Assembly (NCBI RefSeq): GCF_000021745.1
Contig: NC_011666.1
Coordinates: 1,054,001 to 1,118,000, forward strand
Length of the DNA: 64,000 nucleotides
DNA from: Methylocella silvestris BL2
GTDB lineage: Bacteria > Pseudomonadota > Alphaproteobacteria > Rhizobiales > Beijerinckiaceae
Direction of reading: 5' to 3'
Shown: piece after piece, positions 1-64,000 of the stretch
Layout: every line of letters begins with the position of its first letter
How positions within the stretch are numbered: the stretch's first letter is position 1
Notes under the pieces: model-generated
Told to the model about the DNA's origin: nothing
The model's database searches: none
What the model saw: the letters and a program-made list of their open reading frames with translations, nothing else
Translations under genes and position numbers: made by a program

Positions 1-350
1 TGGCCCGAATTTTCCCCGACCGACAGCGCGAACTCCTTGCGGATCGTGCCCGGCGCCGCCTTGGCCGGATCGGTCGCGCCGAGGACGTCACGATAGGCCT
101 TGATGGCGTTCTCGCCTTCCAGCACCTGCACGACGACCGGGCCGCTGATCATGGTGTCGACCAACGCGCCAAAGAAGGGGCGCTCCTTGTGCACGGCATA
201 AAAGGTTTCGGCCTGCGGCCGAGTGATCTGCACGCGCTTCTGGGCGATGATGCGCAGTCCCGCCTTTTCGATCAGCGCATTGATCGCGCCGGTCAGATTG
301 CGCCGAGTCGCGTCGGGCTTGATGATGGAGAAGGTGCGTTCGATCGCCAT
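1..350 (-). CDS. ndk: Nucleoside diphosphate kinase, 3' end cut off by the window
   Basis: Transfers the gamma phosphate of ATP to NDPs through a phospho-histidine, balancing NTP and dNTP pools in the cytoplasm. About 116 residues are visible from an ATG at 350. The N-terminus reads [15 protein letters not shown], the canonical NDK start with the phosphate-binding Lys, followed by the RPFF segment near residue 60 and the [14 protein letters not shown] strand. The sequence stops just before the active-site His loop (NxxHGSD), which lies outside the window, so catalytic competence cannot be checked. An AAGGA-like site lies about 12 nt upstream. It is divergent from oxyR. Confidence 0.95.
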
Positions 351-488
351 AAGCGAAAAATCCTTGGGAAGCCGGGGAAATTGAGGAGGGAAATTCGAGG
401 GCGCTTATAGAGGCGCGCCGCCCCGGCCGCAAGCCGCCGCGCTCACGCCGTCATTGTATTGGCAGGTCAGGATTGATATTCGAGTGGC

Positions 489-1406
489 ATGAACCTGCGC
501 GACCTTCGCTACATCATCAAAGTCGCCGATCTCAAACATTTTGGCCGCGCCGCCGCCGCCTGCCACGTCAGTCAGCCGACGCTGAGCGGCCAGATCCTGA
601 AGCTTGAGGAAGAGCTCGGCGTCGCCATTTTCGAGCGCGTTGGCAAATCGCTGACGACGACCGCCGCTGGCGACCTCATCCTTGCCCATGCGCGACGCGC
701 GGTCGCCGCCGCCGACGACCTTCTCGCCTGCGCCAAGGCGAGCCGCGATCCGATGCTGGGCCCCCTGCGCCTTGGCGTGATCCCGACGCTCGCGCCTTAT
801 CTGATGCCCTTCGTGCTGCCGCTTGCGAGAGCGGCCATGCCGCTGACGCCGCTGGCGCTGGTCGAGGATCTGACCGAGCGGCTGATCGACCTCGTCGCCC
901 AAGGCGAGCTCGACGCGGCGCTGATCGCCTCCGACCCCGATAATGAGGCGCTGTCGATCATCGAATTATTCGAAGAGCCATTTTTCCTCGTGCTCGCGCG
1001 CGACAATCCGCTCGCGGCGCAAAATGAAGTGAACGCTGCGGCGATCGACCCGCAGCAGCTGCTTCTGCTCGCCGACGGCCACTGCTTGCGCGATCAGGCG
1101 CTCGACCTCTGTTCGAGCCCGCGGCGCAACGAAGGCGATTTGACCGACATGCGGGCGACCAGCCTGCAGACGCTGCTTCATATGGCGGCGGCGGGCTATG
1201 GCATGACGCTGATCCCAGCCCTGGCGCTGATCGAGGAGCCGCGCCTGCCCGGCGACCTGACGGCGCGCCGGCTGACCGGGCCGCATACGTCGCGGACGAT
1301 TCGTCTGGTGTCGCGGCCGACCCATCCGCGCCGCGTAGCCATCGACGAATTGGCGCGGCTGATCGTCAAGGGCATTCCGGACAAGCTGACCGCCCTGTCA
1401 AAATGA
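489..1406 (+). CDS. oxyR: Peroxide-sensing LysR-type regulator OxyR
   Basis: 305-residue LysR-family activator of peroxide defence. The winged helix-turn-helix is at residues ~17-37 (HFGRAAAACHVSQPTLSGQI). The redox centre is plain: DGHCLRDQALDLC puts cysteines at exactly residues 199 and 208, the numbering of the disulfide-forming pair of E. coli OxyR. The LysR family alone would not identify it; the paired cysteines do. The gene is convergent with ahpC-ahpD, its expected target, sharing only an 86-nt gap with a hairpin. The ATG at 489 is chosen because the homologous N-terminus MNLRDLRYI begins there. An upstream -35/-10 match is too weak to call. Confidence 0.95.
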   Translation: MNLRDLRYIIKVADLKHFGRAAAACHVSQPTLSGQILKLEEELGVAIFERVGKSLTTTAAGDLILAHARRAVAAADDLLACAKASRDPMLGPLRLGVIPTLAPYLMPFVLPLARAAMPLTPLALVEDLTERLIDLVAQGELDAALIASDPDNEALSIIELFEEPFFLVLARDNPLAAQNEVNAAAIDPQQLLLLADGHCLRDQALDLCSSPRRNEGDLTDMRATSLQTLLHMAAAGYGMTLIPALALIEEPRLPGDLTARRLTGPHTSRTIRLVSRPTHPRRVAIDELARLIVKGIPDKLTALSK

Positions 1407-1426
1407 ACGCCCCGCAAACGCAAGAA

Positions 1427-1454
1427 GCCCGCTCAACCTTACGGTCCAGCGGGC
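1427..1454. terminator. Hairpin between convergent oxyR and ahpD
   Basis: GCCCGCT (1427-1433) and AGCGGGC (1448-1454) form a perfect 7-bp stem with a 14-nt loop in the gap between two converging genes. The flanks are only weakly T-rich on either strand, so this is a plausible bidirectional terminator rather than a textbook one. Confidence 0.45.
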
Positions 1455-1492
1455 TCCATGCTTGAGTTAATGTCTTACGTAAAGCGTGCGTC

Positions 1493-2029
1493 TTAAGCGA
1501 AGGCCGGCAGCTGCGCCGCCTCGAGAGCGATCGCCGCCGATTGCACGATGGCGGCGAAACGCACCGCCGTCTGGATGACCTCCTGGGTCACGCCGGCGTC
1601 GGCAAGAACCTTCTCATGCGCGTCGATGCACATGCCGCAGCCGTTGATCGCCGAAACGGCGAGGCACCAAAGCTCGAAATCGGTCTTCGGCACGCCGGGA
1701 GAGCCGATCACGCCCATGCGCAGCTTCGCCGGCATGGTTTTGTAGACCGGATTCGAGGCGAGATGAACAAAGCGATAATAAACGTTGTTCATCCCCATGA
1801 TCGTCGCCGCGGCGCGCGCGGCGTCGCGCGCTTCGGGCGTCAGATGCGAGGCGGCCTCGCGATCGAAAGCGGCCGCCACCTCGGCGTTCCGGCTGGCGAG
1901 GGCGCAGGCGAGCAGCAGACCATATTTTGTCTGCTCCTTGAGACTGTCGTCATTCGCGATGGAGCCGAGGTTAAGTCGCACATCCTTCGCGAAATCAGGA
2001 AGTTGCCCCTTGAGGCTATCGATCGACAT
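1493..2029 (-). CDS. ahpD: Alkyl hydroperoxide reductase partner AhpD
   Basis: Carboxymuconolactone-decarboxylase-fold thiol protein that reduces AhpC, replacing AhpF. 178 residues. The active site CGMCIDAHE gives Cys131, Cys134 and His138, and Glu119 sits upstream in DFELW, matching the Glu/Cys/Cys/His relay known from the mycobacterial enzyme. The ATG at 2029 is chosen because it shares one base with the ahpC stop (TAATG), an arrangement typical of translational coupling; a longer frame exists upstream but lies inside ahpC. With ahpC it forms a two-gene peroxidase operon. Confidence 0.93.
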
Positions 2030-2583
2030 TAAGCCGCTTTCAGAACGTCGCCGCCAACCTCGCGGTTGCAGGGGCAAAGTTCGTCCGTCTGCAGCGCGTC
2101 AAGCACGCGCAGCGTGTCCTTCGGGGCGCGGCCGACATTGAGGTTGGTCGCGTAAATATGCTGGATCACATTGTCGGGGTCGACAATGAAAGTGTAGCGA
2201 TAAGCGACGCCGGCCGGGGAGCGAACGTCGAGACCGTCTGTAAGTGATCCATTTGTGTCTGCAAACTGCCAGATCGGCAGCTTGGCAAGATCCTTGTGAT
2301 CGCGGCGCCAGGCGAGCTTGACGAATTCATTGTCGGTCGAACCGCCGAGGACGACGGCGTCGCGCTCGGAGAATTCTTCGTTGAGACGCGCAAATTCGGC
2401 GATCTCGGTCGGGCAAACGAAGGTGAAATCCTTCGGATAGAAGAAGATGATCTTCCATTTCCCAGGAAAGCTGGCTTGCGTGATTTCTTCGAAGGCGCTT
2501 TCGCCATTCTCTTCATGCTTCTCAAAGCCCGGCTTGACGCCAGTTACAGAAAATTCGGGAAGCGTTTCGCCAATACGGGCCAT
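2029..2583 (-). CDS. ahpC: Two-cysteine peroxiredoxin AhpC
   Basis: Reduces H2O2, organic peroxides and peroxynitrite in the cytoplasm. 184 residues. The peroxidatic cysteine is Cys57 in FTFVCPTE; the C-terminal DELCPCNRE holds two more cysteines at 170 and 172, a resolving arrangement like AhpD-dependent AhpC proteins. A strong AAGGAG ribosome site lies 8-13 nt before the ATG. It is the first gene of ahpC-ahpD, read toward oxyR. Induction by oxidised OxyR is inferred from context and from an imperfect upstream element. Confidence 0.95.
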
Positions 2584-2598
2584 ATTTGCTGTCTCCTT

Positions 2599-2614
2599 AT
2601 AGACGCATGACTAT
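2599..2614. promoter_or_regulatory. Imperfect OxyR-like half-site pair upstream of ahpC
   Basis: ATAG (2599-2602) and CTAT (2611-2614) flank 8 nt, 16-31 nt upstream of the ahpC start. The OxyR consensus spaces such half-sites by 7 nt, and the position is close to the start codon, so this is only a weak candidate operator. Confidence 0.25.
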
Positions 2615-2980
2615 CGATATGAAGAGTTATTACCAAACGGTTCTTTGCGTCCAATCGTTCATGCAAATCGACAGGATCGCCAGAACCAATATTGCTGCAT
2701 CGCATAACACCCGTTTGCTTGTGCGGGCGCTGAGCTCAAGATGCAAAACGCGTGCGACCTCTGACTTGAGCTGAGGATGGCAAGCGCCGCCGCCCCTCGG
2801 GCCAATGCGCAACCTGTTAGAATTGCTCTAACTCCACCGCCTCAACCTAAGCCCGCGCCCCGCTGCGCTCCACGCGGCATTGCGTCGCAGCAATTGGCGC
2901 GCAGGCGGATCGGCCGCGCCGCTTGGCCGCGTGTGGGCCGGCCTCCTTGCATTGCAACGCAACTCGGGCGAAAAGCTCGG
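2615..2980. other. Intergenic region between ahpC and the ABC-F gene
   Basis: Divergent promoter region. The first ~150 nt are AT-richer than the surroundings, consistent with an ahpC promoter. The frame entering the ABC-F gene stays open back to 2777 but that extension is Arg/Pro/Ala-rich with no family resemblance, so it is treated as non-coding. No further element recognised. Confidence 0.5.
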
Positions 2981-4861
2981 ATGCTTCACATCAATGACGT
3001 CACGCTGCGGCTCGGACCGCGCGTTCTGTTCGACAAGGCGAGCGCCGCTTTGCCCGACGGATCTCGCGTCGGCTTCGTCGGCCGCAACGGGGCCGGCAAG
3101 ACGACCTTGTTCAAGATCATTTCAGGCGAGCTCCACCCCGAATCGGGCGAGGTCTCCTATCCGCGCCAGATGCGCCTAGGCCGAGTCGAGCAGGAGGCGC
3201 CGGGCGGTCCGCAATCGCTGATCGATTTCGTGCTCGACGCCGACGTCGAGCGCGCCGCGCTGATGCGCGAGGCCGAGACCGCCGCGGACCCCGGCCGCAT
3301 CGCAGACATTCACTTGCGCCTCGTCGACATCGACGCCCATGCGGCGCCCGCGAAGGCGGCCGGCATTCTCGCCGGCCTTGGCTTCGACGAGGCGGCGCAG
3401 GCAAAGCCCCTGTCGGAATTCTCGGGCGGCTGGCGCATGCGCGTCGCCCTCGCGGCGGTGCTGTTTTCCGCCCCCGACCTGCTTCTGCTCGACGAGCCGA
3501 CCAATTATCTCGATCTCGAAGGCACGCTCTGGCTGATCGATTATCTGCAACGCTACCCGGCGACAATTCTCGTCATTAGCCATGACCGCGACCTGCTCGA
3601 TGCTGTTTCGGATCATATTCTGCATCTTGACTCCGCCAAGCTGACCCTCTGGCGCGGCAATTATTCGAGCTTCGAGAAGCAGCGCCGCGAACAACAGGCC
3701 ATTCTTGTGAAGCACAAGAAGAAGCAGGACGATCAGCGCAAACATTTGCAAGCATTCGTCGACCGCTTCCGCGCCAAGGCGACAAAGGCGGCGCAGGCGC
3801 AATCGCGCCTCAAGATGCTGGCCAAGATGGAGCCGATCGCGGCGATCGTCGACGGGCACATTCTGCCCTTCTATCTGCCCTCGCCGGCAAAGCCGCTCAA
3901 TCCGCCGATCGTCGCCATGGACGACGCCAGCGTCGGCTATGGCGAGACGCCTGTGCTGCGCCATCTCTCCCTCAATATCGCCGAGGACGACCGCATCGGC
4001 CTGCTCGGATCGAACGGCAACGGCAAATCCACCTTCGCCAAGCTCGTCGCCGGACGGCTCTCGCCGCTTTCCGGCGTCGTGCGGCGCTCCTCGAAGCTCG
4101 ACGTCGGATTTTTCGCCCAGCATCAGGTTGACGATCTCGACGAGAAGGCGACGCCCTATCAATGCGTCGCCGACCATATGCGCGACGCGACCGAAGCCAA
4201 GATCCGCGCCAAATGCGCCCAGTTCGGATTTCCGAACGTCAAGGCCGACACAAAAATCGCTCAGCTCTCCGGCGGCGAAAAGGCCCGGCTGCTGATGGGC
4301 CTCGCCGCCTTCAACGGGCCGCATCTCCTGATCCTCGACGAGCCGACGAACCATCTCGACATCGACAGCCGCGGCGCCCTGATCGAGGCGATCAACGATT
4401 ATGAAGGCGCCGTCATTCTCGTCTCGCATGACCCCCATCTGCTGGAGGCCTGCGCCGACCGCCTCTGGCTCGTCGCCGAGGGGACGGTGACCTCCTTCGA
4501 CGGCGACGTCGACGACTATAAGAAATTCATCCTCGATCGCACCGGCGCAGGGTCGGGCAAGGGAAGGAAAGAGCGTCAGGCCAAGGCGGACAACGCCCCG
4601 CGCGAACCCGCGCCGATCCGCGTCAAGGATCCGGGGCCGCTGAAGAAACGCATCGCCGCCGCCGAGGAGAAAATGCGCAAATTCCAGGATCTCGCGGATC
4701 GCATCGACAAGGCGTTGGCCAATCCGGCGAGCTTTTCCAAGGATCCCGCCAAGGCGGCGCAGCTGTCCGCGCAGCGCGGCGAACTGGAAAAAGCGCTGCG
4801 CGCCGTCGAGGAAGAATGGCTGGAGTTGACCGGCCAGTTCGAGGCGGCCCAGACGGCGTGA
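2981..4861 (+). CDS. ABC-F family ATPase (ribosome-associated type)
   Basis: 626-residue soluble protein with two ABC domains in tandem and no membrane segments, the ABC-F layout of proteins acting on the ribosome. Walker A motifs: GRNGAGKT (34-41) and GSNGNGKST (343-351). Signatures: SGGWRMR (~147) and LSGGEKARL (~429). Walker B: LLLLDEPTNYLD and LLILDEPTNHLD. A charged inter-domain linker (~residues 225-300) and a C-terminal coiled coil rich in Lys/Glu/Ala (~540-620) complete the Uup/YheS-like plan. The ATG at 2981 is chosen because MLHINDVTLRLG matches family N-termini. Whether it is a housekeeping translation factor or a resistance-type member cannot be told. Confidence 0.9.
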   Translation: MLHINDVTLRLGPRVLFDKASAALPDGSRVGFVGRNGAGKTTLFKIISGELHPESGEVSYPRQMRLGRVEQEAPGGPQSLIDFVLDADVERAALMREAETAADPGRIADIHLRLVDIDAHAAPAKAAGILAGLGFDEAAQAKPLSEFSGGWRMRVALAAVLFSAPDLLLLDEPTNYLDLEGTLWLIDYLQRYPATILVISHDRDLLDAVSDHILHLDSAKLTLWRGNYSSFEKQRREQQAILVKHKKKQDDQRKHLQAFVDRFRAKATKAAQAQSRLKMLAKMEPIAAIVDGHILPFYLPSPAKPLNPPIVAMDDASVGYGETPVLRHLSLNIAEDDRIGLLGSNGNGKSTFAKLVAGRLSPLSGVVRRSSKLDVGFFAQHQVDDLDEKATPYQCVADHMRDATEAKIRAKCAQFGFPNVKADTKIAQLSGGEKARLLMGLAAFNGPHLLILDEPTNHLDIDSRGALIEAINDYEGAVILVSHDPHLLEACADRLWLVAEGTVTSFDGDVDDYKKFILDRTGAGSGKGRKERQAKADNAPREPAPIRVKDPGPLKKRIAAAEEKMRKFQDLADRIDKALANPASFSKDPAKAAQLSAQRGELEKALRAVEEEWLELTGQFEAAQTA

Positions 4862-4902
4862 CGCGGCCGTGCGGGCGCGTCGGCCTGCTCAGCGCCAATT
4901 GC

Positions 4903-5415
4903 TCAATGCCAGGTCGTTTGCGCCGGCGCTCGTTCGGCGCGTCCGATGCGGCTCAGCACGCCGTCGAGCGGCGCCAAGACAAAATTCTCCGCCTTGAGCG
5001 CCCGCGCCAGCGACCGGCTCGCGCCAAGAAGGGCGCGCGCCTCGTCGATACCGACCAGTTCGGCCGCAGCCAGAAGCTCCTCATGCGCCTGCCCCTGCTG
5101 GGAGGCGGCGACGAGATTCAAGACCCAATATTCGTCGCGGCACAGGCAGCGGCAGAGATCCGGCAGCCAGCCAATCGGCCGCCGCGAGCTTTGATTAAGG
5201 ACGCGCGTGAAGAGGTGGAATTCGGCGTAAAGCGCCTTGCCCGCCTCCGGCGCGACATAGCGCAACAGCGTATCCCAGGCGCAATCCCAGCAGAACATGT
5301 CGCGGGTGGCGTAGCCCGCCATCCAATAGCGATATTGCGCGAAGAAAAGATGCTCGGCTGGAGCGTCTGCGTGCTGGCCCGCGACTTCAGGCGCATGGGA
5401 CTGATGCTCTGACAT
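4903..5415 (-). CDS. Cysteine-rich protein of unknown function
   Basis: 170-residue cytoplasmic-looking protein that I do not recognise. It is rich in aromatic residues (FFAQYRYWMAGY) and has two cysteine clusters: FCWDCAWD near residue 43 and DLCRCLCRDEYW near residue 88, five cysteines in all. That pattern could support metal or Fe-S binding, but no known motif fits. No signal peptide or membrane segment is visible. The ATG at 5415 is one choice; an in-frame ATG at 5457 would add 14 residues. It lies downstream of a second small cysteine-bearing gene in the same direction and is convergent with the ABC-F gene. Confidence 0.65.
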   Translation of the reverse strand: MSEHQSHAPEVAGQHADAPAEHLFFAQYRYWMAGYATRDMFCWDCAWDTLLRYVAPEAGKALYAEFHLFTRVLNQSSRRPIGWLPDLCRCLCRDEYWVLNLVAASQQGQAHEELLAAAELVGIDEARALLGASRSLARALKAENFVLAPLDGVLSRIGRAERAPAQTTWH

Positions 5416-5484
5416 GATGGGTGATCTTTCATGGATCGAGGTCAAGGTTCGAGACATGGAATTGACGTTCGGACAGGCGCGGCC

Positions 5485-5709
5485 TCAGGCGGCGCGCCGC
5501 TCTGCTTGCTCGCCGTAGGCTGCGACCCAGTCTTCGGCCCGCCGGCGCAGGCATTCCTCGACGCAGGAGCCGACATAAACCGCTTCGAGCGCGGCGACGC
5601 AGCGCTCTATGAGAGCGCCGGATTTTCGGGGATCTTCGGCCGCCCAATCGGCCGCAGCAGCCGTCAAGATTTGATTTATTCTATTTCGCTCATTGGCAAG
5701 ATCGCACAT
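5485..5709 (-). CDS. Small cysteine-containing protein of unknown function
   Basis: 74 residues, mostly predicted helix, beginning MCDLANERNRI and containing ERC and GSCVEEC with cysteines spaced along one helical stretch. An AGAGGG-like ribosome site precedes the ATG. It sits 69 nt upstream of the larger cysteine-rich gene in the same direction, so the two probably form an operon. No family recognised; the composition (normal acidic and hydrophobic content, not Arg-rich) argues that it is a real gene rather than a shadow frame. Confidence 0.55.
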   Translation of the reverse strand: MCDLANERNRINQILTAAAADWAAEDPRKSGALIERCVAALEAVYVGSCVEECLRRRAEDWVAAYGEQAERRAA

Positions 5710-5837
5710 AGTATCCCTCTGCTCTCGGACGGATATCTATTTTAATCACGTCTTTATTTGCTGCAACAAGGATGTTTGATATCTATTCTAATTCGCGATC
5801 ATCGAATGCGTGGATCGAATAGACTGCAAATGGAGCC

Positions 5838-6233
5838 TCAAGCGCCCTTCATCTGATTGATCGCTACCGCCACGACATGACCGAGCCAGACCGCGAGAAG
5901 GCAGAACACAACGGAGAGCGCGATATTGCCCCCGGCGCGAATCATCTCGCCCTGGCGCATCAGATTCAGCGTCTGCAGGCTGAAGGAGGAAAAGGTCGTG
6001 AAGCCGCCGCAGAGGCCGATCATCACGAACAGGCGCGCCGATTCGCCGACGACAAAACGCCCCTCGGCTCCCGTCAGCGACCCGAAGAAGCCGATGAGGA
6101 AAGAGCCCGACACATTGATGAGCACGGTGCCCCAGGGGAAGATCCCGCCGGTCTGCTCGGCGACGAAGCCGGTAACCCAGAAACGCGCCGCCCCGCCAAG
6201 CGCGCTGCCGATCATGATCCAGAGATAGTCCAT
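5838..6233 (-). CDS. crcB: Fluoride exporter / ion channel CrcB (Fluc)
   Basis: 131-residue inner-membrane protein with four hydrophobic helices. The family signature GGFTTFSSFS is present near residue 78, together with the N-terminal GGAARF and the mid-protein INVSGSFLIGF. Fluc channels are dual-topology dimers that expel fluoride. The start at 6233 (MDYLWIM) is preferred because AGGA lies about 8 nt upstream; an ATG 18 nt earlier is possible. No fluoride riboswitch is visible upstream. The gene follows moeA in the same direction, but a terminator lies between them. Confidence 0.93.
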   Translation of the reverse strand: MDYLWIMIGSALGGAARFWVTGFVAEQTGGIFPWGTVLINVSGSFLIGFFGSLTGAEGRFVVGESARLFVMIGLCGGFTTFSSFSLQTLNLMRQGEMIRAGGNIALSVVFCLLAVWLGHVVAVAINQMKGA

Positions 6234-6255
6234 TGAGATCCTCAGCATCACGCCG

Positions 6256-6282
6256 AAAACGCGCCGTTTTCAGACCGGCGCG
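6256..6282 (-). terminator. Intrinsic terminator after moeA
   Basis: On the minus strand CGCGCCG (6282-6276) pairs with CGGCGCG (6266-6260) around an 8-9 nt loop and is followed at once by TTTT (6259-6256). It lies 12 nt past the moeA stop and just before crcB, so it should end the mobB-moeA transcript. Confidence 0.6.
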
Positions 6283-6294
6283 ATGCTTTAGACA

Positions 6295-7575
6295 CTAACG
6301 TATCAGATCGTAATCAATGAAATTCACGCGATCGCCCGGGGCGATCTCGACGGCCTCCTCCGGCAGATCGACGAAGCCGCGCGTTCGCGTCAGCGAGGTC
6401 AGCACCGCCGCGCCCTGCCCGGCGTATTTTTCGGCGGTCAGGACGCCCGAGGCGTCGCGAAAAAGGCTCGCCCGCAAAAATTCGCGGCGCCCGGCCTTTT
6501 TCCGGTAAGCGAAACCGGAGGCCACGGGGACGGCGAGCGGCGCCTCAAAACGCGCGCCGGACAAAGCGGCGATAAGGGCGCGCGCGACGAACACAAAGCC
6601 GATAAAGGCCGCAACCGGATTGCCCGGCAGGCCGATGAAGGGCGCGCCGTCGATCACGCCCATCGCCAGCGGTCGGCCGGGCTTGATCGCGAGGCGCCAG
6701 AAATGGAGCGAGCCCTGTTCGAGAATCGCCGCCTTCACATGATCCTCTTCTCCGACAGAGACGCCGCCGGAACTGACGATAAGGTCATGGCCTTTCGCGG
6801 CCTTGCGCAGCGCCGCGGCGATCTGCGTTTTGTCGTCGGGCAGAATGCCGAGATCAGTGACCTCGAGGCCCTGGCGGCGCAGCAGCGCGCAAAGCAGAAA
6901 TCGGTTGGCGTCGTAAGCGTCCGGCGCTTGCAGCGCGCCCTCGATCCGCGGCAGCACAGGGCAGACGAGTTCGTCGCCGGTCGAAAAGATCGCCGCCTTC
7001 AATCGGCGCCGGACGGTCAGTCGATCGAGCCCGAGCGCAGCGGCAAGGCCGATGTCCTCCGGCGCCAGCCTGCGCCCGGCGGCGATGGCGAGCGCGCCGA
7101 CGTCGATGTCCTCGCCGCGCAATCGCCGATTGTCGCCGGGTTTCAGGCCAGGCGGCAGGACAACGCGGCCGTCCGCCGTGAGGCGGCAATCTTCCTGCAT
7201 GAAGACCGTGTTCATCCCGGGCGGCATCATCGCGCCGGTGAAGATCCGCACGGCCGTGCCGGAGAGATCGTCGCCGCCCGCAGGATCAAAAGACCGGCCG
7301 GCAGCCATTCTCCCGCCGATCGGCAGCACGCTCTCGCCCGCCGTCGCAAGATCCTTGAAGGCGACCGCATAGCCGTCGACGGCCGAATTGTCGAAGCCCG
7401 GCAGAGCGAGCGGCGCCGTCAGATCATGGGCCAGGATGCGGCCGTCAGCCTCAAAAATCGAGACGGTCTCGAGGTCCCCCGTCGCCGGCGCGCGCGCCAC
7501 GAGCCAGGCGGCGGCCTCCTCGACGCGCATCGGCTTCTCGCCCGCCGCGAAAATATCCTGGCCGAGCTGCGTCAT
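6295..7575 (-). CDS. moeA: Molybdopterin molybdenumtransferase MoeA
   Basis: Inserts molybdate into adenylated molybdopterin to form Moco. 426 residues. Family marks: FDNSAVDGYA near residue 62, IFTGAMMPPG near 112, RGEDIDVG near 153, the MoCF-binding core FSTGDEL and SSGGVSVGEEDH (~270), and GLPGNPVAA (~322). Its ATG overlaps the mobB stop by 4 nt (ATGA at 7575-7572), so the two are translationally coupled. Together they supply the bis-MGD cofactor used by enzymes such as formate dehydrogenase or nitrate reductase. Confidence 0.95.
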   Translation of the reverse strand: MTQLGQDIFAAGEKPMRVEEAAAWLVARAPATGDLETVSIFEADGRILAHDLTAPLALPGFDNSAVDGYAVAFKDLATAGESVLPIGGRMAAGRSFDPAGGDDLSGTAVRIFTGAMMPPGMNTVFMQEDCRLTADGRVVLPPGLKPGDNRRLRGEDIDVGALAIAAGRRLAPEDIGLAAALGLDRLTVRRRLKAAIFSTGDELVCPVLPRIEGALQAPDAYDANRFLLCALLRRQGLEVTDLGILPDDKTQIAAALRKAAKGHDLIVSSGGVSVGEEDHVKAAILEQGSLHFWRLAIKPGRPLAMGVIDGAPFIGLPGNPVAAFIGFVFVARALIAALSGARFEAPLAVPVASGFAYRKKAGRREFLRASLFRDASGVLTAEKYAGQGAAVLTSLTRTRGFVDLPEEAVEIAPGDRVNFIDYDLIR

Positions 7576-8120
7576 CGACCGCCTTCAGGCGCGCCGCCCC
7601 GCGCGAGCACGGCGAGCGTCGCCTCGACCGGCTCGGCGAAGCGCAAAATGAGGTCCGCCGCCGCAGCCACATCGTCGAGATGGGCGTGCGGCAGCGAGCC
7701 GGCGCCGGGGGGATCGTCGCTGATCACCGCCACGATGCCCGGATCGTCCGGAAAGAGCGGCGGCTTGCCGTTGGCTGCCCGGCTCACCTCGATTTTGGCG
7801 TGAGCGTCGCGCTTGAACCCTTCGATCAGGACGAGATCGACCGGGCTCAGTCGCGCCAGCAGCTCGGAGAGGGACGGCTCCTCGCCGTCGCGGATCTCAT
7901 GCATCAGGGCGAAGCGTTTGGCGGAGGCGATCAGAACCTCGCTGGCGCCGGCTTCGCGGTGACGATAGGAATCCTTGCCGGGCTGGTCGATGTCGAAGGC
8001 GTGATGGGCGTGTTTCAGCGTCGACACGTGAACTCCGCGCGCGATAAGATGGGGAATGAGCTTGACGATCAGCGTTGTCTTTCCGGCTCCGCTCCAACCC
8101 GAAAGTCCGATCACGCGCAT
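7572..8120 (-). CDS. mobB: Molybdopterin-guanine dinucleotide biosynthesis protein MobB
   Basis: 182-residue P-loop GTP-binding protein thought to assist MobA in making molybdopterin-guanine dinucleotide. Walker A GWSGAGKTT at residues 8-16; then LKHAHH (~36), the family DSYRHREAGA (~51) and VDLVLIEGFKRDAHAKIEV (~97-115). It is the first gene of mobB-moeA and is divergent from tusA across a 132-nt gap that contains a perfect palindrome. Confidence 0.93.
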   Translation of the reverse strand: MRVIGLSGWSGAGKTTLIVKLIPHLIARGVHVSTLKHAHHAFDIDQPGKDSYRHREAGASEVLIASAKRFALMHEIRDGEEPSLSELLARLSPVDLVLIEGFKRDAHAKIEVSRAANGKPPLFPDDPGIVAVISDDPPGAGSLPHAHLDDVAAAADLILRFAEPVEATLAVLARGGAPEGGR

Positions 8121-8175
8121 GCGAGCCTCGCTTTCGGCGAGACGCGCGAGCGCAAAGGGGGCAAGAACTCCGTAC

Positions 8176-8191
8176 TATTCCTTATGGAATA
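8176..8191. promoter_or_regulatory. Palindrome between mobB and tusA
   Basis: TATTCC-TTAT-GGAATA, perfect 6-bp arms with a 4-nt centre, in the only AT-rich part of the mobB/tusA divergent gap. The symmetric form suggests an operator for a dimeric regulator controlling both directions. It does not match the molybdate ModE box as I know it, so the regulator is unknown. Its function is inference. Confidence 0.35.
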
Positions 8192-8252
8192 TAGCATGCA
8201 GATCGTTTATCCTTCAAAACTTCTCGCGCCGATCCGGAGCCCGCAAACGCGC

Positions 8253-8495
8253 ATGAGGGCCGACTCCGCCACAACCTCGCTCGACCTCAGGGGTCTTGCC
8301 TGTCCGCTGCCCGCGCTGCGCACCGCCAAGGCGTTGCGCAAGCTCAACGGGGGCGATCTGCTCATCGTCGAATGCACCGACCCGCTCGCCTCGATCGATA
8401 TTCCGCACCTTCTCAACGAGACAGGCGATGCGCTCGAACGTCAAGACCGCCGCGATGACGCGCTGATTTTCCATATCCGGCGGAAGCGGCCATGA
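8253..8495 (+). CDS. tusA: TusA/SirA-family sulfur carrier
   Basis: 80-residue sulfur-transfer protein. The N-terminal LDLRGLACPLPALR carries the family CPxP motif whose cysteine accepts persulfide sulfur. TusA proteins serve tRNA thiolation and, in E. coli, also affect sulfur supply to molybdenum cofactor synthesis, which suits the divergent mobB-moeA. The ATG at 8253 begins a normal-length protein; an in-frame ATG at 8184 would add 23 residues with no family match and lies inside the palindrome. Its stop overlaps the next gene by 4 nt (ATGA). Confidence 0.85.
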   Translation: MRADSATTSLDLRGLACPLPALRTAKALRKLNGGDLLIVECTDPLASIDIPHLLNETGDALERQDRRDDALIFHIRRKRP

Positions 8496-9061
8496 GCGGG
8501 GAGAATCGCCCGGACATCAAGACCCTCGCTTCGCTGGTGTTCGAGGATGGCGAGCGGGCAAACTTCATTGTCGAGGCCTTTGTCGCGGAGCTTTCCGCCG
8601 AGGGCTACAGGCTTGGCGGCGTGATCCAGCTCACGGAGGCGGCGCAAAGCTGCGATTGCCGGGACACCGAGCTTCGCAATGTCGAAACCGGCCAGACCTT
8701 CTCGATTCTTCAGGATCTTGGCCGGCAATCGCAATCCTGTCGCGTCGATCCGGGCGCGATCGCCAGAGCCGCCGGCGAGATCGCCGGGGCGCTCGAACGA
8801 TCCCCCGACCTTCTGTTCATCAATCGCTTCGGCAAGCTTGAGATCGAGGGCAAGGGCCTCTACGCCGAAATCGGCGCGGCCGCCATGGCCGGCGTGCCGA
8901 CGCTCGTCTGCGTGCCGATGCGCTTTCTGGGGGCCTGGCGGAATTTCACCATGGGCCTCGACGAGGAGCTGCCCTGTTCGGCCGAAGCGCTGCGGCGCTG
9001 GTGGAGCGCATTCGCCGTCGGAGGCGCCGTCGCGACGATTCGGGCTGGCGCGGCGTCTTGA
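8492..9061 (+). CDS. DUF2478-type protein (NTPase-like fold, molybdenum-linked)
   Basis: 189 residues resembling the DUF2478 family, which is often found beside molybdenum genes. The recognisable core is LFINRFGKLEIEGKGL (~residues 109-124), reminiscent of the Walker B region of THEP1-like nucleoside triphosphatases. I see no clear Walker A in the N-terminus, so nucleotide binding is doubtful. A SCDC motif near residue 54 and further cysteines at ~83 and ~140 could bind metal. The gene overlaps tusA by 4 nt and the NUDIX gene by at least 4 nt, giving a tightly coupled trio. Function unknown. Confidence 0.7.
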   Translation: MSGENRPDIKTLASLVFEDGERANFIVEAFVAELSAEGYRLGGVIQLTEAAQSCDCRDTELRNVETGQTFSILQDLGRQSQSCRVDPGAIARAAGEIAGALERSPDLLFINRFGKLEIEGKGLYAEIGAAAMAGVPTLVCVPMRFLGAWRNFTMGLDEELPCSAEALRRWWSAFAVGGAVATIRAGAAS

Positions 9062-9786
9062 GCGCATATGAGCCGCCTCACATTGAAGACGTCGACGAGC
9101 TGATCATCAAAATCGAAGAAAAGGGCTGGGCCTTTGCGAGCGATCAGGCAGCGGAGATCGACCTGCACTGGCAAAAGCTGCGCGAGGCCAATCCGCATCT
9201 TTTCAACGGCCGCGTCTTTCTGAATTTCGAGCGCGCGCTGGAGACGCGAAACGATCGGCGAATTTTGTCGGGCGTCGCCGCCGCGGTCGATTTCAAGGCC
9301 TTCCTGGCCTGGCGCGATTTCGGCTTTCCCGATGTTGAAACGCGCAATTGCTTTGCGATGGCGGCGCTCGTCTCGGCTGACGGCGCCTTCATGCTCGGAC
9401 GTATGAGCGAATCGACCGCCAATGCCGGAAAAATCTATTTTCCGGCCGGCACCCCCGACCTCAGCGACGTCGTCGGCGACCGCCTCGACCTTGAAGGCAG
9501 CGTCGCGCGTGAATTATTGGAGGAGACGGGGATCGCAGCCGACGAAGTCGCCTTCGACGCCGGCTGGCGCGTCGTTTTCGAGGGACCGCGCATCGCCTGC
9601 ATGAAGACGACGCGTTCGCAGCTCACCGCGTCGCAAATCGAGGCGCAGTTTCGCGCCTTCGCCAAGCATCAGAAAAGCCCGGAGTTCTCCGCGCTGCATC
9701 CGGTGTTTTCCGAAGCCGATCTTGTCGCGGACAGGATGCCCGATTTCACGCTGCGCTATCTGCGCGACGAGTTGGCGAAAGCCTAA
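9058..9786 (+). CDS. NUDIX hydrolase
   Basis: 242-residue NUDIX-fold pyrophosphohydrolase. The box is recognisable around residues 140-165: FPAGTPDLSD then GSVARELLEETGI, the REUxEExGU core with its metal-binding glutamates. Substrate unknown. The start is placed at a TTG (9058) that overlaps the upstream stop as TTGA; this removes an Arg-rich segment running back to a GTG at 9001 that lies inside the DUF2478 gene. It is the third gene of the tusA operon and ends 4 nt into the convergent lipoprotein gene. Confidence 0.85.
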   Translation: MSAYEPPHIEDVDELIIKIEEKGWAFASDQAAEIDLHWQKLREANPHLFNGRVFLNFERALETRNDRRILSGVAAAVDFKAFLAWRDFGFPDVETRNCFAMAALVSADGAFMLGRMSESTANAGKIYFPAGTPDLSDVVGDRLDLEGSVARELLEETGIAADEVAFDAGWRVVFEGPRIACMKTTRSQLTASQIEAQFRAFAKHQKSPEFSALHPVFSEADLVADRMPDFTLRYLRDELAKA

Positions 9787-10151
9787 GCCCGGTAGCCGTG
9801 CTTCGCTTTGGTGGCGCGCAAAATGGCGAGCGCTTCGCCGTCCTGCCCCGCCGCGCAGGCGCCCGCCGCGCGCGACAGATCGGCGGCCATCGAATCATAG
9901 ACCGAGCGATTGACATTGCCGGTCTTGACGTCCGACCAGATGACTTTCTGGAAGTCGTCCAACGGTCCGGAACAGGAAGCGGCTGCGGGGAGCGCCGGCC
10001 AGTTCGGCGGCGAGGGCATTGTCGGGCCGCCCGAGGATGGCGCGGCGGCGACCGGCGCGGAATAAGGGACGCTCGAGATCTGATTGCAGCCTCCGAGCGT
10101 GGCCGCTGCGCCAAACAACAATACCGCCAGAATCATCCGCTGCATCTTCAA
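9783..10151 (-). CDS. Small periplasmic lipoprotein
   Basis: 122 residues. The N-terminus MKMQRMILAVLLFGAAATLGGCN is a lipoprotein signal with lipobox LGGC; the cysteine at ~22 would be acylated. A Pro/Ser/Ala-rich linker follows, then a compact domain with two cysteines (AAASCSGPLDDF and AGACAAGQ) that could form a disulfide. The middle reads KVIWSDVKTGNVNRSVYDSM. It resembles uncharacterised Hyphomicrobiales lipoproteins; no function can be given. It is convergent with the NUDIX gene, overlapping by 4 nt. Confidence 0.75.
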   Translation of the reverse strand: MKMQRMILAVLLFGAAATLGGCNQISSVPYSAPVAAAPSSGGPTMPSPPNWPALPAAASCSGPLDDFQKVIWSDVKTGNVNRSVYDSMAADLSRAAGACAAGQDGEALAILRATKAKHGYRA

Positions 10152-10195
10152 CCCCGCCGGAAAGACGCCCCAATTTCACCGGCCCTTCTCGCCTG

Positions 10196-11395
10196 TCAAG
10201 CGGGCGCGGCGCGATACAGCCAATCGTAACGCGCAAGCAGGCGTTCGCCGCCCATCGCCCGCAAGGCGAGATCGCGCGCGAAGGCGGCAGGTCCGGAAAG
10301 ATGATAGATGCGCTCCTGCGCGCGCGATTCGAGCTGGACGCGGCTCGCCCGGGGAAGCCGGCTTGCGCCATAGGCGCTCAGCGCCCCCGGAATATCGCCA
10401 CCCGCTTTCACTCTGCCGAGCGCTGCGCCGAGCGCGCCGGCGTCCTCGATCGCCTGCGCCGCGCCCTGAGCCAGGAACGGCAGCATCGGATGGGCGGCGT
10501 CGCCCAGCAGCGCGACGCGCCCGGCGCTCCAGCCCGGCAGCGGGTCGCGATCGTGCAGGCGCCATTTGCGCCATTCGCCGGCGCCGGCGAGCAAAGCGCG
10601 CGCGCTTTCATGCCAGCCTTTGAACGTCTCTACGAGTTCGGCGGGATCGGCGGCGTTCGACCAGAATGGTCCCTCATCGGCCTTCCCCTGCTCCTGCGCG
10701 ACGATGGCGACGACATTGACGACGGAGCCGCCGCGCAAAGGGTAATGCACGAGATGCGCCTTGCGACCGAGCCACAGGCAGCTTTCCGGGCGGAGCGCCT
10801 CGGGCGGCGCGCGATCGGCCGGAACCAGCGCGCGCCAGGCGGCGCGACGCGACATATTCAGCGCGTCATCTCCGCCAAGAAGCCTGCCGCGCACGAGGGA
10901 GCGCGAACCATCGGCGCCTATCAGACAATCGCCCGCAACTTCAAAGCGCGTCATTCCCTTGCGCAGCGCCGCGGTGACGCCGCCTGGCCCCGATGCGAAG
11001 CCGGTGAGCGCGACGCCTGTATGAAGCGCGATCGCCTCCTGTCCCGCCGCGGCGTCGAGCAGCGCGCGCTGCAGGTCGGCGCGATGGGCGAGAAGATAGG
11101 GCGCCCCCCAGCGGCTTTCGGCACGATCGAGCCGCATGAGCGCGAGCGTCGCGCCGTCACGCGCGCGCAGCACGCGCACGGCCTTTGGCGCGAGGCTTGT
11201 TCGGCCGAGCCTTTCGAGCACGCCGATTTGACGCAGGATCGCGGTGGCGTTGGGCGACAGTTGCAGTCCCGCGCCGACCGCCTCGATGACCGGAGCAGAT
11301 TCGAACAGACTGACGCGCCAGCCCGTTGCGGCAAGGAAAAGCGCGGCGCTGAGGCCGCCGATCCCCGCCCCGGCAATCAGGGCATGCCCAGACAT
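10196..11395 (-). CDS. FAD-dependent aromatic-type monooxygenase
   Basis: 399-residue flavoprotein of the salicylate hydroxylase / PHBH-like group A monooxygenases. The Rossmann dinucleotide fold starts at ALIAGAGIGGLSAALFLA (5-22) with the Glu of the second strand (LFES). The DG motif is CLIGADGSRSLVRG (~156) and the GD motif is RVALLGDAAHPMLPFLAQGA (~292), both binding FAD and NAD(P)H. The substrate cannot be read from sequence; phenolic or ubiquinone-precursor hydroxylation are options. No partner gene in an operon; the zinc-finger gene lies just upstream in the same direction. Confidence 0.85.
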   Translation of the reverse strand: MSGHALIAGAGIGGLSAALFLAATGWRVSLFESAPVIEAVGAGLQLSPNATAILRQIGVLERLGRTSLAPKAVRVLRARDGATLALMRLDRAESRWGAPYLLAHRADLQRALLDAAAGQEAIALHTGVALTGFASGPGGVTAALRKGMTRFEVAGDCLIGADGSRSLVRGRLLGGDDALNMSRRAAWRALVPADRAPPEALRPESCLWLGRKAHLVHYPLRGGSVVNVVAIVAQEQGKADEGPFWSNAADPAELVETFKGWHESARALLAGAGEWRKWRLHDRDPLPGWSAGRVALLGDAAHPMLPFLAQGAAQAIEDAGALGAALGRVKAGGDIPGALSAYGASRLPRASRVQLESRAQERIYHLSGPAAFARDLALRAMGGERLLARYDWLYRAAPA

Positions 11396-11417
11396 TTATA
11401 AAAAAGCCAGCGAGGCG

Positions 11418-11672
11418 TTATGCCGCGGCGGACGTCGACTGCGGATCGAAGACGCATTCGGGCGGCTCGCACGGCCCGCGCAGCGAGGCGTCAAACACAT
11501 AGAGCGTCGAACAATAGGGGCAGATCGCTTCATCGGCGTCGCCCATGTCGATGAAGATATGCGGATGGTCGAATGGCGGCAGCGCGCCGACGCACATAAA
11601 TTCCCTCGCGCTGACTCGCACGCGCGGAACGCCAGGCTGATTGTGGAAATGCGGCGTCGCATGAGCGGCCAT
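11418..11672 (-). CDS. Zinc-finger domain protein (NDUFS6-like, zf-CHCC)
   Basis: 84 residues. Zinc ligands are C-x(n)-H ... CPYC: Cys in FMCVGALPPFDHPHIF and the pair AICPYCSTLY. This is the bacterial homologue of the mitochondrial complex I accessory subunit NDUFS6, widespread in alphaproteobacteria. Here it is not beside nuo genes, as usual for bacteria. The ATG at 11672 gives MAAHATPHFHN, typical for the family. Confidence 0.85.
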   Translation of the reverse strand: MAAHATPHFHNQPGVPRVRVSAREFMCVGALPPFDHPHIFIDMGDADEAICPYCSTLYVFDASLRGPCEPPECVFDPQSTSAAA

Positions 11673-11739
11673 GATCTCTTAATCCCGTTATGAAGGCTGC
11701 TAAAGCATAAGCGGCGGCGGGCGGCTTGAACAGGCCCGG

Positions 11740-12879
11740 TCAGAATTTGAGCTGCGAATGGCGGCGGGCGACCGCGCCCTCGCCTTCAGGGTCGTCGAGT
11801 TCGTCGAGAATAACGGAAAGATCGACGCGGAAATTGGCGTTGAGATATTTTGCCTCGACCTTCTGGCGCCCACGCTCGCCCATCTCCCGCGCGAAATCCG
11901 GCTTCGACAGCAAATCATGAAGCCGCGCCGTCAGCGTGGAAATATCGGCCGGGTCGACCACGAAACCTTCGACGCCGTCCGTGACGACTTCGCTCGCGGC
12001 GCCGTGGATGCTGCAGATGACCGGCAAGCCATATTGCCAGGCCTCAAGATAGACGATGCCAAACCCCTCCTTGTCCGACGGCATGGCGAAGACGCAGGCC
12101 GAAGCATAGGCCGCCTGCAGGGTTTCGACGTCGACAAGCCCGCGGAAGGAAACCACATCGTCGACGCCAAGCTCGCGCGTGAGCGCTTCAAGCTCTGGAC
12201 GCAGCGCGCCTTCGCCGATGATCTCATAGGACACGTCCGGCAGGACCTTCCGCAAGGCGGCGACGGCGGCGATCATTTCATGGACGTTCTTGGCGCGTTC
12301 CCCAGCGCTGAGGCGCGTCACGGTCAAGATCGAGAAAGGCCGTCGCGCCGGGGCCGGAACCTCGAGCCCGATATGATCGACCGCATTCGGCAGGATGCGG
12401 AATTTTTCGAGCGGGACGCCGAATTCGCGGCTCATTACGGCGGCGGTATAGCGGCTCACGGAAACGATTCGGGTCACGGCTTTCAGGAATAGATGTTCGC
12501 TCAGCTTGCGCGGCCGATTTTGGCTGTTCCAGGCTTCAAAACCATGCACAAACAACACGATCGGCAGACGGGGACGAAACAGCCGAACGGCGATCGCCAG
12601 CGGCAACAAGTTGATATGGCAGACCAGAAGCGCATCGGCTTCGAATACGCCGCTCCAGAAAGCTCCAGCGAAAAATGCAAGCCTTGATTTCGGCGCGACC
12701 AATTCGACGCCGGGAAGCGTGGGGAGTGCCACATCGGCGTCATCATCGACAAAGGCGCGCACAGGGAGCTCGCCGGCGTCGAGGGCGCGGCGGCCCAAAT
12801 TTTGAAACAACCTGCGATTGAAGCTTTGCAGTCCTCCAACCTTGGAATAGGTCTGGAGAGCGCAAGCGACGGTGCGCAT
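11740..12879 (-). CDS. GT4 family glycosyltransferase
   Basis: 379-residue GT-B fold retaining glycosyltransferase. N-terminal half: HINLLPLA and FVHGFEAWN. C-terminal GT4 domain: ILPNAVD (~186), LTVTRLSAGERAKN (~206-219), YEIIGEGALRPELE, FAMPSDKEGFGIVYLEAWQYGLPVICS with the donor-binding EX7E pattern. The start is set at MRTVACALQTY (12879), where homologous proteins begin; an in-frame ATG 72 nt earlier adds an unlike segment. Last gene of a leftward polysaccharide block with a CgeB-like enzyme, gmhB and a GT9. Confidence 0.85.
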   Translation of the reverse strand: MRTVACALQTYSKVGGLQSFNRRLFQNLGRRALDAGELPVRAFVDDDADVALPTLPGVELVAPKSRLAFFAGAFWSGVFEADALLVCHINLLPLAIAVRLFRPRLPIVLFVHGFEAWNSQNRPRKLSEHLFLKAVTRIVSVSRYTAAVMSREFGVPLEKFRILPNAVDHIGLEVPAPARRPFSILTVTRLSAGERAKNVHEMIAAVAALRKVLPDVSYEIIGEGALRPELEALTRELGVDDVVSFRGLVDVETLQAAYASACVFAMPSDKEGFGIVYLEAWQYGLPVICSIHGAASEVVTDGVEGFVVDPADISTLTARLHDLLSKPDFAREMGERGRQKVEAKYLNANFRVDLSVILDELDDPEGEGAVARRHSQLKF

Positions 12880-13297
12880 CTTCGTAAATGCCAAATGGGA
12901 ATGGATTGCGTTCGCGCCGATGGTCAAACACTCCGCAGGCTTGTCGAACATACCAATGCATTAAGCTGCGGCGCTAACGAGCACAGTGGAATGGCATTTT
13001 CGTTAAGTCTTTCGGAAATTTACCATGGCAGTAAATGCCGCGCCATAGCCGCCGTCGATTTTTGCTCCTTGCAAAACGCCGCGCCTTGTTTCGAGTAAAT
13101 AAAGATGAAATTTCGCATTTGCGAATTTTAACGCTGCGGAGTCTGCGTTACAAGACATTGTCAGCTTTGCCTCATAAACTTCGACTTCGCGCTGGACGGC
13201 GCCAAAAACCGCGCGACGGGCCGCTGGAGCTCGCTCTTCGACGCGAACCCGGCTCGCTGATCAGGCCGCTCGGTCCAGCCAAGAGAGCGAAACACGC
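12880..13297. other. Intergenic region between two glycosyltransferase genes
   Basis: 418 nt with visibly lower GC than the genes, especially 13015-13160. It probably carries the promoter of the GT4 gene (minus strand), but no hexamer pair stands out. Frames crossing it are Arg/Ser-rich and unlike coding sequence. Confidence 0.4.
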
Positions 13298-14338
13298 TCA
13301 AGCGTCCGCCTTCGCCTCCAGCGCCGCATTGACGATCTTGCTCAGCAGCGCTTCATTAAAGTCGCCGTTCTCACGCACGCGACGGCGTCCGGCCTCGGCG
13401 ATCTCCCTGATGCGGCCCGGCTGTTGCAGCAAGGACAGGCAAAGGTCGGCGCATTCGTCGGGACCGTCAAAGAAAATCGCCTCTTCGCCGTCCTTATACA
13501 TTTCGAGATGGTCGCTCGTGCGTTCGGCGCAAAACAGCGTGCCGATGGCCGGGATCTCCAGGCTTCTTGTTGTATGCAGATCCTCATTGCCCTTTGAAAG
13601 AAGCCCGATCGCGATGGAAGCTCCGCTGATCGCTTTCACATAGTCGCGACCGTTGAGGGGGCCGAGCGCGACATGCGCGCGTATCGCATCATACTCCGCC
13701 GCCTTGTTCCACCTTGGGCCGTAGATCCGCAGGGGAACGCCGCGTTCGATCAAGCGCAGCATGAAAGGACCGCGCTCCGCCATCCAGGTGCCGACAAAAG
13801 CCACTTTGGCGGCAAAGCGCGATTGGTCCGCGTCCGACAATGATATTGGCCGATGCACGTCCTCATCCGCCGCGAATCTGACTTCAAGGACGCGTCTCGC
13901 CCCAGCCTGCTTCGCCGGTCCGACGCTCGAATGCCGGGGCGTGACGACAAGATCGTAATAAGGCAGCGCATCAAGAAAGAGGCGCCATTTCCGCCCGTCG
14001 CGTGGAACATACGGATTATCCTGATTGTAGTTCACGACCACCTTGGCGATTTTCTTCAACCGCCTGACGCTGGAGGCGTTGACGAGATCGCCGTGATCGA
14101 CGAACGCAACGTCGAACGTCTTGTCGGCGATGTGTTGAAACAGCCAACGCTCGGCGATCCAGTCGAGGCCGAGACATCCGGTGCGAAAAATCCACGCGTC
14201 GGTCAGGGCCATTGGCGCGGGCAGACTGTCGAGCGGAAGACCAACGTCGGCGACAAAGACGTCATGTCCCAGCCTGCGGAAAGCGTCGATCCGCTGGATC
14301 GCTGTTCCTTCTTCGGGCCCGAGATACAAAATTTTCAT
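13298..14338 (-). CDS. CgeB-like glycosyltransferase
   Basis: 346-residue protein related to the CgeB / Glyco_trans_1_2 group. Opens MKILYLGPEEGTAIQRIDAFRRLGHDV and has the characteristic VVVNYNQDNPYVPRDG, a DLVVTPRHSS segment, VAFVGTWMAERGPFM, IAIGLLSKGNEDLHTTRSLEIPA and EAIFFDGPDE. Probably a GT-B transferase decorating a surface glycan. The ATG at 14338 is used; the frame continues 12 nt upstream through GTG and TTG codons. It lies 127 nt downstream of gmhB in the same direction. Confidence 0.75.
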   Translation of the reverse strand: MKILYLGPEEGTAIQRIDAFRRLGHDVFVADVGLPLDSLPAPMALTDAWIFRTGCLGLDWIAERWLFQHIADKTFDVAFVDHGDLVNASSVRRLKKIAKVVVNYNQDNPYVPRDGRKWRLFLDALPYYDLVVTPRHSSVGPAKQAGARRVLEVRFAADEDVHRPISLSDADQSRFAAKVAFVGTWMAERGPFMLRLIERGVPLRIYGPRWNKAAEYDAIRAHVALGPLNGRDYVKAISGASIAIGLLSKGNEDLHTTRSLEIPAIGTLFCAERTSDHLEMYKDGEEAIFFDGPDECADLCLSLLQQPGRIREIAEAGRRRVRENGDFNEALLSKIVNAALEAKADA

Positions 14339-14465
14339 CGATTTCACCAAAGAATGACTAAGAGAGTGCGCGGCGAGCGCCCATTTTGTCCACGATCAGG
14401 CAGGCGTTCACGCTCCCGCTCCAAGTTTGCATCGACGTCGCCATCCGATCTCTTTCGCCCTGACG

Positions 14466-15035
14466 CTAAAGAGCGCTCCGCGCAACATCTTGCAGCGCCA
14501 GAAGGCGATCGATCTCCCCGCTTGCGTCTAGGAGATCGCGGCAGATCGGAACGCCCTCGTCCCGCGCCCGTTCGGCGTCGAGATAGCCGTGGCCGGTGAC
14601 AACAAGAAGACCGGCCGCGCCGACCGCCGCGGCGAGTTCGACGTCGGACCATTTATCACCGATGACGAAAGACCGCGCAGGGTCGAGATCGAGATCGCGC
14701 GCCGCATCTTGAATCATACCCGGCGAGGGCTTGCGGCACGCGCATTCTTCGCCCGGCGCATGCGGGCAGCGATACCATCCGGCAATTTCGACGCCCTCGC
14801 GCGCGAGCAAATCCCTCACGCGATCCTGTACCGCGTCAGCCTGCTCGACCGAAAAATAGCCGCGGCCGATCCCCGACTGGTTGGAGACGACGACCAGGGG
14901 AAAGCCGCGCCGCGCCATCGACTTCAACCCGTCCACGGCGCCGGGTAGCAGCGCGACCTGATCCGGATCGGACGGATAGTTCTTCTCGACAATAATCGTC
15001 CCGTCCCGATCGAGAAAAATGGCTGGCGAAGGCAT
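14466..15035 (-). CDS. gmhB: D-glycero-beta-D-manno-heptose 1,7-bisphosphate 7-phosphatase
   Basis: 189-residue HAD phosphatase in ADP-heptose synthesis for the LPS inner core. Motif I is FLDRDGTI at residues ~7-14, motif II VVSNQSGIGRG, and the zinc site of GmhB is visible as CPHAPGEECACRKPSPGM. Motif III is FVIGDKWSDVE. The ATG at 15035 has AAGGA about 8 nt upstream. Neighbouring GT9 (heptosyltransferase family) on the same strand supports an LPS-core role. Confidence 0.9.
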   Translation of the reverse strand: MPSPAIFLDRDGTIIVEKNYPSDPDQVALLPGAVDGLKSMARRGFPLVVVSNQSGIGRGYFSVEQADAVQDRVRDLLAREGVEIAGWYRCPHAPGEECACRKPSPGMIQDAARDLDLDPARSFVIGDKWSDVELAAAVGAAGLLVVTGHGYLDAERARDEGVPICRDLLDASGEIDRLLALQDVARSAL

Positions 15036-15120
15036 GCGCAATCCTTGAGCGTAAATCATCAGGCACAAACGGCGCCAGTTGCAAAATGGCCGCCTATGAT
15101 CCAGCGAGCGGCGGCGCGCT

Positions 15121-16266
15121 TTACGTGCCGGCGTTCGGGCCGCCGGCGGCAAGCCCCGGGAGAACGTCGCGCACCTCATGGGCCATCTCCTCGACGCGAA
15201 CCTTGTCGATGCCGTCGAGGCGGTGAATGATTCGATGATTGGGCCCATAGGGATGCCAGCGGCGCGGCCGGTTCAGAGCGCCGAAAGGCGCGACGCAGGT
15301 CACGCCCATGGCGGCGGCAAGATGCATCGGCCCCGAATCATGCCCGACAAACAGGCTCGCCCGGGCTAGCGCCGCGGCGCTTTCGCGCGGCGCCAGTTGA
15401 CCGCAGGCGTTGACGATCATCCCCGGCCATCCGGGCGTCACCTTCTCCACCGCTCCGGCCTCGTCGGCGGCGCCAAGGAACAGCAGCCCGTAGCCGCCAT
15501 GGGTAAGGGCAAGATCCTTCAGCAGCCGGCGCCAGTTCTCCTCGCCCCAATGATTGGCTGCGGACTTGCCGCCCATGTTCACGCCGATGAAGCGGCCGCC
15601 CCCGAAAGGCGCAAGAGCGGCCTCCCCGGCCTCTTTTTCTACGTCCGTGACCTTGAGATCCCAATTCTTGCGGTCGTCGAGATCGATTGGCCCCAGCTCT
15701 CTAAGGGTGCGCGCAAGCCGCACGCTTTCCATCGCGCCAAAGCCTTCCGCATCATGAATGAGGATCTGAACATCCGGCGCGAGCGGAGCGCCGATGATGC
15801 GCTTGATGCCGCTGAAGCGGAAAAACAATATGTCGCGAATGACGAGCAAGCGATTGAGCCGCGGCGTCAGATAGACCAGCGTCGTCGCCTCGAGCGCCTT
15901 GAGGCGCCGCGACAATTTCCACATTTCGCGGATCGAGCGCGTCTTGATCGGATAATCGACAACGCCATGGATGAGACCCGATCCGCCAAGGATCAGTTCG
16001 AGCGCGGCGGCCTTTTTGGAGACCGGGACATTGGTCAAGACATAGCGCTCGGCGTCGGGAAACGCTTCCGCCAGCTTGTGGAAACAGGGCAAAGCGACGA
16101 CCGTATCGCCAAGGCTGCCAATTCGGTAGATCAAGATGCGCCGACGGGCTTTGCTCGCGTCTTGGCCGGCGGCTGCTGCGTCCGGCTCGTCCTGTTCCTG
16201 ATAGGTTTTGAGCAGCCCGGCATCATCGACGGTGACTTTGTTCAAGGCGTCGACCTGGTTCGGCAT
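15121..16266 (-). CDS. GT9 family (heptosyltransferase-like) glycosyltransferase
   Basis: 381 residues. GT9 marks: RRILIYRIGSLGDTVVALPCF (~42-62), GVNMGGKSAANHWGEENW (~237-254), FVGHDSGPMHLAAAMGV (~317-333) and a C-terminal FGALNRPRRWHP. The N-terminal 40 residues are polar and Ala/Asp-rich, unusual for the family, and may be a non-conserved extension; a start nearer RRRILIY would also work. Acts at the cytoplasmic face of the inner membrane on lipid A core or a related glycolipid. First gene of the leftward block GT9-gmhB-CgeB-GT4. Confidence 0.85.
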   Translation of the reverse strand: MPNQVDALNKVTVDDAGLLKTYQEQDEPDAAAAGQDASKARRRILIYRIGSLGDTVVALPCFHKLAEAFPDAERYVLTNVPVSKKAAALELILGGSGLIHGVVDYPIKTRSIREMWKLSRRLKALEATTLVYLTPRLNRLLVIRDILFFRFSGIKRIIGAPLAPDVQILIHDAEGFGAMESVRLARTLRELGPIDLDDRKNWDLKVTDVEKEAGEAALAPFGGGRFIGVNMGGKSAANHWGEENWRRLLKDLALTHGGYGLLFLGAADEAGAVEKVTPGWPGMIVNACGQLAPRESAAALARASLFVGHDSGPMHLAAAMGVTCVAPFGALNRPRRWHPYGPNHRIIHRLDGIDKVRVEEMAHEVRDVLPGLAAGGPNAGT

Positions 16267-16299
16267 GATCGCGAAGATCCTTTAAGTTGTCGTCTGCCC

Positions 16300-16337
16300 G
16301 CTTGCAGAACTTCGCCGCGCAAGCTTGGTCTGCAAGC
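16300..16337. repeat. 9-bp inverted repeat upstream of GT9 gene
   Basis: GCTTGCAGA (16300-16308) and TCTGCAAGC (16329-16337) are exact inverted copies with a 20-nt spacer, 34-71 nt before the GT9 start. It may act as an operator or a leader hairpin. Confidence 0.4.
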
Positions 16338-16530
16338 CTCAGCCATGCAAGCCCCGAGCAGAACGTCGGCTGCGCCCGCGACGTTCGATAATTTTTTAAC
16401 TTCGGGCAGGACGGCCCGACCCGGCGTTGCTCTTTATGCACAAGGCTACTTTAGCGCTGCTCGCGCCTGTTTCGATCCTCTTGACTGGTTTTCTTGGGTG
16501 CGATCCAGATCGCAGGTCTAGACCACTACT

Positions 16531-16564
16531 GTGACCAGAACGCCGCGCTATTGGCGGGGGTCAC
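16531..16564. repeat. Two-part hairpin in the gmk/GT9 gap
   Basis: GTGACC...GGTCAC encloses CGCC...GGCG with an 8-nt loop. No T-tract follows on either strand, so it is not a clear terminator. Confidence 0.35.
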
Positions 16565-16847
16565 AGGCGATTCATGCTGTTTCCCTACCATAAGCAGCGC
16601 TTGAAAAAAAGCGTGGCCGCAAGCTTGGCCGCCGACGCTTTCGCGCGTTTTGAAGGGATTAGACGGCCGCGCTCGCGTTAAAGATGCGCTTTTCGCCCGT
16701 CAGGTTGAACCGGACAAGCTTCCGCCTATCGTGGAGCGCCAGCGGCGGCGCGCGCTTCCGCAAGTTCAGCCCGATCGACGCGACGATCCGCCACATAAAC
16801 CGCCCGGCCCAGCCCGGCTCGGCCTCGCCTTCGCCCGGCGCAGCGGC

Positions 16848-17552
16848 TCAATCCTGTTGCAGCAAGCTTTCGACAAAGGCGCCGATCGCCTGCGTCGACC
16901 GAACCGCGCGGCTGCGTTCAGCCGTTACGATCGCCGTAAGCTCCCTGAAAGTGCTCTGCAGATCGCTATTGACCAGAACATAGTCATATTGCGTCCAGCG
17001 GCGGATTTCGTTGCGCGCGTTCTCCAGCCTTTTGGCGATGACGTCGGGCGGATCTTCCGCGCGGCGCTCGAGCCGGGCGCGCAGTTCCTTCATCGACGGC
17101 GGCAGGATGAAAATGGTGACGACGTCGGCGCCGGTCTTTTGGCGCACCTGTTGCGCACCCTGATAATCGATATCGAACAAGACGTCGCGGCCCTCGGCGA
17201 GCACTTTGTCGACGGGCTCGCGCGGCGTTCCGTAACAATTGCCATGCACTTCCGCCCATTCGAGCAATTCGCCGCCATCGCGCATCGCTTCGAATTTCTT
17301 GCGGGAAATGAAGCTGTAGTGAATGCCGTCAACCTCGCTTGAGCGGCGCAGCCGCGTCGTCACCGAGATCGACAGGGTGAGATCGAGCTCCTTCGTCTGC
17401 AGCAGCATGCGCGTCAGCGTGGTCTTGCCGGCGCCGGAGGGGGAGGACAAGATCAGCATGAAGCCGCGCCGCCGCGCGCCGTCCTGCAGCGTCTCGGCGA
17501 GCGCGACGTCTCCCGGGGCCGCGTCCCCTACGCGCTGCGCGTCTTCCGGCAT
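16848..17552 (-). CDS. gmk: Guanylate kinase
   Basis: Phosphorylates GMP to GDP. 234 residues from the ATG at 17552. The P-loop SSPSGAGKTT is at ~36-45, the GMP site follows (RSSEVDGIHYSF, EWAEVHGNCYGT), and DIDYQGAQQVR and the lid region (LERRAEDPPDVI) are present. The N-terminus is ~30 residues longer than E. coli Gmk, ending in RRGFML as in many alphaproteobacteria; an ATG at 17567 is also possible. The start overlaps the yicC stop, so both are one transcript of the pdxJ-acpS-lepB-rnc-era-yicC-gmk series. Confidence 0.95.
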   Translation of the reverse strand: MPEDAQRVGDAAPGDVALAETLQDGARRRGFMLILSSPSGAGKTTLTRMLLQTKELDLTLSISVTTRLRRSSEVDGIHYSFISRKKFEAMRDGGELLEWAEVHGNCYGTPREPVDKVLAEGRDVLFDIDYQGAQQVRQKTGADVVTIFILPPSMKELRARLERRAEDPPDVIAKRLENARNEIRRWTQYDYVLVNSDLQSTFRELTAIVTAERSRAVRSTQAIGAFVESLLQQD

Positions 17553-17556
17553 AAGG

Positions 17557-18441
17557 CTACTCGACATTCTGGACCTGCTCGCGAAACTGCTCGATTTCGA
17601 TGCGCAATTCCATGCCAATCGCGGTGAGCGCCGCATCGTTCGATTTGGCGCTGAGCGTATTGGCTTCGCGCGACATTTCCTGCGCCAGGAAATCGAGCTT
17701 GCGCCCGATCGGGCCGCCGGCGGCGATCAAGGCGCCCGCGGCGGCGGCATGAGTCGTGAGCCGATCGAGCTCCTCGCGAATGTCCCCTTTGGCGGCGAGG
17801 ATCGCCGCCTCCTGATGCAGCCTGTTTAGATCGAGACTCGTATTCTCGCAAAGCGCTTCCACCGCCTGCCGCAGCCGCGCGCTGATCGCCGCGGGCTGGC
17901 GCCCGGGACAGGCGTCCGCCTCTCGCGTCAGCAGCGCGATCCGCGCCAGCCGGGCCTCCAGCGTCTTTCCGAGCGCCGCGCCCTCCGCGCGACGCATCGC
18001 AACCAGCGCGTCGAGCGCGTCGTCGAGATTTTTGAGCGCGCCAGCGCGGGCCTCATTGAGGGCGGCTTCGGTTTCAAGGGCGTCGACGGTCTCGACGACG
18101 CCGCGCAGCGCGAGCAGCCCGTCGAGCCTTGCCGGCGCGACGCCGGCCGGCAGGTCGAGCCCTTGCACCGCAGCGAGGAGCTTGCCGAGCAGATCCTGAT
18201 TGATGCGGATCTCGGGGCTTTCCGCCTCGCGCTTTACGGATAAAGTCGCGTAGACGGTGCCGCGATGGAGCTTTTCGCCGAGGCGGCGGCGCGCGTCAGG
18301 CTCGATCGGGTCGAAGCCTTGCGGCAAGCGCAGGCGCAGATCGAATCCCTTGGCGTTGACCGATTTCAATTCGAAGGCCCAGCTATAGGCGCCGGCCCCT
18401 CCCGCGATCCGGGCGAAACCGGTCATGCTGGCGATTGTCAT
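17557..18441 (-). CDS. yicC: YicC family endoribonuclease
   Basis: 294 residues. N-terminal MTIASMTGFAR and ELKSVNAKGFDLRLRLP are the YicC_N signature; the C-terminal DUF1732 region reads DIREELDRLTTH, GPIGRKLDFLAQEMSREANTLSAKSND and IELRIEIEQ-type ending. YicC proteins are now known as stress-linked RNases. The start is set at 18441, where the conserved N-terminus begins. gmk follows with overlap, the usual partner. Confidence 0.92.
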   Translation of the reverse strand: MTIASMTGFARIAGGAGAYSWAFELKSVNAKGFDLRLRLPQGFDPIEPDARRRLGEKLHRGTVYATLSVKREAESPEIRINQDLLGKLLAAVQGLDLPAGVAPARLDGLLALRGVVETVDALETEAALNEARAGALKNLDDALDALVAMRRAEGAALGKTLEARLARIALLTREADACPGRQPAAISARLRQAVEALCENTSLDLNRLHQEAAILAAKGDIREELDRLTTHAAAAGALIAAGGPIGRKLDFLAQEMSREANTLSAKSNDAALTAIGMELRIEIEQFREQVQNVE

Positions 18442-18540
18442 TTTTTGTGTTTGCGCCGGGCTCGAAGCCAAAGATGGAGGAATACATAGGCCGGGCGGAC
18501 GCCGCGCTCAAGCGCCATGGCGGCGACGGGAGAAGCGCCG

Positions 18541-19473
18541 TCACTTCGGGAAATCAAGGCCCATTTCGCGGTAACGCTCGGGATCGTCGGCCCAGTTCTC
18601 CCGAACCTTGACGAACAAAAACAGATGCGCCTTCTGCTCGATCGCCTCGGAAATCTCCTTGCGGGCGGCGGTGCCGATCGCCTTGATGGTCCGGCCGCCC
18701 TCGCCGAGCACGATTTTCTTGTGGCCGTCGCGCATGACGAAAATTGTCTGCTCGATGCGAACCGAGCCGTCGGGCATCTCGGTCCAGATATCGGTCTCGA
18801 CCGTCGACTGATAGGGCAGTTCGTCGTGCAGCCGCTCGAAGATTTTTTCGCGGGTGATTTCGGCGGCGAGCGAGCGCATCGGCGCGTCCGAAATCTGATC
18901 TTCCGGATAATGCCATGGCCCCGGCGGCATCAAAGCGGCGAGCTGGCGGCGCATGGTTTCGACGCCATAGCCGCGCAGCGCCGAAATCATGAAAGTATGA
19001 TCGAACGCCAGCCTGTCATTGAACTGCGCGGCGATGTCGAGCAGTTTTGGCGGCTCGACCGTGTCGATCTTGTTGATGACGAGAATTTTCGCCGCCCTGA
19101 CGTCGGCGAGCCGCGCCAGGATCGCCTCGACGTCTTCGTCGAGGCCCTTGCGCGCATCGACCAGCAGCGCGACGGCGTCGGCGTCGCCCGCCCCGCCCCA
19201 GGCCGAGGTGACCATCGCCCGGTCGAGCCTGCGCCTTGGCGCGAAAATGCCCGGCGTGTCGACAAAGATGATCTGCGCGTCGCCCTCGATGGCGATGCCG
19301 CGCACCTGCGCGCGCGTCGTCTGCGCCTTGCGCGAGACGATCGAAACCTTGGCGCCGACGAGCTGATTGATCAGCGTCGACTTGCCCGCGTTCGGCGCGC
19401 CGATCAGCGCGACAAAGCCGCAACGCGCCGCCTGCCCGCCGCCCCCTGCAATGTGCTTGTGGTCCTCGCTCAT
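18541..19473 (-). CDS. era: Ribosome-assembly GTPase Era
   Basis: 310 residues. G1 GAPNAGKST (25-33), G2 around KAQTTR, G3 DTPG (~72), G4 NKID (~135), G5 SALRG. The C-terminal KH domain ends KIVLGEGGRTIKAIG with the RNA-binding GxxG, followed by HLFLFVKVRENW. Era binds the 3' end of 16S rRNA during 30S maturation. The ATG overlaps the rnc stop by 4 nt (ATGA). Confidence 0.97.
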   Translation of the reverse strand: MSEDHKHIAGGGGQAARCGFVALIGAPNAGKSTLINQLVGAKVSIVSRKAQTTRAQVRGIAIEGDAQIIFVDTPGIFAPRRRLDRAMVTSAWGGAGDADAVALLVDARKGLDEDVEAILARLADVRAAKILVINKIDTVEPPKLLDIAAQFNDRLAFDHTFMISALRGYGVETMRRQLAALMPPGPWHYPEDQISDAPMRSLAAEITREKIFERLHDELPYQSTVETDIWTEMPDGSVRIEQTIFVMRDGHKKIVLGEGGRTIKAIGTAARKEISEAIEQKAHLFLFVKVRENWADDPERYREMGLDFPK

Positions 19474-20177
19474 GCCGCGCCTTTCCGGTCGCCGGGTTCG
19501 ACGATTTTTTCCCGCGTCAGAAAGGCCGCCGCCGCCGCCTGCTCCGCCAGCCGCTTGGCGAAGCCCCTCGCCTCAGCCTGCTGGAAGCCGGCGATCTCGA
19601 CGGAAATCGTGAATTCCGGCGCGTGGTCCGGCCCGGTCCGCGCGGTCTCGCGATAGGAGGGCGGCGGCAGGCCGCGCGCCTGCGCCCATTCCTGCAAAGT
19701 GGTCTTCGGATCGCGCAGGGGCCGGCGCGGCGAGCGCATGCGCGGCTCGAAGGCCTGCGTCACCACCCTTTGGGCCGGCGCGAAGCCGCCGTCCAGAAAA
19801 ACAGCGCCGATGATCGATTCGCAGACGTCGCCGAGGATCGCCCGATTGACCGACGCGTTCTGCTTTTCGCTTTCGCCGACGCGCACATAGGCCTCGACGC
19901 CCCATTCGAGCGCGACCTCGGCGCAGCTTTCCTTGCGCACGAGATCGGCGAGGCGGCGCGATAATTCGCCCTCGTCGGCGTCGGGAAAGGCGCCGTAGAG
20001 CATATTCGCGACGACGACGCCGAGAACGCGGTCGCCGAGAAACTCAAGCCGCTGATAGCTGACCCGTTTGCCCTGCGCCGCGCTGACATGGGTGAGCGCG
20101 GCCTCGATCAGGTCCGCCGCCGAGAATCGATGACCGATGCGCGCCTCAAGCGCGCTCAGATCCGGAGCCGCCGCCAT
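19470..20177 (-). CDS. rnc: Ribonuclease III
   Basis: 235 residues. The RNase III signature RLEFLGDRVL is at 43-52, with the second acidic site in ILGDVCESIIGAVFLD (~111-126). The C-terminal dsRNA-binding domain begins DPKTTLQEWAQ (~155). Processes rRNA precursors and structured mRNAs. The ATG at 20177 begins 2 nt after the lepB stop; the reading frame continues upstream into lepB and that part is discarded. Confidence 0.97.
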   Translation of the reverse strand: MAAAPDLSALEARIGHRFSAADLIEAALTHVSAAQGKRVSYQRLEFLGDRVLGVVVANMLYGAFPDADEGELSRRLADLVRKESCAEVALEWGVEAYVRVGESEKQNASVNRAILGDVCESIIGAVFLDGGFAPAQRVVTQAFEPRMRSPRRPLRDPKTTLQEWAQARGLPPPSYRETARTGPDHAPEFTISVEIAGFQQAEARGFAKRLAEQAAAAAFLTREKIVEPGDRKGAA

Positions 20178-20179
20178 CG

Positions 20180-20971
20180 CTAGTGCACGGGCTTCAACAT
20201 CCGGTCCCAACGCACGGTCCAAGGCCACTCCCAGAACGCCCATGCCGGCGCGCCCTTGCCGACGGAGAAGAAAATCAGCTCGGCGCGGCCGACAAAATTG
20301 TCAAACGGCACATAGCCGACGCCGCCCTGATCCGGCGACACGCGGCTGTCGGTCGAATTGTCGCGATTGTCGCCCATCATGAAATAATGGTCCGGCGGGA
20401 CGACGAAAGCCTGGGTATTGTCGTTGAAGCCGGTATCGCCCTGGATCTCGATGATGGTGTGTTTGACGCCGCCGGGCAGCGTCTCTTCATAGGTCGGCAC
20501 ATCCGTCTCGCGGCCGTAGAAATCTTCCGTATGGGCCTTGGCGATCGGTTCGCGCGGCACGAGCTCATCGTTGATAAAAAGCCGTCCGTCCTTCATCTGG
20601 ATCTTGTCGCCGGGAAGTCCGATCACGCGCTTGATGTAATCCGTCTGGCCGTCGCGCGGCAGTTTGAACACGGCGACGTCGCCGCGCTTTGGCGGCGAGC
20701 TAAACAACCGGCCGTGAAAGAGGTCGGGGCTGAAGGGAATCGAGTGGCGCGAATAGCCATAGGCATATTTCGAGACGAACAGATAATCGCCGATGAGAAG
20801 GGTCGGGATCATGGAGCCTGACGGAATATTGAACGGCTGGAACAGAAAAGTCCGGACGACGAGCGCGATCAGCAGGGCCTGAAGCACGACCTTGACGGTT
20901 TCGCCGATTCCGCCTTCGGCCCGGGGCTTCACCTGGGCCCCTTTTTCATTCAACCGCACTGGCTCTGTCAT
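20180..20971 (-). CDS. lepB: Signal peptidase I
   Basis: 263-residue inner-membrane protease removing Sec/Tat signal peptides. One N-terminal membrane helix (~26-45). The catalytic serine is Ser53 in PSGSMIPT and the general-base lysine Lys114 in DYIKRVIGLPGD; box E MGDNRDNSTDSR is near residue 200. The periplasmic domain faces the membrane surface. Conserved position between acpS and rnc. Confidence 0.96.
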   Translation of the reverse strand: MTEPVRLNEKGAQVKPRAEGGIGETVKVVLQALLIALVVRTFLFQPFNIPSGSMIPTLLIGDYLFVSKYAYGYSRHSIPFSPDLFHGRLFSSPPKRGDVAVFKLPRDGQTDYIKRVIGLPGDKIQMKDGRLFINDELVPREPIAKAHTEDFYGRETDVPTYEETLPGGVKHTIIEIQGDTGFNDNTQAFVVPPDHYFMMGDNRDNSTDSRVSPDQGGVGYVPFDNFVGRAELIFFSVGKGAPAWAFWEWPWTVRWDRMLKPVH

Positions 20972-21263
20972 TCAACTCGTCTCTCAAGGGGGGCTAGAGC
21001 GTTTTCAGAATTCGCGGAATTGCGAAGACGCCCTATCTGTTTGTTTCAACGCATTTTATTCTCGCAAAAATCTAGAAACTCTTGCGGAAAATGCTCTGGA
21101 AATCGGCTTGGCGTCGCGCTTGAGCAACATGTTGCGCATCGGCGCGACCCGCGCCAAAAACTCGGCCGCAAGCCGCCGCGACATTACGGCAGCCTTGTGG
21201 TGACCGCTCCTTACCATGCGTCGAAACCGCGGTACAGGGCGTCCGGCATCGGGCGCGCCCGCC
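20972..21263. other. Intergenic region between acpS and lepB
   Basis: 292 nt interrupting the otherwise tightly packed pdxJ-acpS / lepB-rnc-era block. About 100 nt of it is a long imperfect palindrome (20996-21097). No gene seen. Confidence 0.5.
20996..21097. repeat. Long imperfect palindromic element, AGAGC-bounded
   Basis: AGAGCGTTTTC (20996-21006) at one end and GAAAATGCTCT (21087-21097) at the other are inverted copies with one mismatch. Within it, a second near-inverse GAAGACGCCCT and a perfect AATTC-GCG-GAATT core lie close to the left end. The form matches short intergenic palindromes dispersed in Hyphomicrobiales genomes. Confidence 0.5.
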
Positions 21264-21701
21264 TCAAGCCTCGAACACATCCGGCGGCTGCAGCAAAGCG
21301 TCGGGGTCCTCAAGCGCCTCGATAATGACCTGCGCCTGCGCCCATGGATATTCGTCGGTGATGGAAAGATGGACGGCGGGGCGGCAGCCGAGCGGCGTCA
21401 GATTTTTGAGGCGGTTCAGCGCCCCCCCGGTCAGGCTGAAGGTCGGTTTTCCCGAAGGCAGATTGACGACGCCCATTTCGCGCCAGGCGACGCCGAAGCG
21501 CAGCCCCGTCCCCAGCGCCTTCGAGCAAGCCTCCTTGGCCGCGAAACGCTTGGCGTAGGAGGCTGCGCGCCCTGCCCGTCCGTCGGATTTCGCCCGCTCG
21601 ATCTCGGTGAAGCAGCGCTGCGTGAAGCGCTCGCCGAATCGCGCGAGCGAATCTTCGATGCGGCGGATGTCGCAGATATCGACGCCGAAGCCGATGATCA
21701 C
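21264..21701 (-). CDS. acpS: Holo-[acyl-carrier-protein] synthase AcpS
   Basis: Transfers 4'-phosphopantetheine from CoA to ACP. 145 residues beginning at a GTG (21701) that overlaps the pdxJ stop as GTGA. Motifs: [13 protein letters not shown] (metal-binding Asp) at ~4-16 and [15 protein letters not shown] (~55), the two hallmark AcpS boxes. The C-terminus is ~15 residues longer than E. coli AcpS. It is the only phosphopantetheinyl transferase in the window, but whether it also serves the peptide synthetase at 30-34 kb is unknown. Confidence 0.93.
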
Positions 21702-22477
21702 GAATGCTCTCCATGCGCCCCTTGGCGCGCTTTCGCCCGGCCGGCGGCGATTGCTTCCCGCATCGTTCTGATCGCCTCGGGCAGGCCGATGAAGATCGCC
21801 TCGCTCACGAGAAAATGACCGATGTTGAGTTCGGCGATCTGCGGCAGCGCCGATATCGTCGCTGCGGTCGCAAAATCGAGCCCATGGCCGGCGTGGCATT
21901 CGAGGCCGAGCTTTTCCGCCAGCGTGGCGGCGGCCTGGATGCGGATGAATTCCTGCGCGGCGCGCTCCTTCTCGCCGTGGGCGAGCGCGTCGCACCAGGA
22001 GCCCGTATGCAATTCGACGACAGGGGCGCCGATCGACTCCGCCGCCTCGACGGCGCTTTTGCCCGGTTCGATGAACAGCGAGACGCGCACGCCGGCCTTG
22101 CCGAGCTCCGCTGTGACCAGTTTCAGATGATCATGGCCATCGAGCACATTAAGGCCGCCCTCCGTCGTGCGTTCGCTGCGCCGCTCGGGCACGAGGCAAC
22201 AGGCATGCGGCCGCGTCGCGATGGCGATCGCTACCATCTCATTGGTCGCGGCCATCTCGAAATTGAGCGGGACGGAAATCTCCCGCTTCAGGCGCGCCAT
22301 GTCCTCGTCGCGGATGTGGCGGCGATCCTCGCGCAGATGGGCGGTTATGCCGTCGGCGCCGGCGGCGATGGCGACGAGCGCGGCGCGGACCGGATCTGGA
22401 AAGACCGCGCCGCGCGCATTGCGCAGGGTCGCGACATGGTCGACGTTGACGCCAAGGCGGGGGATTTTGTGGGACAT
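21698..22477 (-). CDS. pdxJ: Pyridoxine 5'-phosphate synthase
   Basis: Condenses 1-deoxyxylulose 5-phosphate with 3-amino-2-oxopropyl phosphate, the last step to pyridoxine 5'-phosphate. 259 residues, TIM barrel. [16 protein letters not shown] opens the protein; [27 protein letters not shown] and CHAGHGLDF are conserved active-site segments. The ATG at 22477 begins MSHKIPRLG; upstream in-frame sequence lacks family similarity. Coupled to acpS. Confidence 0.96.
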
Positions 22478-22567
22478 GGTTTTTGAACGCTCTTGCGCCG
22501 CTGCAGACGGCGAGCGCATGCGCTTATCATGAATTAGCCGCCGCGCCATCCGAAAGGGCGCCGGCGA

Positions 22568-23350
22568 TCACTCCGTCAGGACACGCGAAAAATTCTTTGC
22601 GTTTGCAAAGGCGCCGGACTGCCCCGCGTCGATCCGCGATGAGCTTATGTCGAGGCCCGTCAGGTCGGCGTCTTTGAAAATCGCGCCGCGAAAATCAGCG
22701 CCGCTGGCGTCGGCCCCGGCCAGCGACGCGCCGGTGAAATTCGCGCCATTGAATTTGGAAAACTGCAGATCGTCGCGCGACAGATTGGCGCCCGAAAAAT
22801 CCGCCCCGCTGAGATCGGCCGATTTCAGCACGGCCCGGATGAGGCCCATGGATTGGTTCTGCATGTCGGCGGAGAGATTGGCGCCGATGAATTTGGCGTT
22901 GCGCATCGTCGCTCCGGACATGTCGGCGGTGATGCGAGACCCGGACAGATCGGCGCCGTCAAAATTGGCGCCGCGCAGCTGGCTGGCGAAGAGGCCGGCG
23001 CCGCGGAGGCTCGCGCCCGCAAAATTCGCTTTCAGCGCCCAGGCCTGATCGAGCACGGCGCCATCGAGCTTGCCGCCGGAAAAATTCGTGTTGTTCATCC
23101 GCGCCGCGCGGAAATTGACGCCGGAGAGATCGAGATTCGACAGATCGAGGCCGTTGAGGCTTTTGTTGGAAAAATCCGGCCGGTCTCCGGCCGCCTTGAG
23201 CGCCGCCTCCACATCGGCGCGAGTCATTTCCGCCTTGGTGAACATGGGGCTCGCCAGATCGACCTGGCTCATCATGTCCTGCGCGCGCAACACGCCCACA
23301 GGCGTTGATGCAAGCGCCGCGATCACAACATAGCGAAGACGGACGTTCAT
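22568..23350 (-). CDS. Exported pentapeptide-repeat protein
   Basis: 260 residues. The first ~23 form a signal peptide (LRYVVIAALASTPVGVLRAQ). After a helix-like segment, residues ~58-240 are tandem A(D/N)LxX pentapeptide repeats, e.g. LDLSNLDLSGVNF, ANFDGADLSGS, ADLSGADFSGANL, which fold as a right-handed quadrilateral beta-helix. A GGGAG-type ribosome site precedes the ATG. Exported members of this family have no settled role. It sits alone between pdxJ and rightward envelope genes. Confidence 0.85.
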   Translation of the reverse strand: MNVRLRYVVIAALASTPVGVLRAQDMMSQVDLASPMFTKAEMTRADVEAALKAAGDRPDFSNKSLNGLDLSNLDLSGVNFRAARMNNTNFSGGKLDGAVLDQAWALKANFAGASLRGAGLFASQLRGANFDGADLSGSRITADMSGATMRNAKFIGANLSADMQNQSMGLIRAVLKSADLSGADFSGANLSRDDLQFSKFNGANFTGASLAGADASGADFRGAIFKDADLTGLDISSSRIDAGQSGAFANAKNFSRVLTE

Positions 23351-23615
23351 GGCGCGCTCCCTTTTTTAGCGAGCATATCACTCTTTCCATCGCCCGCGGC
23401 GGCGCTGCGACAGCCGTACGCTTAAGCTTAAGTCCTGCAAACGCCGGTCGGCTCGCAGTCACCGCAAAGACAAAGCGGATGATGCGGCGCGGCAGGAGCT
23501 AGATCTTAAGATTGCTCGCCGCAGCGATCAAACGTACAATAGAAGCGTGAAATACACCTGAAATATTTCGAAAAATATCAACAATACTTTGACACTCAGC
23601 GGGAGGGTCGAGCGC

Positions 23616-24416
23616 ATGGACAATGCCACTCCGGCGATGCGGGATTTTGCGATTACCTCTCATGGTCCGGCCGGGCCGATGAGCTGGGCGCAGCCGGCTC
23701 CCGAACTGTCGAGCGCTCCGCAGCGGCCAGGGCATTTGCGCAGAGCGATCATCACCGCCTGCTGTGTCGTGGCGGTCACCGTCAGCCTTGCTTCCGCGAT
23801 CGACCATCGGCAGGCGGCGTCTTTTTCCCGGCCGGCGGCAGCCGCGCCCGGCGAGGCTCCTCACCGTGCGAGCTTTGCCGAATTGTCGTTCGTTCCCGCG
23901 GCCGCCCCGTCGCAACGACCGCCGCTTGGGGCTGAAAACCCCGGCGCGGCCGGGCAAACGCTGGCGATCCGACACATCGCCGAGCAAAAGCCGGCGCCGG
24001 ACATCGTCGTCGCCTCCCACTCCGATCGACCGACGCTGACACGATCCATCGGCGGCGCCGAGGCGGAGATGACAAGCGCCCCGATCCGCCGCGCGCCGAC
24101 GCCGCCGGTCGGAGCGCCTATTCGCGTCGTGTTGATGGTTTCGAGCGGGGAGCAAGATTCAGAACGTGTGGCGGATGTCAGGCGCGCGCTCGGCGCGGCG
24201 GGCCTCAGCGTTGAAAGCGTGAACGTCGCCGACAGACCGATCACAAAGCCTGGGGTTGCCTATTATTTCCAGCCCGACCGCAATGCGGCGACGTCCCTGC
24301 TCGAAACGATCGCTCCGGTCATCGGCGTCTCCGATGTGCAGGCGGCAGATCTGCGGGCCGCCCGCCAAAAAGGATTTCTCCCCCCGCCGGGTTCGATCGA
24401 GATCTCGATCCCCTGA
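23616..24416 (+). CDS. Membrane-anchored protein with LytR_C-like domain
   Basis: 266 residues. A short cytoplasmic N-terminus is followed by one membrane helix (~44-63, IITACCVVAVTVSLASAI), a long Pro/Ala-rich periplasmic linker, and a folded C-terminus (~165-266) starting IRVVLMVSSGEQDSERVADVR and including GVAYYFQPDRNAA. That last part resembles the LytR C-terminal domain (short alpha/beta fold), a tentative reading. GGGAGG lies 9 nt before the ATG at 23616. It is next to a Sel1-repeat protein in the same direction. Confidence 0.7.
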   Translation: MDNATPAMRDFAITSHGPAGPMSWAQPAPELSSAPQRPGHLRRAIITACCVVAVTVSLASAIDHRQAASFSRPAAAAPGEAPHRASFAELSFVPAAAPSQRPPLGAENPGAAGQTLAIRHIAEQKPAPDIVVASHSDRPTLTRSIGGAEAEMTSAPIRRAPTPPVGAPIRVVLMVSSGEQDSERVADVRRALGAAGLSVESVNVADRPITKPGVAYYFQPDRNAATSLLETIAPVIGVSDVQAADLRAARQKGFLPPPGSIEISIP

Positions 24417-24562
24417 TCTCAAACGATAGAGACCATGCGAGAACGCATCGCCGATTTTCTTGTTACGACGGCTTCAGTCAAAAGGCGGCCCGCTTTGATG
24501 GAGCCCGCAGGCTCGACCAGTCCGCACGTTTTGGAAGAGGGCGATCGCCCAGGGACGATCAC

Positions 24563-25456
24563 GTGGCGCTGAGCTCGGCCTGCCGCGCGGCGCTTTTTGG
24601 CGGTTTGGCGCTGGCGCTCGGGGCTGTCGCTCCCGGCGCCGCCGCGCCTTCGGACAGGGCGGACGATCGTGGCGAGCCGGACCTCGGCCTTTCCGCCTTC
24701 AACAACCGCCACTACGAAGAGGCGCGGCAAATCTGGCGCGACCTCGCGGAGCGGGGCGATCCACGCGGCGCCTTCGGCCTTGGCCTCCTGAACGATCTTG
24801 GCGTCGGCGGCGCGCAAAACGCGGCCGAGACGTTGCGGTTGTTTTTGCGCGCCGCAAACGCGCAATTCGCTCCGGCGCAGTTCAACGTCGCAGTGATGTA
24901 TGATAGCGGGATCGGAGTCGCGCGTGACCCGGCGGCGGCGGCGGCTTGGTATGCGAGAGCGGCGGCGCACGAATATGGAAGGGCGCAATATAATCTGGCC
25001 CAGCTCTATCAAAACGGCGAGGGAGCGCCCCGCAACATCGCGCTCGCGAAAGTTTGGTTCGAAGCCGCCGCAGCCAACGGGCTCGACGCGGCGACAACGA
25101 AAGCTGCGGCGGCGCGAATATTCCTCTCTTCGCTCAAGCCGCCGGCGGCCGTCACGCTGACTCCCGCGATCCCCACCCCCCTCACAGCCGAGGCGATCGC
25201 GAGCGTCGGCGACAAAACCACCCTCGAATTGTGCTGGTCCGCGCCAGCGCAGCAAACGCCGGTGGAATATTATGTGCAGATCATCTCGCTTGCGAGCGCG
25301 CCCGCCGGAATCGCGTTTTCGGCCTACACGGAGCGATCGGCCCTGCTGGCGCGACTGCCGGCTGCTCCCGCGGATTATGCCTGGCGAGTCTACACGGTCG
25401 CTCCGGCAATCGGCGATTATGCGCCGAGCGCCTGGAGTTATTTCTCGGTGCGTTGA
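24563..25456 (+). CDS. Exported Sel1-repeat protein with beta-sandwich C-terminus
   Basis: 297 residues starting at a GTG with AGGGA upstream. Signal peptide ~1-28 (FGGLALALGAVAPGAAA). Residues ~40-185 hold four Sel1-like repeats (EEARQIWRDLAERGDPRGAFGLG, AQFNVAVMYDSGIG, AQYNLAQLYQNGEG). The last ~90 residues (LELCWSAPAQ ... YAWRVYTVAP) look like a fibronectin-type beta-sandwich, since they show the W and YxWRV pattern of such domains. Likely a periplasmic scaffold. Convergent with spoT, 9 nt apart. Confidence 0.75.
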   Translation: MALSSACRAALFGGLALALGAVAPGAAAPSDRADDRGEPDLGLSAFNNRHYEEARQIWRDLAERGDPRGAFGLGLLNDLGVGGAQNAAETLRLFLRAANAQFAPAQFNVAVMYDSGIGVARDPAAAAAWYARAAAHEYGRAQYNLAQLYQNGEGAPRNIALAKVWFEAAAANGLDAATTKAAAARIFLSSLKPPAAVTLTPAIPTPLTAEAIASVGDKTTLELCWSAPAQQTPVEYYVQIISLASAPAGIAFSAYTERSALLARLPAAPADYAWRVYTVAPAIGDYAPSAWSYFSVR

Positions 25457-25465
25457 AGCTGCGCC

Positions 25466-27679
25466 TCAGGCGTTTACGCGCTCGACCTTGCTCACCACCG
25501 AACGCGCGCGCAAATTCGAGATGATGGCGTTGAGATGCTTCAGATCGTTGACCTCGACGTCGATGGTCATTTCGCGGAAATCGGCCGACAGCGGCCGGAA
25601 CACGATATTGTCGATGTTGGCGTCATTGTCGCCGATGACGGTTGAAATCGTGCCAAGCGCGCCCGGCTCATTGATGACGGTGACGACGATGCGCGCCGGA
25701 AAGAATTCATGCGTTCCCTCCTCGACGTCCCAGCGCACGTCGAGCCAGCGCTCCGGCTGCTCGTCAAAGTCGGTCAGCGCCGGCGACTGGATCGGATAGA
25801 TGGTGATGCCTTCGCCGGGCGTCAGTATGCCGACGATGCGGTCGCCGGGCACGGCGCCGCCGTTCGGCGCGAAGCGCACCGGAAGATCGCCCTGAAGGCC
25901 GCGAATCGGGATCGATTGATCGTTCTGCTGGTCGCCGCCCTCGCCGGGAATTTTGAAGACGAGGCCCGCCGCCTTCTTCATGCCGAACCAGCCGGCCTCG
26001 CCATGCGGGCGCGCCGCGGCGGCGGCTTTCCGCTCCTCCTTGAAATCGGGGTAAACTGCCTTGACGACGTCGCCTGAAAACATTTCGCCGCGTCCGACGG
26101 CGGCGAGCACGTCCTCGACATTCGCTCTGGCGAGGCGCGCCAGCACGGGCTTCAGCCGTTCCTCGGAATAGGGCTTTCCGGCGCGCTCGAAGGCGCGCGC
26201 GACAATCTGGCGGCCAAGCCCGGCATATTGCGCCCGCACGGCTTCGCGCGTCGCCCGGCGGATCGCCGAACGCGCCTTGCCGGTGACCACCAGCGACTCC
26301 CAGGCCGCCGGCGGGACCTGGCCTTCGGCCCGCGTGATCTCGACCTCGTCGCCGTTCTGAAGCTCGGAGACCAGCGGCGCATGGCGGCCGTTGATCTTCG
26401 CGCCGACCGCGGTATTGCCGACGTCGGTGTGAACCGCATAGGCGAAATCGATGGCGTTGGCGCCGCGCGGGAGAGCGATCAGGCGGCCTTTCGGCGAGAA
26501 ACAAAACACCTGATCGTGAAACAGTTCGAGCTTGGTGTGCTCGAGAAATTCTTCCGGCGTGTCGCCCTCGGCGAGCATCTCGATCGTGCGGCGCAGCCAT
26601 TGATAGGCGCGGCTCTCGCCGGTCAGCGTCTCGCGGTCGGCGATGCGGCCGTCCTTGTAGAGGGCGTGAGCGGCGATGCCGTTGCGGGCGATGTCCTGCA
26701 TCGCTTCCGTGCGCACCTGCAATTCGACGCGCTGCCGGCCCGGCCCGACCACTGTGGTGTGGATCGACTGATAGTCGTTCGGCTTCGGGGTTGAAATATA
26801 GTCCTTGAAGCGGCCTGGAACGACGGCCCATTTGGTATGGACCGCGCCGATCACGCGATAGCAATCCTCGACCGTTTCGACGACGACGCGAAAGCCGAAG
26901 ATGTCGGACAGCTGCTCGAAGGCGATCGATTTGCGCTCCATCTTGCGCCAGACGGAATAGGGCTGCTTTTCGCGTCCGGCGACCTTGGCCTTGATGCCAT
27001 GAGCCGCGAGTTCATCGACGAATTCTTTCTCGATGGTGGCGATGGCCTTGCCGTTCTTGCGCCGGAACTCGTCGAGGCGCGCCTCGATCGTCGCATAGGC
27101 TTCCGGCATCAGATGGCGGAAGGCGAGGTCTTCCAGCTCGTCGCGCATCCCCTGCATGCCCATCCGGCCGGCGAGAGGCGCGTAGATGTCGAGCGTCTCC
27201 TCGGCGATCCGCTCGCGCTTTTCCGGCGGCACGAAATGCAGCGTGCGCATATTGTGCAGCCTGTCCGCGAGCTTGACGAGGAGCACGCGGACATCTTGCG
27301 CGATGGCGAGCAGGAGCTTGCGGAAGTTCTCGGCGTGCGCCGCCTTTTTCGAGACGAGATCGAGCTTCTTGAGCTTGGTCAGCCCATCAACGAGACGGCC
27401 GATATCCTGGCCGAACAGCCGGTCGATCTCTTCACGCGTCGAGTCGGTGTCTTCGATCGTGTCATGCAGCACGGCGGCGACGATCGTCGCATCGTCGAGC
27501 TTCATGTCGGTGAGGATCGCGGCGACTTCGAGCGGATGGGAGAAATAGGGATCGCCCGAGGCTCGCTTTTGCGAGCCATGCGCCTTCATCGCGTAAACAT
27601 AGGCCCGATTGAGCAATATTTCGTCGGCCTGCGGATTATAGCGCCGCACCCGGTCGACGAGTTCATATTGCCGCATCAT
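25466..27679 (-). CDS. spoT: Bifunctional (p)ppGpp synthetase/hydrolase (RelA/SpoT)
   Basis: 737 residues, the single long RSH enzyme typical of alphaproteobacteria. The hydrolase HD domain shows HDTIEDTD at 72-79; the synthetase domain spans ~190-370 (FGFRVVVETVEDCYRVIG, FKDYISTPKPNDYQSIHT). A TGS domain follows (~390-450, VFCFSPKGRLIALP), then a zinc-finger/helical region and a C-terminal ACT domain (~660-737, RIVVTVINEPGALGTISTVIGD). Controls the stringent response. Follows rpoZ in the same direction after 308 nt. Confidence 0.97.
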   Translation of the reverse strand: MMRQYELVDRVRRYNPQADEILLNRAYVYAMKAHGSQKRASGDPYFSHPLEVAAILTDMKLDDATIVAAVLHDTIEDTDSTREEIDRLFGQDIGRLVDGLTKLKKLDLVSKKAAHAENFRKLLLAIAQDVRVLLVKLADRLHNMRTLHFVPPEKRERIAEETLDIYAPLAGRMGMQGMRDELEDLAFRHLMPEAYATIEARLDEFRRKNGKAIATIEKEFVDELAAHGIKAKVAGREKQPYSVWRKMERKSIAFEQLSDIFGFRVVVETVEDCYRVIGAVHTKWAVVPGRFKDYISTPKPNDYQSIHTTVVGPGRQRVELQVRTEAMQDIARNGIAAHALYKDGRIADRETLTGESRAYQWLRRTIEMLAEGDTPEEFLEHTKLELFHDQVFCFSPKGRLIALPRGANAIDFAYAVHTDVGNTAVGAKINGRHAPLVSELQNGDEVEITRAEGQVPPAAWESLVVTGKARSAIRRATREAVRAQYAGLGRQIVARAFERAGKPYSEERLKPVLARLARANVEDVLAAVGRGEMFSGDVVKAVYPDFKEERKAAAAARPHGEAGWFGMKKAAGLVFKIPGEGGDQQNDQSIPIRGLQGDLPVRFAPNGGAVPGDRIVGILTPGEGITIYPIQSPALTDFDEQPERWLDVRWDVEEGTHEFFPARIVVTVINEPGALGTISTVIGDNDANIDNIVFRPLSADFREMTIDVEVNDLKHLNAIISNLRARSVVSKVERVNA

Positions 27680-27987
27680 AGCTCGGTTGGGTCCGCTGCT
27701 TCAGGCGACGCCTGCCTCCGGTCGCGGCGCAAGCATAGCTGTCTCGAAATCCGGCCGGAGGCGAGACGCAAAGCCTGAAGACTTGCCCGGGCGTCGCGAG
27801 CCGTTCGGCCGCTCTCCCGCGGGATCGATTCTTGAATTTGCGTCAAAGCCGCGCCCACGCGCGACAATGCGCCCCAGCAATCGCGGCCCAAGCTTCGCTT
27901 CCGGCGCCGTCAGGCTCAAAATCCGCCGCGCCGGCCAAGGCCGACGCTCGATCAGGCTGACAGACTCTGGCCGATTTTGAAAGCCGC
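27680..27987. other. Gap between rpoZ and spoT
   Basis: 308 nt, GC-rich, with only short Arg-rich frames. Probably a leader region for spoT; no clear promoter or hairpin with a T-run found. Confidence 0.4.
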
Positions 27988-28377
27988 CTATTCGGAATCG
28001 TCTTCGGTTTCGGCCGGCGGCACAAGCCCTTCGAGGCCGCGCAGCAAATCTTCCTCGGTCATGCGGTCGAACTGGATGTCGCCGATCGCTTCCGGGTTCT
28101 GCGGCGCCGACGACAGGGCGGGAACGACCTCCGACTCCGGCTCGTCGACCTCAACGTGCTTCTGCAACGACTGAATGAGGTCTTCCTTGAGATCGTCCGG
28201 CGTCAGGGTGGAATCGGCGATCTCGCGAAGCGACACGACAGGGTTTTTGTCATTGTCGCGATCGATCGTAATCGGCGCGCCCGCGGCGATCATGCGGGCG
28301 CGATGGCTCGCAAGCAGCACGAGTTCGAACCGGTTCTCAACCTTGTCGACGCAATCTTCAACGGTGACGCGGGCCAT
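27988..28377 (-). CDS. rpoZ: RNA polymerase omega subunit
   Basis: 129 residues, small subunit that helps assemble RNA polymerase and receives ppGpp. [30 protein letters not shown] is the family N-terminus with the conserved HRAR; the acidic C-terminal tail (~residues 75-129) is normal for alphaproteobacteria. AAGGAG lies about 10 nt before the ATG. Its place before spoT is the conserved order. Confidence 0.96.
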
Positions 28378-28751
28378 GAAGCGCTCGCTCCTTCATAAAT
28401 AGGCGCATGTTCGGATGAATGCGGATTTATCTCGCAAAGCGCTCGCGAAGCAAGCAATTAATGTTTGGCCGCCTCGCGCCGCGCCGGAATAAAGCCCAGG
28501 AAAGACTCCAAATTATCCAGTGAGGGGCCATATTTGGTCATGATCTTGCGCGAGCATCTTTGAGCGGGACGACAATTGGCCGCAAAGTTATCTTTTGACA
28601 CTGCTATCAATTTTTGTAAATTTTTTGTCGGAACCGTTCACACTTCCTGTGAGTTGCAATTGTCGTGGCTTGATTCTATCTCCCAGGGCTTAGCTTGCTC
28701 GACGTGAGTTTCGAGTTTGGTTGTAATCAAGTATTGAAGAGCAAACAAAAT
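28378..28751. other. Divergent promoter region rpoZ / NYN gene
   Basis: 374 nt, the most AT-rich gap in this part of the window. Holds a good sigma70-type promoter toward the NYN gene (28595-28622). A rightward frame from 28695 joins the NYN gene but has no family match. Confidence 0.5.
28595..28622 (+). promoter_or_regulatory. Sigma70-type promoter for the NYN-domain gene
   Basis: TTGACA (28595-28600), 16-nt spacer, TAAATT (28617-28622), near the vegetative consensus. The transcript would begin near 28630 and leave a leader of about 120 nt before the ATG at 28752. Confidence 0.6.
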
Positions 28752-29369
28752 ATGGCAGACCAAGAGCGAATTGCGCTTTTTATCGACGGCGCCAACCTTT
28801 ATGCGACCGCGAAATCGTTAGGCTTCGATATTGATTACAAACGGCTGCTCAAAGAATTTCAGAGCCGCGGCAAATTGATCCGCGCGTTTTATTATACGGC
28901 TCTGGTTGAAGACCAGGAATATTCCTCGATCCGTCCACTGGTCGACTGGCTGGATTATAATGGCTATTCGGTCGTGACGAAGCCGACCAAGGAATTCGTC
29001 GACTCCCTCGGCCGCCGCAAAGTCAAGGGCAATATGGACATCGAACTCGCCGTTGACGCGATGGAGATGGCCGAACATCTCGACCATATCGTGCTATTTT
29101 CCGGCGACGGCGATTTCCGTTCGCTCGTCGAGGCGATCCAGCGCAAGGGCGTGCGCGTGTCCGTCGTCTCCACGAACGCCACGCAGCCGGCGATGGTCGC
29201 CGACGAATTGCGCCGTCAGGCCGACGAATTCATCGACATCATCCATCTCGCCTCCAAGATCGGCCGCGACGCCGGGGACCGCCCGGAGCGGGCGCATCGG
29301 AGCGCCGAGCGCCGCTCGCCGGCCTCGCCGGCGCTTGACGCCGAACTCGCGGACGACCGGCTCGACTGA
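28752..29369 (+). CDS. NYN-domain (LabA/DUF88-type) putative ribonuclease
   Basis: 205 residues. PIN-like NYN domain: IALFIDGANLY (7-17, metal-binding Asp), KVKGNMDIELAVDAME (~97), HIVLFSGDGDFRSLVEAIQRKGVRV (~118-142) and VADELRRQADEFIDI. These acidic residues form the nuclease centre in the LabA/MARF1 class. The C-terminal ~35 residues are Arg/Ala/Ser-rich and likely disordered. The ATG at 28752 directly precedes the conserved MADQERIALF. The uracil-DNA glycosylase gene starts 32 nt downstream. Confidence 0.85.
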   Translation: MADQERIALFIDGANLYATAKSLGFDIDYKRLLKEFQSRGKLIRAFYYTALVEDQEYSSIRPLVDWLDYNGYSVVTKPTKEFVDSLGRRKVKGNMDIELAVDAMEMAEHLDHIVLFSGDGDFRSLVEAIQRKGVRVSVVSTNATQPAMVADELRRQADEFIDIIHLASKIGRDAGDRPERAHRSAERRSPASPALDAELADDRLD

Positions 29370-29401
29370 GAGCTCGGCCGGCCGCCTCGGCGCCGCCGCC
29401 C

Positions 29402-30088
29402 ATGGCATTGGATCGTTCCGCCGCCGCTGTCGCGCTCCGCGTGCTCGAACCGCCGATTGACTGCCCGCTTTGTCCGCGTCTTGCGGCGTTGCGGAGGTCG
29501 CTGCGCGAGGAACAGCCCGGCTGGAGCAACGCGCCTGTCCCCACTTTTGGCGACCCTTCGGCGCCCGTCCTGATTGTCGGGCTCGCGCCCGGCCTGCGCG
29601 GCGCCAACCGCACCGGGCGCCCCTTTACCGGCGATTACGCGGGCGATCTTCTTTATTCGACTTTGCTGGCCTATGGCTTCGCGACGGGCGTCTATGGCGC
29701 GAGCCGCGACGACGGCCTCAGGCTGCGTGATTGCGCGATCAGCAACGCCGTGCGGTGCGTGCCGCCGCAGAACAAGCCGACGCCTGAGGAAATCGCGACC
29801 TGCCGGAGCTTTCTCAAAGCGACGCTTGAACGGTCCGCCCATCTCTCCGTGGTCGTCGCGCTCGGCCGGATCGCCCATGAGTCGATTCTGCGGGCGCTGG
29901 GGGCGAAGCTATCGGCCTTCCCTTTCGCCCATGGCGCAGAGCATAAGCTCCCGCGCGCCAATGGGCGCGATCTGGCGCTGTTCGATAGCTACCATTGCTC
30001 CCGCTACAACACCAATACGGGCGTGCTGACGCCGCAGATGTTTGCCGACGTGTTCGCCGCCGTCCGCCGCCGCGCCGACGCAGGCTAG
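29402..30088 (+). CDS. Family 5 (UDGb-type) uracil-DNA glycosylase
   Basis: 228 residues. Fe-S cluster cysteines begin with DCPLCPRL (~20-27) and continue at CAISNAVRCVPPQNKPTP (~110-125) and later. The active-site loop GLAPGLRGANRTGRPFTGDYAGDLL (~60-84) is typical of UDGb enzymes, which remove uracil and other deaminated bases; HCSRYNTNTGVLT near the end is the second loop. Co-directional with the NYN gene and convergent with the peptide synthetase, 4 nt apart. Confidence 0.92.
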   Translation: MALDRSAAAVALRVLEPPIDCPLCPRLAALRRSLREEQPGWSNAPVPTFGDPSAPVLIVGLAPGLRGANRTGRPFTGDYAGDLLYSTLLAYGFATGVYGASRDDGLRLRDCAISNAVRCVPPQNKPTPEEIATCRSFLKATLERSAHLSVVVALGRIAHESILRALGAKLSAFPFAHGAEHKLPRANGRDLALFDSYHCSRYNTNTGVLTPQMFADVFAAVRRRADAG

Positions 30089-30091
30089 CGC

Positions 30092-33000
30092 TTATGCCGC
30101 TTCCTTCTCTACGATGACGTCGGCCGCGCCTTTTGGCTCGGCCGGCGCGCCGACCCATTCGGAATGGGGCGGAATCTGCTCGCCCTTCATCACCAGCGTC
30201 AGCGGTCCGAGCCGCGCATAATCGCCGACGAGAGTATCATAGAGAACCGTCGAGCCGGCCCCGATGGTGACGCCGTCGGCGATGGCGACGCGGCCGACCT
30301 TCATCACGCGATCCTCGTAAAGATGCGTCTGCAGCGCGGAGATCGCATTCAGCGCGGCAAAATCGCCGACCTTGACACAGTCGAATTCGGTGATGTCGGT
30401 CATGTCCATATAAACGCCCTTGCCGAATTTCGCCCCGAACAGGCGCATCATCCAAGGCAGGAACGGCGTGCCGCGCAAATGATCGAGCAGCACCTTGCCG
30501 GCCATGCCCCAATAGATCACGGCCACGGCCTCGGTGCGCATCGCCCACCAGGACCACATCGGCTTCACCATAGGCTCATAGCGCCCCATGGTCAGCCATT
30601 TCAGCACGATCACGACGATGGTCAGCATCAGGCAGATGGCGACCGACGAGAATGTGAACTGCACCGCGACCGCGCCATAATCGCCGTCCAGCACGCTCGC
30701 GCTGAACCATTCGACCGCCCAGGTGCCGAGCGTGATGAACAGCATCGTCGGCATCGAGATCATCACCGCCTCGAAGCAGGCGCGGGCGAATTTCTTCCAC
30801 TTGGGCGCTTCATAGGTCCAGTTGGCGCCGCCGGCGTCGAATTTCTGCCGCACCGGCAATTTGATCGGCGGCGATCCGAACCAGGTGTCGCCCTCATTCA
30901 TGAGGTGGTTCGCCGGCGGCTTCGACTTGATGCCGATCAGCGCATTGGCCGGAATGTCGGCGCCGGTCGGAATCACGGCGCTATTGCCCACAAAGACCCG
31001 CGGCCCTGTCTTGACGCGCCGCAGCACCATCCAGCCGTTGCGCACTTCCTCGTCGCCGAACACCACTTCATCGGCGATGAAGTTCTTTTCGCCGATCTCG
31101 ACGAGGTCATAGCGGCCGGACAGATTGGTCGAGATTTCGGCGTCCTTGCCGATCTTCGCGCCCATCAGCCGATACCAGCCGCGCATATAGACGGTGGCGT
31201 AAAGCGAGGACAGCGTTTCGAGGGTGATCTCGGTCGCGAGCGTCACCGCCCATTTGCGCAGATAAAACCAGGAATGGACCGAATAGGTCCCCTCGCGCAC
31301 GCGCGGCAGGATGATCCAGCGGCACGCGGCGATGAAGCCCACCGTCACCAGAACCATGACGAAGGCGGTCGGCCACGCCATGATCGGGATCATCATCATA
31401 TAATGGAAGCGGTCGATGTCGCCGATGCCGATAATGTCGTCGATCCGGTCGAACACCCAGAAGGCGGGGAAGATGGGCAACAGGCCGAGCGGCGGAATGG
31501 CCAGCAGCAGCGCGAGATAGACGCCGCCCATTGCGAAACGGCGCGGGATCGAGCCGATCGAGGCGGCGCCGAGCTCGGAGGGGTCGATCTTGCCGGTCTG
31601 GCGCACAGGCGAGCCGTCCCAGCTCTCATAATCGCCAATGCGCCCGCCGGCGCCGATCGCGCTCAGATCGCCGATCTCGGCGCCGCGTCCGATCACGACA
31701 TCTTCCTCGATGACGCAGGACGAGCCGATATAGGCGTCTGCGCCGATCTCGATCGAACCAATGATGAGTTCGCCGCCCTCGACCCGCGCATTGGCGAGAT
31801 TGGCGATCGAGCCGACGCTCGCGCCGTCGCCGAAGGAGATGAGGTCGATCGCGCCGGCGTCGACCTCGCCGATGATGGCGTCCTTGCCGACCTTCGCCCC
31901 GAGCGCGCGCAGATAAAAGCGCATAAAGGGAGAGCCGGAAAACCATTTGATGTGGACGAGCCCGATGAACCGCCGCGCCAGCCACCAGCGGAAATAATAG
32001 ACGCCCCACAACGGGTAGCGGCCCGGCTTGGTGCGCCCGATGATCAGCCATTTCGCCGCGATGGTGATGGCGACGGTGACGATGTTGATGCACATATAGA
32101 CGGCGATCAGCGAGATGATCTCCTCGCCGATCGCCGCTTCAGCGCCGGTCAGCAGCATGTAGCTGACGAAGACGCCAAGCCATTGCGCCGTGACGAGCGC
32201 AAGGATGATTGGCAAAGCGACGGCCTGGGCCAGGCCGCAGAGAAAGCGCCGCAGCAGCGGCGGCGGGTCGAAGCCAAGATCGGCAGGCCCGGCGAGATGC
32301 GCCCATTTACGATCGATGAGTTCGCCAATGCCGCGCAGCGTCCGCGCCGAATAGACGTCCTGAAGCGTGACGCGGGAGAGCGCCTGCGTCTTGCGGACAA
32401 TCGAGATGAAGCGCGCGGCGAGAAGCGAATGGCCGCCAAGGTCCGTGAAGAAATCGGCGTCGAAGGGAATCGCCTGCGGCGGCAGCACCTCCTTCGCGGC
32501 GGCGAGCAGGCTGGCTTCCGTCGATGTGCGTGGATCTTCCTGCGCCTCGCTGGAATCGACCTCGGCGAGCCGGACGAGCTTCAGGCTCTTGCGGTCGACC
32601 TTGCCGGACGACAGTTTCGGCAGGGTGGCGATCGATTCGAAACGGCTCGGCACCATATAGGGCGGCAGGCTCGCCCGCAGCGCGCCGCGCAATACGCGAG
32701 TCTCGAGCGCGCCGGCCTCGACCGCGCCGGGCGCCGGCACGAGGAAGGCGACAAGCTGATCGACGCCCGCATCATTGCGCAGAACCACGGCGGCGTGGGC
32801 GACGCCTTCAAGATCGCCGAGCTTCGCCTCGATCTCGCCGAGCTCGACCCGGAAGCCGCGCACCTTGACCTGATCGTCGATGCGGCCGCGAAACAGGATT
32901 TCGCCGGCCTCGTTGATCGCGACGGCGTCTCCGGAGCGATAAAGCACCGGATCGCCGGTCGCCGCATCGAAGTCCGCGACGGGAAACGGATTGGGAATAA

Positions 33001-34168
33001 ATTTCTCGGCCGTCAGCTCCGGACGCTTCAAATAGCCGCGCGCGACGCCGGGGCCGCCGATTAGAAGCTCCCCCTCGCTGCCCGGCGCTACGAGATGAAG
33101 TTCATCATCGACGACGTAACAGGAATAGTTCGGGATCGGACCGCCGATCGTAACGGCCGCGCCCGGCTGCACCTCGGCGATGGTGGCGACGACGGTCGCC
33201 TCGGTCGGACCGTAGGAGTTGAAGATCTTCCGCCCCGGCTTGCACCAGCGGCCCGCGATTGCGGGCGGACAGGCCTCGCCGCCCAGAATGATCACCCGCA
33301 GCGTCACGACGTCGCGCGGCAGCAACGCGAGCAGCGTCGGCACCGTGTCGAGGACGGTGACGCCATTCGCCTCCATGATTTCGGGCAGCTTGTCGGCCTC
33401 GCCCATGACCTCCGGCGTCGCAACGAACAGCCGCGCGCCAACAAGATAAGGGAGCCAGATCTCTTCCATCGACAGATCGAAGGCGACCGAAGCGCCCTGA
33501 AACATCACATCCGTGGCGTCAAGCCGGTAGATCTCATTCGCCGCGCGCAAATAATGGCAGATATTGGCGCCGGTGATGACGATGCCTTTCGGCGTCCCGG
33601 TCGAACCCGACGTATAGATTAGATAAGCGGGGGAATCGGGCGTTGCGCCGAGCGCGCGCGCATCGATTTTTTCATCTGTCGAATAATCGGCAAGCTCGCG
33701 CGGCGTCAGAATGGCGCATCCGACGCGGCCGGCGAGTTTTGCGGCGAAATCCGCCGTGGTCACAATCAGCTTGGCGGCGGCGTCATCGAGGCAGACAGCG
33801 ATCCGGTCAACGGGCGCATCGCCGTCGAAGGGGAGCCAGGCGGCGCCGATCTTGGCGATGGCGATCTGTCCGATCAAAAGCTCGTGGCCGCGCGGCATCC
33901 ACAGGCCGGCGATGTCTCCCGGACGCAGGCCCGCGCGCAGAAGGCCGCGGGCGATCGCCTCTGCTCTCTCATCGACTTCAGCGTAGGTCAGCGCGCCGTC
34001 GCGCGTCACCATCGCCAGCGCGTCCGGATCGGCGGCGACTGTGGCGGCAAAAATCTCGCACAGGAGCTCGTCGCGCCGCAGGTTCGGCAAGCGCAGGCCG
34101 CGCAATACGCACTGCGCTGTCCCCGTAGCCTCTTGCGCATCGGCAGTCGCCGCGCCGTTCTGCGTCAT
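30092..34168 (-). CDS. Membrane-bound single-module peptide synthetase, Pls-like (A-T-six TM-three soluble domains)
   Basis: 1358 residues from ATG 34168 (AGGA upstream; longer in-frame starts exist). An adenylation domain (~25-530) has YTSGSTGTPKG, NSYGPTEATV, GRIDDQVKVRG and SSGKVDRKSL. A carrier domain follows with DLGGHSLLAARF, phosphopantetheine on Ser581. The rest has six hydrophobic helices in three pairs separated by three related soluble domains, each starting with a LGAKVGKD-like motif and rich in hexapeptide-type beta-helix repeats. This is the layout of epsilon-poly-L-lysine synthetase (Pls) and its relatives. Aligned by eye to GrsA, the pocket reads D-L-E-D-I-G-S-V-V plus Lys; the two acidic residues suggest a basic amino acid. 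No condensation or thioesterase domain is seen. Product unknown. Confidence 0.85.
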   Translation of the reverse strand: MTQNGAATADAQEATGTAQCVLRGLRLPNLRRDELLCEIFAATVAADPDALAMVTRDGALTYAEVDERAEAIARGLLRAGLRPGDIAGLWMPRGHELLIGQIAIAKIGAAWLPFDGDAPVDRIAVCLDDAAAKLIVTTADFAAKLAGRVGCAILTPRELADYSTDEKIDARALGATPDSPAYLIYTSGSTGTPKGIVITGANICHYLRAANEIYRLDATDVMFQGASVAFDLSMEEIWLPYLVGARLFVATPEVMGEADKLPEIMEANGVTVLDTVPTLLALLPRDVVTLRVIILGGEACPPAIAGRWCKPGRKIFNSYGPTEATVVATIAEVQPGAAVTIGGPIPNYSCYVVDDELHLVAPGSEGELLIGGPGVARGYLKRPELTAEKFIPNPFPVADFDAATGDPVLYRSGDAVAINEAGEILFRGRIDDQVKVRGFRVELGEIEAKLGDLEGVAHAAVVLRNDAGVDQLVAFLVPAPGAVEAGALETRVLRGALRASLPPYMVPSRFESIATLPKLSSGKVDRKSLKLVRLAEVDSSEAQEDPRTSTEASLLAAAKEVLPPQAIPFDADFFTDLGGHSLLAARFISIVRKTQALSRVTLQDVYSARTLRGIGELIDRKWAHLAGPADLGFDPPPLLRRFLCGLAQAVALPIILALVTAQWLGVFVSYMLLTGAEAAIGEEIISLIAVYMCINIVTVAITIAAKWLIIGRTKPGRYPLWGVYYFRWWLARRFIGLVHIKWFSGSPFMRFYLRALGAKVGKDAIIGEVDAGAIDLISFGDGASVGSIANLANARVEGGELIIGSIEIGADAYIGSSCVIEEDVVIGRGAEIGDLSAIGAGGRIGDYESWDGSPVRQTGKIDPSELGAASIGSIPRRFAMGGVYLALLLAIPPLGLLPIFPAFWVFDRIDDIIGIGDIDRFHYMMMIPIMAWPTAFVMVLVTVGFIAACRWIILPRVREGTYSVHSWFYLRKWAVTLATEITLETLSSLYATVYMRGWYRLMGAKIGKDAEISTNLSGRYDLVEIGEKNFIADEVVFGDEEVRNGWMVLRRVKTGPRVFVGNSAVIPTGADIPANALIGIKSKPPANHLMNEGDTWFGSPPIKLPVRQKFDAGGANWTYEAPKWKKFARACFEAVMISMPTMLFITLGTWAVEWFSASVLDGDYGAVAVQFTFSSVAICLMLTIVVIVLKWLTMGRYEPMVKPMWSWWAMRTEAVAVIYWGMAGKVLLDHLRGTPFLPWMMRLFGAKFGKGVYMDMTDITEFDCVKVGDFAALNAISALQTHLYEDRVMKVGRVAIADGVTIGAGSTVLYDTLVGDYARLGPLTLVMKGEQIPPHSEWVGAPAEPKGAADVIVEKEAA

Positions 34169-34459
34169 GTCGGGTCCTGGTTCCATCATCGCGCCAAGCT
34201 CGTCCGCAGAGCCCGATCGCGAGCCGTTTTGCGGCGAAGGCGCCCAACGCCGCCACACGCCAGCCTCATGTCTGCCGCCCCGATATCGATCGTGGCCTCA
34301 CGCGCGCAAGTTTCCGACGCCCGCCGCCTGACGCGGAGGGTTCGCGCCAAACATGCGAATGTGAGCCTTAATGGCGCGTGAACAGGCGCGTGCGGGAAGC
34401 GGGCGCCTAGCTTAGAGGGGTTCTTATAAAGCGGAGGATCGAGGGCGTAAACGCCAGAA

Positions 34460-35290
34460 TTACTCCTTGCCCAGCGCGCCGATGTCGGGCGCGGCAGGAT
34501 TCTTCATTCCGACAATATGATAGCCGGCGTCGACATGGAGAATTTCGCCCGTCACCCCGCGCGCCATGGACGAGAGCAGGAAGACGGCGCTTTCGCCCAC
34601 TTCCTCGATAGAGACGGAGCGGCGCAGCGGCGCGTTATATTCGTTCCACTTCAAAATATAGCGGAAATCGCCAATCCCCGAGGCTGCAAGCGTCTTGATG
34701 GGACCTGCCGAAATGGCGTTGACGCGGATATTCTTCTCGCCGAGGTCGGCCGCAAGATAGCGCACGCTGGCTTCAAGCGCGGCCTTGGCGACGCCCATCA
34801 CATTATAATGCGGCATCCATTTTTCGGCGCCGTAATAGGTCAGGGTCAACAGCGACCCGCCATCCGGCATCAGCCGTTCGGCCCGCTGCGCGATAGCGGT
34901 GAAGGAATAGCAGGAGACCAGCAGCGTATTGCTGAAATTTTCCGCCGTCGTGTTGACATAGCGCCCGGTCAGCTCGTCCTTATCGGAGAAGGCGACGCAA
35001 TGAACGACAAAGTCGAGCTTGCCCCAGCTGCGCTCGATCTCGCCGAAGACGGCGTCAAGACTTGCGGCGTCGGTCACGTCGCAATGGCCGACGACCACGC
35101 CGCCAAGTTCGGCCGCGAGCGGGCGCACCCTCTTGCCGAGCGACTCGCCCTGAAAGGTGAAAGCGAGTTCCGCCCCGGCGTCGCGCGCCGCCTTGGCGAT
35201 CCCCCAGGCGATCGACCGATTATTGGCGAGGCCAAGAATGAGGCCGCGCTTGCCCGCAAGCGGGCCGGACCGGATCAGATCATCTGTCAT
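34460..35290 (-). CDS. fabI: Enoyl-[acyl-carrier-protein] reductase (NADH) FabI
   Basis: 276 residues, last reduction of fatty-acid elongation. GLANNRSIAWGIAKA binds NAD; the catalytic pair is Tyr162 and Lys169 in HYNVMGVAKAALE, with the FabI-specific TYYGAEKWMP just before. The C-terminal GGTGEILHVDAGYHI-type strand is present (VTGEILHVDAGYHIVGM). Start at 35290 is favoured by GGAAG ~6 nt upstream; ATGs at 35308 and 35323 are alternatives. Rhizobial genomes often carry FabI paralogues, so this may be FabI1 or FabI2. Confidence 0.93.
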   Translation of the reverse strand: MTDDLIRSGPLAGKRGLILGLANNRSIAWGIAKAARDAGAELAFTFQGESLGKRVRPLAAELGGVVVGHCDVTDAASLDAVFGEIERSWGKLDFVVHCVAFSDKDELTGRYVNTTAENFSNTLLVSCYSFTAIAQRAERLMPDGGSLLTLTYYGAEKWMPHYNVMGVAKAALEASVRYLAADLGEKNIRVNAISAGPIKTLAASGIGDFRYILKWNEYNAPLRRSVSIEEVGESAVFLLSSMARGVTGEILHVDAGYHIVGMKNPAAPDIGALGKE

Positions 35291-35507
35291 AGCTTCCGGT
35301 TGCGTCATTCTCGGTCCGGACATGAGGGGGTAAAGGCGGCATCGATGGAACGGCCGCAGCGTCAGCCGCGTTTAAGGACTATCGCGGCGTAAAGCAAGGA
35401 TCGCGAATGGTTAACCCGGGCGAGTCCGGCAGCCCTTAATCAAAATTTGTTTCTTCCGGTATGCACGAGGCGCGGCGCAGCTTATTATATTAGAGCGCGG
35501 CGGGACG

Positions 35508-36161
35508 ATGTCGCCGGGATGCGCCGGGGGATGGAGCGCGAGGTTGAGTTTGCGAGAGGAATTGAACCTGCTTGCGCCGCGGCTGCGGCGTTGTGCGCGG
35601 GCTCTCGTCGCCGGAGATGCAGGCGCGGCCCGGTCTGCCGACGCGCTCGCCGGAGCGGTTTTGCGGCATTTTTTTGAGATGGGCGCGCTGCAGGGGCGAC
35701 GCGATGTCGACGCGCAAGCCTATGCCATGCTGATTGAGGCGAACCGCGATCAGCTTCGCGCCCGGGCGCAGGCGGCGCCGGGTTCGATCATGGGACAGGC
35801 GACGGGCGCCGCGCCGGGACCGAACACGTCCAGCTTCACGCCGCCGCAATCCGGCGCGCGCGCGGCCGCCGTCTTCGCCACGGAGCTTCATGCCTCCGAG
35901 AAAGCCGCAAACGCGCATTCGTCCACGGACGCGGTTGGAGCGGCGCTAGGCGCCTTGAAGCTCGAAGAGCGCGAAGCGCTTCTTCTCGTGGCGCTCGAGG
36001 GATTTTCCTATGTCGAAGCCGCAAGGATTCTCAAAATCTCGCGGCCTCTTCTGATTGCGCGGCTGTCGCGCGCGCGTGACAGATTACCGCGCGATATTTC
36101 GGATCGGCCTCCGGCGCGCCGGACGAAGCCGCAGGCGCCCTATTTGCGCCTCGTCAAATAA
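35508..36161 (+). CDS. Sigma-like DNA-binding protein (ECF-type region 4)
   Basis: 217 residues. The N-terminus (LREELNLLAPRLRRCARALVAG) only faintly resembles an ECF region 2; the middle (~90-135) is low complexity (Ala/Gly/Ser). Region 4-like helix-turn-helix is clearer: LEEREALLLVALEGFSYVEAARIL ... LLIARLSRARDRLP (~145-190). The next gene looks like an anti-sigma factor and starts 10 nt downstream, which supports a sigma/anti-sigma pair. Region 2 is so diverged that it may not bind core polymerase normally. The start could also be a TTG at ~35543. Confidence 0.65.
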   Translation: MSPGCAGGWSARLSLREELNLLAPRLRRCARALVAGDAGAARSADALAGAVLRHFFEMGALQGRRDVDAQAYAMLIEANRDQLRARAQAAPGSIMGQATGAAPGPNTSSFTPPQSGARAAAVFATELHASEKAANAHSSTDAVGAALGALKLEEREALLLVALEGFSYVEAARILKISRPLLIARLSRARDRLPRDISDRPPARRTKPQAPYLRLVK

Positions 36162-36171
36162 GCCGGACGCC

Positions 36172-37095
36172 ATGAGCGGCGCTCCGCCCGCGATCAACGA
36201 CGAAGATTTGATGGCCTTTGTCGACGGCGAGCTCAGCGCCGAGCAGCGCCGCGCTGTCGAGAGCTACATCGCATCTTCCCCCGCCGCCGCGGAGCGGGTG
36301 GAAATCTGGCGCCAGCAAGGAAAAGCGCTGCGCGCCGCCTTCGCGCGGGTCGAAGCCGAGCCGCCCGCTCCAGTCCTCGTGCCCTACCGAAAACGCACGC
36401 TTCCCCGCCTGATTCGGTCCTGCGGCTCCTCGCCGTCGGGGACGCCGGCCAGCGCGGCAAGGAGCGCTCTTGCCGATGACGGGAACGAACCGATCCGGCG
36501 CGATGAGTCCGCGCGCCGCGCCGCCCGCAGGAGAAAGCTCGCACTTGTCGCGGCCTTCGCCGCGGGCGCCGGCGCCGCTCTCGCCCTGGTTTATTTCAGC
36601 GACCATCTCCCTGGCCGGCAGGCGGGTTCGATCTGGCGCGGACCGCCCGCGACAGCGGCCGACGACGCTATGGCGCAACGCGCGCGCGACGCCCTGTCCG
36701 GCTTCAATGGCAAAACTGCGAGAAGCGGCTCCGCTTCCGCGGCCGCGGGCAGCGCCCTGATTGTCCCCAATCTGTCGGACGCCGGCTATGCGCTCATCGG
36801 CGCGCGCGCGGGGCAGGGCGCAAGCGGCGATCCAGGCGAAGAGCCGTTCTGCCTGTTCTACGCAAAAGGAAGCGCGCAGCCGGTGGCGCTCTGCATCGCC
36901 GGCAAGGACGACGGCGCGGCAGGCGGCGCGGCGCAGATGAGCCTTTCGAGCGAAGCTGGAGCGGCCGGCGCGGTCGCGAGCTGGCGGCAGGCGGGAGGAG
37001 CCCGTTACGCTTTGGCTGGATCGCTGCCGGAGGGCGCCCTGCGCGATCTCGCGGGCCGGGTCAGCAAGGAGGTTGCGGCGTTCGACGCGCGTTAG
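36172..37095 (+). CDS. Putative anti-sigma factor, single membrane helix
   Basis: 307 residues. N-terminal INDEDLMAFVDGELSAEQRRAVESYIASSPAAAERVEIW resembles the anti-sigma helical domain but has no His/Cys zinc motif. One membrane helix lies around residues 125-145 (LALVAAFAAGAGAALALVYF), then a periplasmic domain with two cysteines in EEPFCLFYAK and VALCIAGKD that may form a disulfide, and FDAR at the end. It begins 10 nt after the sigma-like gene. The signal sensed is unknown. Confidence 0.7.
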   Translation: MSGAPPAINDEDLMAFVDGELSAEQRRAVESYIASSPAAAERVEIWRQQGKALRAAFARVEAEPPAPVLVPYRKRTLPRLIRSCGSSPSGTPASAARSALADDGNEPIRRDESARRAARRRKLALVAAFAAGAGAALALVYFSDHLPGRQAGSIWRGPPATAADDAMAQRARDALSGFNGKTARSGSASAAAGSALIVPNLSDAGYALIGARAGQGASGDPGEEPFCLFYAKGSAQPVALCIAGKDDGAAGGAAQMSLSSEAGAAGAVASWRQAGGARYALAGSLPEGALRDLAGRVSKEVAAFDAR

Positions 37096-37107
37096 CGCCG
37101 GGCGTTG

Positions 37108-39012
37108 CTATTGCCCCTTCCAGGCGGCGATCGCATCGTCGATCGCGCGGTCGCCGGCGGGACCCTTCTCGAACGTCAGCTTGGCGATCTTGCCGTTGCT
37201 CAAGAGGATCGGCACGTCGATCCATCCGCGCGACTTCAACAGATCGAGATTGCCCGCCTCCGGGCTCCCGCTTGTGAGCCCGACGAGAAATGTATTGTCG
37301 GTGATCTGAACGGGGACACCGTTCAGCGCGTCGCCGGTCGCCGTGTCCTCGAGGCGCATCTGCGGCACGCTGATCTGCTGCACGGAGCCGAGCGGGCTGT
37401 CCGCGCCCTCGATGAACTGGATCTTCATTGTGTGCGAGGCCGGCAGGCTGCTGTCGAAGTTTTTCTGCAGCGTCATGACGATTTCGAGCTTTTCTTCCGG
37501 AATCTCGACCGTCGCATGCACCGCCATGCTCAGCGGGTCATTCGGCCCGCTGGTGACATTATCGACTTTCCAGTTTACCGCGCCGAGGAAGGTTCTGACC
37601 TTGTTCGGCTCCTCAGGCGCTTCGACGAGCAGCGCCGCCCGGCGCGCGCTCTGGGTTTCGGGCTCAACCGCAGTCGGGGCGCCGCGCGCCGCAGAAGACG
37701 GCGCCGGGGACGTCGCAGGCGGCGATCCGGCCGCGGAATCTTGCGGCTGGTTCTGGCCGCCGCCAATACGATCGACAATCTTGCCGCTGGGCGCGGGCTC
37801 CGGGATGATGAGCGGCGCGGCGGCGCGCTGCCGCAATTCTTCAGGCCGGTCGCGCAGCTGATAGGCCGCGATCGCGACGAGAAACACCAGCAGTCCAAGG
37901 ATAAAGCCGACGAGCCACAGTCGGCGCGGCGCGGCGTCCTCGCGGCGCGGCTGCGGCGCGAAGGGCCGCTGCGCCTCCGCGCGCGGCCGGATCGGAGCCG
38001 CCGACGCCGGATCGGACCCGCCTTCGTCGCGCGCGGGGGCGTCGGCCTCAGGCGCGGGCGGCGCAAAATCGGACCGCGCCCATTCATCCGCCGGCGCCTC
38101 ACCGAGGGGAGCCGGCGCGGGGGCGTCCCATCGCGGCTCGCCCTCCATCTCCCAGCGCCGCAGCTCCGCCTCGCGCGGCTCGAATACGGGCTCCCGCCAC
38201 CCGTTTTCGTCCCCGTGCGCCGGCTGGTCCGGGAGAGGCTCGGGAGCAGGCTCAGCTTTGGGCGGCGGCTCAGGCGTGAATCCTGGCGCGGGAGCGGCCA
38301 CCGGCGCCGCCGGGACTCGCGGCGGCATGCGCAGCAAACTCGTTCCCAGCGGCCGGCGCGGCGGAAGGATCGCGCCGGGCGCCGGCTCCGGGGTCGTCTT
38401 GTCGCGCCGCGCTTTGAAGAACATCGGCGGGCGCGTCTGCAGGCTCGACGGCCGCCCGGCTCTGAAGTCGGGCTTTGCCGAATCGTCCTTGATCTTTTGC
38501 GCCGCGTTGTCATCAGCGCCCTCCCCGGGAGGGGAAGCAGCCGGCGCCGGCGTCTCCGCCGCTGCGGCAGGCGGGCGCTCCTGAGGCTCCGCCTGCGGTT
38601 CCGCTTCCGGCGCATGGGGCGCGTCAGGGGTCCCGGCAAAAGAAGGTTCGCCCGCGATCTCATGCGGCGCGGATGGCTCATTGGGGCGCTCGGCGACCGT
38701 CGGCTCGATCGGCGCCGCGGCGATGTCCGCGCGCTCGGGCTGAGGCTGCGGCGGGTGGAACTCCGGCGGCGGGGGTTCGGGCGACGCAGCTTCAGGCGGC
38801 TTCGGAGTGAAATCGGCCTCGAGCCGCGCGACGGCGTCTTCGAGCGCGACGCTTTCGCGATCGATTTCTTCATCGGCGATCGGCGGGTCGAGACGGCGCA
38901 ACTGCCCGAGCAGCGCATTGCGGGCGCGGTCATAGATGGCGCTGCGCGCTTGCGGGGTCGGATCGGCGAGCCCTGCGACGGCCCTGGCGAGCAGCGGATA
39001 GTAATCAGCCAT
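37108..39012 (-). CDS. Proline-rich inner-membrane protein with periplasmic C-terminal domain
   Basis: 634 residues. Conserved N-terminus MADYYPLLARAVAGL ... AIYDRARNALLGQLRRLDPP (~1-65), then ~300 residues of low-complexity Pro/Ala/Glu, one membrane helix (~373-393, LWLVGFILGLLVFLVAIAAYQ) and a folded periplasmic end (~480-634) ending in SRGWIDVPILLSNGKIAKLTFEKG and AAWKGQ. I recall similar uncharacterised proteins from other Hyphomicrobiales. Function unknown. A long frame covers the opposite strand but is Arg-rich and rejected. Confidence 0.75.
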   Translation of the reverse strand: MADYYPLLARAVAGLADPTPQARSAIYDRARNALLGQLRRLDPPIADEEIDRESVALEDAVARLEADFTPKPPEAASPEPPPPEFHPPQPQPERADIAAAPIEPTVAERPNEPSAPHEIAGEPSFAGTPDAPHAPEAEPQAEPQERPPAAAAETPAPAASPPGEGADDNAAQKIKDDSAKPDFRAGRPSSLQTRPPMFFKARRDKTTPEPAPGAILPPRRPLGTSLLRMPPRVPAAPVAAPAPGFTPEPPPKAEPAPEPLPDQPAHGDENGWREPVFEPREAELRRWEMEGEPRWDAPAPAPLGEAPADEWARSDFAPPAPEADAPARDEGGSDPASAAPIRPRAEAQRPFAPQPRREDAAPRRLWLVGFILGLLVFLVAIAAYQLRDRPEELRQRAAAPLIIPEPAPSGKIVDRIGGGQNQPQDSAAGSPPATSPAPSSAARGAPTAVEPETQSARRAALLVEAPEEPNKVRTFLGAVNWKVDNVTSGPNDPLSMAVHATVEIPEEKLEIVMTLQKNFDSSLPASHTMKIQFIEGADSPLGSVQQISVPQMRLEDTATGDALNGVPVQITDNTFLVGLTSGSPEAGNLDLLKSRGWIDVPILLSNGKIAKLTFEKGPAGDRAIDDAIAAWKGQ

Positions 39013-39139
39013 GTCGGGTTCAGACCATTCGCGCGTTGATCCGTCAATCGTTGAGGCCGCTTATATCACGCGACTCAATCTGTTCCATCGAGTCTCGACC
39101 AATCGATCCAGACAGATGAACCTCTTCGATTTCAAGTGA

Positions 39140-39229
39140 TTAGGGCGTGATATCGGTTCGCATCGGCGCTCCCGTCCCGCCGTCTGCATAAGCAGCATGG
39201 CTGGGCATTTTGACGAGAACATGCCCTAA
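39140..39229. repeat. Imperfect inverted repeat upstream of the proline-rich protein
   Basis: TTAGGGCGTG (39140-39149) and CATGCCCTAA (39220-39229) are near-inverse ends 70 nt apart in the gap after purA. It is similar in form to the AGAGC-bounded palindromes elsewhere in the window, though more degenerate. Confidence 0.35.
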
Positions 39230-39257
39230 AGCGTTCATCCGCCAAGATTTTCCCGTT

Positions 39258-40553
39258 TCAGTCGCGGAAGGGATTATGCACCAGAATGGTGTCGGCCCGC
39301 TGCGGACTGGTCGAGAGCAGCGCGACGGGCGCCTCGATCAGCTCCTCGATGCGGCGCACATATTTAATGGCCTGCGCCGGCAGTTCCGCCCAGGAGCGGG
39401 CGCCGGCCGTCGTGCCGGCCCAGCCCTCCATCGTCTCATAGATGGGCGTGACGCGGGCCTGCGCGGCCTGACTCGCCGGAAAGCGATTGATGCGCTCCCC
39501 ATCAAGCAAATAGCCGACGCAGACTTTGATCTCCTCGAAACCGTCGAGAATGTCGAGCTTGGTCAGGGCGATGCCGTCGATGCCGGAGGTTTTCACCGTC
39601 TGGCGCACCAGCACCGCGTCGAACCAGCCGCAGCGCCGCCGCCGGCCGGTGTTGGTGCCGAATTCATGCCCGCGGTCGCCGAGCCGCTGGCCGGTTTCGT
39701 CATGGAGCTCCGTCGGAAACGGGCCGCCGCCGACCCGCGTCGTATAGGCCTTAGCGATGCCCAGCACATAGCCGATCGCCTTCGGCCCCAGCCCCGAACC
39801 CGTGGCGGCGTTCGCCGCGACGGTGTTCGACGAGGTGACAAAGGGATAGGTGCCATGATCGACGTCGAGCAGCGCGCCCTGCGCGCCTTCGAATAAAATG
39901 CGTTTGCCGTCGCGGCGCGCCGTCTCGAGCAGATCCCAGACCGCATCCATATAGGGCAGCACTTTCGGCGCGACGTCTTCGAGCTCGGCGCGGATCGCGG
40001 CGCGGGGCACGGGCTCGAGCCCAAGCCCGCGCCGCAGCGGGTCATGATGGGCGAGCAGACGGTCGATCTTTTCATCGAGCGAATCCGGCTCGGCGAGATC
40101 CATCAGCCGGATCGCGCGCCGGCCGACCTTGTCTTCATAGGCCGGCCCGATGCCGCGCTTGGTCGTGCCGATCTTGACGCCCGCGACCGAGGCGGATTCG
40201 CGATGCGCGTCGAGCTCCCGGTGCAGCGCCAGAATGAGCGTGACATTGTCGGCGATCTTCAGATTGTCCGGCGTCACCGTGACCCCTTGGGCGGAAATCT
40301 TGGCGATCTCGTCGACGAGATGATGCGGATCGAGCACGACGCCGTTGCCGATGACCGACAGCTTTCCCGGCCGCACGATGCCGGACGGCAGCAGCGCCAG
40401 CTTATAGACCTGATTGCCGATGACCAGCGTATGGCCGGCGTTGTGGCCGCCCTGAAAGCGCACGACGATGTCGGCCTCGATCGACAGCCAATCGACGATT
40501 TTTCCCTTGCCTTCGTCGCCCCATTGGGCGCCGACCACCACAACATTCGCCAT
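39258..40553 (-). CDS. purA: Adenylosuccinate synthetase
   Basis: Converts IMP and aspartate to adenylosuccinate with GTP. 431 residues, full length. [14 protein letters not shown] (11-24) is the signature and P-loop; GHNAGHT (~40), [15 protein letters not shown] (~127-141), [19 protein letters not shown] and the C-terminal [25 protein letters not shown] follow. A possible attenuator hairpin lies about 90 nt upstream of the ATG on the same strand. Confidence 0.97.
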
Positions 40554-40640
40554 TTAAATCGCTTCTTCACGGGTCGCGCGTCTTGACGCATCGCGCGTCT
40601 TCAAGAGCTGAAGCCGGCGCATTCGGCGCGCTTTGCTTGC

Positions 40641-40670
40641 AAAAAACAATCCCGGCGCATTGGCCGGGAT
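40641..40670 (-). terminator. Intrinsic terminator upstream of purA (possible attenuator)
   Basis: On the minus strand ATCCCGGC (40670-40663) pairs perfectly with GCCGGGAT (40656-40649) over a 6-nt loop and is followed after TG by TTTTTT (40646-40641). It lies ~88 nt before the purA ATG on the purA strand, so it either ends an upstream short RNA or regulates purA by premature termination. Confidence 0.6.
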
Positions 40671-40914
40671 CTGATTGCGGTACACAATCGCCGCCCGTGA
40701 GTAAAGCGCGCGATGATGCTGTATTCGCGCCGCGCGCGAGCCAAAGCCAGGAGGGCGGCGCGCCGTTCAAGGCTGCAGGCGCTGGCGGCGGATTGCCGCC
40801 GCCAGGGTTCGCAGCCAGCCGCCGCTTCGCCCAGACTTATGAGTTTTTCTCCAAGCAGGCGGTGTTTCGCATTCTCGCGCCATGACCGCCGCTGGAGGCT
40901 GGCCGGACGCCGCC

Positions 40915-40943
40915 TTGCCATGGCGGCGCGCCTTTGCTATAGG
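40915..40943 (+). promoter_or_regulatory. Sigma70-type promoter for rpmE
   Basis: TTGCCA (40915-40920), 17-nt spacer, TATAGG (40938-40943). The transcript would start near 40950, leaving a ~100-nt leader before rpmE. Confidence 0.5.
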
Positions 40944-41051
40944 CCCCGTCTTCCAGTCATGACCGTTTCGAGGCCGCCGCCGTCATGTCCCGATGGGCGG
41001 ATCGGCCCAAGCGCGCTGGCGCAGCGTTTTCGAGAGTTTGAGGCAGTCCCG

Positions 41052-41282
41052 ATGAAAGCCGATATCCACCCGCAATATCACCTGGTCAAGGTCGTGATGA
41101 CCGACGGGACCGAGTTCTTGACCCGCTCGACCTATGGGTCGGAAGGCGCGACCCTCAACCTCGACATCGACCCCAAAACCCATCCGGCCTGGACCGGCGG
41201 CTCCGCACAGCTGCTCGACCGCGGCGGGCGCCTGTCGCGCTTCAATTCGCGCTTCAGCGGCCTGAGCTTCGGCAAGAAGTAA
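41052..41282 (+). CDS. rpmE: 50S ribosomal protein L31
   Basis: 76 residues starting [22 protein letters not shown]. It lacks the CxxC zinc pairs, so it is the zinc-independent form common in alphaproteobacteria. The middle [13 protein letters not shown] and the end [14 protein letters not shown] are typical. The ATG at 41052 matches family N-termini; the open frame continues upstream but without similarity. Confidence 0.95.
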
Positions 41283-41444
41283 GCCGGCGTGGCGGCGGCT
41301 GGAGCGCCTTTCGGCCGCACGGCTCCATCTACTGGTTAAGAGTGCGAGACTTAAAGGCGTCAGCGGCGTCGCCCGCCTTTGCCTAAGTTCCTTCCTGACA
41401 TTCTGATGCCCGCCAGGGAATTGCGATGGGGCCGAGGCGGCGGA

Positions 41445-42950
41445 ATGCGTGAGCCAACCGAAAGTGGCGCCGCGCCGCGGCGACCCCTTCGCGCAATCAT
41501 TCGCCGTCTTGGCCGCGAGCCGGCGCCTCTCGCGTGGATTGCGCGTCAGACCTGGCGCCCCTGGCTGGTGGTCGGGCTGGTTTGCATCGGCGCCTTCCTC
41601 GGCCAGCTGGACGCCACCATCGTCCAGCTCGCCTTGCCGACTCTCGGCAAAACGTTCGCTGCGCCGCTGCAACAGGTCAGCTGGGTCGCACTGGCCTATC
41701 TCGTCGCCTTCGCGTCATTTTTGCCGATCTTCGGGCGGCTGTGCGAGATCTTCGGCCGGAAGTCGCTTTATCTCGCGGGATACGCTCTGTTCGTCATCGC
41801 AAGCGCTTTATGCGGCCTCTCCACCAGTCTCAGCGAACTGATCGTCTTCCGCGTTCTGCAGGGGATCGGCGGCTCGCTGCTGGGCGCCAACAGCATCTCC
41901 ATTCTCGTGGCCGCGATAGGCCCGAAACAGCGCGGCAAGGCGCTTGGAATCTTCGCAGCGGCGCAGGCGGTCGGCATGAGCGCGGGGCCTGCCATCGGCG
42001 GCCTGATCCTCGCCGCGCTCGACTGGCGATGGCTGTTCTGGCTCGCCGCGCCGTTCGGGGCCGCCGCCATCATCGTTGGATGGCTGGCGCTGCCGCAAAC
42101 GGAGACGACCGAGCAGGACATGCGGTTCGATTGGCGCGGCGCCGTCCTGATCGGGCCGGCGCTCATCTTCCTCATCGTGGCGCTCAACCATCTCTCGGCC
42201 CTGACCTCGCCGCTCACAATGGCTTTCCTTGCTGGGTCGTCGGCGCTGGGCTGGCTCCTCATCCGGCACGAACGCGCATCGCCCCGGCCGCTGGTTGATC
42301 TGCTTCTATTCCGCAGCAGAGCCTTCTGCTGCGGGGCGATCGCCGTCGCGCTGGCTTACGCCCTGCTCTACAGCATGTTCTTCCTGATGTCGTTTGCGCT
42401 GGAACATGGCTATGGCGACAGTCCCGCAGCTGCGGGACTTCGTCTGGCGATCATTCCGGTCGCGCTCGGGGCGACGGCGCCGTTCAGCGGCGCGCTCAGC
42501 GACCGGCTTGGCGCGCCGCTGCTCAGCGCCGCGGGAATGGCCTGCTGTCTCGTCGCTCTGCTGATGCTGGTCATCAGCGGGCAAGACTCGGGCGGCGGGC
42601 ATCTCGTCGCAGCGGCGGCCTTCGCGCTGTTCGGCGTGGGACTGGGCGCATTTATCGCCCCCAACAATCACAGCACCGTCGAGGCCGCGCCCGCGCGCCT
42701 CTCGGGCGAAGCCGGCTCGATGCTAAACCTGATGCGCGTTCTCGGCGCCAGCCTTGGCGTCGCCGCCGCCACAGCCAGCCTCTCGTGGCGTCTCGAGGAC
42801 GCAGGCGCCGGCCAGAGCTGGCTTGGCGCCACAGGGCCCTCGCTGCTCCGCGCCGTCGAGGCCAGTCTGATGATACCGGCGGGCCTTGCCGCGCTCGCGG
42901 CGGCCGCAGCGCTCTGCGCCGCCTCTCCCCGAGCGCCGAAAACGGCCTAA
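41445..42950 (+). CDS. MFS multidrug exporter, DHA2 (14-helix) type
   Basis: ~501-residue inner-membrane transporter with about 14 hydrophobic helices. N-terminal helix 1 GLVCIGAFLGQLDATIVQLALPTL carries the DHA2 LDxTIV motif; motif A is GRLCEIFGRKSLYLAGY; motif C AAQAVGMSAGPAIGGLI follows. Members of the EmrB/QacA group pump drugs and dyes with protons. The start is uncertain: ATG 41445 is used (A/G-rich site upstream), with ATGs at 41379 and 41406 in frame. No EmrA-type partner is adjacent. Confidence 0.85.
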   Translation: MREPTESGAAPRRPLRAIIRRLGREPAPLAWIARQTWRPWLVVGLVCIGAFLGQLDATIVQLALPTLGKTFAAPLQQVSWVALAYLVAFASFLPIFGRLCEIFGRKSLYLAGYALFVIASALCGLSTSLSELIVFRVLQGIGGSLLGANSISILVAAIGPKQRGKALGIFAAAQAVGMSAGPAIGGLILAALDWRWLFWLAAPFGAAAIIVGWLALPQTETTEQDMRFDWRGAVLIGPALIFLIVALNHLSALTSPLTMAFLAGSSALGWLLIRHERASPRPLVDLLLFRSRAFCCGAIAVALAYALLYSMFFLMSFALEHGYGDSPAAAGLRLAIIPVALGATAPFSGALSDRLGAPLLSAAGMACCLVALLMLVISGQDSGGGHLVAAAAFALFGVGLGAFIAPNNHSTVEAAPARLSGEAGSMLNLMRVLGASLGVAAATASLSWRLEDAGAGQSWLGATGPSLLRAVEASLMIPAGLAALAAAAALCAASPRAPKTA

Positions 42951-42977
42951 TCCGAGGGAGCTAAACCTCCTCGCGCG

Positions 42978-43517
42978 TCAGACGCGCGAATCTTGCGCGA
43001 AAGCCGCCTGCAACTGCGCGATCTGGCCGGCGACCGGACTTTTCGGCATGGACGGCCGCGCGCCCGGAGCCGGATCATAGATCAGTCCGTCGAGATGGCG
43101 GATGCGGGCCTGCACCCTTAACGAGAGTTCGACAAGCTCGCAAAGCCGCCGCGGCAGCTCTGTCAGAAGATCCTCGGACGACACGGCGTCCTGACGCGCG
43201 AGGCGAATGCGGCGCTTTTCGCTCGCCGCCTCGGCGCGGCTGAGTTCGCCTTCGTTGACGGCGCGCTGCAGCAGCAGCCACGACGCGATCTGCATCAGCC
43301 GCGTGGTGAGCCGCATGCTTTCGACCGCATAGGCGAGCGCAACGGGCCGCGGCAGGGCCTGCGCCTCCTTGCGCCCTTCCCCGTCGAGATAGGCGGCGGC
43401 GGCGCCGACAAGATCCATGCCTTCCTTGAACAACGCCACGAACTGGTCGGAGGCGGCAAGCTTTTCGCCGAAGGACACGGCTCCTTCCGTTTTCATGAAA
43501 GACGTCTGCGACATCAT
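42978..43517 (-). CDS. rcdA: Protease adaptor RcdA (DUF1465)
   Basis: 179 residues. In Caulobacter RcdA is a ClpXP adaptor needed for timed destruction of CtrA. The core AYLDGEGRKEAQALPR and ESMRLTTRLMQIASWLLLQRAVNEGE (~70-105) is diagnostic for the family, followed by PRRLCELVELSLRVQARIRHLD. Tandem ATGs (43517 and 43514) make the exact start ambiguous by one codon. Its presence points to a CtrA-type cell cycle. Convergent with the MFS gene. Confidence 0.88.
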   Translation of the reverse strand: MMSQTSFMKTEGAVSFGEKLAASDQFVALFKEGMDLVGAAAAYLDGEGRKEAQALPRPVALAYAVESMRLTTRLMQIASWLLLQRAVNEGELSRAEAASEKRRIRLARQDAVSSEDLLTELPRRLCELVELSLRVQARIRHLDGLIYDPAPGARPSMPKSPVAGQIAQLQAAFAQDSRV

Positions 43518-43785
43518 GCGCCCGCTGTTGAAATTGAAGTAAAGACGCTGCTCTTCCGGACGGCGGCAAGACGACCCCGGTCCGTCAAACAGAGGAGCCA
43601 CAGTAGCGGAGATTTGGCGGCGCGGGGACGTAACCTTTCATTAGGCTTAACGGCGCCTGCCGATCCGGCAGCGACAATTGCAGTCCGAATCGGCCGGACG
43701 AAGGCCTCGCGCAGGGTTCGAGGTTCAGGACTGGGCGGCCTTCGGGATGACGTCGCGCAAAGGGCCGCGGCCTTTAAGGAAGACA

Positions 43786-44592
43786 ATGATCAAACCCGTC
43801 GAACGACCGCTGGTGTTCATCGCCACCCCCTGTTTCGGAGGCCTCGTCTCCCAGCATTACATGCAATCGGTGCTTGGCCTCGTGCAGCTCGCCGCTGCCG
43901 CCGGATTCGACGCGACGCTGGCCCTGCTCGGCCATGATTCCCTCATCACCCGCAGCCGGAACACGCTCGTCAGCCAGTTCCTGATGATGCAAGGCGCGAC
44001 GCATCTGCTGTTCATCGACGCCGATATCGGCTTCGAGCCCGAACAGGTGCTGCATATGCTCAATTTCAATCAGGATTTCGTCGCCGGCGTCTATCCTTTG
44101 AAGGTGATCGACTGGAGCAATCCGGCCATCCTGCGCGCGGCGGCGCGACGCGAAGGGTTCGAGACGGCGCCGCTGCTTTATGTCGGCGCGGCCTCGGCCG
44201 GCTCCGACCGCGAACAGCGCGGGCGTTTTTGCACCGCGATCTATTGCGGCGGCGGCTTCATGCTGATCAAGCGGCAGGTCGTTGAGCGGATGATCGCCGC
44301 CTACCCCGAAACGCGCTACGCGGGAGCGCACGCCTATTCCAACGCCGTCACCAGCGCGGCGAGCTATGCTCTGTTCGATTGCCTGATCGATCGCGATACG
44401 GGCGCCTATGTCAGCGAGGATTTCGCCTTCTGCCAGCGGTGGCGCGACATTGGCGGAAAAATCTGGCTCGACACCGAGGGCAAGCTCACGCATGTCGGAT
44501 CGTATAATTTTCGCGGCGATCCGCGGCTGCGCTATCAGGGCGCCCCGGCCGTCGAGCCTCCGTTTGAACTGGCCGCCCCTCTTGGAGCATGA
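43786..44592 (+). CDS. Glycosyltransferase-like protein of unknown specificity
   Basis: 268 residues, GT-A-like fold. ERPLVFIATPCFGGLVSQHYM opens it; THLLFIDADIGFEPEQVLHML (~75-95) has the DxD metal site (DAD); YCGGGFMLIKR and SEDFAFCQRWRDIGGKIWLD are acceptor-side segments seen in GT2-like proteins. AAGGAAG lies 5 nt before the ATG. It resembles uncharacterised Hyphomicrobiales proteins; substrate unknown. No operon partner. Confidence 0.75.
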   Translation: MIKPVERPLVFIATPCFGGLVSQHYMQSVLGLVQLAAAAGFDATLALLGHDSLITRSRNTLVSQFLMMQGATHLLFIDADIGFEPEQVLHMLNFNQDFVAGVYPLKVIDWSNPAILRAAARREGFETAPLLYVGAASAGSDREQRGRFCTAIYCGGGFMLIKRQVVERMIAAYPETRYAGAHAYSNAVTSAASYALFDCLIDRDTGAYVSEDFAFCQRWRDIGGKIWLDTEGKLTHVGSYNFRGDPRLRYQGAPAVEPPFELAAPLGA

Positions 44593-45115
44593 GGCCGGAA
44601 GCCCGAGTCCAAACCACGGCGCTTCCTCGCGCGGCCGCAAAAACTGAATATCCGTCATCTAAGTCTCTTACCGGGCGGCGGCGTTTTGACGGCGTCCTGG
44701 CGGCTGTTGGCGACGCCAAGCGAATTCGCTTGTTGCCGACGCTTCGAATCGCGTCAAAGTTAGACCCTCGAGAGGCCGAGCCGACCGCCAAAACCCGCCA
44801 GGCCCAAAAGAGCAATTTCCCGTCCCGGCCGCGAAACTTCGCCGCGCGCCGCGACGTTATTGCGTGGTCAGTCCTCGCCGCGCGCATTGGGCAGTCGGCG
44901 GTTTAAACTCCGGAATTCGCCGCCATTTGCTTATGCGCCCTCCGAAGTTTTGAATATGGTCAAGACAGATTTTCCGTTCTAGAAGTCTTGTCGGCTTGAC
45001 CATGGGCGCTTTGGCTTCTGCTCAAAGAGCGGCGCTCGCCGCGTCGGGTCCAACACCGCAGCGGATTTTGCGGGGCAAACGGCCCGCGACGCGATTCCGC
45101 CAATGGAAAGAAAAA
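44593..45115. other. Gap upstream of 3-hydroxybutyryl-CoA dehydrogenase
   Basis: 523 nt without a convincing gene; frames are Arg-rich. It carries a long inverted repeat (44958-45001) near its right end. Electron-transfer flavoprotein genes, common neighbours of this dehydrogenase, are absent. Confidence 0.45.
44958..45001. promoter_or_regulatory. Long inverted repeat upstream of hbd
   Basis: GGTCAAGACA (44958-44967) and TGTC-GGC-TTGACC (44989-45001) pair with a 3-nt bulge; the loop itself is partly self-complementary. It lies ~115 nt before the ATG, a position suited to an operator or structured leader. Confidence 0.4.
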
Positions 45116-45991
45116 ATGGCCATTAACAAAATCGGGGTGATCGGCGCTGGTCAGATGGGCACGGGGATCGCACAGGTCTGCGCCTTGGCCGGCATTGATG
45201 TCGCCCTCAACGACATTTCGGAAGAGCGCATCAAGACCGGCCTGTCCGTCGTCGGCGCGAGCCTCGCCAAGCAGGTCGAGCGCCAGCAATTCGATTCCGC
45301 GACGCGCGACGCCGCGCTCGCCCGCATCAAGCCGGCGGCCGACTATGGCGCATTCGGCGATTGCGATCTGATCATCGAGGCCGCTTCCGAGAACGAAGAG
45401 GTCAAGCGCAAGATCTTCAGCCAGGTTTGCGCCTCGGCTCGCGCCGACGCGCTGCTGGCCAGCAATACGTCGTCGATCTCGATCACGCGGCTCGCCTCGG
45501 TCACCGACCGTCCGGAGCGGTTCATCGGCATTCATTTCATGAATCCGGTGGCGCGCATGCAGCTGGTCGAGCTGATCCGCGGCATCGCCACGGAGAACGA
45601 AACCTTCGAGGCCGCGAAGGATCTCATTATTCGTCTCGGCAAGACCTATACGGTGTCGGAGGATTTTCCGGCCTTCATCGTCAACCGCATTCTGCTGCCG
45701 ATGATCAATGAGGCGATCTATACGCTCTATGAGGGCGTCGGCTCGGTCGAGGCGATCGACACGGCGATGCGCCTCGGCGCCAATCATCCGATGGGGCCGC
45801 TACAGCTCGCCGACTTCATCGGGCTCGATACGGTGCTCTCGGTGATGCAGGTGCTGCATGAGGGGCTCGCCGATTCGAAATATCGGCCCTGCCCGTTGCT
45901 GGTCAAATATGTCGAGGCCGGCTGGCTGGGGCGCAAGACGCAACGCGGCTTCTATGATTACCGCAGCGGAACGCCGATCCCGACCCGTTAA
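45116..45991 (+). CDS. 3-hydroxybutyryl-CoA dehydrogenase
   Basis: Interconverts acetoacetyl-CoA and 3-hydroxybutyryl-CoA with NAD(P). 291 residues. The Rossmann motif GVIGAGQMGTGIAQVCALAG is at ~7-26; IIEAASENEEVKRKIF holds the active-site Glu region; the catalytic His lies in FIGIHFMNPVARMQLVE, and NTSSISIT binds substrate. The C-terminal domain ends ...GRKTQRGFYDY. GGAAAG precedes the ATG at 45116. It serves butanoate, PHB-linked or ethylmalonyl-CoA metabolism; PaaH-like use is also possible. Confidence 0.93.
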   Translation: MAINKIGVIGAGQMGTGIAQVCALAGIDVALNDISEERIKTGLSVVGASLAKQVERQQFDSATRDAALARIKPAADYGAFGDCDLIIEAASENEEVKRKIFSQVCASARADALLASNTSSISITRLASVTDRPERFIGIHFMNPVARMQLVELIRGIATENETFEAAKDLIIRLGKTYTVSEDFPAFIVNRILLPMINEAIYTLYEGVGSVEAIDTAMRLGANHPMGPLQLADFIGLDTVLSVMQVLHEGLADSKYRPCPLLVKYVEAGWLGRKTQRGFYDYRSGTPIPTR

Positions 45992-46171
45992 GCAATCCGA
46001 TCATCCATCGTGATCCAGCCTGATCGCGCGTCTTGCTTGCGCGCCTTCACAGCTGCGTCATCCGCGCCGTACAATATCCGGGCGAATCGCCGCATCAAGG
46101 TAAAGCGAAATCGAATTGACGAATTAGCCCAGCGCAGCTAATGCGGGAGCGCAAAAGGAGAGGCGTCTGAA

Positions 46172-46741
46172 TTGACGGTCCATTTCCATGCTACTGCTTC
46201 GCCGGAAGCGTGTCCGGCCCTTGTACTCAACGCCGACTTCCGGCCGCTGAGCTACTATCCTTTGTCGCTCTGGTCCTGGCAGGACGCGATCAAAGCGGTG
46301 TTTCTGGATCGCGTCAATATCGTCTCGAATTACGACAAGGCGGTGCGAAGTCCGAGCTTCGAAATGCTGTTGCCCTCGGTGGTTTCGCTCAAGACCTATA
46401 TAAAACCGTCCCGCCATCCCGCCTTTACCCGATTCAATGTCTTCCTGCGCGACCGCTTCAGCTGCCAATATTGCGGGTCCCGTCAGGATCTGACCTTCGA
46501 TCATGTGACGCCCCGCTCCAAGGGGGGCATGACGACCTGGGAAAATGTCGTCGCCGCCTGCTCCAGCTGCAATCTGCGCAAGAGCGACAGGCTGCCCGGC
46601 GAAGCCCGCATGTGGCCGGCGCACAAGCCCTACCAGCCCACCGTCAACGATCTGCACCAGAACGGCCGGCTGTTTCCGCCGAATTATCTGCACGATAGCT
46701 GGATGGATTATCTTTACTGGGATTCCGAACTGGAGCCGTGA
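46172..46741 (+). CDS. HNH endonuclease
   Basis: 189 residues from a TTG start with AAGGAGA upstream. Zinc/HNH centre: FSCQYCGSRQDLTFDHVTPRSKGG (~98-121) then ACSSCNLRKSDR (~130-141); the D-H and the two CxxC pairs match the ββα-metal HNH fold. N-terminal LVLNADFRPLSYYPLSLWSWQDAIKAVF is characteristic of a standalone HNH family common in alphaproteobacteria, thought to act in DNA repair or processing. Convergent with argE. Confidence 0.9.
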   Translation: MTVHFHATASPEACPALVLNADFRPLSYYPLSLWSWQDAIKAVFLDRVNIVSNYDKAVRSPSFEMLLPSVVSLKTYIKPSRHPAFTRFNVFLRDRFSCQYCGSRQDLTFDHVTPRSKGGMTTWENVVAACSSCNLRKSDRLPGEARMWPAHKPYQPTVNDLHQNGRLFPPNYLHDSWMDYLYWDSELEP

Positions 46742-46756
46742 ACGTCGCCCTTTGGC

Positions 46757-47941
46757 TCAGCTCAGCTCCTTCGCCAGCCGCCGCATGAATTCTATGCCGG
46801 CCTCGACCTGCGCGATCTCCAAAAACTCATCCGGCTGATGCGCCTGGTCGATCGAGCCGGGGCCGCACACCACGGTCGGCGCGCCGGCTGCCTGGAACTG
46901 TCCGGCTTCCGTCGCATAGGGCACGCTGATGGTGCTGTTCGATCGCGCAAGCTTTAGCGCAAGCGACTCCGCCACGGAGCCCGGCGCGGGTCCAAGGCCG
47001 GGCACCTCGACCTCGGCGAAGGTCTCAATCGAGGCGTCCTTGGCGTTGCGGGTCAAATTCGGCAGCGCGACGCGGGCGATATAGCTCTCAAGATGCGCCA
47101 AAGCGAGGTTTTGTGGCGTGTCCGGCAGGCTCCGGAACTCCCAGTCGAAGGCGCATTGCTTGGCGAGAATATTGCGCGCCGTGCCGCCATGGATGACGCC
47201 GACCTCGATGGTCGAGGCCGGCGGGTCGAACCGGCCCGAGGGATCGCCGCGCCGGCCAAGCTCCTCATTGAAACGATAAAGCTCGGTAACGAGATCGCAG
47301 GCCGTCTCGACGGCGTTGGCGCCGAGATAGGGTTTTGACGAATGCGCCTCATGGCCATGAACGATGGTGCGATAGGTGACGATCGCCTTATGCGCGTCCG
47401 CCACCTGCATCAAGGTCGGTTCGCCGACGAGGATTGCGCCGGGACGCGGCAGATCGGCGCCAAAGCGCCGGATCGTGTCGAGCGAACCGCGGCAGGTCGT
47501 CTCCTCGTCGTAACTCAAAAGAATATGGATCGGCCGCGACAGCGCCGCCTTCTGAAACTCAGGGATCATCGCGAGGCAGATCGAATCGAAGCCTTTCATG
47601 TCGCAAGCGCCGCGGCCGTAGAGACGGCCCTCCTCGCGGCGCAGCTGGAACGGATCGCTGCTCCAGCTTTGTCCCTCGACCGGCACGACGTCGGTATGGC
47701 CGGAGAGCACGACGCCGCCATCGATCTTTGGCCCGATGGTGATGAACAGCGCCGCCTTGTCGCCAATCGCATTGGGGATCTTGACGTAATCGGCCCCGCA
47801 CTCGCGCAGATAAGTCTCCACCGCCGCGACCAGCGCCAGATTCGATTTCGAGCTTTCGGTATCGAAGCCGACGAGCCGCTCCAGCATGGCGATCGCGGCC
47901 TCAAGCCTTGCGGCGGAAGGCTCCTGCATCACATTCATCAA
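46757..47941 (-). CDS. argE: Acetylornithine deacetylase
   Basis: Hydrolyses N-acetylornithine to ornithine in arginine synthesis. 394-residue M20 metallohydrolase. Metal ligands appear in LSGHTDVVPVEG (~79-90), GRGACDMKGFDS (~108), YDEETTCRG (~143) and HQPDEF near the C-terminus. ATGs at 47941 and 47938 are both usable. Same strand as apaG and metZ upstream. Confidence 0.93.
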   Translation of the reverse strand: MMNVMQEPSAARLEAAIAMLERLVGFDTESSKSNLALVAAVETYLRECGADYVKIPNAIGDKAALFITIGPKIDGGVVLSGHTDVVPVEGQSWSSDPFQLRREEGRLYGRGACDMKGFDSICLAMIPEFQKAALSRPIHILLSYDEETTCRGSLDTIRRFGADLPRPGAILVGEPTLMQVADAHKAIVTYRTIVHGHEAHSSKPYLGANAVETACDLVTELYRFNEELGRRGDPSGRFDPPASTIEVGVIHGGTARNILAKQCAFDWEFRSLPDTPQNLALAHLESYIARVALPNLTRNAKDASIETFAEVEVPGLGPAPGSVAESLALKLARSNSTISVPYATEAGQFQAAGAPTVVCGPGSIDQAHQPDEFLEIAQVEAGIEFMRRLAKELS

Positions 47942-47995
47942 AGGCCCGCCTTCTGTCTCTGCAAGCGGAGGCGCGGGCGCCAGCGCGCCGGCGTC

Positions 47996-48388
47996 TCAAT
48001 TGAGAACGCGGCGCACGAAGGGCGAATCCAGCGAAAACACCGGGATCTGCGCGTCGAATTCCTCGCCGTTCTCATCGACCATGCGATAGGCGCCGGTCAT
48101 GATGCCGGAGGGCGTCGTGAGATTCGAGCCGGAGGTGTAGCGGAAGGTTTCTCCCGGCTTCAGAATGGGCTGCTCCCCGACGACGCCCGGGCCCTGCACT
48201 TCCTCCAGCCTGCCGTTGCCATCGGTGATTTTCCAATGGCGCGCGGTCAGCTGCACAGTCTTTTCGCTCTGATTGGCGATCTCGACCGTATAGGCCCAGA
48301 AGAACATCGCCTGATCGGCGTTCGAGCGCTCAGGGATGAATTCGGGCAGGACGGTAATCTGGATATCCTGGGTGACTGCGCTGTACAT
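47996..48388 (-). CDS. apaG: ApaG domain protein
   Basis: 130 residues, fibronectin III-like fold. Key segments IQITVLPEFIPERSN, WAYTVEIANQSEKTVQLTARHWKITD and GVVGEQPILKPGETFRYTSG, GIMTGAYRM. ApaG proteins are linked to diadenosine tetraphosphate metabolism and Mg/Co tolerance, with no firm enzymatic activity. The start at 48388 gives the usual length; an ATG at 48421 is possible. Lies downstream of metZ. Confidence 0.9.
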   Translation of the reverse strand: MYSAVTQDIQITVLPEFIPERSNADQAMFFWAYTVEIANQSEKTVQLTARHWKITDGNGRLEEVQGPGVVGEQPILKPGETFRYTSGSNLTTPSGIMTGAYRMVDENGEEFDAQIPVFSLDSPFVRRVLN

Positions 48389-48479
48389 GGGGGTGATCCG
48401 AGGCGTCCTTTGAGCCGGCATCGCGGCATAAACTTATCATAGCTTAACCCGCGGGAAAAAGGCACGCGGCGCCGTCGTC

Positions 48480-49700
48480 TCACTCCGCGGCGATGTCCTG
48501 GCGTTGGAGCGCGTCGAGCGCCGCCTTGAGATCGTCGATCAGGTCCTCTTCGTCCTCGAGCCCGACCGACAGACGCACCAGCCCCTCCGAGACGCCGAGC
48601 GCCGCCCGCGCCTCCGGGGGCAGCCGGTGATGCGTCGTCGTCGCCGGATGGGTGATCAGGCTTTTGGCGTCGCCAAGATTGCTTGAAATCTTGATGAGCT
48701 TCAGGGCGCGGCCGAAGGCGAAAGCGGCCGGTTTGCCGCCGACGATCTCGAAGGCGACCAGCGTGCCGCCGCCGGACATCTGTCGCCGCGCGATGTCGGC
48801 GTGCGGATGATCGGCGCGGCCAGGGTAGCGCACGAAGGCGACGGCCGGCTGCTCGCTCAAGAAATCCGCGATTCGGGCGGCGCTCTTCGTCTGCCGTTCG
48901 ACGCGGATCGCCAGCGTCTCGAGGGCCTTCAACAGCACCCAGGCGTTGAAGGGCGAGAGCGCGGGGCCGGTCTGCCGCAAGAACTGCTGTAGATCGCCCT
49001 CGACCAGCGCTTTCGCGCCGAGGATGACGCCGCCAAGACACCGGCCGCCGCCGTCGATGTGCTTCGTCGCCGAATAGACGACGAGGTCGGCGCCGAGCGT
49101 CAACGGCTTTTGCAGCATCGGCGTCGCAAACACATTATCGACGACGAGGATCGCGCCGGCGTCATGAGCGATCTTTGCGATCGCGGCGATGTCATAGACG
49201 TCGAGACAGGGGTTGGTCGGGCTTTCCAGAAAGAAGACCTTGGTTTCCAGCCGCACGGCAGCGCGCCATTGGTCAAGATCATCGCCGTCGACGAGGGTCG
49301 AAGCGACGCCATAGCGCGGCAGATGGTCCTCGACGATATAGCGGCAGGCGCCGAACAGCGCGCGGGCGGCGACGACATGATCGCCGGCCCGGACCTGCGA
49401 CATCACCGAGGCCGTCACTGCGGCCATGCCGGTCGCGGTCGCCCGCGCAGCCTCGGCGCCTTCGAGCAGCGCCATGCGGCCCTCGAACATCGCGACCGTC
49501 GGATTGCCGTAGCGCGAATAGACAAAGCCCGGCTCTTCGCCGGCAAAGCGCGCGGCGCAGGCTTCCATCGAGGCGAACACATAGCCCTGCGTCAAAAACA
49601 GCGCCTCAGACGTCTCGCCGAAGGGGGTGCGGACGCCGCCGCCATGAACCAGCAGCGTCGCGGGACGCAAGGGCTTAGAGCCGCCAAAGGAATCCGTCAT
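48480..49700 (-). CDS. metZ: O-succinylhomoserine sulfhydrylase MetZ
   Basis: PLP enzyme making homocysteine directly from activated homoserine and sulfide. 406 residues. The PLP lysine is in VYSATKHIDGGGRCLGGVI; YSRYGNPTVAMFE (~66) and ESPTNPCLDVYDI with DNVFATPMLQ (~190) complete the Cys/Met-metabolism PLP fold. GGGAGAG lies just before the ATG at 49700. With metX-metW at 55.9-57.7 kb it gives a direct sulfhydrylation route to methionine. Confidence 0.93.
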   Translation of the reverse strand: MTDSFGGSKPLRPATLLVHGGGVRTPFGETSEALFLTQGYVFASMEACAARFAGEEPGFVYSRYGNPTVAMFEGRMALLEGAEAARATATGMAAVTASVMSQVRAGDHVVAARALFGACRYIVEDHLPRYGVASTLVDGDDLDQWRAAVRLETKVFFLESPTNPCLDVYDIAAIAKIAHDAGAILVVDNVFATPMLQKPLTLGADLVVYSATKHIDGGGRCLGGVILGAKALVEGDLQQFLRQTGPALSPFNAWVLLKALETLAIRVERQTKSAARIADFLSEQPAVAFVRYPGRADHPHADIARRQMSGGGTLVAFEIVGGKPAAFAFGRALKLIKISSNLGDAKSLITHPATTTHHRLPPEARAALGVSEGLVRLSVGLEDEEDLIDDLKAALDALQRQDIAAE

Positions 49701-49843
49701 CGTCTCTCCCATCGCGGTGTGGATAACCAGGGCTTGAGAGCAAGCTCGCCGCAGGAGGCTGGATTAGGCTTTTCCTTTCCGCGCCTCAAGCTTTAAGCTT
49801 TGGCGCCGGCGCGCCCGCCCTGCTCCGCGACCTGTCAGGATCC

Positions 49844-51004
49844 ATGCAATCGCTTTTCCCGAAACTGGATCAGGATGATTTCGGCCCGCATTTCGGACTG
49901 CTGTCCCGCCAGAAGATCGAGCTGATGGCGACGCGCCGCATGATCCAGGCGGCGGACGCCCTTGACGAGCGACAGCTTCAGCCGGCGAGCCTTGACCTGC
50001 GCCTCGGCGCGCGGGCCTATCGCGTGCGGGCCAGCTTCTTGCCGGGGCGCGAACGCACGGTGATGGAGCAGCTGCGCGCCTTCGCCCGGGACGAGGATGC
50101 AATCAGCCTCGAACAGGGCGCCGTGCTGGAGCGCGGCTGCGTCTATGTCATCCCGCTGATCGAGCATCTGCGCCTGCCCGACAGCATCGCGGCTTTCGCT
50201 AATCCGAAAAGCTCGACCGGCCGGCTCGACATTTTCACGCGGCTCATCACCGATAATTCGGAGGTGTTCGACCGCGTCGCCCGCGCCTATGAGGGGCCGC
50301 TCTACGCCGAGGTGTCGCCGCGCAGCTTTTCGGTGCGCGTTCGCAAAGGATCGAAACTGAACCAGATCCGCTTCCGGCGGCTGAATTCGCAGCAGCTCGA
50401 ACGCACCGGATTTGCGGTCGACGATCGCGATCTACGCGAACGACACAAGGCGGCGTCCCTCGTCGACGGCGAGCTCAATTTGCGTCAGGGACTTGTCGTG
50501 CGGGTCGCGCTGAGCGCGGCGATCCAGCCGGACGGCGCCATCGGGTACCGCGCGCAAAAACACGCCGACATCATCGACGTCGACCGCGCCGGCGGCTACC
50601 GGCTCGACGATTATTGGGACAGGATTTTCGCGCGGCCGGACGGGCGGCTCATTCTCGATCCCGGCGAGTTCTACATCCTCGCCTCGCAGGAGCGCCTGCA
50701 CATTCCAAGCGATCTCGCCGCCGAAATGGTGCCGATCGATCCGGCCATGGGCGAATTTCGCGTTCATTATGCGGGCTTTTTCGATCCAGGCTTTGGCGCG
50801 TCCCCCGATAATCGTCCCGGCGCTCGCGCCGTGCTCGAGGTGCGCAGCCACGAGGTGCCCTTCGTGCTGGAGGACGGCCAGATCATCGGCCGGCTGGTCT
50901 ATGAGAAAATGGCGGAGGCGCCGCATGCGCTTTACGGCGAGGGAGAGGGCTCCAATTATCAGGGCCAGGGACTAAAGCTGTCGAAGCATTTTGTGATGGA
51001 TTAG
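49844..51004 (+). CDS. dcd: 2'-deoxycytidine 5'-triphosphate deaminase, two-domain form
   Basis: 386 residues, about twice the E. coli Dcd, with two dUTPase-like beta domains in tandem as in alphaproteobacteria. N-terminal domain: LQPASLDLRLGARAYRV (~45), SIAAFANPKSSTGRLDIFTRLI (~119-140). C-terminal domain: LDPGEFYILASQERLHIPSDLAAEMVPIDPAMGEFRVHYAGFFDPGFG (~270-320), ending HEVPFVLEDGQIIGRLVYEKM. The paired substrate and Glu sites are split between the two halves. Produces dUTP for thymidylate synthesis. TTRM-type neighbours absent; the gene stands alone. Confidence 0.9.
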   Translation: MQSLFPKLDQDDFGPHFGLLSRQKIELMATRRMIQAADALDERQLQPASLDLRLGARAYRVRASFLPGRERTVMEQLRAFARDEDAISLEQGAVLERGCVYVIPLIEHLRLPDSIAAFANPKSSTGRLDIFTRLITDNSEVFDRVARAYEGPLYAEVSPRSFSVRVRKGSKLNQIRFRRLNSQQLERTGFAVDDRDLRERHKAASLVDGELNLRQGLVVRVALSAAIQPDGAIGYRAQKHADIIDVDRAGGYRLDDYWDRIFARPDGRLILDPGEFYILASQERLHIPSDLAAEMVPIDPAMGEFRVHYAGFFDPGFGASPDNRPGARAVLEVRSHEVPFVLEDGQIIGRLVYEKMAEAPHALYGEGEGSNYQGQGLKLSKHFVMD

Positions 51005-51053
51005 AGCATGTCCCGTCCAGATGGAATCATCTGGACGATAAGGACATGCTCCA
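51004..51053. repeat. Palindromic element, AGAGCATGTCC...GGACATGCTC
   Basis: Directly after the dCTP deaminase stop, GAGCATGTCC (51005-51014) and GGACATGCTC (51043-51052) enclose a second perfect stem TCCAGATG-GAAT-CATCTGGA (51017-51036). The two-tier hairpin has ends like the other AGAGC-bounded repeats here. It could also terminate the upstream transcript, though no T-run follows. Confidence 0.6.
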
Positions 51054-51280
51054 ACTCATTGATGTGGAGCGATTTCTTGTCGGTCGCATGTTTCCAGATC
51101 GATAAGCGCTTTAACGCATGGCGCAGCCAAGCGGACGCGCGTGGCGTCACCAAGATGAAGCGAAACGAGAGTGTCCGGCGCATCAGACGTTCGAGCTTGA
51201 ACGTCCGATGCGCTAATGCGGCGAGGCCCGGCCGATGCGGTCCAACATCATCGAGGGTTTGTCCGCACCGAAAGCCGGGT

Positions 51281-52834
51281 CTATTCCTGGCCCTCGTCAA
51301 GACGCTTGATCGCGCCGCTCCAGGCCGGCAGCGTCACATCGGACGTCACGTCATATTCAACGAACTCGATTGAATATTGCGGAAAAGGCTCCTTGCCGAC
51401 CCAGGACTTTATGGCCGCATAGCGGTCCTCGCCCAGTTGTTTGAAAGCGACCTGCTTCAACGCCGGATTATCGAGCATCCGATAGAGCGTGGCGACTTCA
51501 TCCGCATTGAGCGTGCCGGCATAGGTCTTGGTAAGAACGACGCAATCGCCGGGATGGGCGGCGATGTCGGTTCCGCGCTTGGGCGAAAAGACCGAGGAGG
51601 AGCCGATCGAATTCTCCTCAAGGAGATAGTTCAGCGGCGAATCATGATTGAAGACAATGAGCTTGCCTTTGCATTGCTCCTTCCAGGCCGCGAGCGTCGC
51701 AAGGCTTCCACGATAATCAATATTAAACGAGCCTTTGAGCGTGTCGCGATGCCAGGCCACATTGACGACGCCGAGCAGCTGAAAGCCGGCGATCAGGGCG
51801 ATCGCGGCGCGCGCCCAAAGCGGCGGCAAGGCGGCAACGGCCGAAGCGACGATCAGGAAAACCAGCGGAAGCAGGAACACCGAATTTCGCGGCTTCATCG
51901 CAATTCCCGTCACGACCATCAACAGCGTCCCGATCGCGAGCCCGATCAGAACGATCCAGTCGATGTCCGATTTCGGCTTCACAAACAGGAAATAGACGCC
52001 GAGGGCGGCAATGAGAGCAGTATAAACGCCGGCGGCGACCGAGATCGGGAACACCGCGTTGCCGACGACAAGCGTGATCGCGATCTGGGAAAGCGCGCTG
52101 AGGAAGCTGGAGGTCTGATTGGCGCCATGTCCGCGCGCAAACTCTAAGAAAATGAGCAGTTGCGGAATGCACAGCGCAAGGCCGACCAGCCCCGCGATGA
52201 ATAAGGTTATGATGTCGCCGCGCCGGAAATTCTTCCTTTCGCGCAGCAGATGCGTCACAACCAGCACTGGCGCGGCGCACAAGGTCTCATAGTTGACGTA
52301 GAATAAGAGAACGATTCCCCCCGCCAGGATCATCGTTCGCTTGGTCAGGCTGAAATCGGAAAACAGGATAAGGGCGAAAACGATGGCGAATAGCGGATCG
52401 AAATAGGCATACCAGCGGAGCGATGCGCCCCACATGATTGTCGTGCCGCAGAGCGCCAGAAAAATCCCCAGGGGCAGTCTTGCGCGAGGGTCGATCTTGT
52501 CGAACGCAAAGAAGCCAAGAATGGCCAAACCAAGCGCGTTCAGTATAGCGCTCAGAACCTTGACCGCTTCCCATGATCCAAGAACGTCGAAAGCAGCCTT
52601 ATTGATAATATAATGCACAGGAGGATGCACATCCTCTCTGTTTACATAATCCCATAAAGACGAATAATTGTAGCTCGAAACGGTGCGAATGTTGAATATT
52701 TCGTCGTCGAAGAAAAATCCGTTTCTAATAGAAATAATGGAAATCAAAAGAATTGACAAAAATATGACAGTAGCGAATATCAACCGTGAAGAAGAAGAGA
52801 TGGTACTCACTCTTGAGGAAGATATTGTACTCAC
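51281..52834 (-). CDS. GT-C type membrane glycosyltransferase
   Basis: 517 residues, ~11 membrane helices. The first periplasmic loop has FFFDDEIFNIRTVSS (~41-55), the DD/DE acid pair of GT39/GT83-type enzymes that use lipid-linked sugars, and EDVHPPVHYIINKAAFD (~67-83). The C-terminal ~120 residues form a soluble domain (GKLIVFNHDSPLNYLLEENS). AGGAG lies 7 nt before the GTG at 52834. The first 18 residues are a near-duplicate pair (STISSSRV / STISSSSR). GC is clearly lower than its neighbours, especially near the 5' end, suggesting acquisition from elsewhere. Confidence 0.75.
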   Translation of the reverse strand: MSTISSSRVSTISSSSRLIFATVIFLSILLISIISIRNGFFFDDEIFNIRTVSSYNYSSLWDYVNREDVHPPVHYIINKAAFDVLGSWEAVKVLSAILNALGLAILGFFAFDKIDPRARLPLGIFLALCGTTIMWGASLRWYAYFDPLFAIVFALILFSDFSLTKRTMILAGGIVLLFYVNYETLCAAPVLVVTHLLRERKNFRRGDIITLFIAGLVGLALCIPQLLIFLEFARGHGANQTSSFLSALSQIAITLVVGNAVFPISVAAGVYTALIAALGVYFLFVKPKSDIDWIVLIGLAIGTLLMVVTGIAMKPRNSVFLLPLVFLIVASAVAALPPLWARAAIALIAGFQLLGVVNVAWHRDTLKGSFNIDYRGSLATLAAWKEQCKGKLIVFNHDSPLNYLLEENSIGSSSVFSPKRGTDIAAHPGDCVVLTKTYAGTLNADEVATLYRMLDNPALKQVAFKQLGEDRYAAIKSWVGKEPFPQYSIEFVEYDVTSDVTLPAWSGAIKRLDEGQE

Positions 52835-53178
52835 TCAAATCTCCTGCAGCCACAATAAGTAAACCTGCCCCTCCCGCTAGATAACTGGCCTTGCCGGCCA
52901 GATCAATGGTTATGAGCCGAAGACAGGCGCGGCGAGGCTCCGTCCTGCAGAGCATCGACCCGATCCATCCTGGCGGCCGCGAGTTAAGCGAAAGCCGATT
53001 GCGCCGTCAACGCATTCTTCCGAACGCGCAACGCGTCCTAGTTTAGCTCAAGTCAAGCAAGAGGAGGCGGTATTTTCCCGTTCTGACAACGAAAATGCGC
53101 TTGCGCCCGCCGCAAAATCGCCGCCGTTCCGCCCGATCAGAGAATAGGTTTGCACGTGAGAACAGGCGGCTTGAAGCA
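52835..53178. other. Divergent region GT-C gene / cytochrome b561
   Basis: 344 nt. Includes the AT-rich 5' leader of the GT-C gene and a small perfect hairpin CTGGCC-TTGCC-GGCCAG near 52890. No gene seen. Confidence 0.4.
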
Positions 53179-53754
53179 ATGACAGACAAGGCCAGATTCG
53201 ACGCGGATTCTCTGTCCCGCGTTTATCCTCCGGTTTTGCAGGCGCTGCATTGGATCACCGCGCTTCTCGTCTTCGCGATCCTGCCGGTCGCCTGGGTGAT
53301 GATCGCCTTGCCGCGCGAGAGCCCCTGGGTCGGAACGATGTTCATGATCCACAAGTCGCTGGGCGTGACCATTTTCGCGCTCGTGGTATTCCGGCTGTTC
53401 TGGCGGGCGATCGAACCGCCGCCGCCGCTGCCATGGTCGCTCGAGCCGTGGGAGGCGCTCGCCGCCAAAATCAGCCATGCGCTGCTTTATGTGATCTTGC
53501 TCGTCATGCCGATCAGCGGATTCATCCTGTCGGCGGCGAGCAATCATCCCGTCGTCTATTTCAATCTCTTCACCCTGCCCGGCCTGCCCGAGAACAAGCC
53601 GCTAGCGGAGGCCGCCGAAAAGCTCCATGTCGCAGGACAATGGGCCGTCTACGCCTTCGTCGGCCTGCATATTCTCGGCACCGCCTGGCATCTCATCGTC
53701 AAGCGCGACGCCATCTTGAACCGCATGACGCCGCCGCAGATCAACGCCGATTGA
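53179..53754 (+). CDS. Cytochrome b561 family protein
   Basis: 191-residue inner-membrane diheme b-type cytochrome with four helices. The heme-binding His residues are visible in LQALHWITAL (helix 1), FMIHKSLGVTI (helix 2), ISHALLYVILL (helix 3) and GLHILGTAWHLIV (helix 4). YceI/CybB-type proteins oxidise quinol and may supply electrons to periplasmic partners. The ATG at 53179 starts MTDKARFDAD; upstream sequence is Arg-rich. Convergent with dapE, 3 nt apart. Confidence 0.9.
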   Translation: MTDKARFDADSLSRVYPPVLQALHWITALLVFAILPVAWVMIALPRESPWVGTMFMIHKSLGVTIFALVVFRLFWRAIEPPPPLPWSLEPWEALAAKISHALLYVILLVMPISGFILSAASNHPVVYFNLFTLPGLPENKPLAEAAEKLHVAGQWAVYAFVGLHILGTAWHLIVKRDAILNRMTPPQINAD

Positions 53755-53757
53755 ATT

Positions 53758-54924
53758 CTACTTAAAGTAAGAATTCAATATGTCTGCGTAAATTGACGCA
53801 AGCGCAGAGATATCCTCGACCGGCGCGCGTTCGTCGACGGCGTGCATGGTCGAGCCGACAAGGCCGAATTCGAGAACGGGGCAGTAGGCGCGGATGAACC
53901 GGGCGTCGGACGTGCCCCCGCTCGTCGAGAGCTTTGGTTTGCGTCCGGTCGCCTGTTCGATCGCCGCGCTGACAAGATCGGTAAACGCGTCGGGCTGCGT
54001 CACGAAGGCCAGCGCATTGCAGGGTTCAAAATGGAGCGCGGAAGCGGCGCCCGCTGCCGCCCCCGCCTTCTCGGCGCGCGCGCGTAGCTCGGCCGCGAGC
54101 GCATCCGGCGTCCAGATATCGTTGAAGCGGATGTTGAAGCGCGCCCGCGCCTCGGCCGGAATGACGTTGAAGGTCGGATTGCCAACGTCGACGCTGACGA
54201 TTTCGAGATTGGAGGCGTCGAACAGCTCCGTGCCCTGGTCGAGCGGCTCCGCCGTGAGCGCCGCCAGCAGCCGCATCAGGTGTGGAATGGGATTTTTGGC
54301 GCGATGCGGATAGGCGACATGGCCCTGCACGCCTTTCACGGTCAGCGTCCCGTTCAGCGAACCGCGCCGACCGATCTTGATCATGTCGCCGAGTGCTTGC
54401 TGGTTGGTCGGCTCGCCGAGAATACAATGATCGAAGCGCTCGCCGCGCTGATGCGCCCAGCGCAGCAGCTTGTCGGTGCCGTTGATCGCCGGACCTTCCT
54501 CGTCGCCCGTGATAAGGAAGCTGATCGACCCTTTTTGCGCGCCGCCCTCGGCGACGAAAGCCATGGCGGCGGCGGCGAAAGCGGCGATCGCGCCCTTCAT
54601 GTCCACGGCGCCGCGGCCGAAAATCAGGCCACCCTCCATTTCGCCGCCGAACGGATCGAAGCGCCAGCTCGCCGAATCTCCCGGCGGCACGACGTCGGTA
54701 TGTCCGGCGAAGACGAGATGCCGGCCGCCGGCGCCGGCGCGGGCGTAGAGATTTTGAATATCGGGCGTGCTCTCATCCGAGAAAACGACGCTATGCGTGG
54801 CAAATCCGGCCTCGCGAAGCTTTGCCGCCAGAAAGTCCTGGGCGCCGGCGTCGAGCGGCGTCACAGAGGGGCGCCGCAACAGCTCGCGGCACAATTCGAC
54901 GGCGGTATGGGCGAGATCCGACAT
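53758..54924 (-). CDS. dapE: Succinyl-diaminopimelate desuccinylase
   Basis: Zinc enzyme of lysine and peptidoglycan precursor synthesis. 388 residues, M20 family. FAGHTDVVPPGD (~67), GRGAVDMKGAIAAFA (~98), GDEEGPAINGT (~128), GRRGSLNGTL (~183) and the C-terminal SGGTSDARFIR (~330) are the DapE pattern that separates it from ArgE. The ATG at 54924 starts MSDLAHTAVEL; 12 upstream codons are not conserved. Confidence 0.94.
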   Translation of the reverse strand: MSDLAHTAVELCRELLRRPSVTPLDAGAQDFLAAKLREAGFATHSVVFSDESTPDIQNLYARAGAGGRHLVFAGHTDVVPPGDSASWRFDPFGGEMEGGLIFGRGAVDMKGAIAAFAAAAMAFVAEGGAQKGSISFLITGDEEGPAINGTDKLLRWAHQRGERFDHCILGEPTNQQALGDMIKIGRRGSLNGTLTVKGVQGHVAYPHRAKNPIPHLMRLLAALTAEPLDQGTELFDASNLEIVSVDVGNPTFNVIPAEARARFNIRFNDIWTPDALAAELRARAEKAGAAAGAASALHFEPCNALAFVTQPDAFTDLVSAAIEQATGRKPKLSTSGGTSDARFIRAYCPVLEFGLVGSTMHAVDERAPVEDISALASIYADILNSYFK

Positions 54925-55269
54925 GGACGGCTCTATCGCATGGCCCATGCGTCGCGCCAATCCGGCAAAATGACCTGACGCCCCTTACAACCTAAGGGGG
55001 GCCTTCCCATTTCCTGTTGTCGAAACGCCGAAAATAGAGCATGTGCTGCGGCTGAGGGAAAAACGGCCGCAAGCGGGCGCTTGCGCCGGCGTATGTGTTT
55101 TGGCGTGATCACCGCATAACCGAACGGCGAAACGGCCGAAAGTGTAAGTTTCGGATCGACGTCATGCTCTAATCGCTTGGAATCGATCGATGATTCTGGA
55201 TGAAGCGTCCAGGATCGAAACGGGTCTGCTGTCTGTGGCGCACAGCGCGCCGCGAATGGAACGGAATAG
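54925..55269. other. Gap between dapE and panD
   Basis: 345 nt. Its central part is bounded by AGAGCATG (55036-55043) and CATGCTCT (55163-55170), which are inverted, and contains smaller nested hairpins (GAATC...GATTC near 55178-55194; TCTGGA...TCCAGG near 55195-55213). No gene seen. Confidence 0.5.
55036..55170. repeat. Inverted AGAGCATG/CATGCTCT pair upstream of panD
   Basis: 8-bp perfect inverted ends 119 nt apart in a GC-rich, hairpin-prone interval. Ends match those of the element at 51004-51053, so it may be a larger or decayed member of the same repeat family. Confidence 0.45.
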
Positions 55270-55737
55270 ATGCGAAAACTGGTTGGCGGCAAGCTGCACG
55301 GCATCCGCGTCACGGAATCGAACCTCGAATACCACGGCTCGATCACGCTCGATCCCGCCCATTGCGAAGCCGCGGGCATTCTCCCGCTCGAATTCGTCGA
55401 GATCTGGAACAAGAACTCCGGCGCGCGCATCACGACCTATGTGATCCTCGGGCAGCGCGGCTCGCGCTGCTGCGTGCTGAACGGGGCCGCGGCGCGCACC
55501 TGCCAGCCGGGCGACGAATTGATCATCTGCAGCTCGGTCTATCTCGACGGCGCCGAGATCACGAACCTCAGCCCCGCGGTCCTCACCTTCGACGCCAACA
55601 ATAATATCGTCGAGAGGCTGCATTATTCCGTCACCCGCGACGGCGCCGGCCATTATCAATTCGGCATCGTCGCCGAGGACGGCGAAATTCTGCAGCCGCC
55701 GCTGAAATCCGGCATGCGGCAGAAGCGGGCGAGCTGA
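55270..55737 (+). CDS. panD: Aspartate 1-decarboxylase proenzyme
   Basis: Makes beta-alanine for pantothenate and CoA. 155 residues. The self-cleavage site is Gly23-Ser24 in EYHGSITLD, where Ser becomes the pyruvoyl group; Lys8 in [10 protein letters not shown] and Tyr57-type TTYVILG are also conserved. The C-terminal ~30 residues ([19 protein letters not shown]) extend beyond the 126-residue E. coli protein. GGAA lies 6 nt before the ATG. Confidence 0.92.
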
Positions 55738-55853
55738 CCTCGCCGGGCATGGCGGAACAGCAAAATGCGCCGCGATTTGCGCGCCTTGCGAGAAGAAAAT
55801 CCTGCTTAGCCTTGACTCTTTTCACGGCCGGCTTTCATATACCGGACATAATG

Positions 55854-55869
55854 TTCGCAATATCGAACG
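55854..55869. promoter_or_regulatory. Palindrome in the metX leader
   Basis: GTTCG-CAATAT-CGAAC lies 13-28 nt before the TTG start of metX, with a TTGACT-17-TCATAT promoter-like pair upstream (55813-55841). A dimeric repressor site is plausible. The SAM-II riboswitch often found before metX in this class is not visible. Confidence 0.35.
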
Positions 55870-55881
55870 CCGTGCACGCCA

Positions 55882-57066
55882 TTGACGATCGTCTTGACCC
55901 ATAAGCTCAGCGGCCTGCGCGAAGTCGACGCGCCGCATAGTCTCGTCGCGCATTTCGGACCAGATCACGCGCTGCAGATGGATTCGGGCGGCCGGCTCAA
56001 TCAATGGACGATCGCCTATCAGACCTATGGCGAACTCAACGCCGCCAAATCCAACGCCATTCTCGTCTGCCATGCTCTGACCGGCGATCAGCATGTCGCC
56101 AACGCGCATCCGGTAACGGGCAAGCCCGGCTGGTGGAGCACCATGGTCGGTCCCGGCCGGCCGATCGACACCGATCGCTATTTCGTCATCTGCTCGAATG
56201 TGATCGGCGGCTGCATGGGCACGACCGGTCCGGCCTCGCTCAATCCGCAGACAGGCCGGCCGTACGGGCTTGAGCTGCCGATCGTGACGATCCGCGACAT
56301 GGTCCGGGCGCAGGCGATGCTGATCGACCACCTTGGCGTCGATACGCTGTTTTGCGTCGTCGGGGGCTCGATGGGCGGCATGCAGGTGCTGCAATGGGTT
56401 GCGAGCTTCCCCGAGCGCGTCTTCTCGGCCATGCCGATCGCCACGGCGGCGAAACATTCCTCGCAAAACATCGCCTTTCACGAGGTCGGCCGGCAGGCCG
56501 TGATGGCCGATCCCGACTGGCGCAAGGGCCGCTATCTCGAGGAAGGGGTCATCCCCACCAAAGGCCTCGCCGTCGCCCGCATGGCGGCGCATATCACCTA
56601 TCTGTCCGACGAGGCGCTGCAGAGCAAATTTGGCCGCAAGCTACAGGACCGCGACGCGCCGACCTTCTCCTTCGACGCCGAATTCCAGATCGAGAATTAT
56701 CTGCGCTATCAGGGCTCGAGCTTCGTCGACCGGTTCGATCCGAACTCCTATCTTTATGTGACCCGAGCTTGCGACTATTTCGACCTGGCCGCCGACTACG
56801 ACGGATCGCTGGCGCGCGCCTTTCAGGGGGTCAAGGCGCGCTTTTGCGTCGTCTCGTTCAATTCCGACTGGCTCTATCCGACCGCCGCCTCGCGCGCCAT
56901 CGTGCACGCCCTGAACGCCGGGGGCGCCTCGGTCTCCTTCGTCGACATCGAGACCGATCGCGGCCACGACGCCTTTCTGCTCGACCTGCCGGAGTTCATC
57001 GCCACCTCGCAGGGCTTTCTCGATTCGGCCGCCAAGGCTCGCGGCCTGCCGCCGGCCGCGCCTTGA
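55882..57066 (+). CDS. metX: Homoserine O-acyltransferase MetX
   Basis: Acylates homoserine; alpha/beta hydrolase fold, 394 residues. [21 protein letters not shown] (~53-72), the nucleophile elbow GGSMGGMQ (~157), and the C-terminal Asp/His in FNSDWLYP and [10 protein letters not shown] (~347). Whether it uses acetyl- or succinyl-CoA cannot be settled by eye; MetZ downstream of it in the pathway suggests succinyl. Start is a TTG at 55882. Its stop overlaps metW (TTGA). Confidence 0.92.
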
Positions 57067-57707
57067 GCGTCGCCAAAGAGGCCGCAGCCGCGGCGCCCGA
57101 AACGACGAGCCGCGTCGACCTTCTCCTCGTCGCCGCCATGGTCGAGCCGAACAGCCGCGTGCTCGACGTCGGCTGCGGCGACGGCGCCCTTCTGCGGCTT
57201 CTTGCGGATGAAAAAGGCGTCGACGCGCGGGGGATCGAGCTTTCGCAGCGCGGCGTCAATTATTGCGTCGCGCACGGGCTTTCGGTGATCCAGGGCGACG
57301 CCGACACCGATCTTGCCGAATATCCGGACGATTCCTTCGACTATGTAATCCTATCGCAAACGTTGCAGGCGACGCGCCGTCCGCGCGTGGTGATCGAGCA
57401 CATGTTGCGGATCGGCCGGCGCGCCATCGTATCCTTCCCGAATTTCGGCCATTGGCGCATAAGGGCGCAGGTCGCTTTCGGCGGCCACATGCCGGTGACG
57501 CGCCAGTTGCCGACGCCGTGGTATGAGACGCCGAACATTCATTTTTGCACGATTCAGGATTTCATCGACCTCGCGCAGGCGATCGGAGCGCGCATCGAGC
57601 ATGGCGTCGCGCTCGACCAGTTTGGCAAGCCCCTCGCTTATCGCGGCCGTTGGATCTGGAATCTGCTCGGCGAGCAGGGCGTATTTCTGCTGACCCGCAA
57701 GAACTGA
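57063..57707 (+). CDS. metW: Methionine biosynthesis protein MetW
   Basis: 214-residue SAM-dependent methyltransferase fold. [50 protein letters not shown] (~31-80) is the SAM-binding core; [17 protein letters not shown] and [22 protein letters not shown] are MetW-specific. It works with MetX in alphaproteobacteria and some others. The TTG start at 57063 overlaps the metX stop (TTGA). Confidence 0.93.
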
Positions 57708-57784
57708 TCAGCGAACCGCCCCACGGAAAACGCCGGCTTCTCCAGCGCTGTTGAGCGGCCGACGATCCGCGCCGGCCGTTGCGC

Positions 57785-58324
57785 TTAGCCCTTGACCTCG
57801 GCCTTGGCCCGATCGATCGATTCGACGATGATCTGACGGGCCCTTTCGGCGTCCGCCCAGCCCTCGATCTTGACCCATTTGTTGGGTTCGAGATCCTTGT
57901 AGTGGGCGAAGAAGTGCTCGATCTGATGCAGGGTGATTTCCGGCAGATCGGTATAATTCTCGACCTTCGAGTAGCGCTTCGTCAGCTTTTCCGACGGGAC
58001 GGCGACGATCTTTTCATCCTGGCCTGCTTCGTCGCGCATGATCAGCACGCCGACAACCTTGCAGCTCATGATCGCGCCGGGCACGATCGCGCGCGTATTG
58101 GCGACGATCACGTCGCAAGGATCGCCGTCTTCCGACAGCGTATGGGGGATGAACCCGTAATTTCCGGGATAGCGCATCGAGGTATAGAGGAAGCGGTCGA
58201 CGACCAGAGCGCCCGAGGCCTTGTCGAGCTCATATTTGATCGGCTCGCCGCCGATGGGGACCTCGATCACGACATTGACTTCGTGGGGCGGATTCTTGCC
58301 GATCGAAATTGCGTCGAGGCGCAT
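57785..58324 (-). CDS. ppa: Inorganic pyrophosphatase
   Basis: 179-residue family I soluble PPase. Metal and substrate residues appear in [44 protein letters not shown] (~28-70, with the DGDPxD acid triad) and in [14 protein letters not shown] (~92). AAGGAGA lies 8-10 nt before the ATG at 58324; upstream in-frame ATGs are discarded. Confidence 0.97.
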
Positions 58325-58661
58325 GGTCGTCTCCTTTGTCCCTTGCGATCCCTTGGAAGCGCTGACGCGGACAGCCGCGCCCTGCTCCGATATTTTGGCG
58401 TCGCGACGCATCAACATCCGCGCGAACGCAAACCCATTCCGTGTAGCCGGCTACGACGAAGGCGGCGATGCCCCGGCAAGCTCCGGCGCGAGACGCAATT
58501 GCAGGGCAATCAGGCGGCGATTCGCGGCGCCGGCGAAATCGGACGATTTGAGCGGGGTTATGCGTCAACCCGCCCGGGGCGGCAAGTCCAACCTTGGCAT
58601 TATACGCAACGCCGCGAGGCGTCCGGCGCAGAGCGCCGCGTAAAGCGCCGGGAGAGAACGA
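58325..58661. other. Gap upstream of ppa
   Basis: 337 nt, GC-rich. Contains the palindrome GCGTCGCGACGC near 58392-58403. A leftward ppa promoter should be here but none is convincing. Confidence 0.4.
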
Positions 58662-59168
58662 TCAGCCGAACGCGAAGGCGTGGCGGGCTCTGATCTCGGA
58701 GCCGAAGCGTTCATTGGCCTGACGCACATTGAGGCCGCCGAGCCGCTTGTAAAACTCCACCGCGCGTTCATTGTCGGCGAGAGCCCAGACGAGGAACGAC
58801 GGATAGCCGTGCTCGGAGAGATCCTTGCGCGCCGTCTCGAACAGCCGCTTGCCGAAGCCGAGCCCCTGAAATTCGGGCGCGACATAAAGCTCGAATACTT
58901 CGCCGCCATAACGCAGCGAGGGCACGCGGTTGCGGCCGTAGCTCGCGTAGCCGCCGATCGTTTCATCGAAATCGAGCACAAGCAGGCGGGAGCCACGAAC
59001 GATCGCCGAATGCCACCAGCGCGGGCCGCGCCGGGCGATCATCCGCTCCAGTTCGCGGCCGGGGATAATGCCCCGATAGGCGTCCCGCCAAGCGGCGTCG
59101 TGAACCTCGGCGATGCCCTTGGCGTCGCCCTCACGCGCATTTCGGATGGTGATGACGCCCTCAATCAT
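58662..59168 (-). CDS. GNAT family N-acetyltransferase
   Basis: 168 residues. GNAT motif A: VFELYVAPEFQGLGFGKRLFETARKDL (~91-117) with the acetyl-CoA loop Q-x-x-G-x-G; motif B: NERAVEFYKRLGG (~132-144). N-terminal ITIRNAREGDAKGIAEVHDAAWRDAY is typical of ribosomal-protein or small-molecule acetyltransferases of this type. Substrate unknown. Confidence 0.88.
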   Translation of the reverse strand: MIEGVITIRNAREGDAKGIAEVHDAAWRDAYRGIIPGRELERMIARRGPRWWHSAIVRGSRLLVLDFDETIGGYASYGRNRVPSLRYGGEVFELYVAPEFQGLGFGKRLFETARKDLSEHGYPSFLVWALADNERAVEFYKRLGGLNVRQANERFGSEIRARHAFAFG

Positions 59169-59280
59169 AGGCGGATGTTACGGCTGCTTGCCTTGCGCCG
59201 GCAATACCCCTTTGGCTTGATTTGCGCGCTCGGCTTCGCGCCGTGGCAAAAACATCGCCTGCGCCAGAAGGTCGCATCGA

Positions 59281-60549
59281 TCACGCCCCGCGCGCGGAGG
59301 CGGCGTCGAAGCGGGCGTCGTCAAGATCGGCCGCCCCCTCCGCGCCGGGGGCGGCTGGCCGCTGCGAGCGGTAGATCCCCTTGATCAGGACGATATAGGC
59401 GATGACGGCGCAGTCGATCAGCGTGACCCACCAGATCTGCGCCGCCGCGGCGCCCAGCATCGCCATGACAAAGATCGCGGTGAGGCCGGCGAGCACCGAC
59501 GGCGCGATGGAGGTCGGGATTTTGCCCGTGATCAGGAAGATCTGCGCCGTCAGAAAGGCGAAGCCCGCAGCGCCGATGATTCCAAGATCGTACCAGATGA
59601 CGAAAAGCAGGCTTCCCGGCGTCTGCTCGGGCAGATAGCCGAGCGCGGCCGTGCGATTGGCGGCGTCAAAGCCATGTCCGGTGAAGAGGCGCGGCCATTC
59701 GGCGAGGATGATTTCACGCCAGACGAGGATCGATTGCGCCGCGGCGTTCGGATGCTGCAGGGTCATGCCGATCAGCGCGCCAAGCACAAGCGCCAGGACC
59801 GGGGCGAAGAGAATCAGCGCGGCGACGACGAGTCCGAGGCGGTGGGCGAGCCGGACCGGCTCCGACATCGCCATGGCGAACACAAAGGCGGCCGCGCCCA
59901 TCGCCGCAAGGCCCGCCTGGGCGAAGCCGGCCAGCGCGACGCCGGCCGCGAGCAGCGCAAGGATCGCCGCATAGATCCAGCGTTCGCGCAGGCAAAGCGC
60001 GCCAAGCGCCGGCCAGACGAGCACGATGAGCGTGATCATCGAGCGTTCGAACAGCTGATCGTCGAAGGGCTGCGGGCGGCCGAAGGGCAGATGGGCGCGG
60101 AAGGCGAGGATGAGCACCGCGAGGGCGCCGAGGGCGACGCCGACCGGCAGCAGATAAAGATCGAACGGGCGCGTGCGCGCCGGCAGATAGGCCGCGACCA
60201 GGGCGACAAGAAGGGTGGTGCCGACAATCTGGGCGAAACGCTGCCCCGCCTCGCCCGGAAACGGCGTCCAGAGCAGCGACATGGCCGCCCAGAAGGTCAG
60301 GAACACGGCTGCGAGGCCTCCCGGGGACACCAAGGCCGTGCGCAGATGGCGCGGACCATGGTCAGGCGCGCCAATCGCCGCGCCGATCAGAACAACGATG
60401 GCGCCGACCGGCATCAGCACATAGATCGCGCCGCGCAGCGCGACGGTCAGGATCGGCAGCGCCACCAGAAGGATCGCGAGGCCAAGACGAATCAGCAGGC
60501 GGGATGCGTCAGCGGCGGGCGTCTCTGCGTGATGGGAGGCGATCGACAT
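59281..60549 (-). CDS. O-antigen ligase / polymerase family membrane protein
   Basis: 422 residues with ~11-12 hydrophobic helices. The large periplasmic loop holds RPQPFDDQLFERSM and later ILVWREIILAEWPRLFTGHGFDAANRTAALG (~280-312), the Wzy_C/WaaL-type segment with a conserved His in GHGF. Such proteins join or polymerise glycan chains at the periplasmic face. No glycan genes are adjacent; the GT block is far upstream. Confidence 0.8.
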   Translation of the reverse strand: MSIASHHAETPAADASRLLIRLGLAILLVALPILTVALRGAIYVLMPVGAIVVLIGAAIGAPDHGPRHLRTALVSPGGLAAVFLTFWAAMSLLWTPFPGEAGQRFAQIVGTTLLVALVAAYLPARTRPFDLYLLPVGVALGALAVLILAFRAHLPFGRPQPFDDQLFERSMITLIVLVWPALGALCLRERWIYAAILALLAAGVALAGFAQAGLAAMGAAAFVFAMAMSEPVRLAHRLGLVVAALILFAPVLALVLGALIGMTLQHPNAAAQSILVWREIILAEWPRLFTGHGFDAANRTAALGYLPEQTPGSLLFVIWYDLGIIGAAGFAFLTAQIFLITGKIPTSIAPSVLAGLTAIFVMAMLGAAAAQIWWVTLIDCAVIAYIVLIKGIYRSQRPAAPGAEGAADLDDARFDAASARGA

Positions 60550-60723
60550 GGCCTGCTTCGGTCAGGAGAACGCCAGAAAGCGCTCCTGCGGCCGCTTTTT
60601 CGCGCCCGGCAAGCTCTGGCCCCGTGAATGCTGAGCGACAGTCTATCGCTAAATCGCAAAGCCCGGCAAGGATCTGCAGCTCCGCTCTCCAGGGCGCATT
60701 TCGACCTCCTTCGCGCGGAGCGC

Positions 60724-61407
60724 TCAGTAGGAGGCGATCATCTCATCGGCGATCTTGCCCGCGCCCGGCACGCTCTCGGCCAGCGCCAGCAGCGCCTTGC
60801 GCTCCTCCGGCGAGTTGACGAGGCCCCAGATGTGGACGACGCCGTCCGAGACGACGATGTTGCGCTCGCCAAAGCCAGTCCAGGTCTGTTCGGCGAGCTT
60901 ATCCAGAATCGCGTCGCGCAATTCGCGGTCGCTGTCGCGGACGGCCTGCGTTTTCTGCGACGCCTCGCTCGAAGCCAGCGCCTGCATGATGTTGGAGCGG
61001 CTGACGATGCCGACGAGCTTGCCGTCCGTGATGATGGGAACGCGCTTGATGCGGCGCTTTTCAAGGAGATGAGCGATATCGGCCAGGGACGCGTCCGCGG
61101 GCGCCGAGATGACCTCGCTCGACATGACCTCAGAAACCTTGCGGCCGTGCTCCTTGGCGAATTGCTGCGCCAGAATACTCGCCGGCGTCAGCGCCTCGAC
61201 CCACCAGGAATGAGGCTGGGCGGTTCCGTCTTCCTCGCGAAACAAGAGATCGGCCTCGCTCAAGACGCCGACAACCCTTCCGTCGGCGTCCACCACGGGC
61301 AAAGCGCTGACGTCATGATCGACGAGCAGCCGCACCGCGGCGGCGATCTCGTCGTCGGGTCCGACGGTGACGACGTCGCGGACCATCACATCGCTCGCAT
61401 TCATCAT
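60724..61407 (-). CDS. CBS-CBS-BON domain protein
   Basis: 227 residues. Two CBS domains: MNASDVMVRDVVTVGPDDEIAAAVRLLVDHDVSALPVVDADGRVVGVLSE (~2-52) and VSEVMSSEVISAPADASLADIAHLLEKRRIKRVPIITDGKLVGIVSR (~92-137), then a BON domain (~160-220) ending RNIVVSDGVVHIWGLVNSPEERKALLALAESVPG. CBS pairs bind adenosine ligands; BON domains bind membranes. Function unknown. ATGs at 61407 and 61404 both fit. Confidence 0.9.
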   Translation of the reverse strand: MMNASDVMVRDVVTVGPDDEIAAAVRLLVDHDVSALPVVDADGRVVGVLSEADLLFREEDGTAQPHSWWVEALTPASILAQQFAKEHGRKVSEVMSSEVISAPADASLADIAHLLEKRRIKRVPIITDGKLVGIVSRSNIMQALASSEASQKTQAVRDSDRELRDAILDKLAEQTWTGFGERNIVVSDGVVHIWGLVNSPEERKALLALAESVPGAGKIADEMIASY

Positions 61408-61632
61408 TCTTCTCCCGCTGAACGATCGTCGCGTCGACAGTCACGAGTCGGGCGCCGGCCGCGCGGACTATAGATCGCGCGATGTGACACTCTTATTACC
61501 CGCAAGCCGAGCGCCGAGGCGCGCGCGCCGTCCCACGACAGCAGCGCGGCGGCGGCGCGCCCAAAGGAACGGGTCAGCGACAAAACCATTTGCATCGAAT
61601 AGGAGTCATTTCCGAAAAGAAGGAGACCCGCC

Positions 61633-61899
61633 ATGAATTATAGATTTATCGCCCCCGCGGCGATTGTCGCGCTCGCCGCCCTCACGATTCAGGTTGAAGC
61701 CCAGGGCATCGTTCGCGGCGCCCAGGAAGGAGCCGCGACCGGACATCGCGCCGCTGGACCTGTCGGAGGCGTCGTCGGCGGCGCGGTCGGCGCTGGCGTT
61801 GGCGGCGCGATGGGCGGCGTCAAAGGGGTGCTCGGCATCCCGCAATCGAACAACCGCTACCATTATCACCACCATCGTCATCATAGACACGCCTACTGA
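61633..61899 (+). CDS. Small exported glycine-zipper protein with histidine-rich tail
   Basis: 88 residues. Signal peptide ~1-24 (FIAPAAIVALAALTIQVEAQ). The body is a Gly/Ala-rich repeat resembling a glycine zipper (PVGGVVGGAVGAGVGGAMGGVKG), and the end is a histidine cluster NRYHYHHHRHHRHAY that could bind Ni, Cu or Zn. A perfect AAGGAG precedes the ATG. Similar small exported proteins occur in Hyphomicrobiales; no function known. Confidence 0.75.
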   Translation: MNYRFIAPAAIVALAALTIQVEAQGIVRGAQEGAATGHRAAGPVGGVVGGAVGAGVGGAMGGVKGVLGIPQSNNRYHYHHHRHHRHAY

Positions 61900-62279
61900 G
61901 AATATCCTTATGGGGGTTGTTGCCCCTTTCGCGGGCAGTTAGGCTTCGAGTTCGAAGAGTGCGACGTGTCACTCCGGGCGCGGTAACGCGTCATTAATGA
62001 TACGGGCGCAGTCTCATTGACGCCATGGCGAGCTGGTCATTCGGCCACCTCCGCCAAGGCGCAGCGCCGGATCGAAGCTTATGAAACATCTCCGCAGAGC
62101 CCTTGCCGACGACAACAGAACCATTGCGGCGCTAGCGCTGCTCGGATTGGTGATGATGGCGCTTTTCCGGCCCTGATGGACGGCAGAAATTGTCGCGCCG
62201 CGCGTAACTTGGCATATGACTTGCTTGTAACAGAGAAATGATCGGGAGGTCGGCGTCCGCAAAGTCAGGAACAGCACTG
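61900..62279. other. Gap holding a candidate 31-residue membrane peptide
   Basis: 380 nt, mostly non-coding. The stretch 62081-62176 is listed separately. A rightward frame 62017-62241 overlaps it but is polar, Arg/Cys-rich and unlike coding sequence. Confidence 0.4.
62081..62176 (+). CDS. Candidate 31-residue single-helix membrane peptide
   Basis: ATG 62081 to TGA 62176. The peptide begins with a charged MKHLRRALADDNRT and continues with one hydrophobic helix (IAALALLGLVMMALFRP), ending near the membrane. Such a polar start plus helix is typical of small regulatory membrane peptides. The ribosome site is weak (GAAG ~8 nt upstream). Only a short length, so it could be chance. Confidence 0.35.
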   Translation: MKHLRRALADDNRTIAALALLGLVMMALFRP

Positions 62280-62489
62280 ATGACCAAGATACTTATTCTT
62301 GTCTGCTCCATGTCGACGCCGGTTGAGGATTGCTCCCCGATGAACGCCATTAGCGCCTCTCGCGGCCCTAGTGTGCAGAGTGCGATCAGCTGCGGTCTTT
62401 TCGGTCAGTCCCAGCTCGCGCAATCCGCGATCGGCCCTGTCGCTGACGAATATGAAAAGATCGTCTGCTCGACCGGCGGCGCGAGCTGA
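62280..62489 (+). CDS. Small conserved cysteine-containing protein
   Basis: 69 residues beginning MTKILILVCSMSTPVEDC, with further cysteines in SAISCGLFGQ and EKIVCSTG, four in all. AGGAAC lies ~9 nt before the ATG at 62280. The pattern (short hydrophobic start with C, a DC pair, GxxC and KxxC) matches a family of small uncharacterised Hyphomicrobiales proteins I recall from Bradyrhizobium-like genomes. Secreted or redox roles are only guesses. Confidence 0.55.
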   Translation: MTKILILVCSMSTPVEDCSPMNAISASRGPSVQSAISCGLFGQSQLAQSAIGPVADEYEKIVCSTGGAS

Positions 62490-62516
62490 TCGCAGCCTCG
62501 GCCGGCTTCCTCACAG

Positions 62517-63554
62517 TTAGAAGCGCCAACCGGTCTGCAGCGTGACGCCCGCTGTCACCTGCGTGAAGCTCGCCGTTGATCGATTCGACGCATTTCTCTC
62601 GAGGCTTGCCTGAAAATCGAGCCGCGGGCGGCCGAACCAGCGCGCGGTTTCATTGTCGCCGAGCAAATAGGACGGCAGCGCGAATCCTAGCGTCGCGATC
62701 GGCTCCACATTGAAATCCCGGCGCGTAAATCCGGCAATCTCATCGAATTGCCGCCCGATGAATTGCACGCCAAAGCTGAAACTCCATTGCTCCGAAATGA
62801 TATAACTCATCGAGGGAATGAGAAAGATTGCGGCCGAGGCCGGCGCCGGCTCCCGGAACCGCCCCTGCAAGAACGCAGTGAGGCCAAGCGCCCACACCGC
62901 ATCCCCTGGCCCGCCGTTTGGCGAAAGACGCTGGAAATCCGCGCCGAAGTTGATGCGTGTATTAAATCCGACATTGACGTCATGACGCGTCGCGATTTCC
63001 TGCGAAAACAGAGGCCGGAAATCGACCCGCGGCGCGTAGGCGACATAGGGCGAAAAGCTGTGATCGGCGTTTGCGTCGACATATTGCGCGCGAAACCCGC
63101 CGGCAAGAAAGTCGCGATCGGCTTCTGAGACGCCCGTCAGTCGCTCCGACTCGACGCGCAGATTCGCCGAAAAGCGAATCGGCAGGTCTGGCGCGGGCGC
63201 CGCCCATGACAATTGTCCGAGCGGACTGATCTCGACCGATCCCGTTCCGCCGTCAGCTGCGGCCTGGGCGTTGGAGTTGAAAAAGACAGGCGTCAAAACG
63301 TTCAAAGTAAACCGCGGCGCCCTGACCTGCTGCTCAAGGCCCGGCGCTGTGGCGAAAAGATTGGCGTCGGATGAGAGCGCCGTCTCGCCCGGCGTCGCGA
63401 GAATGGCGTCGATGCGCGCATCCTGCGCGTCGCTCTGCGCGTCCGACGTCGCCGTCTGCGCCCGTGCGGCGCCGACGCCCAGCAAAGCGGCGAACGCGCA
63501 GAGCGCAAGACGCCAAAAACATCGCTGAACCTTGGCGCGCGGCGCCAAACCCAT
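62517..63554 (-). CDS. Outer-membrane beta-barrel protein
   Basis: 345 residues. Signal peptide around residues 12-32 (WRLALCAFAALLGVGAARAQ). A short acidic linker (SDAQSDAQDARID) is followed by alternating strands with aromatic residues at the barrel edges and the terminal GWRF, the final Phe used by the BAM machine. Likely a pore or adhesion-type barrel; ligand unknown. GGGGGTGAC precedes the ATG at 63554. Confidence 0.75.
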   Translation of the reverse strand: MGLAPRAKVQRCFWRLALCAFAALLGVGAARAQTATSDAQSDAQDARIDAILATPGETALSSDANLFATAPGLEQQVRAPRFTLNVLTPVFFNSNAQAAADGGTGSVEISPLGQLSWAAPAPDLPIRFSANLRVESERLTGVSEADRDFLAGGFRAQYVDANADHSFSPYVAYAPRVDFRPLFSQEIATRHDVNVGFNTRINFGADFQRLSPNGGPGDAVWALGLTAFLQGRFREPAPASAAIFLIPSMSYIISEQWSFSFGVQFIGRQFDEIAGFTRRDFNVEPIATLGFALPSYLLGDNETARWFGRPRLDFQASLERNASNRSTASFTQVTAGVTLQTGWRF

Positions 63555-63788
63555 GCTGTCACCCCCGCGACATCTCATGCGACTGTTGGCGCCGGATCAT
63601 GTCTTCTTTTGGATATTTCGCAGCCGCAACGAGAGCGCAGCGGCCAAACATCCCGCCCTAATGCGCTGCGTCCCTAATTTCACGAGCGCCGGACGGCGTG
63701 CGGCGGCGCTCCTGTCGCAAGCCATTGAGCTCACGACGGAAGCTGCTAAGTTTGCGGCTTCGTCGCAGGCCTGGGGCTTCAGCCTTTC

Positions 63789-64000
63789 ATGTTTAAGACC
63801 AGCCCCGATCCGCAAAACGCCGCCGACGTCGTTCGTTTCGGCGCCGCCGCCGTTCGCGCCGCCGGCTTTTTCGCCTTCTGGCTGATGATTGCGGGCGGCG
63901 ATCTTTTAGGCCTTCCGGTCGGGCTCGCGACCGCCGCGGCGGCAAGCTTCGTGAGCCTGCGCCTGATGCCGCCGGGACGCTCAAAAATTCGTCCGCTTTC
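63789..64000 (+). CDS. Na+/H+ antiporter subunit E (MrpE/MnhE)-like, cut by window edge
   Basis: About 70 residues are visible from ATG 63789. After a short polar start (MFKTSPDPQNAADVVRFG) two hydrophobic helices appear, including RAAGFFAFWLMIAGGDLLGLPVGLATAAAASFVSLRLMPPG, closely matching the start of Mrp-type antiporter subunit E. Mrp complexes export Na+ or other cations for pH homeostasis. The rest of the gene and any mrpF/mrpG neighbours lie past the window. Confidence 0.6.
   Translation, partial: MFKTSPDPQNAADVVRFGAAAVRAAGFFAFWLMIAGGDLLGLPVGLATAAAASFVSLRLMPPGRSKIRPL

Follow-up and report, generated by a model that had tools for sequence, protein, structure and literature searches.

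A DUF2478 gene overlapping tusA beside molybdenum cofactor genes in Methylocella silvestris BL2 belongs to a family associated with molybdenum genes

The DUF2478 protein family is linked to molybdenum genes, a well-supported association that is wider than the window from the methane-eating bacterium M. silvestris BL2 (the whole 64,000-nucleotide stretch of DNA analyzed here) could show by itself. The locus in the window consists of a late molybdenum cofactor (Moco) module, mobB-moeA, and a divergent pair of overlapping genes, tusA and the DUF2478 gene (Table 1). By its predicted structure, the DUF2478 protein is probably a descendant of the THEP1-type P-loop NTPases that has no Walker A motif, and it may now help handle molybdenum.

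Gene calls and Pfam searches recovered the genes, their coordinates, their divergence over 132 nt and the overlaps at the rightward junctions that a preliminary description of this region had reported. The tusA/DUF2478 and DUF2478/NUDIX overlaps are each 4 nt (the latter given the TTG start of the NUDIX-like gene), mobB and moeA likewise overlap by 4 nt, and the tusA-DUF2478-NUDIX order and overlaps are found again at the two remaining Methylocella loci, L002 and L003. The DUF2478 match spans the full PF10649 profile (positions 1-159 of 159) and is the single such place in the BL2 genome. The window tusA is also the sole TusA place found there; its LACPLP sequence fits CPxP, which we take to be the TusA motif, and it scores under the NCBIfam TusA equivalog cut-off (36.9 bits vs 78). 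MoeA_N has two places in the genome, the window moeA and one other.

Table 1. Features of the M. silvestris BL2 locus (window coordinates)
Feature	Position	Strand	Evidence or remark
moeA (molybdopterin molybdotransferase)	6295..7575	-	Pfam MoeA_N, MoCF_biosynth, MoeA_C
mobB (P-loop adaptor, Moco guanylylation)	7572..8120	-	Pfam MobB 174 bits; TIGR00176 154.5 bits, cut-off 76.2
Divergent gap, 132 nt	8121..8252	.	between mobB and tusA
Inverted repeat TATTCC/GGAATA, 6-bp arms, 4-nt loop	8176..8191	.	chance level
tusA, LACPLP motif	8253..8495	+	Pfam TusA 65.5 bits
DUF2478 protein, 189 aa, predicted THEP1-type fold without Walker A	8492..9061	+	PF10649 178.3 bits, cut-off 22.3
NUDIX-like gene, TTG start	9058..9786	+	Pfam NUDIX 21.5 bits, cut-off 21.1

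The spread of DUF2478 is patchy (90 of 297 genomes), and it was found in only two of 14 control genomes, so Moco does not generally require it; the control-genome search found no DUF2478 protein in E. coli. Its neighborhoods were surveyed at 131 loci, 12 of 143 having been left out where the gene caller missed the ORF. The same-order sample was 100 of the 122 listed places besides the window's own, picked by hand, and the outside-order sample was 40 places picked by hand from search listings. At least one molybdenum gene was recognized no more than five genes from DUF2478 at 54 of the 93 same-order loci, at 12 of the 35 outside-order ones and at all three Methylocella loci, vs one of 40 control places, although the surveyed loci are related and not independent, with kindred genomes repeating. 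The controls were hand-picked places away from DUF2478 in same-order genomes that bear it, and the same models were run on them; the lone match is a gene (L227) that fits both the MoeA and MobA models. The preliminary description had stated that DUF2478 is often near molybdenum genes, and these counts bear it out. The strict count of 54 replaces a first count of 57 of 93 because the NarH model also matches unrelated Fe-S proteins; the context labels on the DUF2478 tree still rest on that model. No molybdenum gene was recognized by the models used at 39 of the 93 same-order and 23 of the 35 outside-order loci. Within one gene of DUF2478 the excess outside the order is weak (4/35 vs 0/40, P 0.043), and none of the three Methylocella loci has a molybdenum gene that close.

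Neighbors named by Pfam at representative loci include nitrate reductase gamma and delta subunits, molybdopterin oxidoreductases, MoCoBD, MoCF_biosynth, TOBE (molbindin), NifQ, NifX-type, MobA-like, FdhD and MoaE proteins, and DUF2478 occurs inside nif clusters and at metal-uptake loci. The molybdenum families were derived from clusters recurring near DUF2478, with the labels ModE, NifE/N, NarH and NapD assigned by eye (in Pfam the ModE-like seed gives a weak helix-turn-helix match under the cut-off). Such a choice among recurrent neighbors, the kinship of the loci and the many loci without molybdenum genes might all be read as signs that the neighborhood is coincidence and that DUF2478 has no molybdenum role; however, the same models give a single match at the controls, and the fusions, which occur in separate lineages, and the plasmid-borne Moco operons also argue against this reading, which we regard as extremely unlikely.

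Full-length MobA-DUF2478 fusions are present in three genomes of two genera (G331, G1171 and G1215), and a DUF2478-DUF4213-DUF364 fusion occurs in five proteins (L187, L189, L199, L279 and L296). A Shinella plasmid carries the Moco operon moeA-moaA-moaD-moeB-moaC-DUF2478-mog, in Salipiger glp-mobB-mobA-fdhD diverges from DUF2478, and FdhD adjoins DUF2478 both there and at locus L039. Among 13 plasmid records (hand-picked from 40 listed of 48 matched, some for a visible Moco gene), ten have molybdenum or nif genes, one has none and one carries no annotation; one record has TusA together with the DUF2478-DUF364 fusion. Neighborhoods, fusions and operons thus back the earlier suggestion that DUF2478 is a candidate molybdenum factor. 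Molbindin, ModE-like regulators (a by-eye label) and uptake genes among the neighbors might instead suggest that DUF2478 acts in molybdenum sensing or regulation and not as a carrier, but Pfam gave no DNA-binding or signaling domain in the window protein and the fusion partners found are MobA and DUF364, so such a role is very unlikely.

The published neighborhoods of DUF364/DUF4213 include molybdate, tungstate and vanadium transport, and flavin or pterin derivatives have been suggested as what DUF364 acts on (PMC2954201). The latter proposal, the MobA fusions and the mobA, mobB, fdhD, moeA and mog genes that adjoin DUF2478 would all suit a MobB-like partner of MobA that works on the pterin side, binding Mo-MPT/MGD, protecting it and handing it to apo-enzymes. 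We consider this possible but doubtful, since molybdenum and not pterin is common to nif clusters and metal-uptake loci, and since the presence of DUF2478 is independent of MobB (strong MobB match in 56 of 90 genomes with DUF2478 vs 125 of 207 without; P 0.80). By the same counts DUF2478 is neither a replacement for MobB nor dependent on it.

The predicted structure of the window protein (pLDDT 89.6) matches 1ye8 (Z 14.0, rmsd 3.1 over 154 residues) and 2i3b (Z 13.3), with the next structure at 8.9. The window protein contains no Walker A motif (GxxxxGK[ST]); GK[ST] lies near the start of three of 132 DUF2478 ORFs, and by eye its place is plausible only in L221 (PGRGKT). In Pfam, 42 of 72 DUF2478 members match NTPase_1 at E ≤1 (best 2.3e-8), and two relatives (L033 and L199) exceed its cut-off; the window protein itself has no match at E 0.1 or E 1. 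Five of the seven matches with positions shown start at profile position 14-22, which we take to be after the P-loop. The same 72 members have no Pfam MobB match at E ≤1, the window protein has none by Pfam or TIGR, and a PDB sequence search with the DUF2478 alignment returned two insignificant matches only (E 0.68 and 0.86). Glu117 is invariant (123/123) and Cys83 nearly so (115/123), the latter being missing at seven of ten nif loci.

TusA lies within two genes of DUF2478, and on its strand, at 14 of the 131 loci vs none of the 40 controls; for the same-order loci alone the excess is marginal (9/93 vs 0/40, P 0.057). The 14 loci are one 12-member clade that includes Methylocella (tree support 94, just under the starred level) and two separate cases, which amount to three changes on the DUF2478 tree; the link between TusA and DUF2478 proposed earlier recurs in separate lineages. 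At the eight loci of this clade from another family, no convincing molybdenum gene was recognized beside the pair. E. coli TusA provides sulfur for molybdopterin (PMC3831636; PMC5372717). The pairing, with overlapping genes in five of the 14 cases, the conservation of Cys83 and the FdhD adjacency noted above might point to DUF2478 as a sulfur acceptor whose Cys83 would accept a persulfide from TusA (or work alongside FdhD) to sulfurate Moco or MoaD. This is unlikely, as TusA is absent from the five nearest genes at 117 of the 131 loci even though Cys83 is nearly universal, and most nif copies dispense with that residue.

The NUDIX-like gene, described earlier as part of the unit, is among the surveyed loci a neighbor of DUF2478 in Methylocella only (within five genes at 3/3 Methylocella, 0/93 same-order and 0/35 outside-order loci); it is ruled out as a partner outside that genus and is a local addition to the tusA-DUF2478 pair. 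In the 16 other genomes listed with both genes, inspection by eye places the two on separate contigs or 61 kb or more from each other. Judged by eye against what we take to be the Nudix box consensus, the NUDIX-like gene has the RELLEETGI tail and a divergent upstream half.

The perfect palindrome reported in the divergent gap exists, and TATTCC-4 nt-GGAATA occurs nowhere else in the genome, but its significance does not hold up: 42.4% of 1000 dinucleotide-shuffled gaps contain one or more repeats just as good (6-bp arms, loop ≤10 nt). It is retained in M. silvestris TVC and missing from the mobB-tusA gaps of M. tundrae (376 nt) and of L036, from another genus (72 nt; gene starts as called in this analysis). 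Because 42% of shuffled gaps are as good and M. tundrae lacks the repeat, nothing here speaks for a shared switch. A common circuit built on this palindrome is not supported, given its chance level, its lack of conservation and its single site in the genome, and the repeat, dismissed as an operator, is unremarkable. Also present in the gap are the 6-mer palindromes CGCGCG, GCATGC and TCCGGA and, as a consensus match only, a single sigma-70-like site at 8217-8188 on the - strand.

We infer from the fold, the missing motif and the genomic contexts that DUF2478 could work beside TusA in an accessory role, keeping hold of a molybdenum species until it is inserted into the cofactor, and we give this about an even chance of being correct. 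The protein would have evolved from a THEP1-type P-loop NTPase whose Walker A has since been lost, and the vacated anion or nucleotide pocket, with Cys83 and Glu117, might hold molybdate or a nascent Mo-pterin. It would then hand this species on for insertion and finishing by MoeA and MobA, or in nif clusters to the FeMo-co machinery. In the TusA-linked clade, TusA would give the dithiolene sulfur of the same cofactor, and the TusA-DUF2478 pair would therefore serve sulfur and metal together. The contexts extend across Moco and FeMo-co and single out no one step. More tentatively, DUF2478 could be a disarmed NTPase turned molybdenum chaperone, a single family that takes the metal from import or storage through to insertion for both cofactors and is retained as an accessory that travels with individual molybdenum operons and plasmids, its pairing with TusA in the Methylocella-type clade linking metal and sulfur supply.

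To our knowledge, little is understood of how molybdenum gets from its transporter to the cofactor inside the cell, storage proteins and molbindins aside. Given its occurrence next to genes for uptake, storage, Moco and FeMo-co and its fusions to MobA, DUF2478 is a testable candidate for this transit. In the literature searched under that name, DUF2478 is mentioned in one paper, as an entry in a table-like listing of protein families from plasmids.

Among known systems, the window tusA resembles the TusA of the IscS-TusA relay to MoaD in being a TusA-family gene beside Moco genes, but it is paired with DUF2478, whereas the E. coli role involves no DUF2478 protein, none having been found there. 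The DUF364/DUF4213 proteins (PF04016, PF13938) are fused to DUF2478 in the five proteins above; they are other domains, and the window protein is without them. MobB has a P-loop-type fold, and DUF2478 shares with it such a fold, as predicted, as well as adjacency and fusion to MobA and a Moco context; unlike MobB, DUF2478 has no Walker A and no Pfam MobB match, and it occurs with or without MobB. The closest likeness is to THEP1/NTPase_1 (PF03266; 1ye8 and 2i3b), with which DUF2478 appears to share the fold of the whole domain, and from which it differs in lacking the Walker A motif and in its molybdenum context.

Gene coordinates and Pfam matches agree with the preliminary description, in which moeA and mobB diverge from a tusA-DUF2478-NUDIX unit across a 132-nt gap. 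The genome is one contig of 4.3 Mb in which one TusA place and one DUF2478 place were found; this moeA is one of two moeA places, and eight PF00384 genes or gene parts represent molybdoenzymes elsewhere. A molybdopterin oxidoreductase place of the same genome (L291, C1:3656400-3657839) has one in-frame TGA, possibly reflecting a selenocysteine enzyme or a broken gene. Two relatives, Methylocella silvestris TVC and M. tundrae, were found in the genome collection (DUF2478 identity 89% and 69%, respectively). Directly downstream of moeA lies crcB (fluoride channel family; 5838-6236), with a counterpart called in TVC and none called in M. tundrae.

Genes of the divergent locus (window positions)
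Gene	Position	Direction	Support
moeA	6295-7575	leftward	Pfam
mobB	7572-8120	leftward	Pfam
tusA	8253-8495	rightward	Pfam
DUF2478	8492-9061	rightward	Pfam
NUDIX-like gene	9058-9786	rightward	Pfam, bare pass

The mobB/tusA-DUF2478 divergence is found outside Methylocella and is intact, with a spacing of 72 nt, at L036, a locus in another genus of the same family (G231). In four further genomes (G060, G187, G238, and G272), mobB and DUF2478 share a contig at a distance of 14-18 kb, on opposite strands in the first three. The gap palindrome (TATTCC-N4-GGAATA) occurs once in the genome, but a role as an operator finds no support: 42.4% of 1000 dinucleotide shuffles of the gap contained one or more 6-bp repeats with a loop of at most 10 nt, and the sequence, kept in the TVC gap, was absent from the mobB-tusA gaps of M. 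tundrae and L036.

Within the order, 90 of 297 genomes carry DUF2478, as do 32/337 and 36/348 genomes of the class and phylum samples (the samples overlap in some genomes) and two of 14 control genomes, both methanogens. Its presence is independent of MobB and does not follow it (56 of 90 genomes with DUF2478 have a strong MobB match versus 125 of 207 without).

The survey covered 100 same-order places, 40 from outside the order, and 40 controls from DUF2478-bearing genomes of the order; genes were called at each and searched with one common profile set; 131 of 143 DUF2478 loci were usable, including the window and the two other Methylocella loci. The idea that DUF2478 is often near molybdenum genes was borne out: with the loose NarH profile excluded, such a gene lies within five genes at 54/93 order loci (P 1e-10 versus controls), 12/35 loci outside the order (P 4e-4), and 3/3 Methylocella loci, versus 1/40 control places. 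Within one gene, the counts are 31/93, 4/35, 0/3, and 0/40, respectively. Neighbor representatives named by Pfam include Nitrate_red_gam, Nitrate_red_del, Rotamase (PpiC), NnrS, MoCF_biosynth, molybdopterin oxidoreductases, MoCoBD, TOBE, NifQ, Nitro_FeMo-Co, DUF269, MobA-like, Peripla_BP_2, FecCD, and QRPTase, the last being labeled ModD here. A nar-operon tail recurs at L033, L038, L103, L282, and L284: genes for PpiC isomerase, hemerythrin, and carbonic anhydrase, next moaB or moeA, and finally DUF2478, in some with NnrS close by; a molybdenum role for the isomerase and carbonic anhydrase is not obvious. TonB receptors adjoin three loci outside the order; at L212, L218, and L219 (outside the class), the vicinity of DUF2478 holds a TonB-dependent receptor together with uptake genes of the Peripla_BP_2/FecCD type, possibly an outer-membrane system for taking up molybdate or tungstate.

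At 14/131 loci versus 0/40 controls, TusA is no more than two genes away from DUF2478, always on the same strand (14/14); the two genes overlap in five pairs and are 31-457 nt apart in nine. When 123 proteins are placed on a tree, 12 of the 14 group in a single clade (SH-aLRT 94) comprising Methylocella, L036, and eight loci from one other family. Because L189 and L222 separate from it, three changes are needed on the tree. At L222 DUF2478 precedes tusA and the pair diverges from mobA, and in Azospirillum ramasamyi tusA adjoins a DUF2478-DUF364 fusion gene. FdhD, another sulfurtransferase of molybdoenzymes, follows DUF2478 together with MobA at L039 (TusA is 4 kb further) and adjoins it in Salipiger too. 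E. coli TusA is described as relaying sulfur from IscS towards MoaD (PMC5372717), and Moco-dependent activities as lost in tusA mutants (PMC3831636).

Thirteen plasmid records (the Cupriavidus one carries no annotation) include moeA-moaA-moaD-moeB-moaC-DUF2478-mog in Shinella sp. PSBB067 and DUF2478 divergent from glp-mobB-mobA-fdhD in Salipiger sp. CCB-MM3. Leisingera, Defluviimonas, Fuscovulum, Thioclava, Mesorhizobium, Azospirillum B510, Shinella HZN7, and Aureimonas plasmids have moeA/glp, moaA, nar, nifQ, or modA nearby; the Paracoccaceae La 6 record has no such molybdenum or nif gene near DUF2478. DUF2478-DUF4213-DUF364 fusions occur at L187, L189, L199, L296 (an A. ramasamyi plasmid protein), and L279, there behind Oxidored_nitro and Nitro_FeMo-Co genes. 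This nif-type cluster and fusion (L279:1-3703) lie in a genome that also bears a MobA-DUF2478 fusion. DUF364 neighborhoods are described as holding molybdate, tungstate, and vanadium transport genes, and flavin or pterin chemistry has been proposed for it (PMC2954201). The L207 protein (G331) joins MobA (18-173) to DUF2478 (218-373), its gene directly behind MoaE and MoaD-like genes (the latter scoring under the Pfam cut-off); full-length counterparts in G1171 (84% identity) and G1215 (another genus, 55%) complete the best three among the matches listed from 297 genomes of that order. These MobA fusions point to DUF2478 as a candidate pterin factor, but uptake, storage, Moco, and FeMo-co contexts share the metal and not the pterin; we therefore prefer to see in DUF2478 a candidate carrier of molybdenum, or an aid to its insertion, rather than a factor for the pterin alone.

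Among the 123 proteins, Glu117 (123), Gly122 (122), Gly43 (121), Phe113 (120), and Cys83 (115) are conserved; Cys83 is missing from seven of ten nif-locus copies, and those ten form one clade. Unlike THEP1 and NTPase_1, DUF2478 lacks a Walker A motif, and L221 is the sole DUF2478 ORF with a Walker-A-like relic (PGRGKT, at the ORF start and, by eye, in the right place). By eye, PGRGD (L126) and RGRGR (L100) occupy the same place. The Pfam NTPase_1 profile is matched by 42/72 members at E ≤1 (best 2.3e-8), and seven matches with positions given start at profile 14-22 (five), 4, and 86. The AlphaFold2 model of the window protein (pLDDT 89.6) matches THEP1, with hits to 1ye8 (Z 14.0; Foldseek E 8.4e-5) and 2i3b (Z 13.3; E 5.3e-4) ahead of the next structure at Z 8.9.

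Follow-up and report, generated by a model that had tools for sequence, protein, structure and literature searches.

Characterised cationic homopolymers of amino acids come mainly from actinomycetes, with one fungal and one Acinetobacter case in addition. Two synthetases are the natural points of comparison: Pls, the epsilon-poly-L-lysine synthetase of Streptomyces albulus (PDB 7WEW), and PosA, the delta-poly-L-ornithine synthetase of Acinetobacter baumannii (PDB 8G95-8G98). In both, an adenylation (A) domain and a peptidyl carrier (PCP) domain precede a polymerase half recognised by the profile TIGR02353, the "Pls/PosA family non-ribosomal peptide synthetase" of NCBIfam; antiSMASH calls this family "NAPAA".

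The pocket of PosA is described in its published analysis (PMC10522769). There, Ser313, at position 9 of the specificity code, is a ligand of the ornithine delta-amine, and the replacement S313A costs 183-fold. Met218, at position 2, disfavours lysine; enzymes for lysine carry Ala at this position. The PosA residue at position 4 makes no contact with ornithine.

A third pocket of interest belongs to ApnA A1 of anabaenopeptin synthetase (PDB 4D4H), a domain of a multimodular NRPS that has no TIGR02353 half. Its variants DVEDIGAIEK and DVEDIGAVEK incorporate arginine alone, while those reading DVEDIGG[IV]EK incorporate arginine plus other residues, lysine included.

Relatives of the gene discussed here have also been seen before. 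Patel and Gulick (2023; PMC10522769) leave "D L E D I G T V T/V/I K", a code they give for Archaea, Rhizobia, and Methylobacterium, without an assignment. A second publication from 2023 finds the code in every complete Bosea genome, Alvarez-Arevalo et al. are among earlier authors whose work bears on this gene group, and an epsilon-polylysine-like cluster is reported from M. extorquens genomes (PMC10353431). The NAPAA loci that antiSMASH marks in Bosea and Methylorubrum extorquens belong to the same gene family, but in different genera; the Bosea code, DLEDLGTVVK, has Leu for Ile and Thr for Ser. Family and code are thus on record, and the gene from Methylocella silvestris BL2, a methane-eating soil bacterium, adds a member.

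Architecture of the Methylocella synthetase

The gene lies in the window, which is the whole stretch of 64,000 nucleotides that was analysed. Its features are collected in Table 1. The start codon is uncertain: ATG occurs at 34168, 34186, and 34189, and the frame stays open upstream to 34258.

Table 1. Features of the synthetase gene and its neighbour, in window coordinates
Feature	Position	Strand	Remarks
Pls/PosA-family homopoly(amino acid) synthetase gene	30092..34168	-	1358 aa; A-PCP-TM/hexapeptide C-terminal half
Adenylation domain	32579..34072	-	residues 33-530; TIGR01733 394.6 bits, PF00501, PF13193
Pocket region	33188..33481	-	nine of the ten code residues, by alignment; the tenth, K523, lies outside
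Peptidyl carrier domain	32315..32506	-	PF00550, residues 555-618; Ser581 in LGGHSL is the phosphopantetheine serine
TIGR02353 polymerase half	30140..32230	-	residues 647-1343 = profile 2-695 of 695
First membrane helix pair	32042..32257	-	residues 638-709; model helices 16-51, 58-87
Second membrane helix pair	31310..31549	-	residues 874-953; model helices 252-291, 298-331
Third membrane helix pair	30590..30802	-	residues 1123-1193; model helices 501-538, 542-571
ALQTHLYEDRVMK motif in third beta-helix	30299..30337	-	candidate catalytic site
fabI	34460..35323	-	upstream neighbour of the synthetase; adjacency inherited, gene outside the system

A preliminary description, made from the letters alone, had read a Pls-type plan here: one A domain, one carrier domain at Ser581, and neither condensation nor thioesterase domains. 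Profile searches bear this out. TIGR02353 matches with 636 bits, against a curated cut-off of 423.1 (NCBIfam scan), and Pfam finds a single adenylation domain, a single carrier domain, and hexapeptide repeats. Condensation and thioesterase families are absent from the 1358 residues in the Pfam and NCBIfam scans. Among solved structures, the A domain matches that of PosA (8g95) with 390 bits and that of Pls (7wew) with 257 bits. The gene is an intact member of the Pls/PosA family, with the domain content of that family. The dN/dS ratio, 0.11-0.24 against five relatives, indicates purifying selection and hence functional constraint.

The preliminary description had also proposed six membrane helices in three pairs followed by three related soluble domains, and had suggested a structural prediction as a check. 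AlphaFold2, applied to residues 623-1348, returned the expected plan with a pLDDT of 90.4 and a pTM of 0.91: a pair of long transmembrane helices followed by a left-handed beta-helix, three times over, in agreement with the model described for PosA. The three repeats are mutually related (repeat-to-repeat BLAST, E 7e-26 to 7e-6). By analogy with the family, the helix pairs presumably sit in the membrane. In the first repeat, the beta-helix is similar to the xenobiotic acetyltransferases CatB and VatA/VatD (VIA Z about 15, rmsd 2.6-3.9 A over ~120 residues, model residues 114-246), which places it in the hexapeptide acyltransferase fold. Neither sequence search nor Foldseek found a solved structure of a polymerase half; thus, these fold matches are matches to single hexapeptide domains.

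Every residue invariant across 53 diverse family members is present in the Methylocella alignment row, including the Q-x-H-x-x-E of the third repeat. Here, Gln1280, His1282, Glu1285, and Lys1290 of the ALQTHLYEDRVMK motif (alignment columns Q658, H660, E663, and K668) are invariant throughout, and the motif is a candidate for the catalytic site.

Taking family, domain content, and pocket from the gene itself, and substrate, linkage, polymer, and export from the characterised relatives, we consider the protein to be probably a cationic homopoly(amino acid) synthetase that uses a basic substrate and dispenses with condensation and thioesterase domains. The A domain would convert a basic amino acid (most likely L-lysine, possibly L-ornithine or L-arginine) into the aminoacyl-AMP. 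The residue would then be loaded onto the phosphopantetheine of Ser581, a cofactor that the genome's Sfp-type transferase would supply. The membrane-embedded, pseudo-three-fold hexapeptide-repeat half would couple the units, probably through the side-chain amine, giving short cationic isopeptide chains, probably for export.

Besides AcpS, the genome encodes an Sfp-type phosphopantetheinyl transferase; it is a 233-aa protein that we take to be Sfp-type from its motif WTAKEAVLKAFG. The AcpS-type match lies in the window at 21405-21689 (-) and is one of only two PF01648 matches in the genome.

The pocket and the choice of substrate

The alignment gives the pocket code D-L-E-D-I-G-S-V-V-K (D231, L232, E235, D274, I294, G296, S318, V326, V327, and K523), just as the preliminary description had read it by eye. 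The mapping is validated by the fact that the same columns yield DMEHNGTVSK, the published PosA code, for PosA-type sequences.

Asp1 and Glu3 of the code are kept, together with Gly6 and a hydroxyl at position 7, as in PosA, which is likewise encoded by a stand-alone gene. E235 is the counterpart of E221 in PosA and E217 in Pls, the Glu that binds the amine of the substrate side chain. At the position of Asp274, Pls has S256, which touches lysine, and ApnA A1 has S243, which touches its substrate; this makes a basic amino acid very likely as the substrate. The full PosA code, D-M-E-H-N-G-T-V-S/T-K, is not matched, however: His gives way to Asp at position 4, and the Ser at position 9 that binds the ornithine amine is Val. 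In Pls, Glu3 and the residue at position 4 are placed at the side-chain amine, and a sequence of Lys type, DAESVGTVVK, has the same Val at position 9; Pls itself differs at positions 2 (Ala) and 4 (Ser).

Glu235, Asp274, the Val at position 9, and the ApnA variants together favour a side chain longer than that of ornithine. Leu232, at position 2, argues the other way; its bulk is roughly that of Met218 in PosA, and the Ala of Lys-type enzymes is absent. Our ranking is a matter of judgement, not of calculation. Lysine comes first, tentatively; ornithine and then arginine follow as less likely candidates, and other amino acids share what is left.

The phylogeny speaks for ornithine. The clade with DLED codes adjoins PosA-type sequences in the A-domain tree and in the C-terminal-half tree alike, and PosA is the closest characterised branch in both. 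PosA-type sequences were confirmed by their best solved match (513 bits against 8G95 in one case). When both halves are joined and the pocket columns masked, a quick tree places the DLED clade inside the DMEH (ornithine) group, and forcing the ornithine-type sequences into a clade that excludes it is rejected (p-AU 0.0007). The tree holds one Lys-type sequence, assigned by code only, with S. albulus Pls itself outside it; within those bounds, the DLED clade groups with PosA-type sequences, and the Lys type is more distant. The joint tree and the AU result thus point to PosA, rather than Pls, as the closest characterised relative. From these sequences, the clade appears to have arisen inside the ornithine-type group.

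It might therefore be that the pocket has drifted while the ancestral substrate was retained, so that the enzyme still makes delta-poly-L-ornithine as PosA does. This is a sub-case of the synthetase reading preferred here, and a doubtful one. Besides the tree, the volume of Leu at position 2 is close to that of Met, the nearest solved A domain of equal architecture is that of PosA, and the bacitracin ornithine domain likewise has an acid at position 4. Yet the ligand of the delta-amine whose loss is so costly in PosA is gone, and positions 4, 5, and 9 are all altered and nearly fixed across the whole clade.

Arginine is the next candidate, and also an unlikely one. Here, the A domain would activate arginine, and the product would be an alpha-linked oligoarginine, or single arginine units passed to an amine acceptor. 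The ApnA A1 variants cited above point this way, as do the acidic side chains found at both position 3 and position 4 and a Pls homologue of Bdellovibrionales that prefers arginine. But position 9 is Glu in those ApnA variants and Val in the clade, and the polymerase half is conserved with those of diamine polymerases. Guanidine is a poor nucleophile, and the usual isopeptide polymer is impossible with arginine.

The "lysine-like" pocket of the preliminary description thus survives in part. E235 and Asp274 back the reading of the pocket as one for a basic amino acid. Lysine itself is plausible, but the tree nests the clade in the PosA group, and the similar codes DVEDIGA[IV]EK are found in ApnA A1 domains that incorporate arginine. 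The pattern D-x-E-[D/S]-I-G is shared with ApnA A1, although position 9 there is Glu or Ala. Diaminobutyrate was considered and rejected as unlikely: the diaminobutyrate aminotransferase TIGR00709 scores above its cut-off in just 1 of 30 carrier genomes, in a search that did not extend to EctB.

The clade code, DLED[IVL]G[ST]VVK, is found in 105 of the 108 sequences in which it can be read (34 loci plus 74 named loci, some genomes being in both sets). The exceptions, DLEDIGGVVK, DLESIGSVVK, and DLESVGSVVK, are natural variants at positions 4 and 7. Two other codes are of separate interest. One relative, from the same class and inside the ornithine-type group, reads DVEANGTGSK, which matches no code in the available part of the PosA paper. 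Another relative reads DYECISLVSK, with Tyr at position 2, and looks like a variant within the Phe-type (Dap/Dab) group.

Distribution and genomic context

According to the preliminary description, products of this kind are seldom associated with these bacteria. The survey contradicts this. Of 149 genomes sampled from the bacterial family, 101 carry the synthetase family, and they span 33 of 43 genera; at the level of the order the count is 50 of 297 sampled genomes, and at that of the phylum 27 of 398. At least 577 relatives exist among named genomes; the best 80 of these include Methylocapsa, Beijerinckia, Methylosinus, Rhodoblastus, Azospirillum, and Magnetospirillum. Among the matches listed, the closest named relative is in Methylocella silvestris TVC, with 98% identity over the C-terminal half. 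The codes already published in 2023 for rhizobia, Methylobacterium, and Bosea, together with the M. extorquens cluster, make the earlier statement out of date. Our literature search found nothing for the code DLEHNTTVSK, and nothing linking a polylysine synthetase with Methylobacterium.

The gene is an old resident of its bacterial family, and one that has been kept widely. It is probably dispensable, since one genome of Methylocella's own genus is without the synthetase family. Methanotrophs and leaf-dwelling methylotrophs both belong to this family; that two thirds of its sampled genomes keep the gene, with a pocket that hardly varies, suggests a widespread and so far unseen cationic polymer, one that would extend to well-studied laboratory bacteria such as Methylorubrum extorquens. 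The substrate of one A domain would assign the whole clade. A bolder view, which we think improbable, is that the DLED clade forms an enzyme group of its own, switched from ornithine to arginine or another substrate, with a product other than the known isopeptide homopolymers (an arginine oligomer or arginyl conjugate, for example). It would then be passed on vertically as a near-core trait in Beijerinckiaceae and their relatives, and its role would be physiological, not antibiotic.

The neighbouring fabI had been thought probably unrelated, and comparison of clade loci upholds this; the adjacency is a remnant of an ancestral gene block. A functional coupling of the two genes in one operon, for example to give an acylated product, was considered because about 21 of 33 clade loci have fabI upstream in the same orientation. 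The distance between the two genes varies from 0.23 to 5.7 kb, however, with gpm between them, upstream of the synthetase gene, in 14 of the 33 loci, and fabI, a housekeeping gene, has another copy elsewhere. Further, aroC follows the synthetase gene in 15 of 33, and a relative that has no synthetase gene retains pdxH-dnaJ-fabI-gpm-aroC-ribAB, an empty site. These counts and the empty site mean that the gene sits in an ancestral housekeeping block, fabI-gpm-[pls]-aroC, from which Methylocella has since lost gpm and aroC. Protein distances of synthetase and FabI are correlated (Mantel r 0.65, 0 of 2000 permutations), which fits vertical descent. The synteny leads us to reject the coupling as very improbable.

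An ORF of 966 aa runs antisense to the gene (30164-33064, +). It was set aside, since high-GC codon usage most likely accounts for it; antisense ORFs lie opposite the gene in 34 of 34 clade loci.

Elsewhere on the genome contig there is a second FabI-like protein, with 58% identity (2382948-2383766), plus two weaker matches, with 47% and 46% (3278443-3279246 and 2968298-2969053), each with one stop codon inside the matched stretch.
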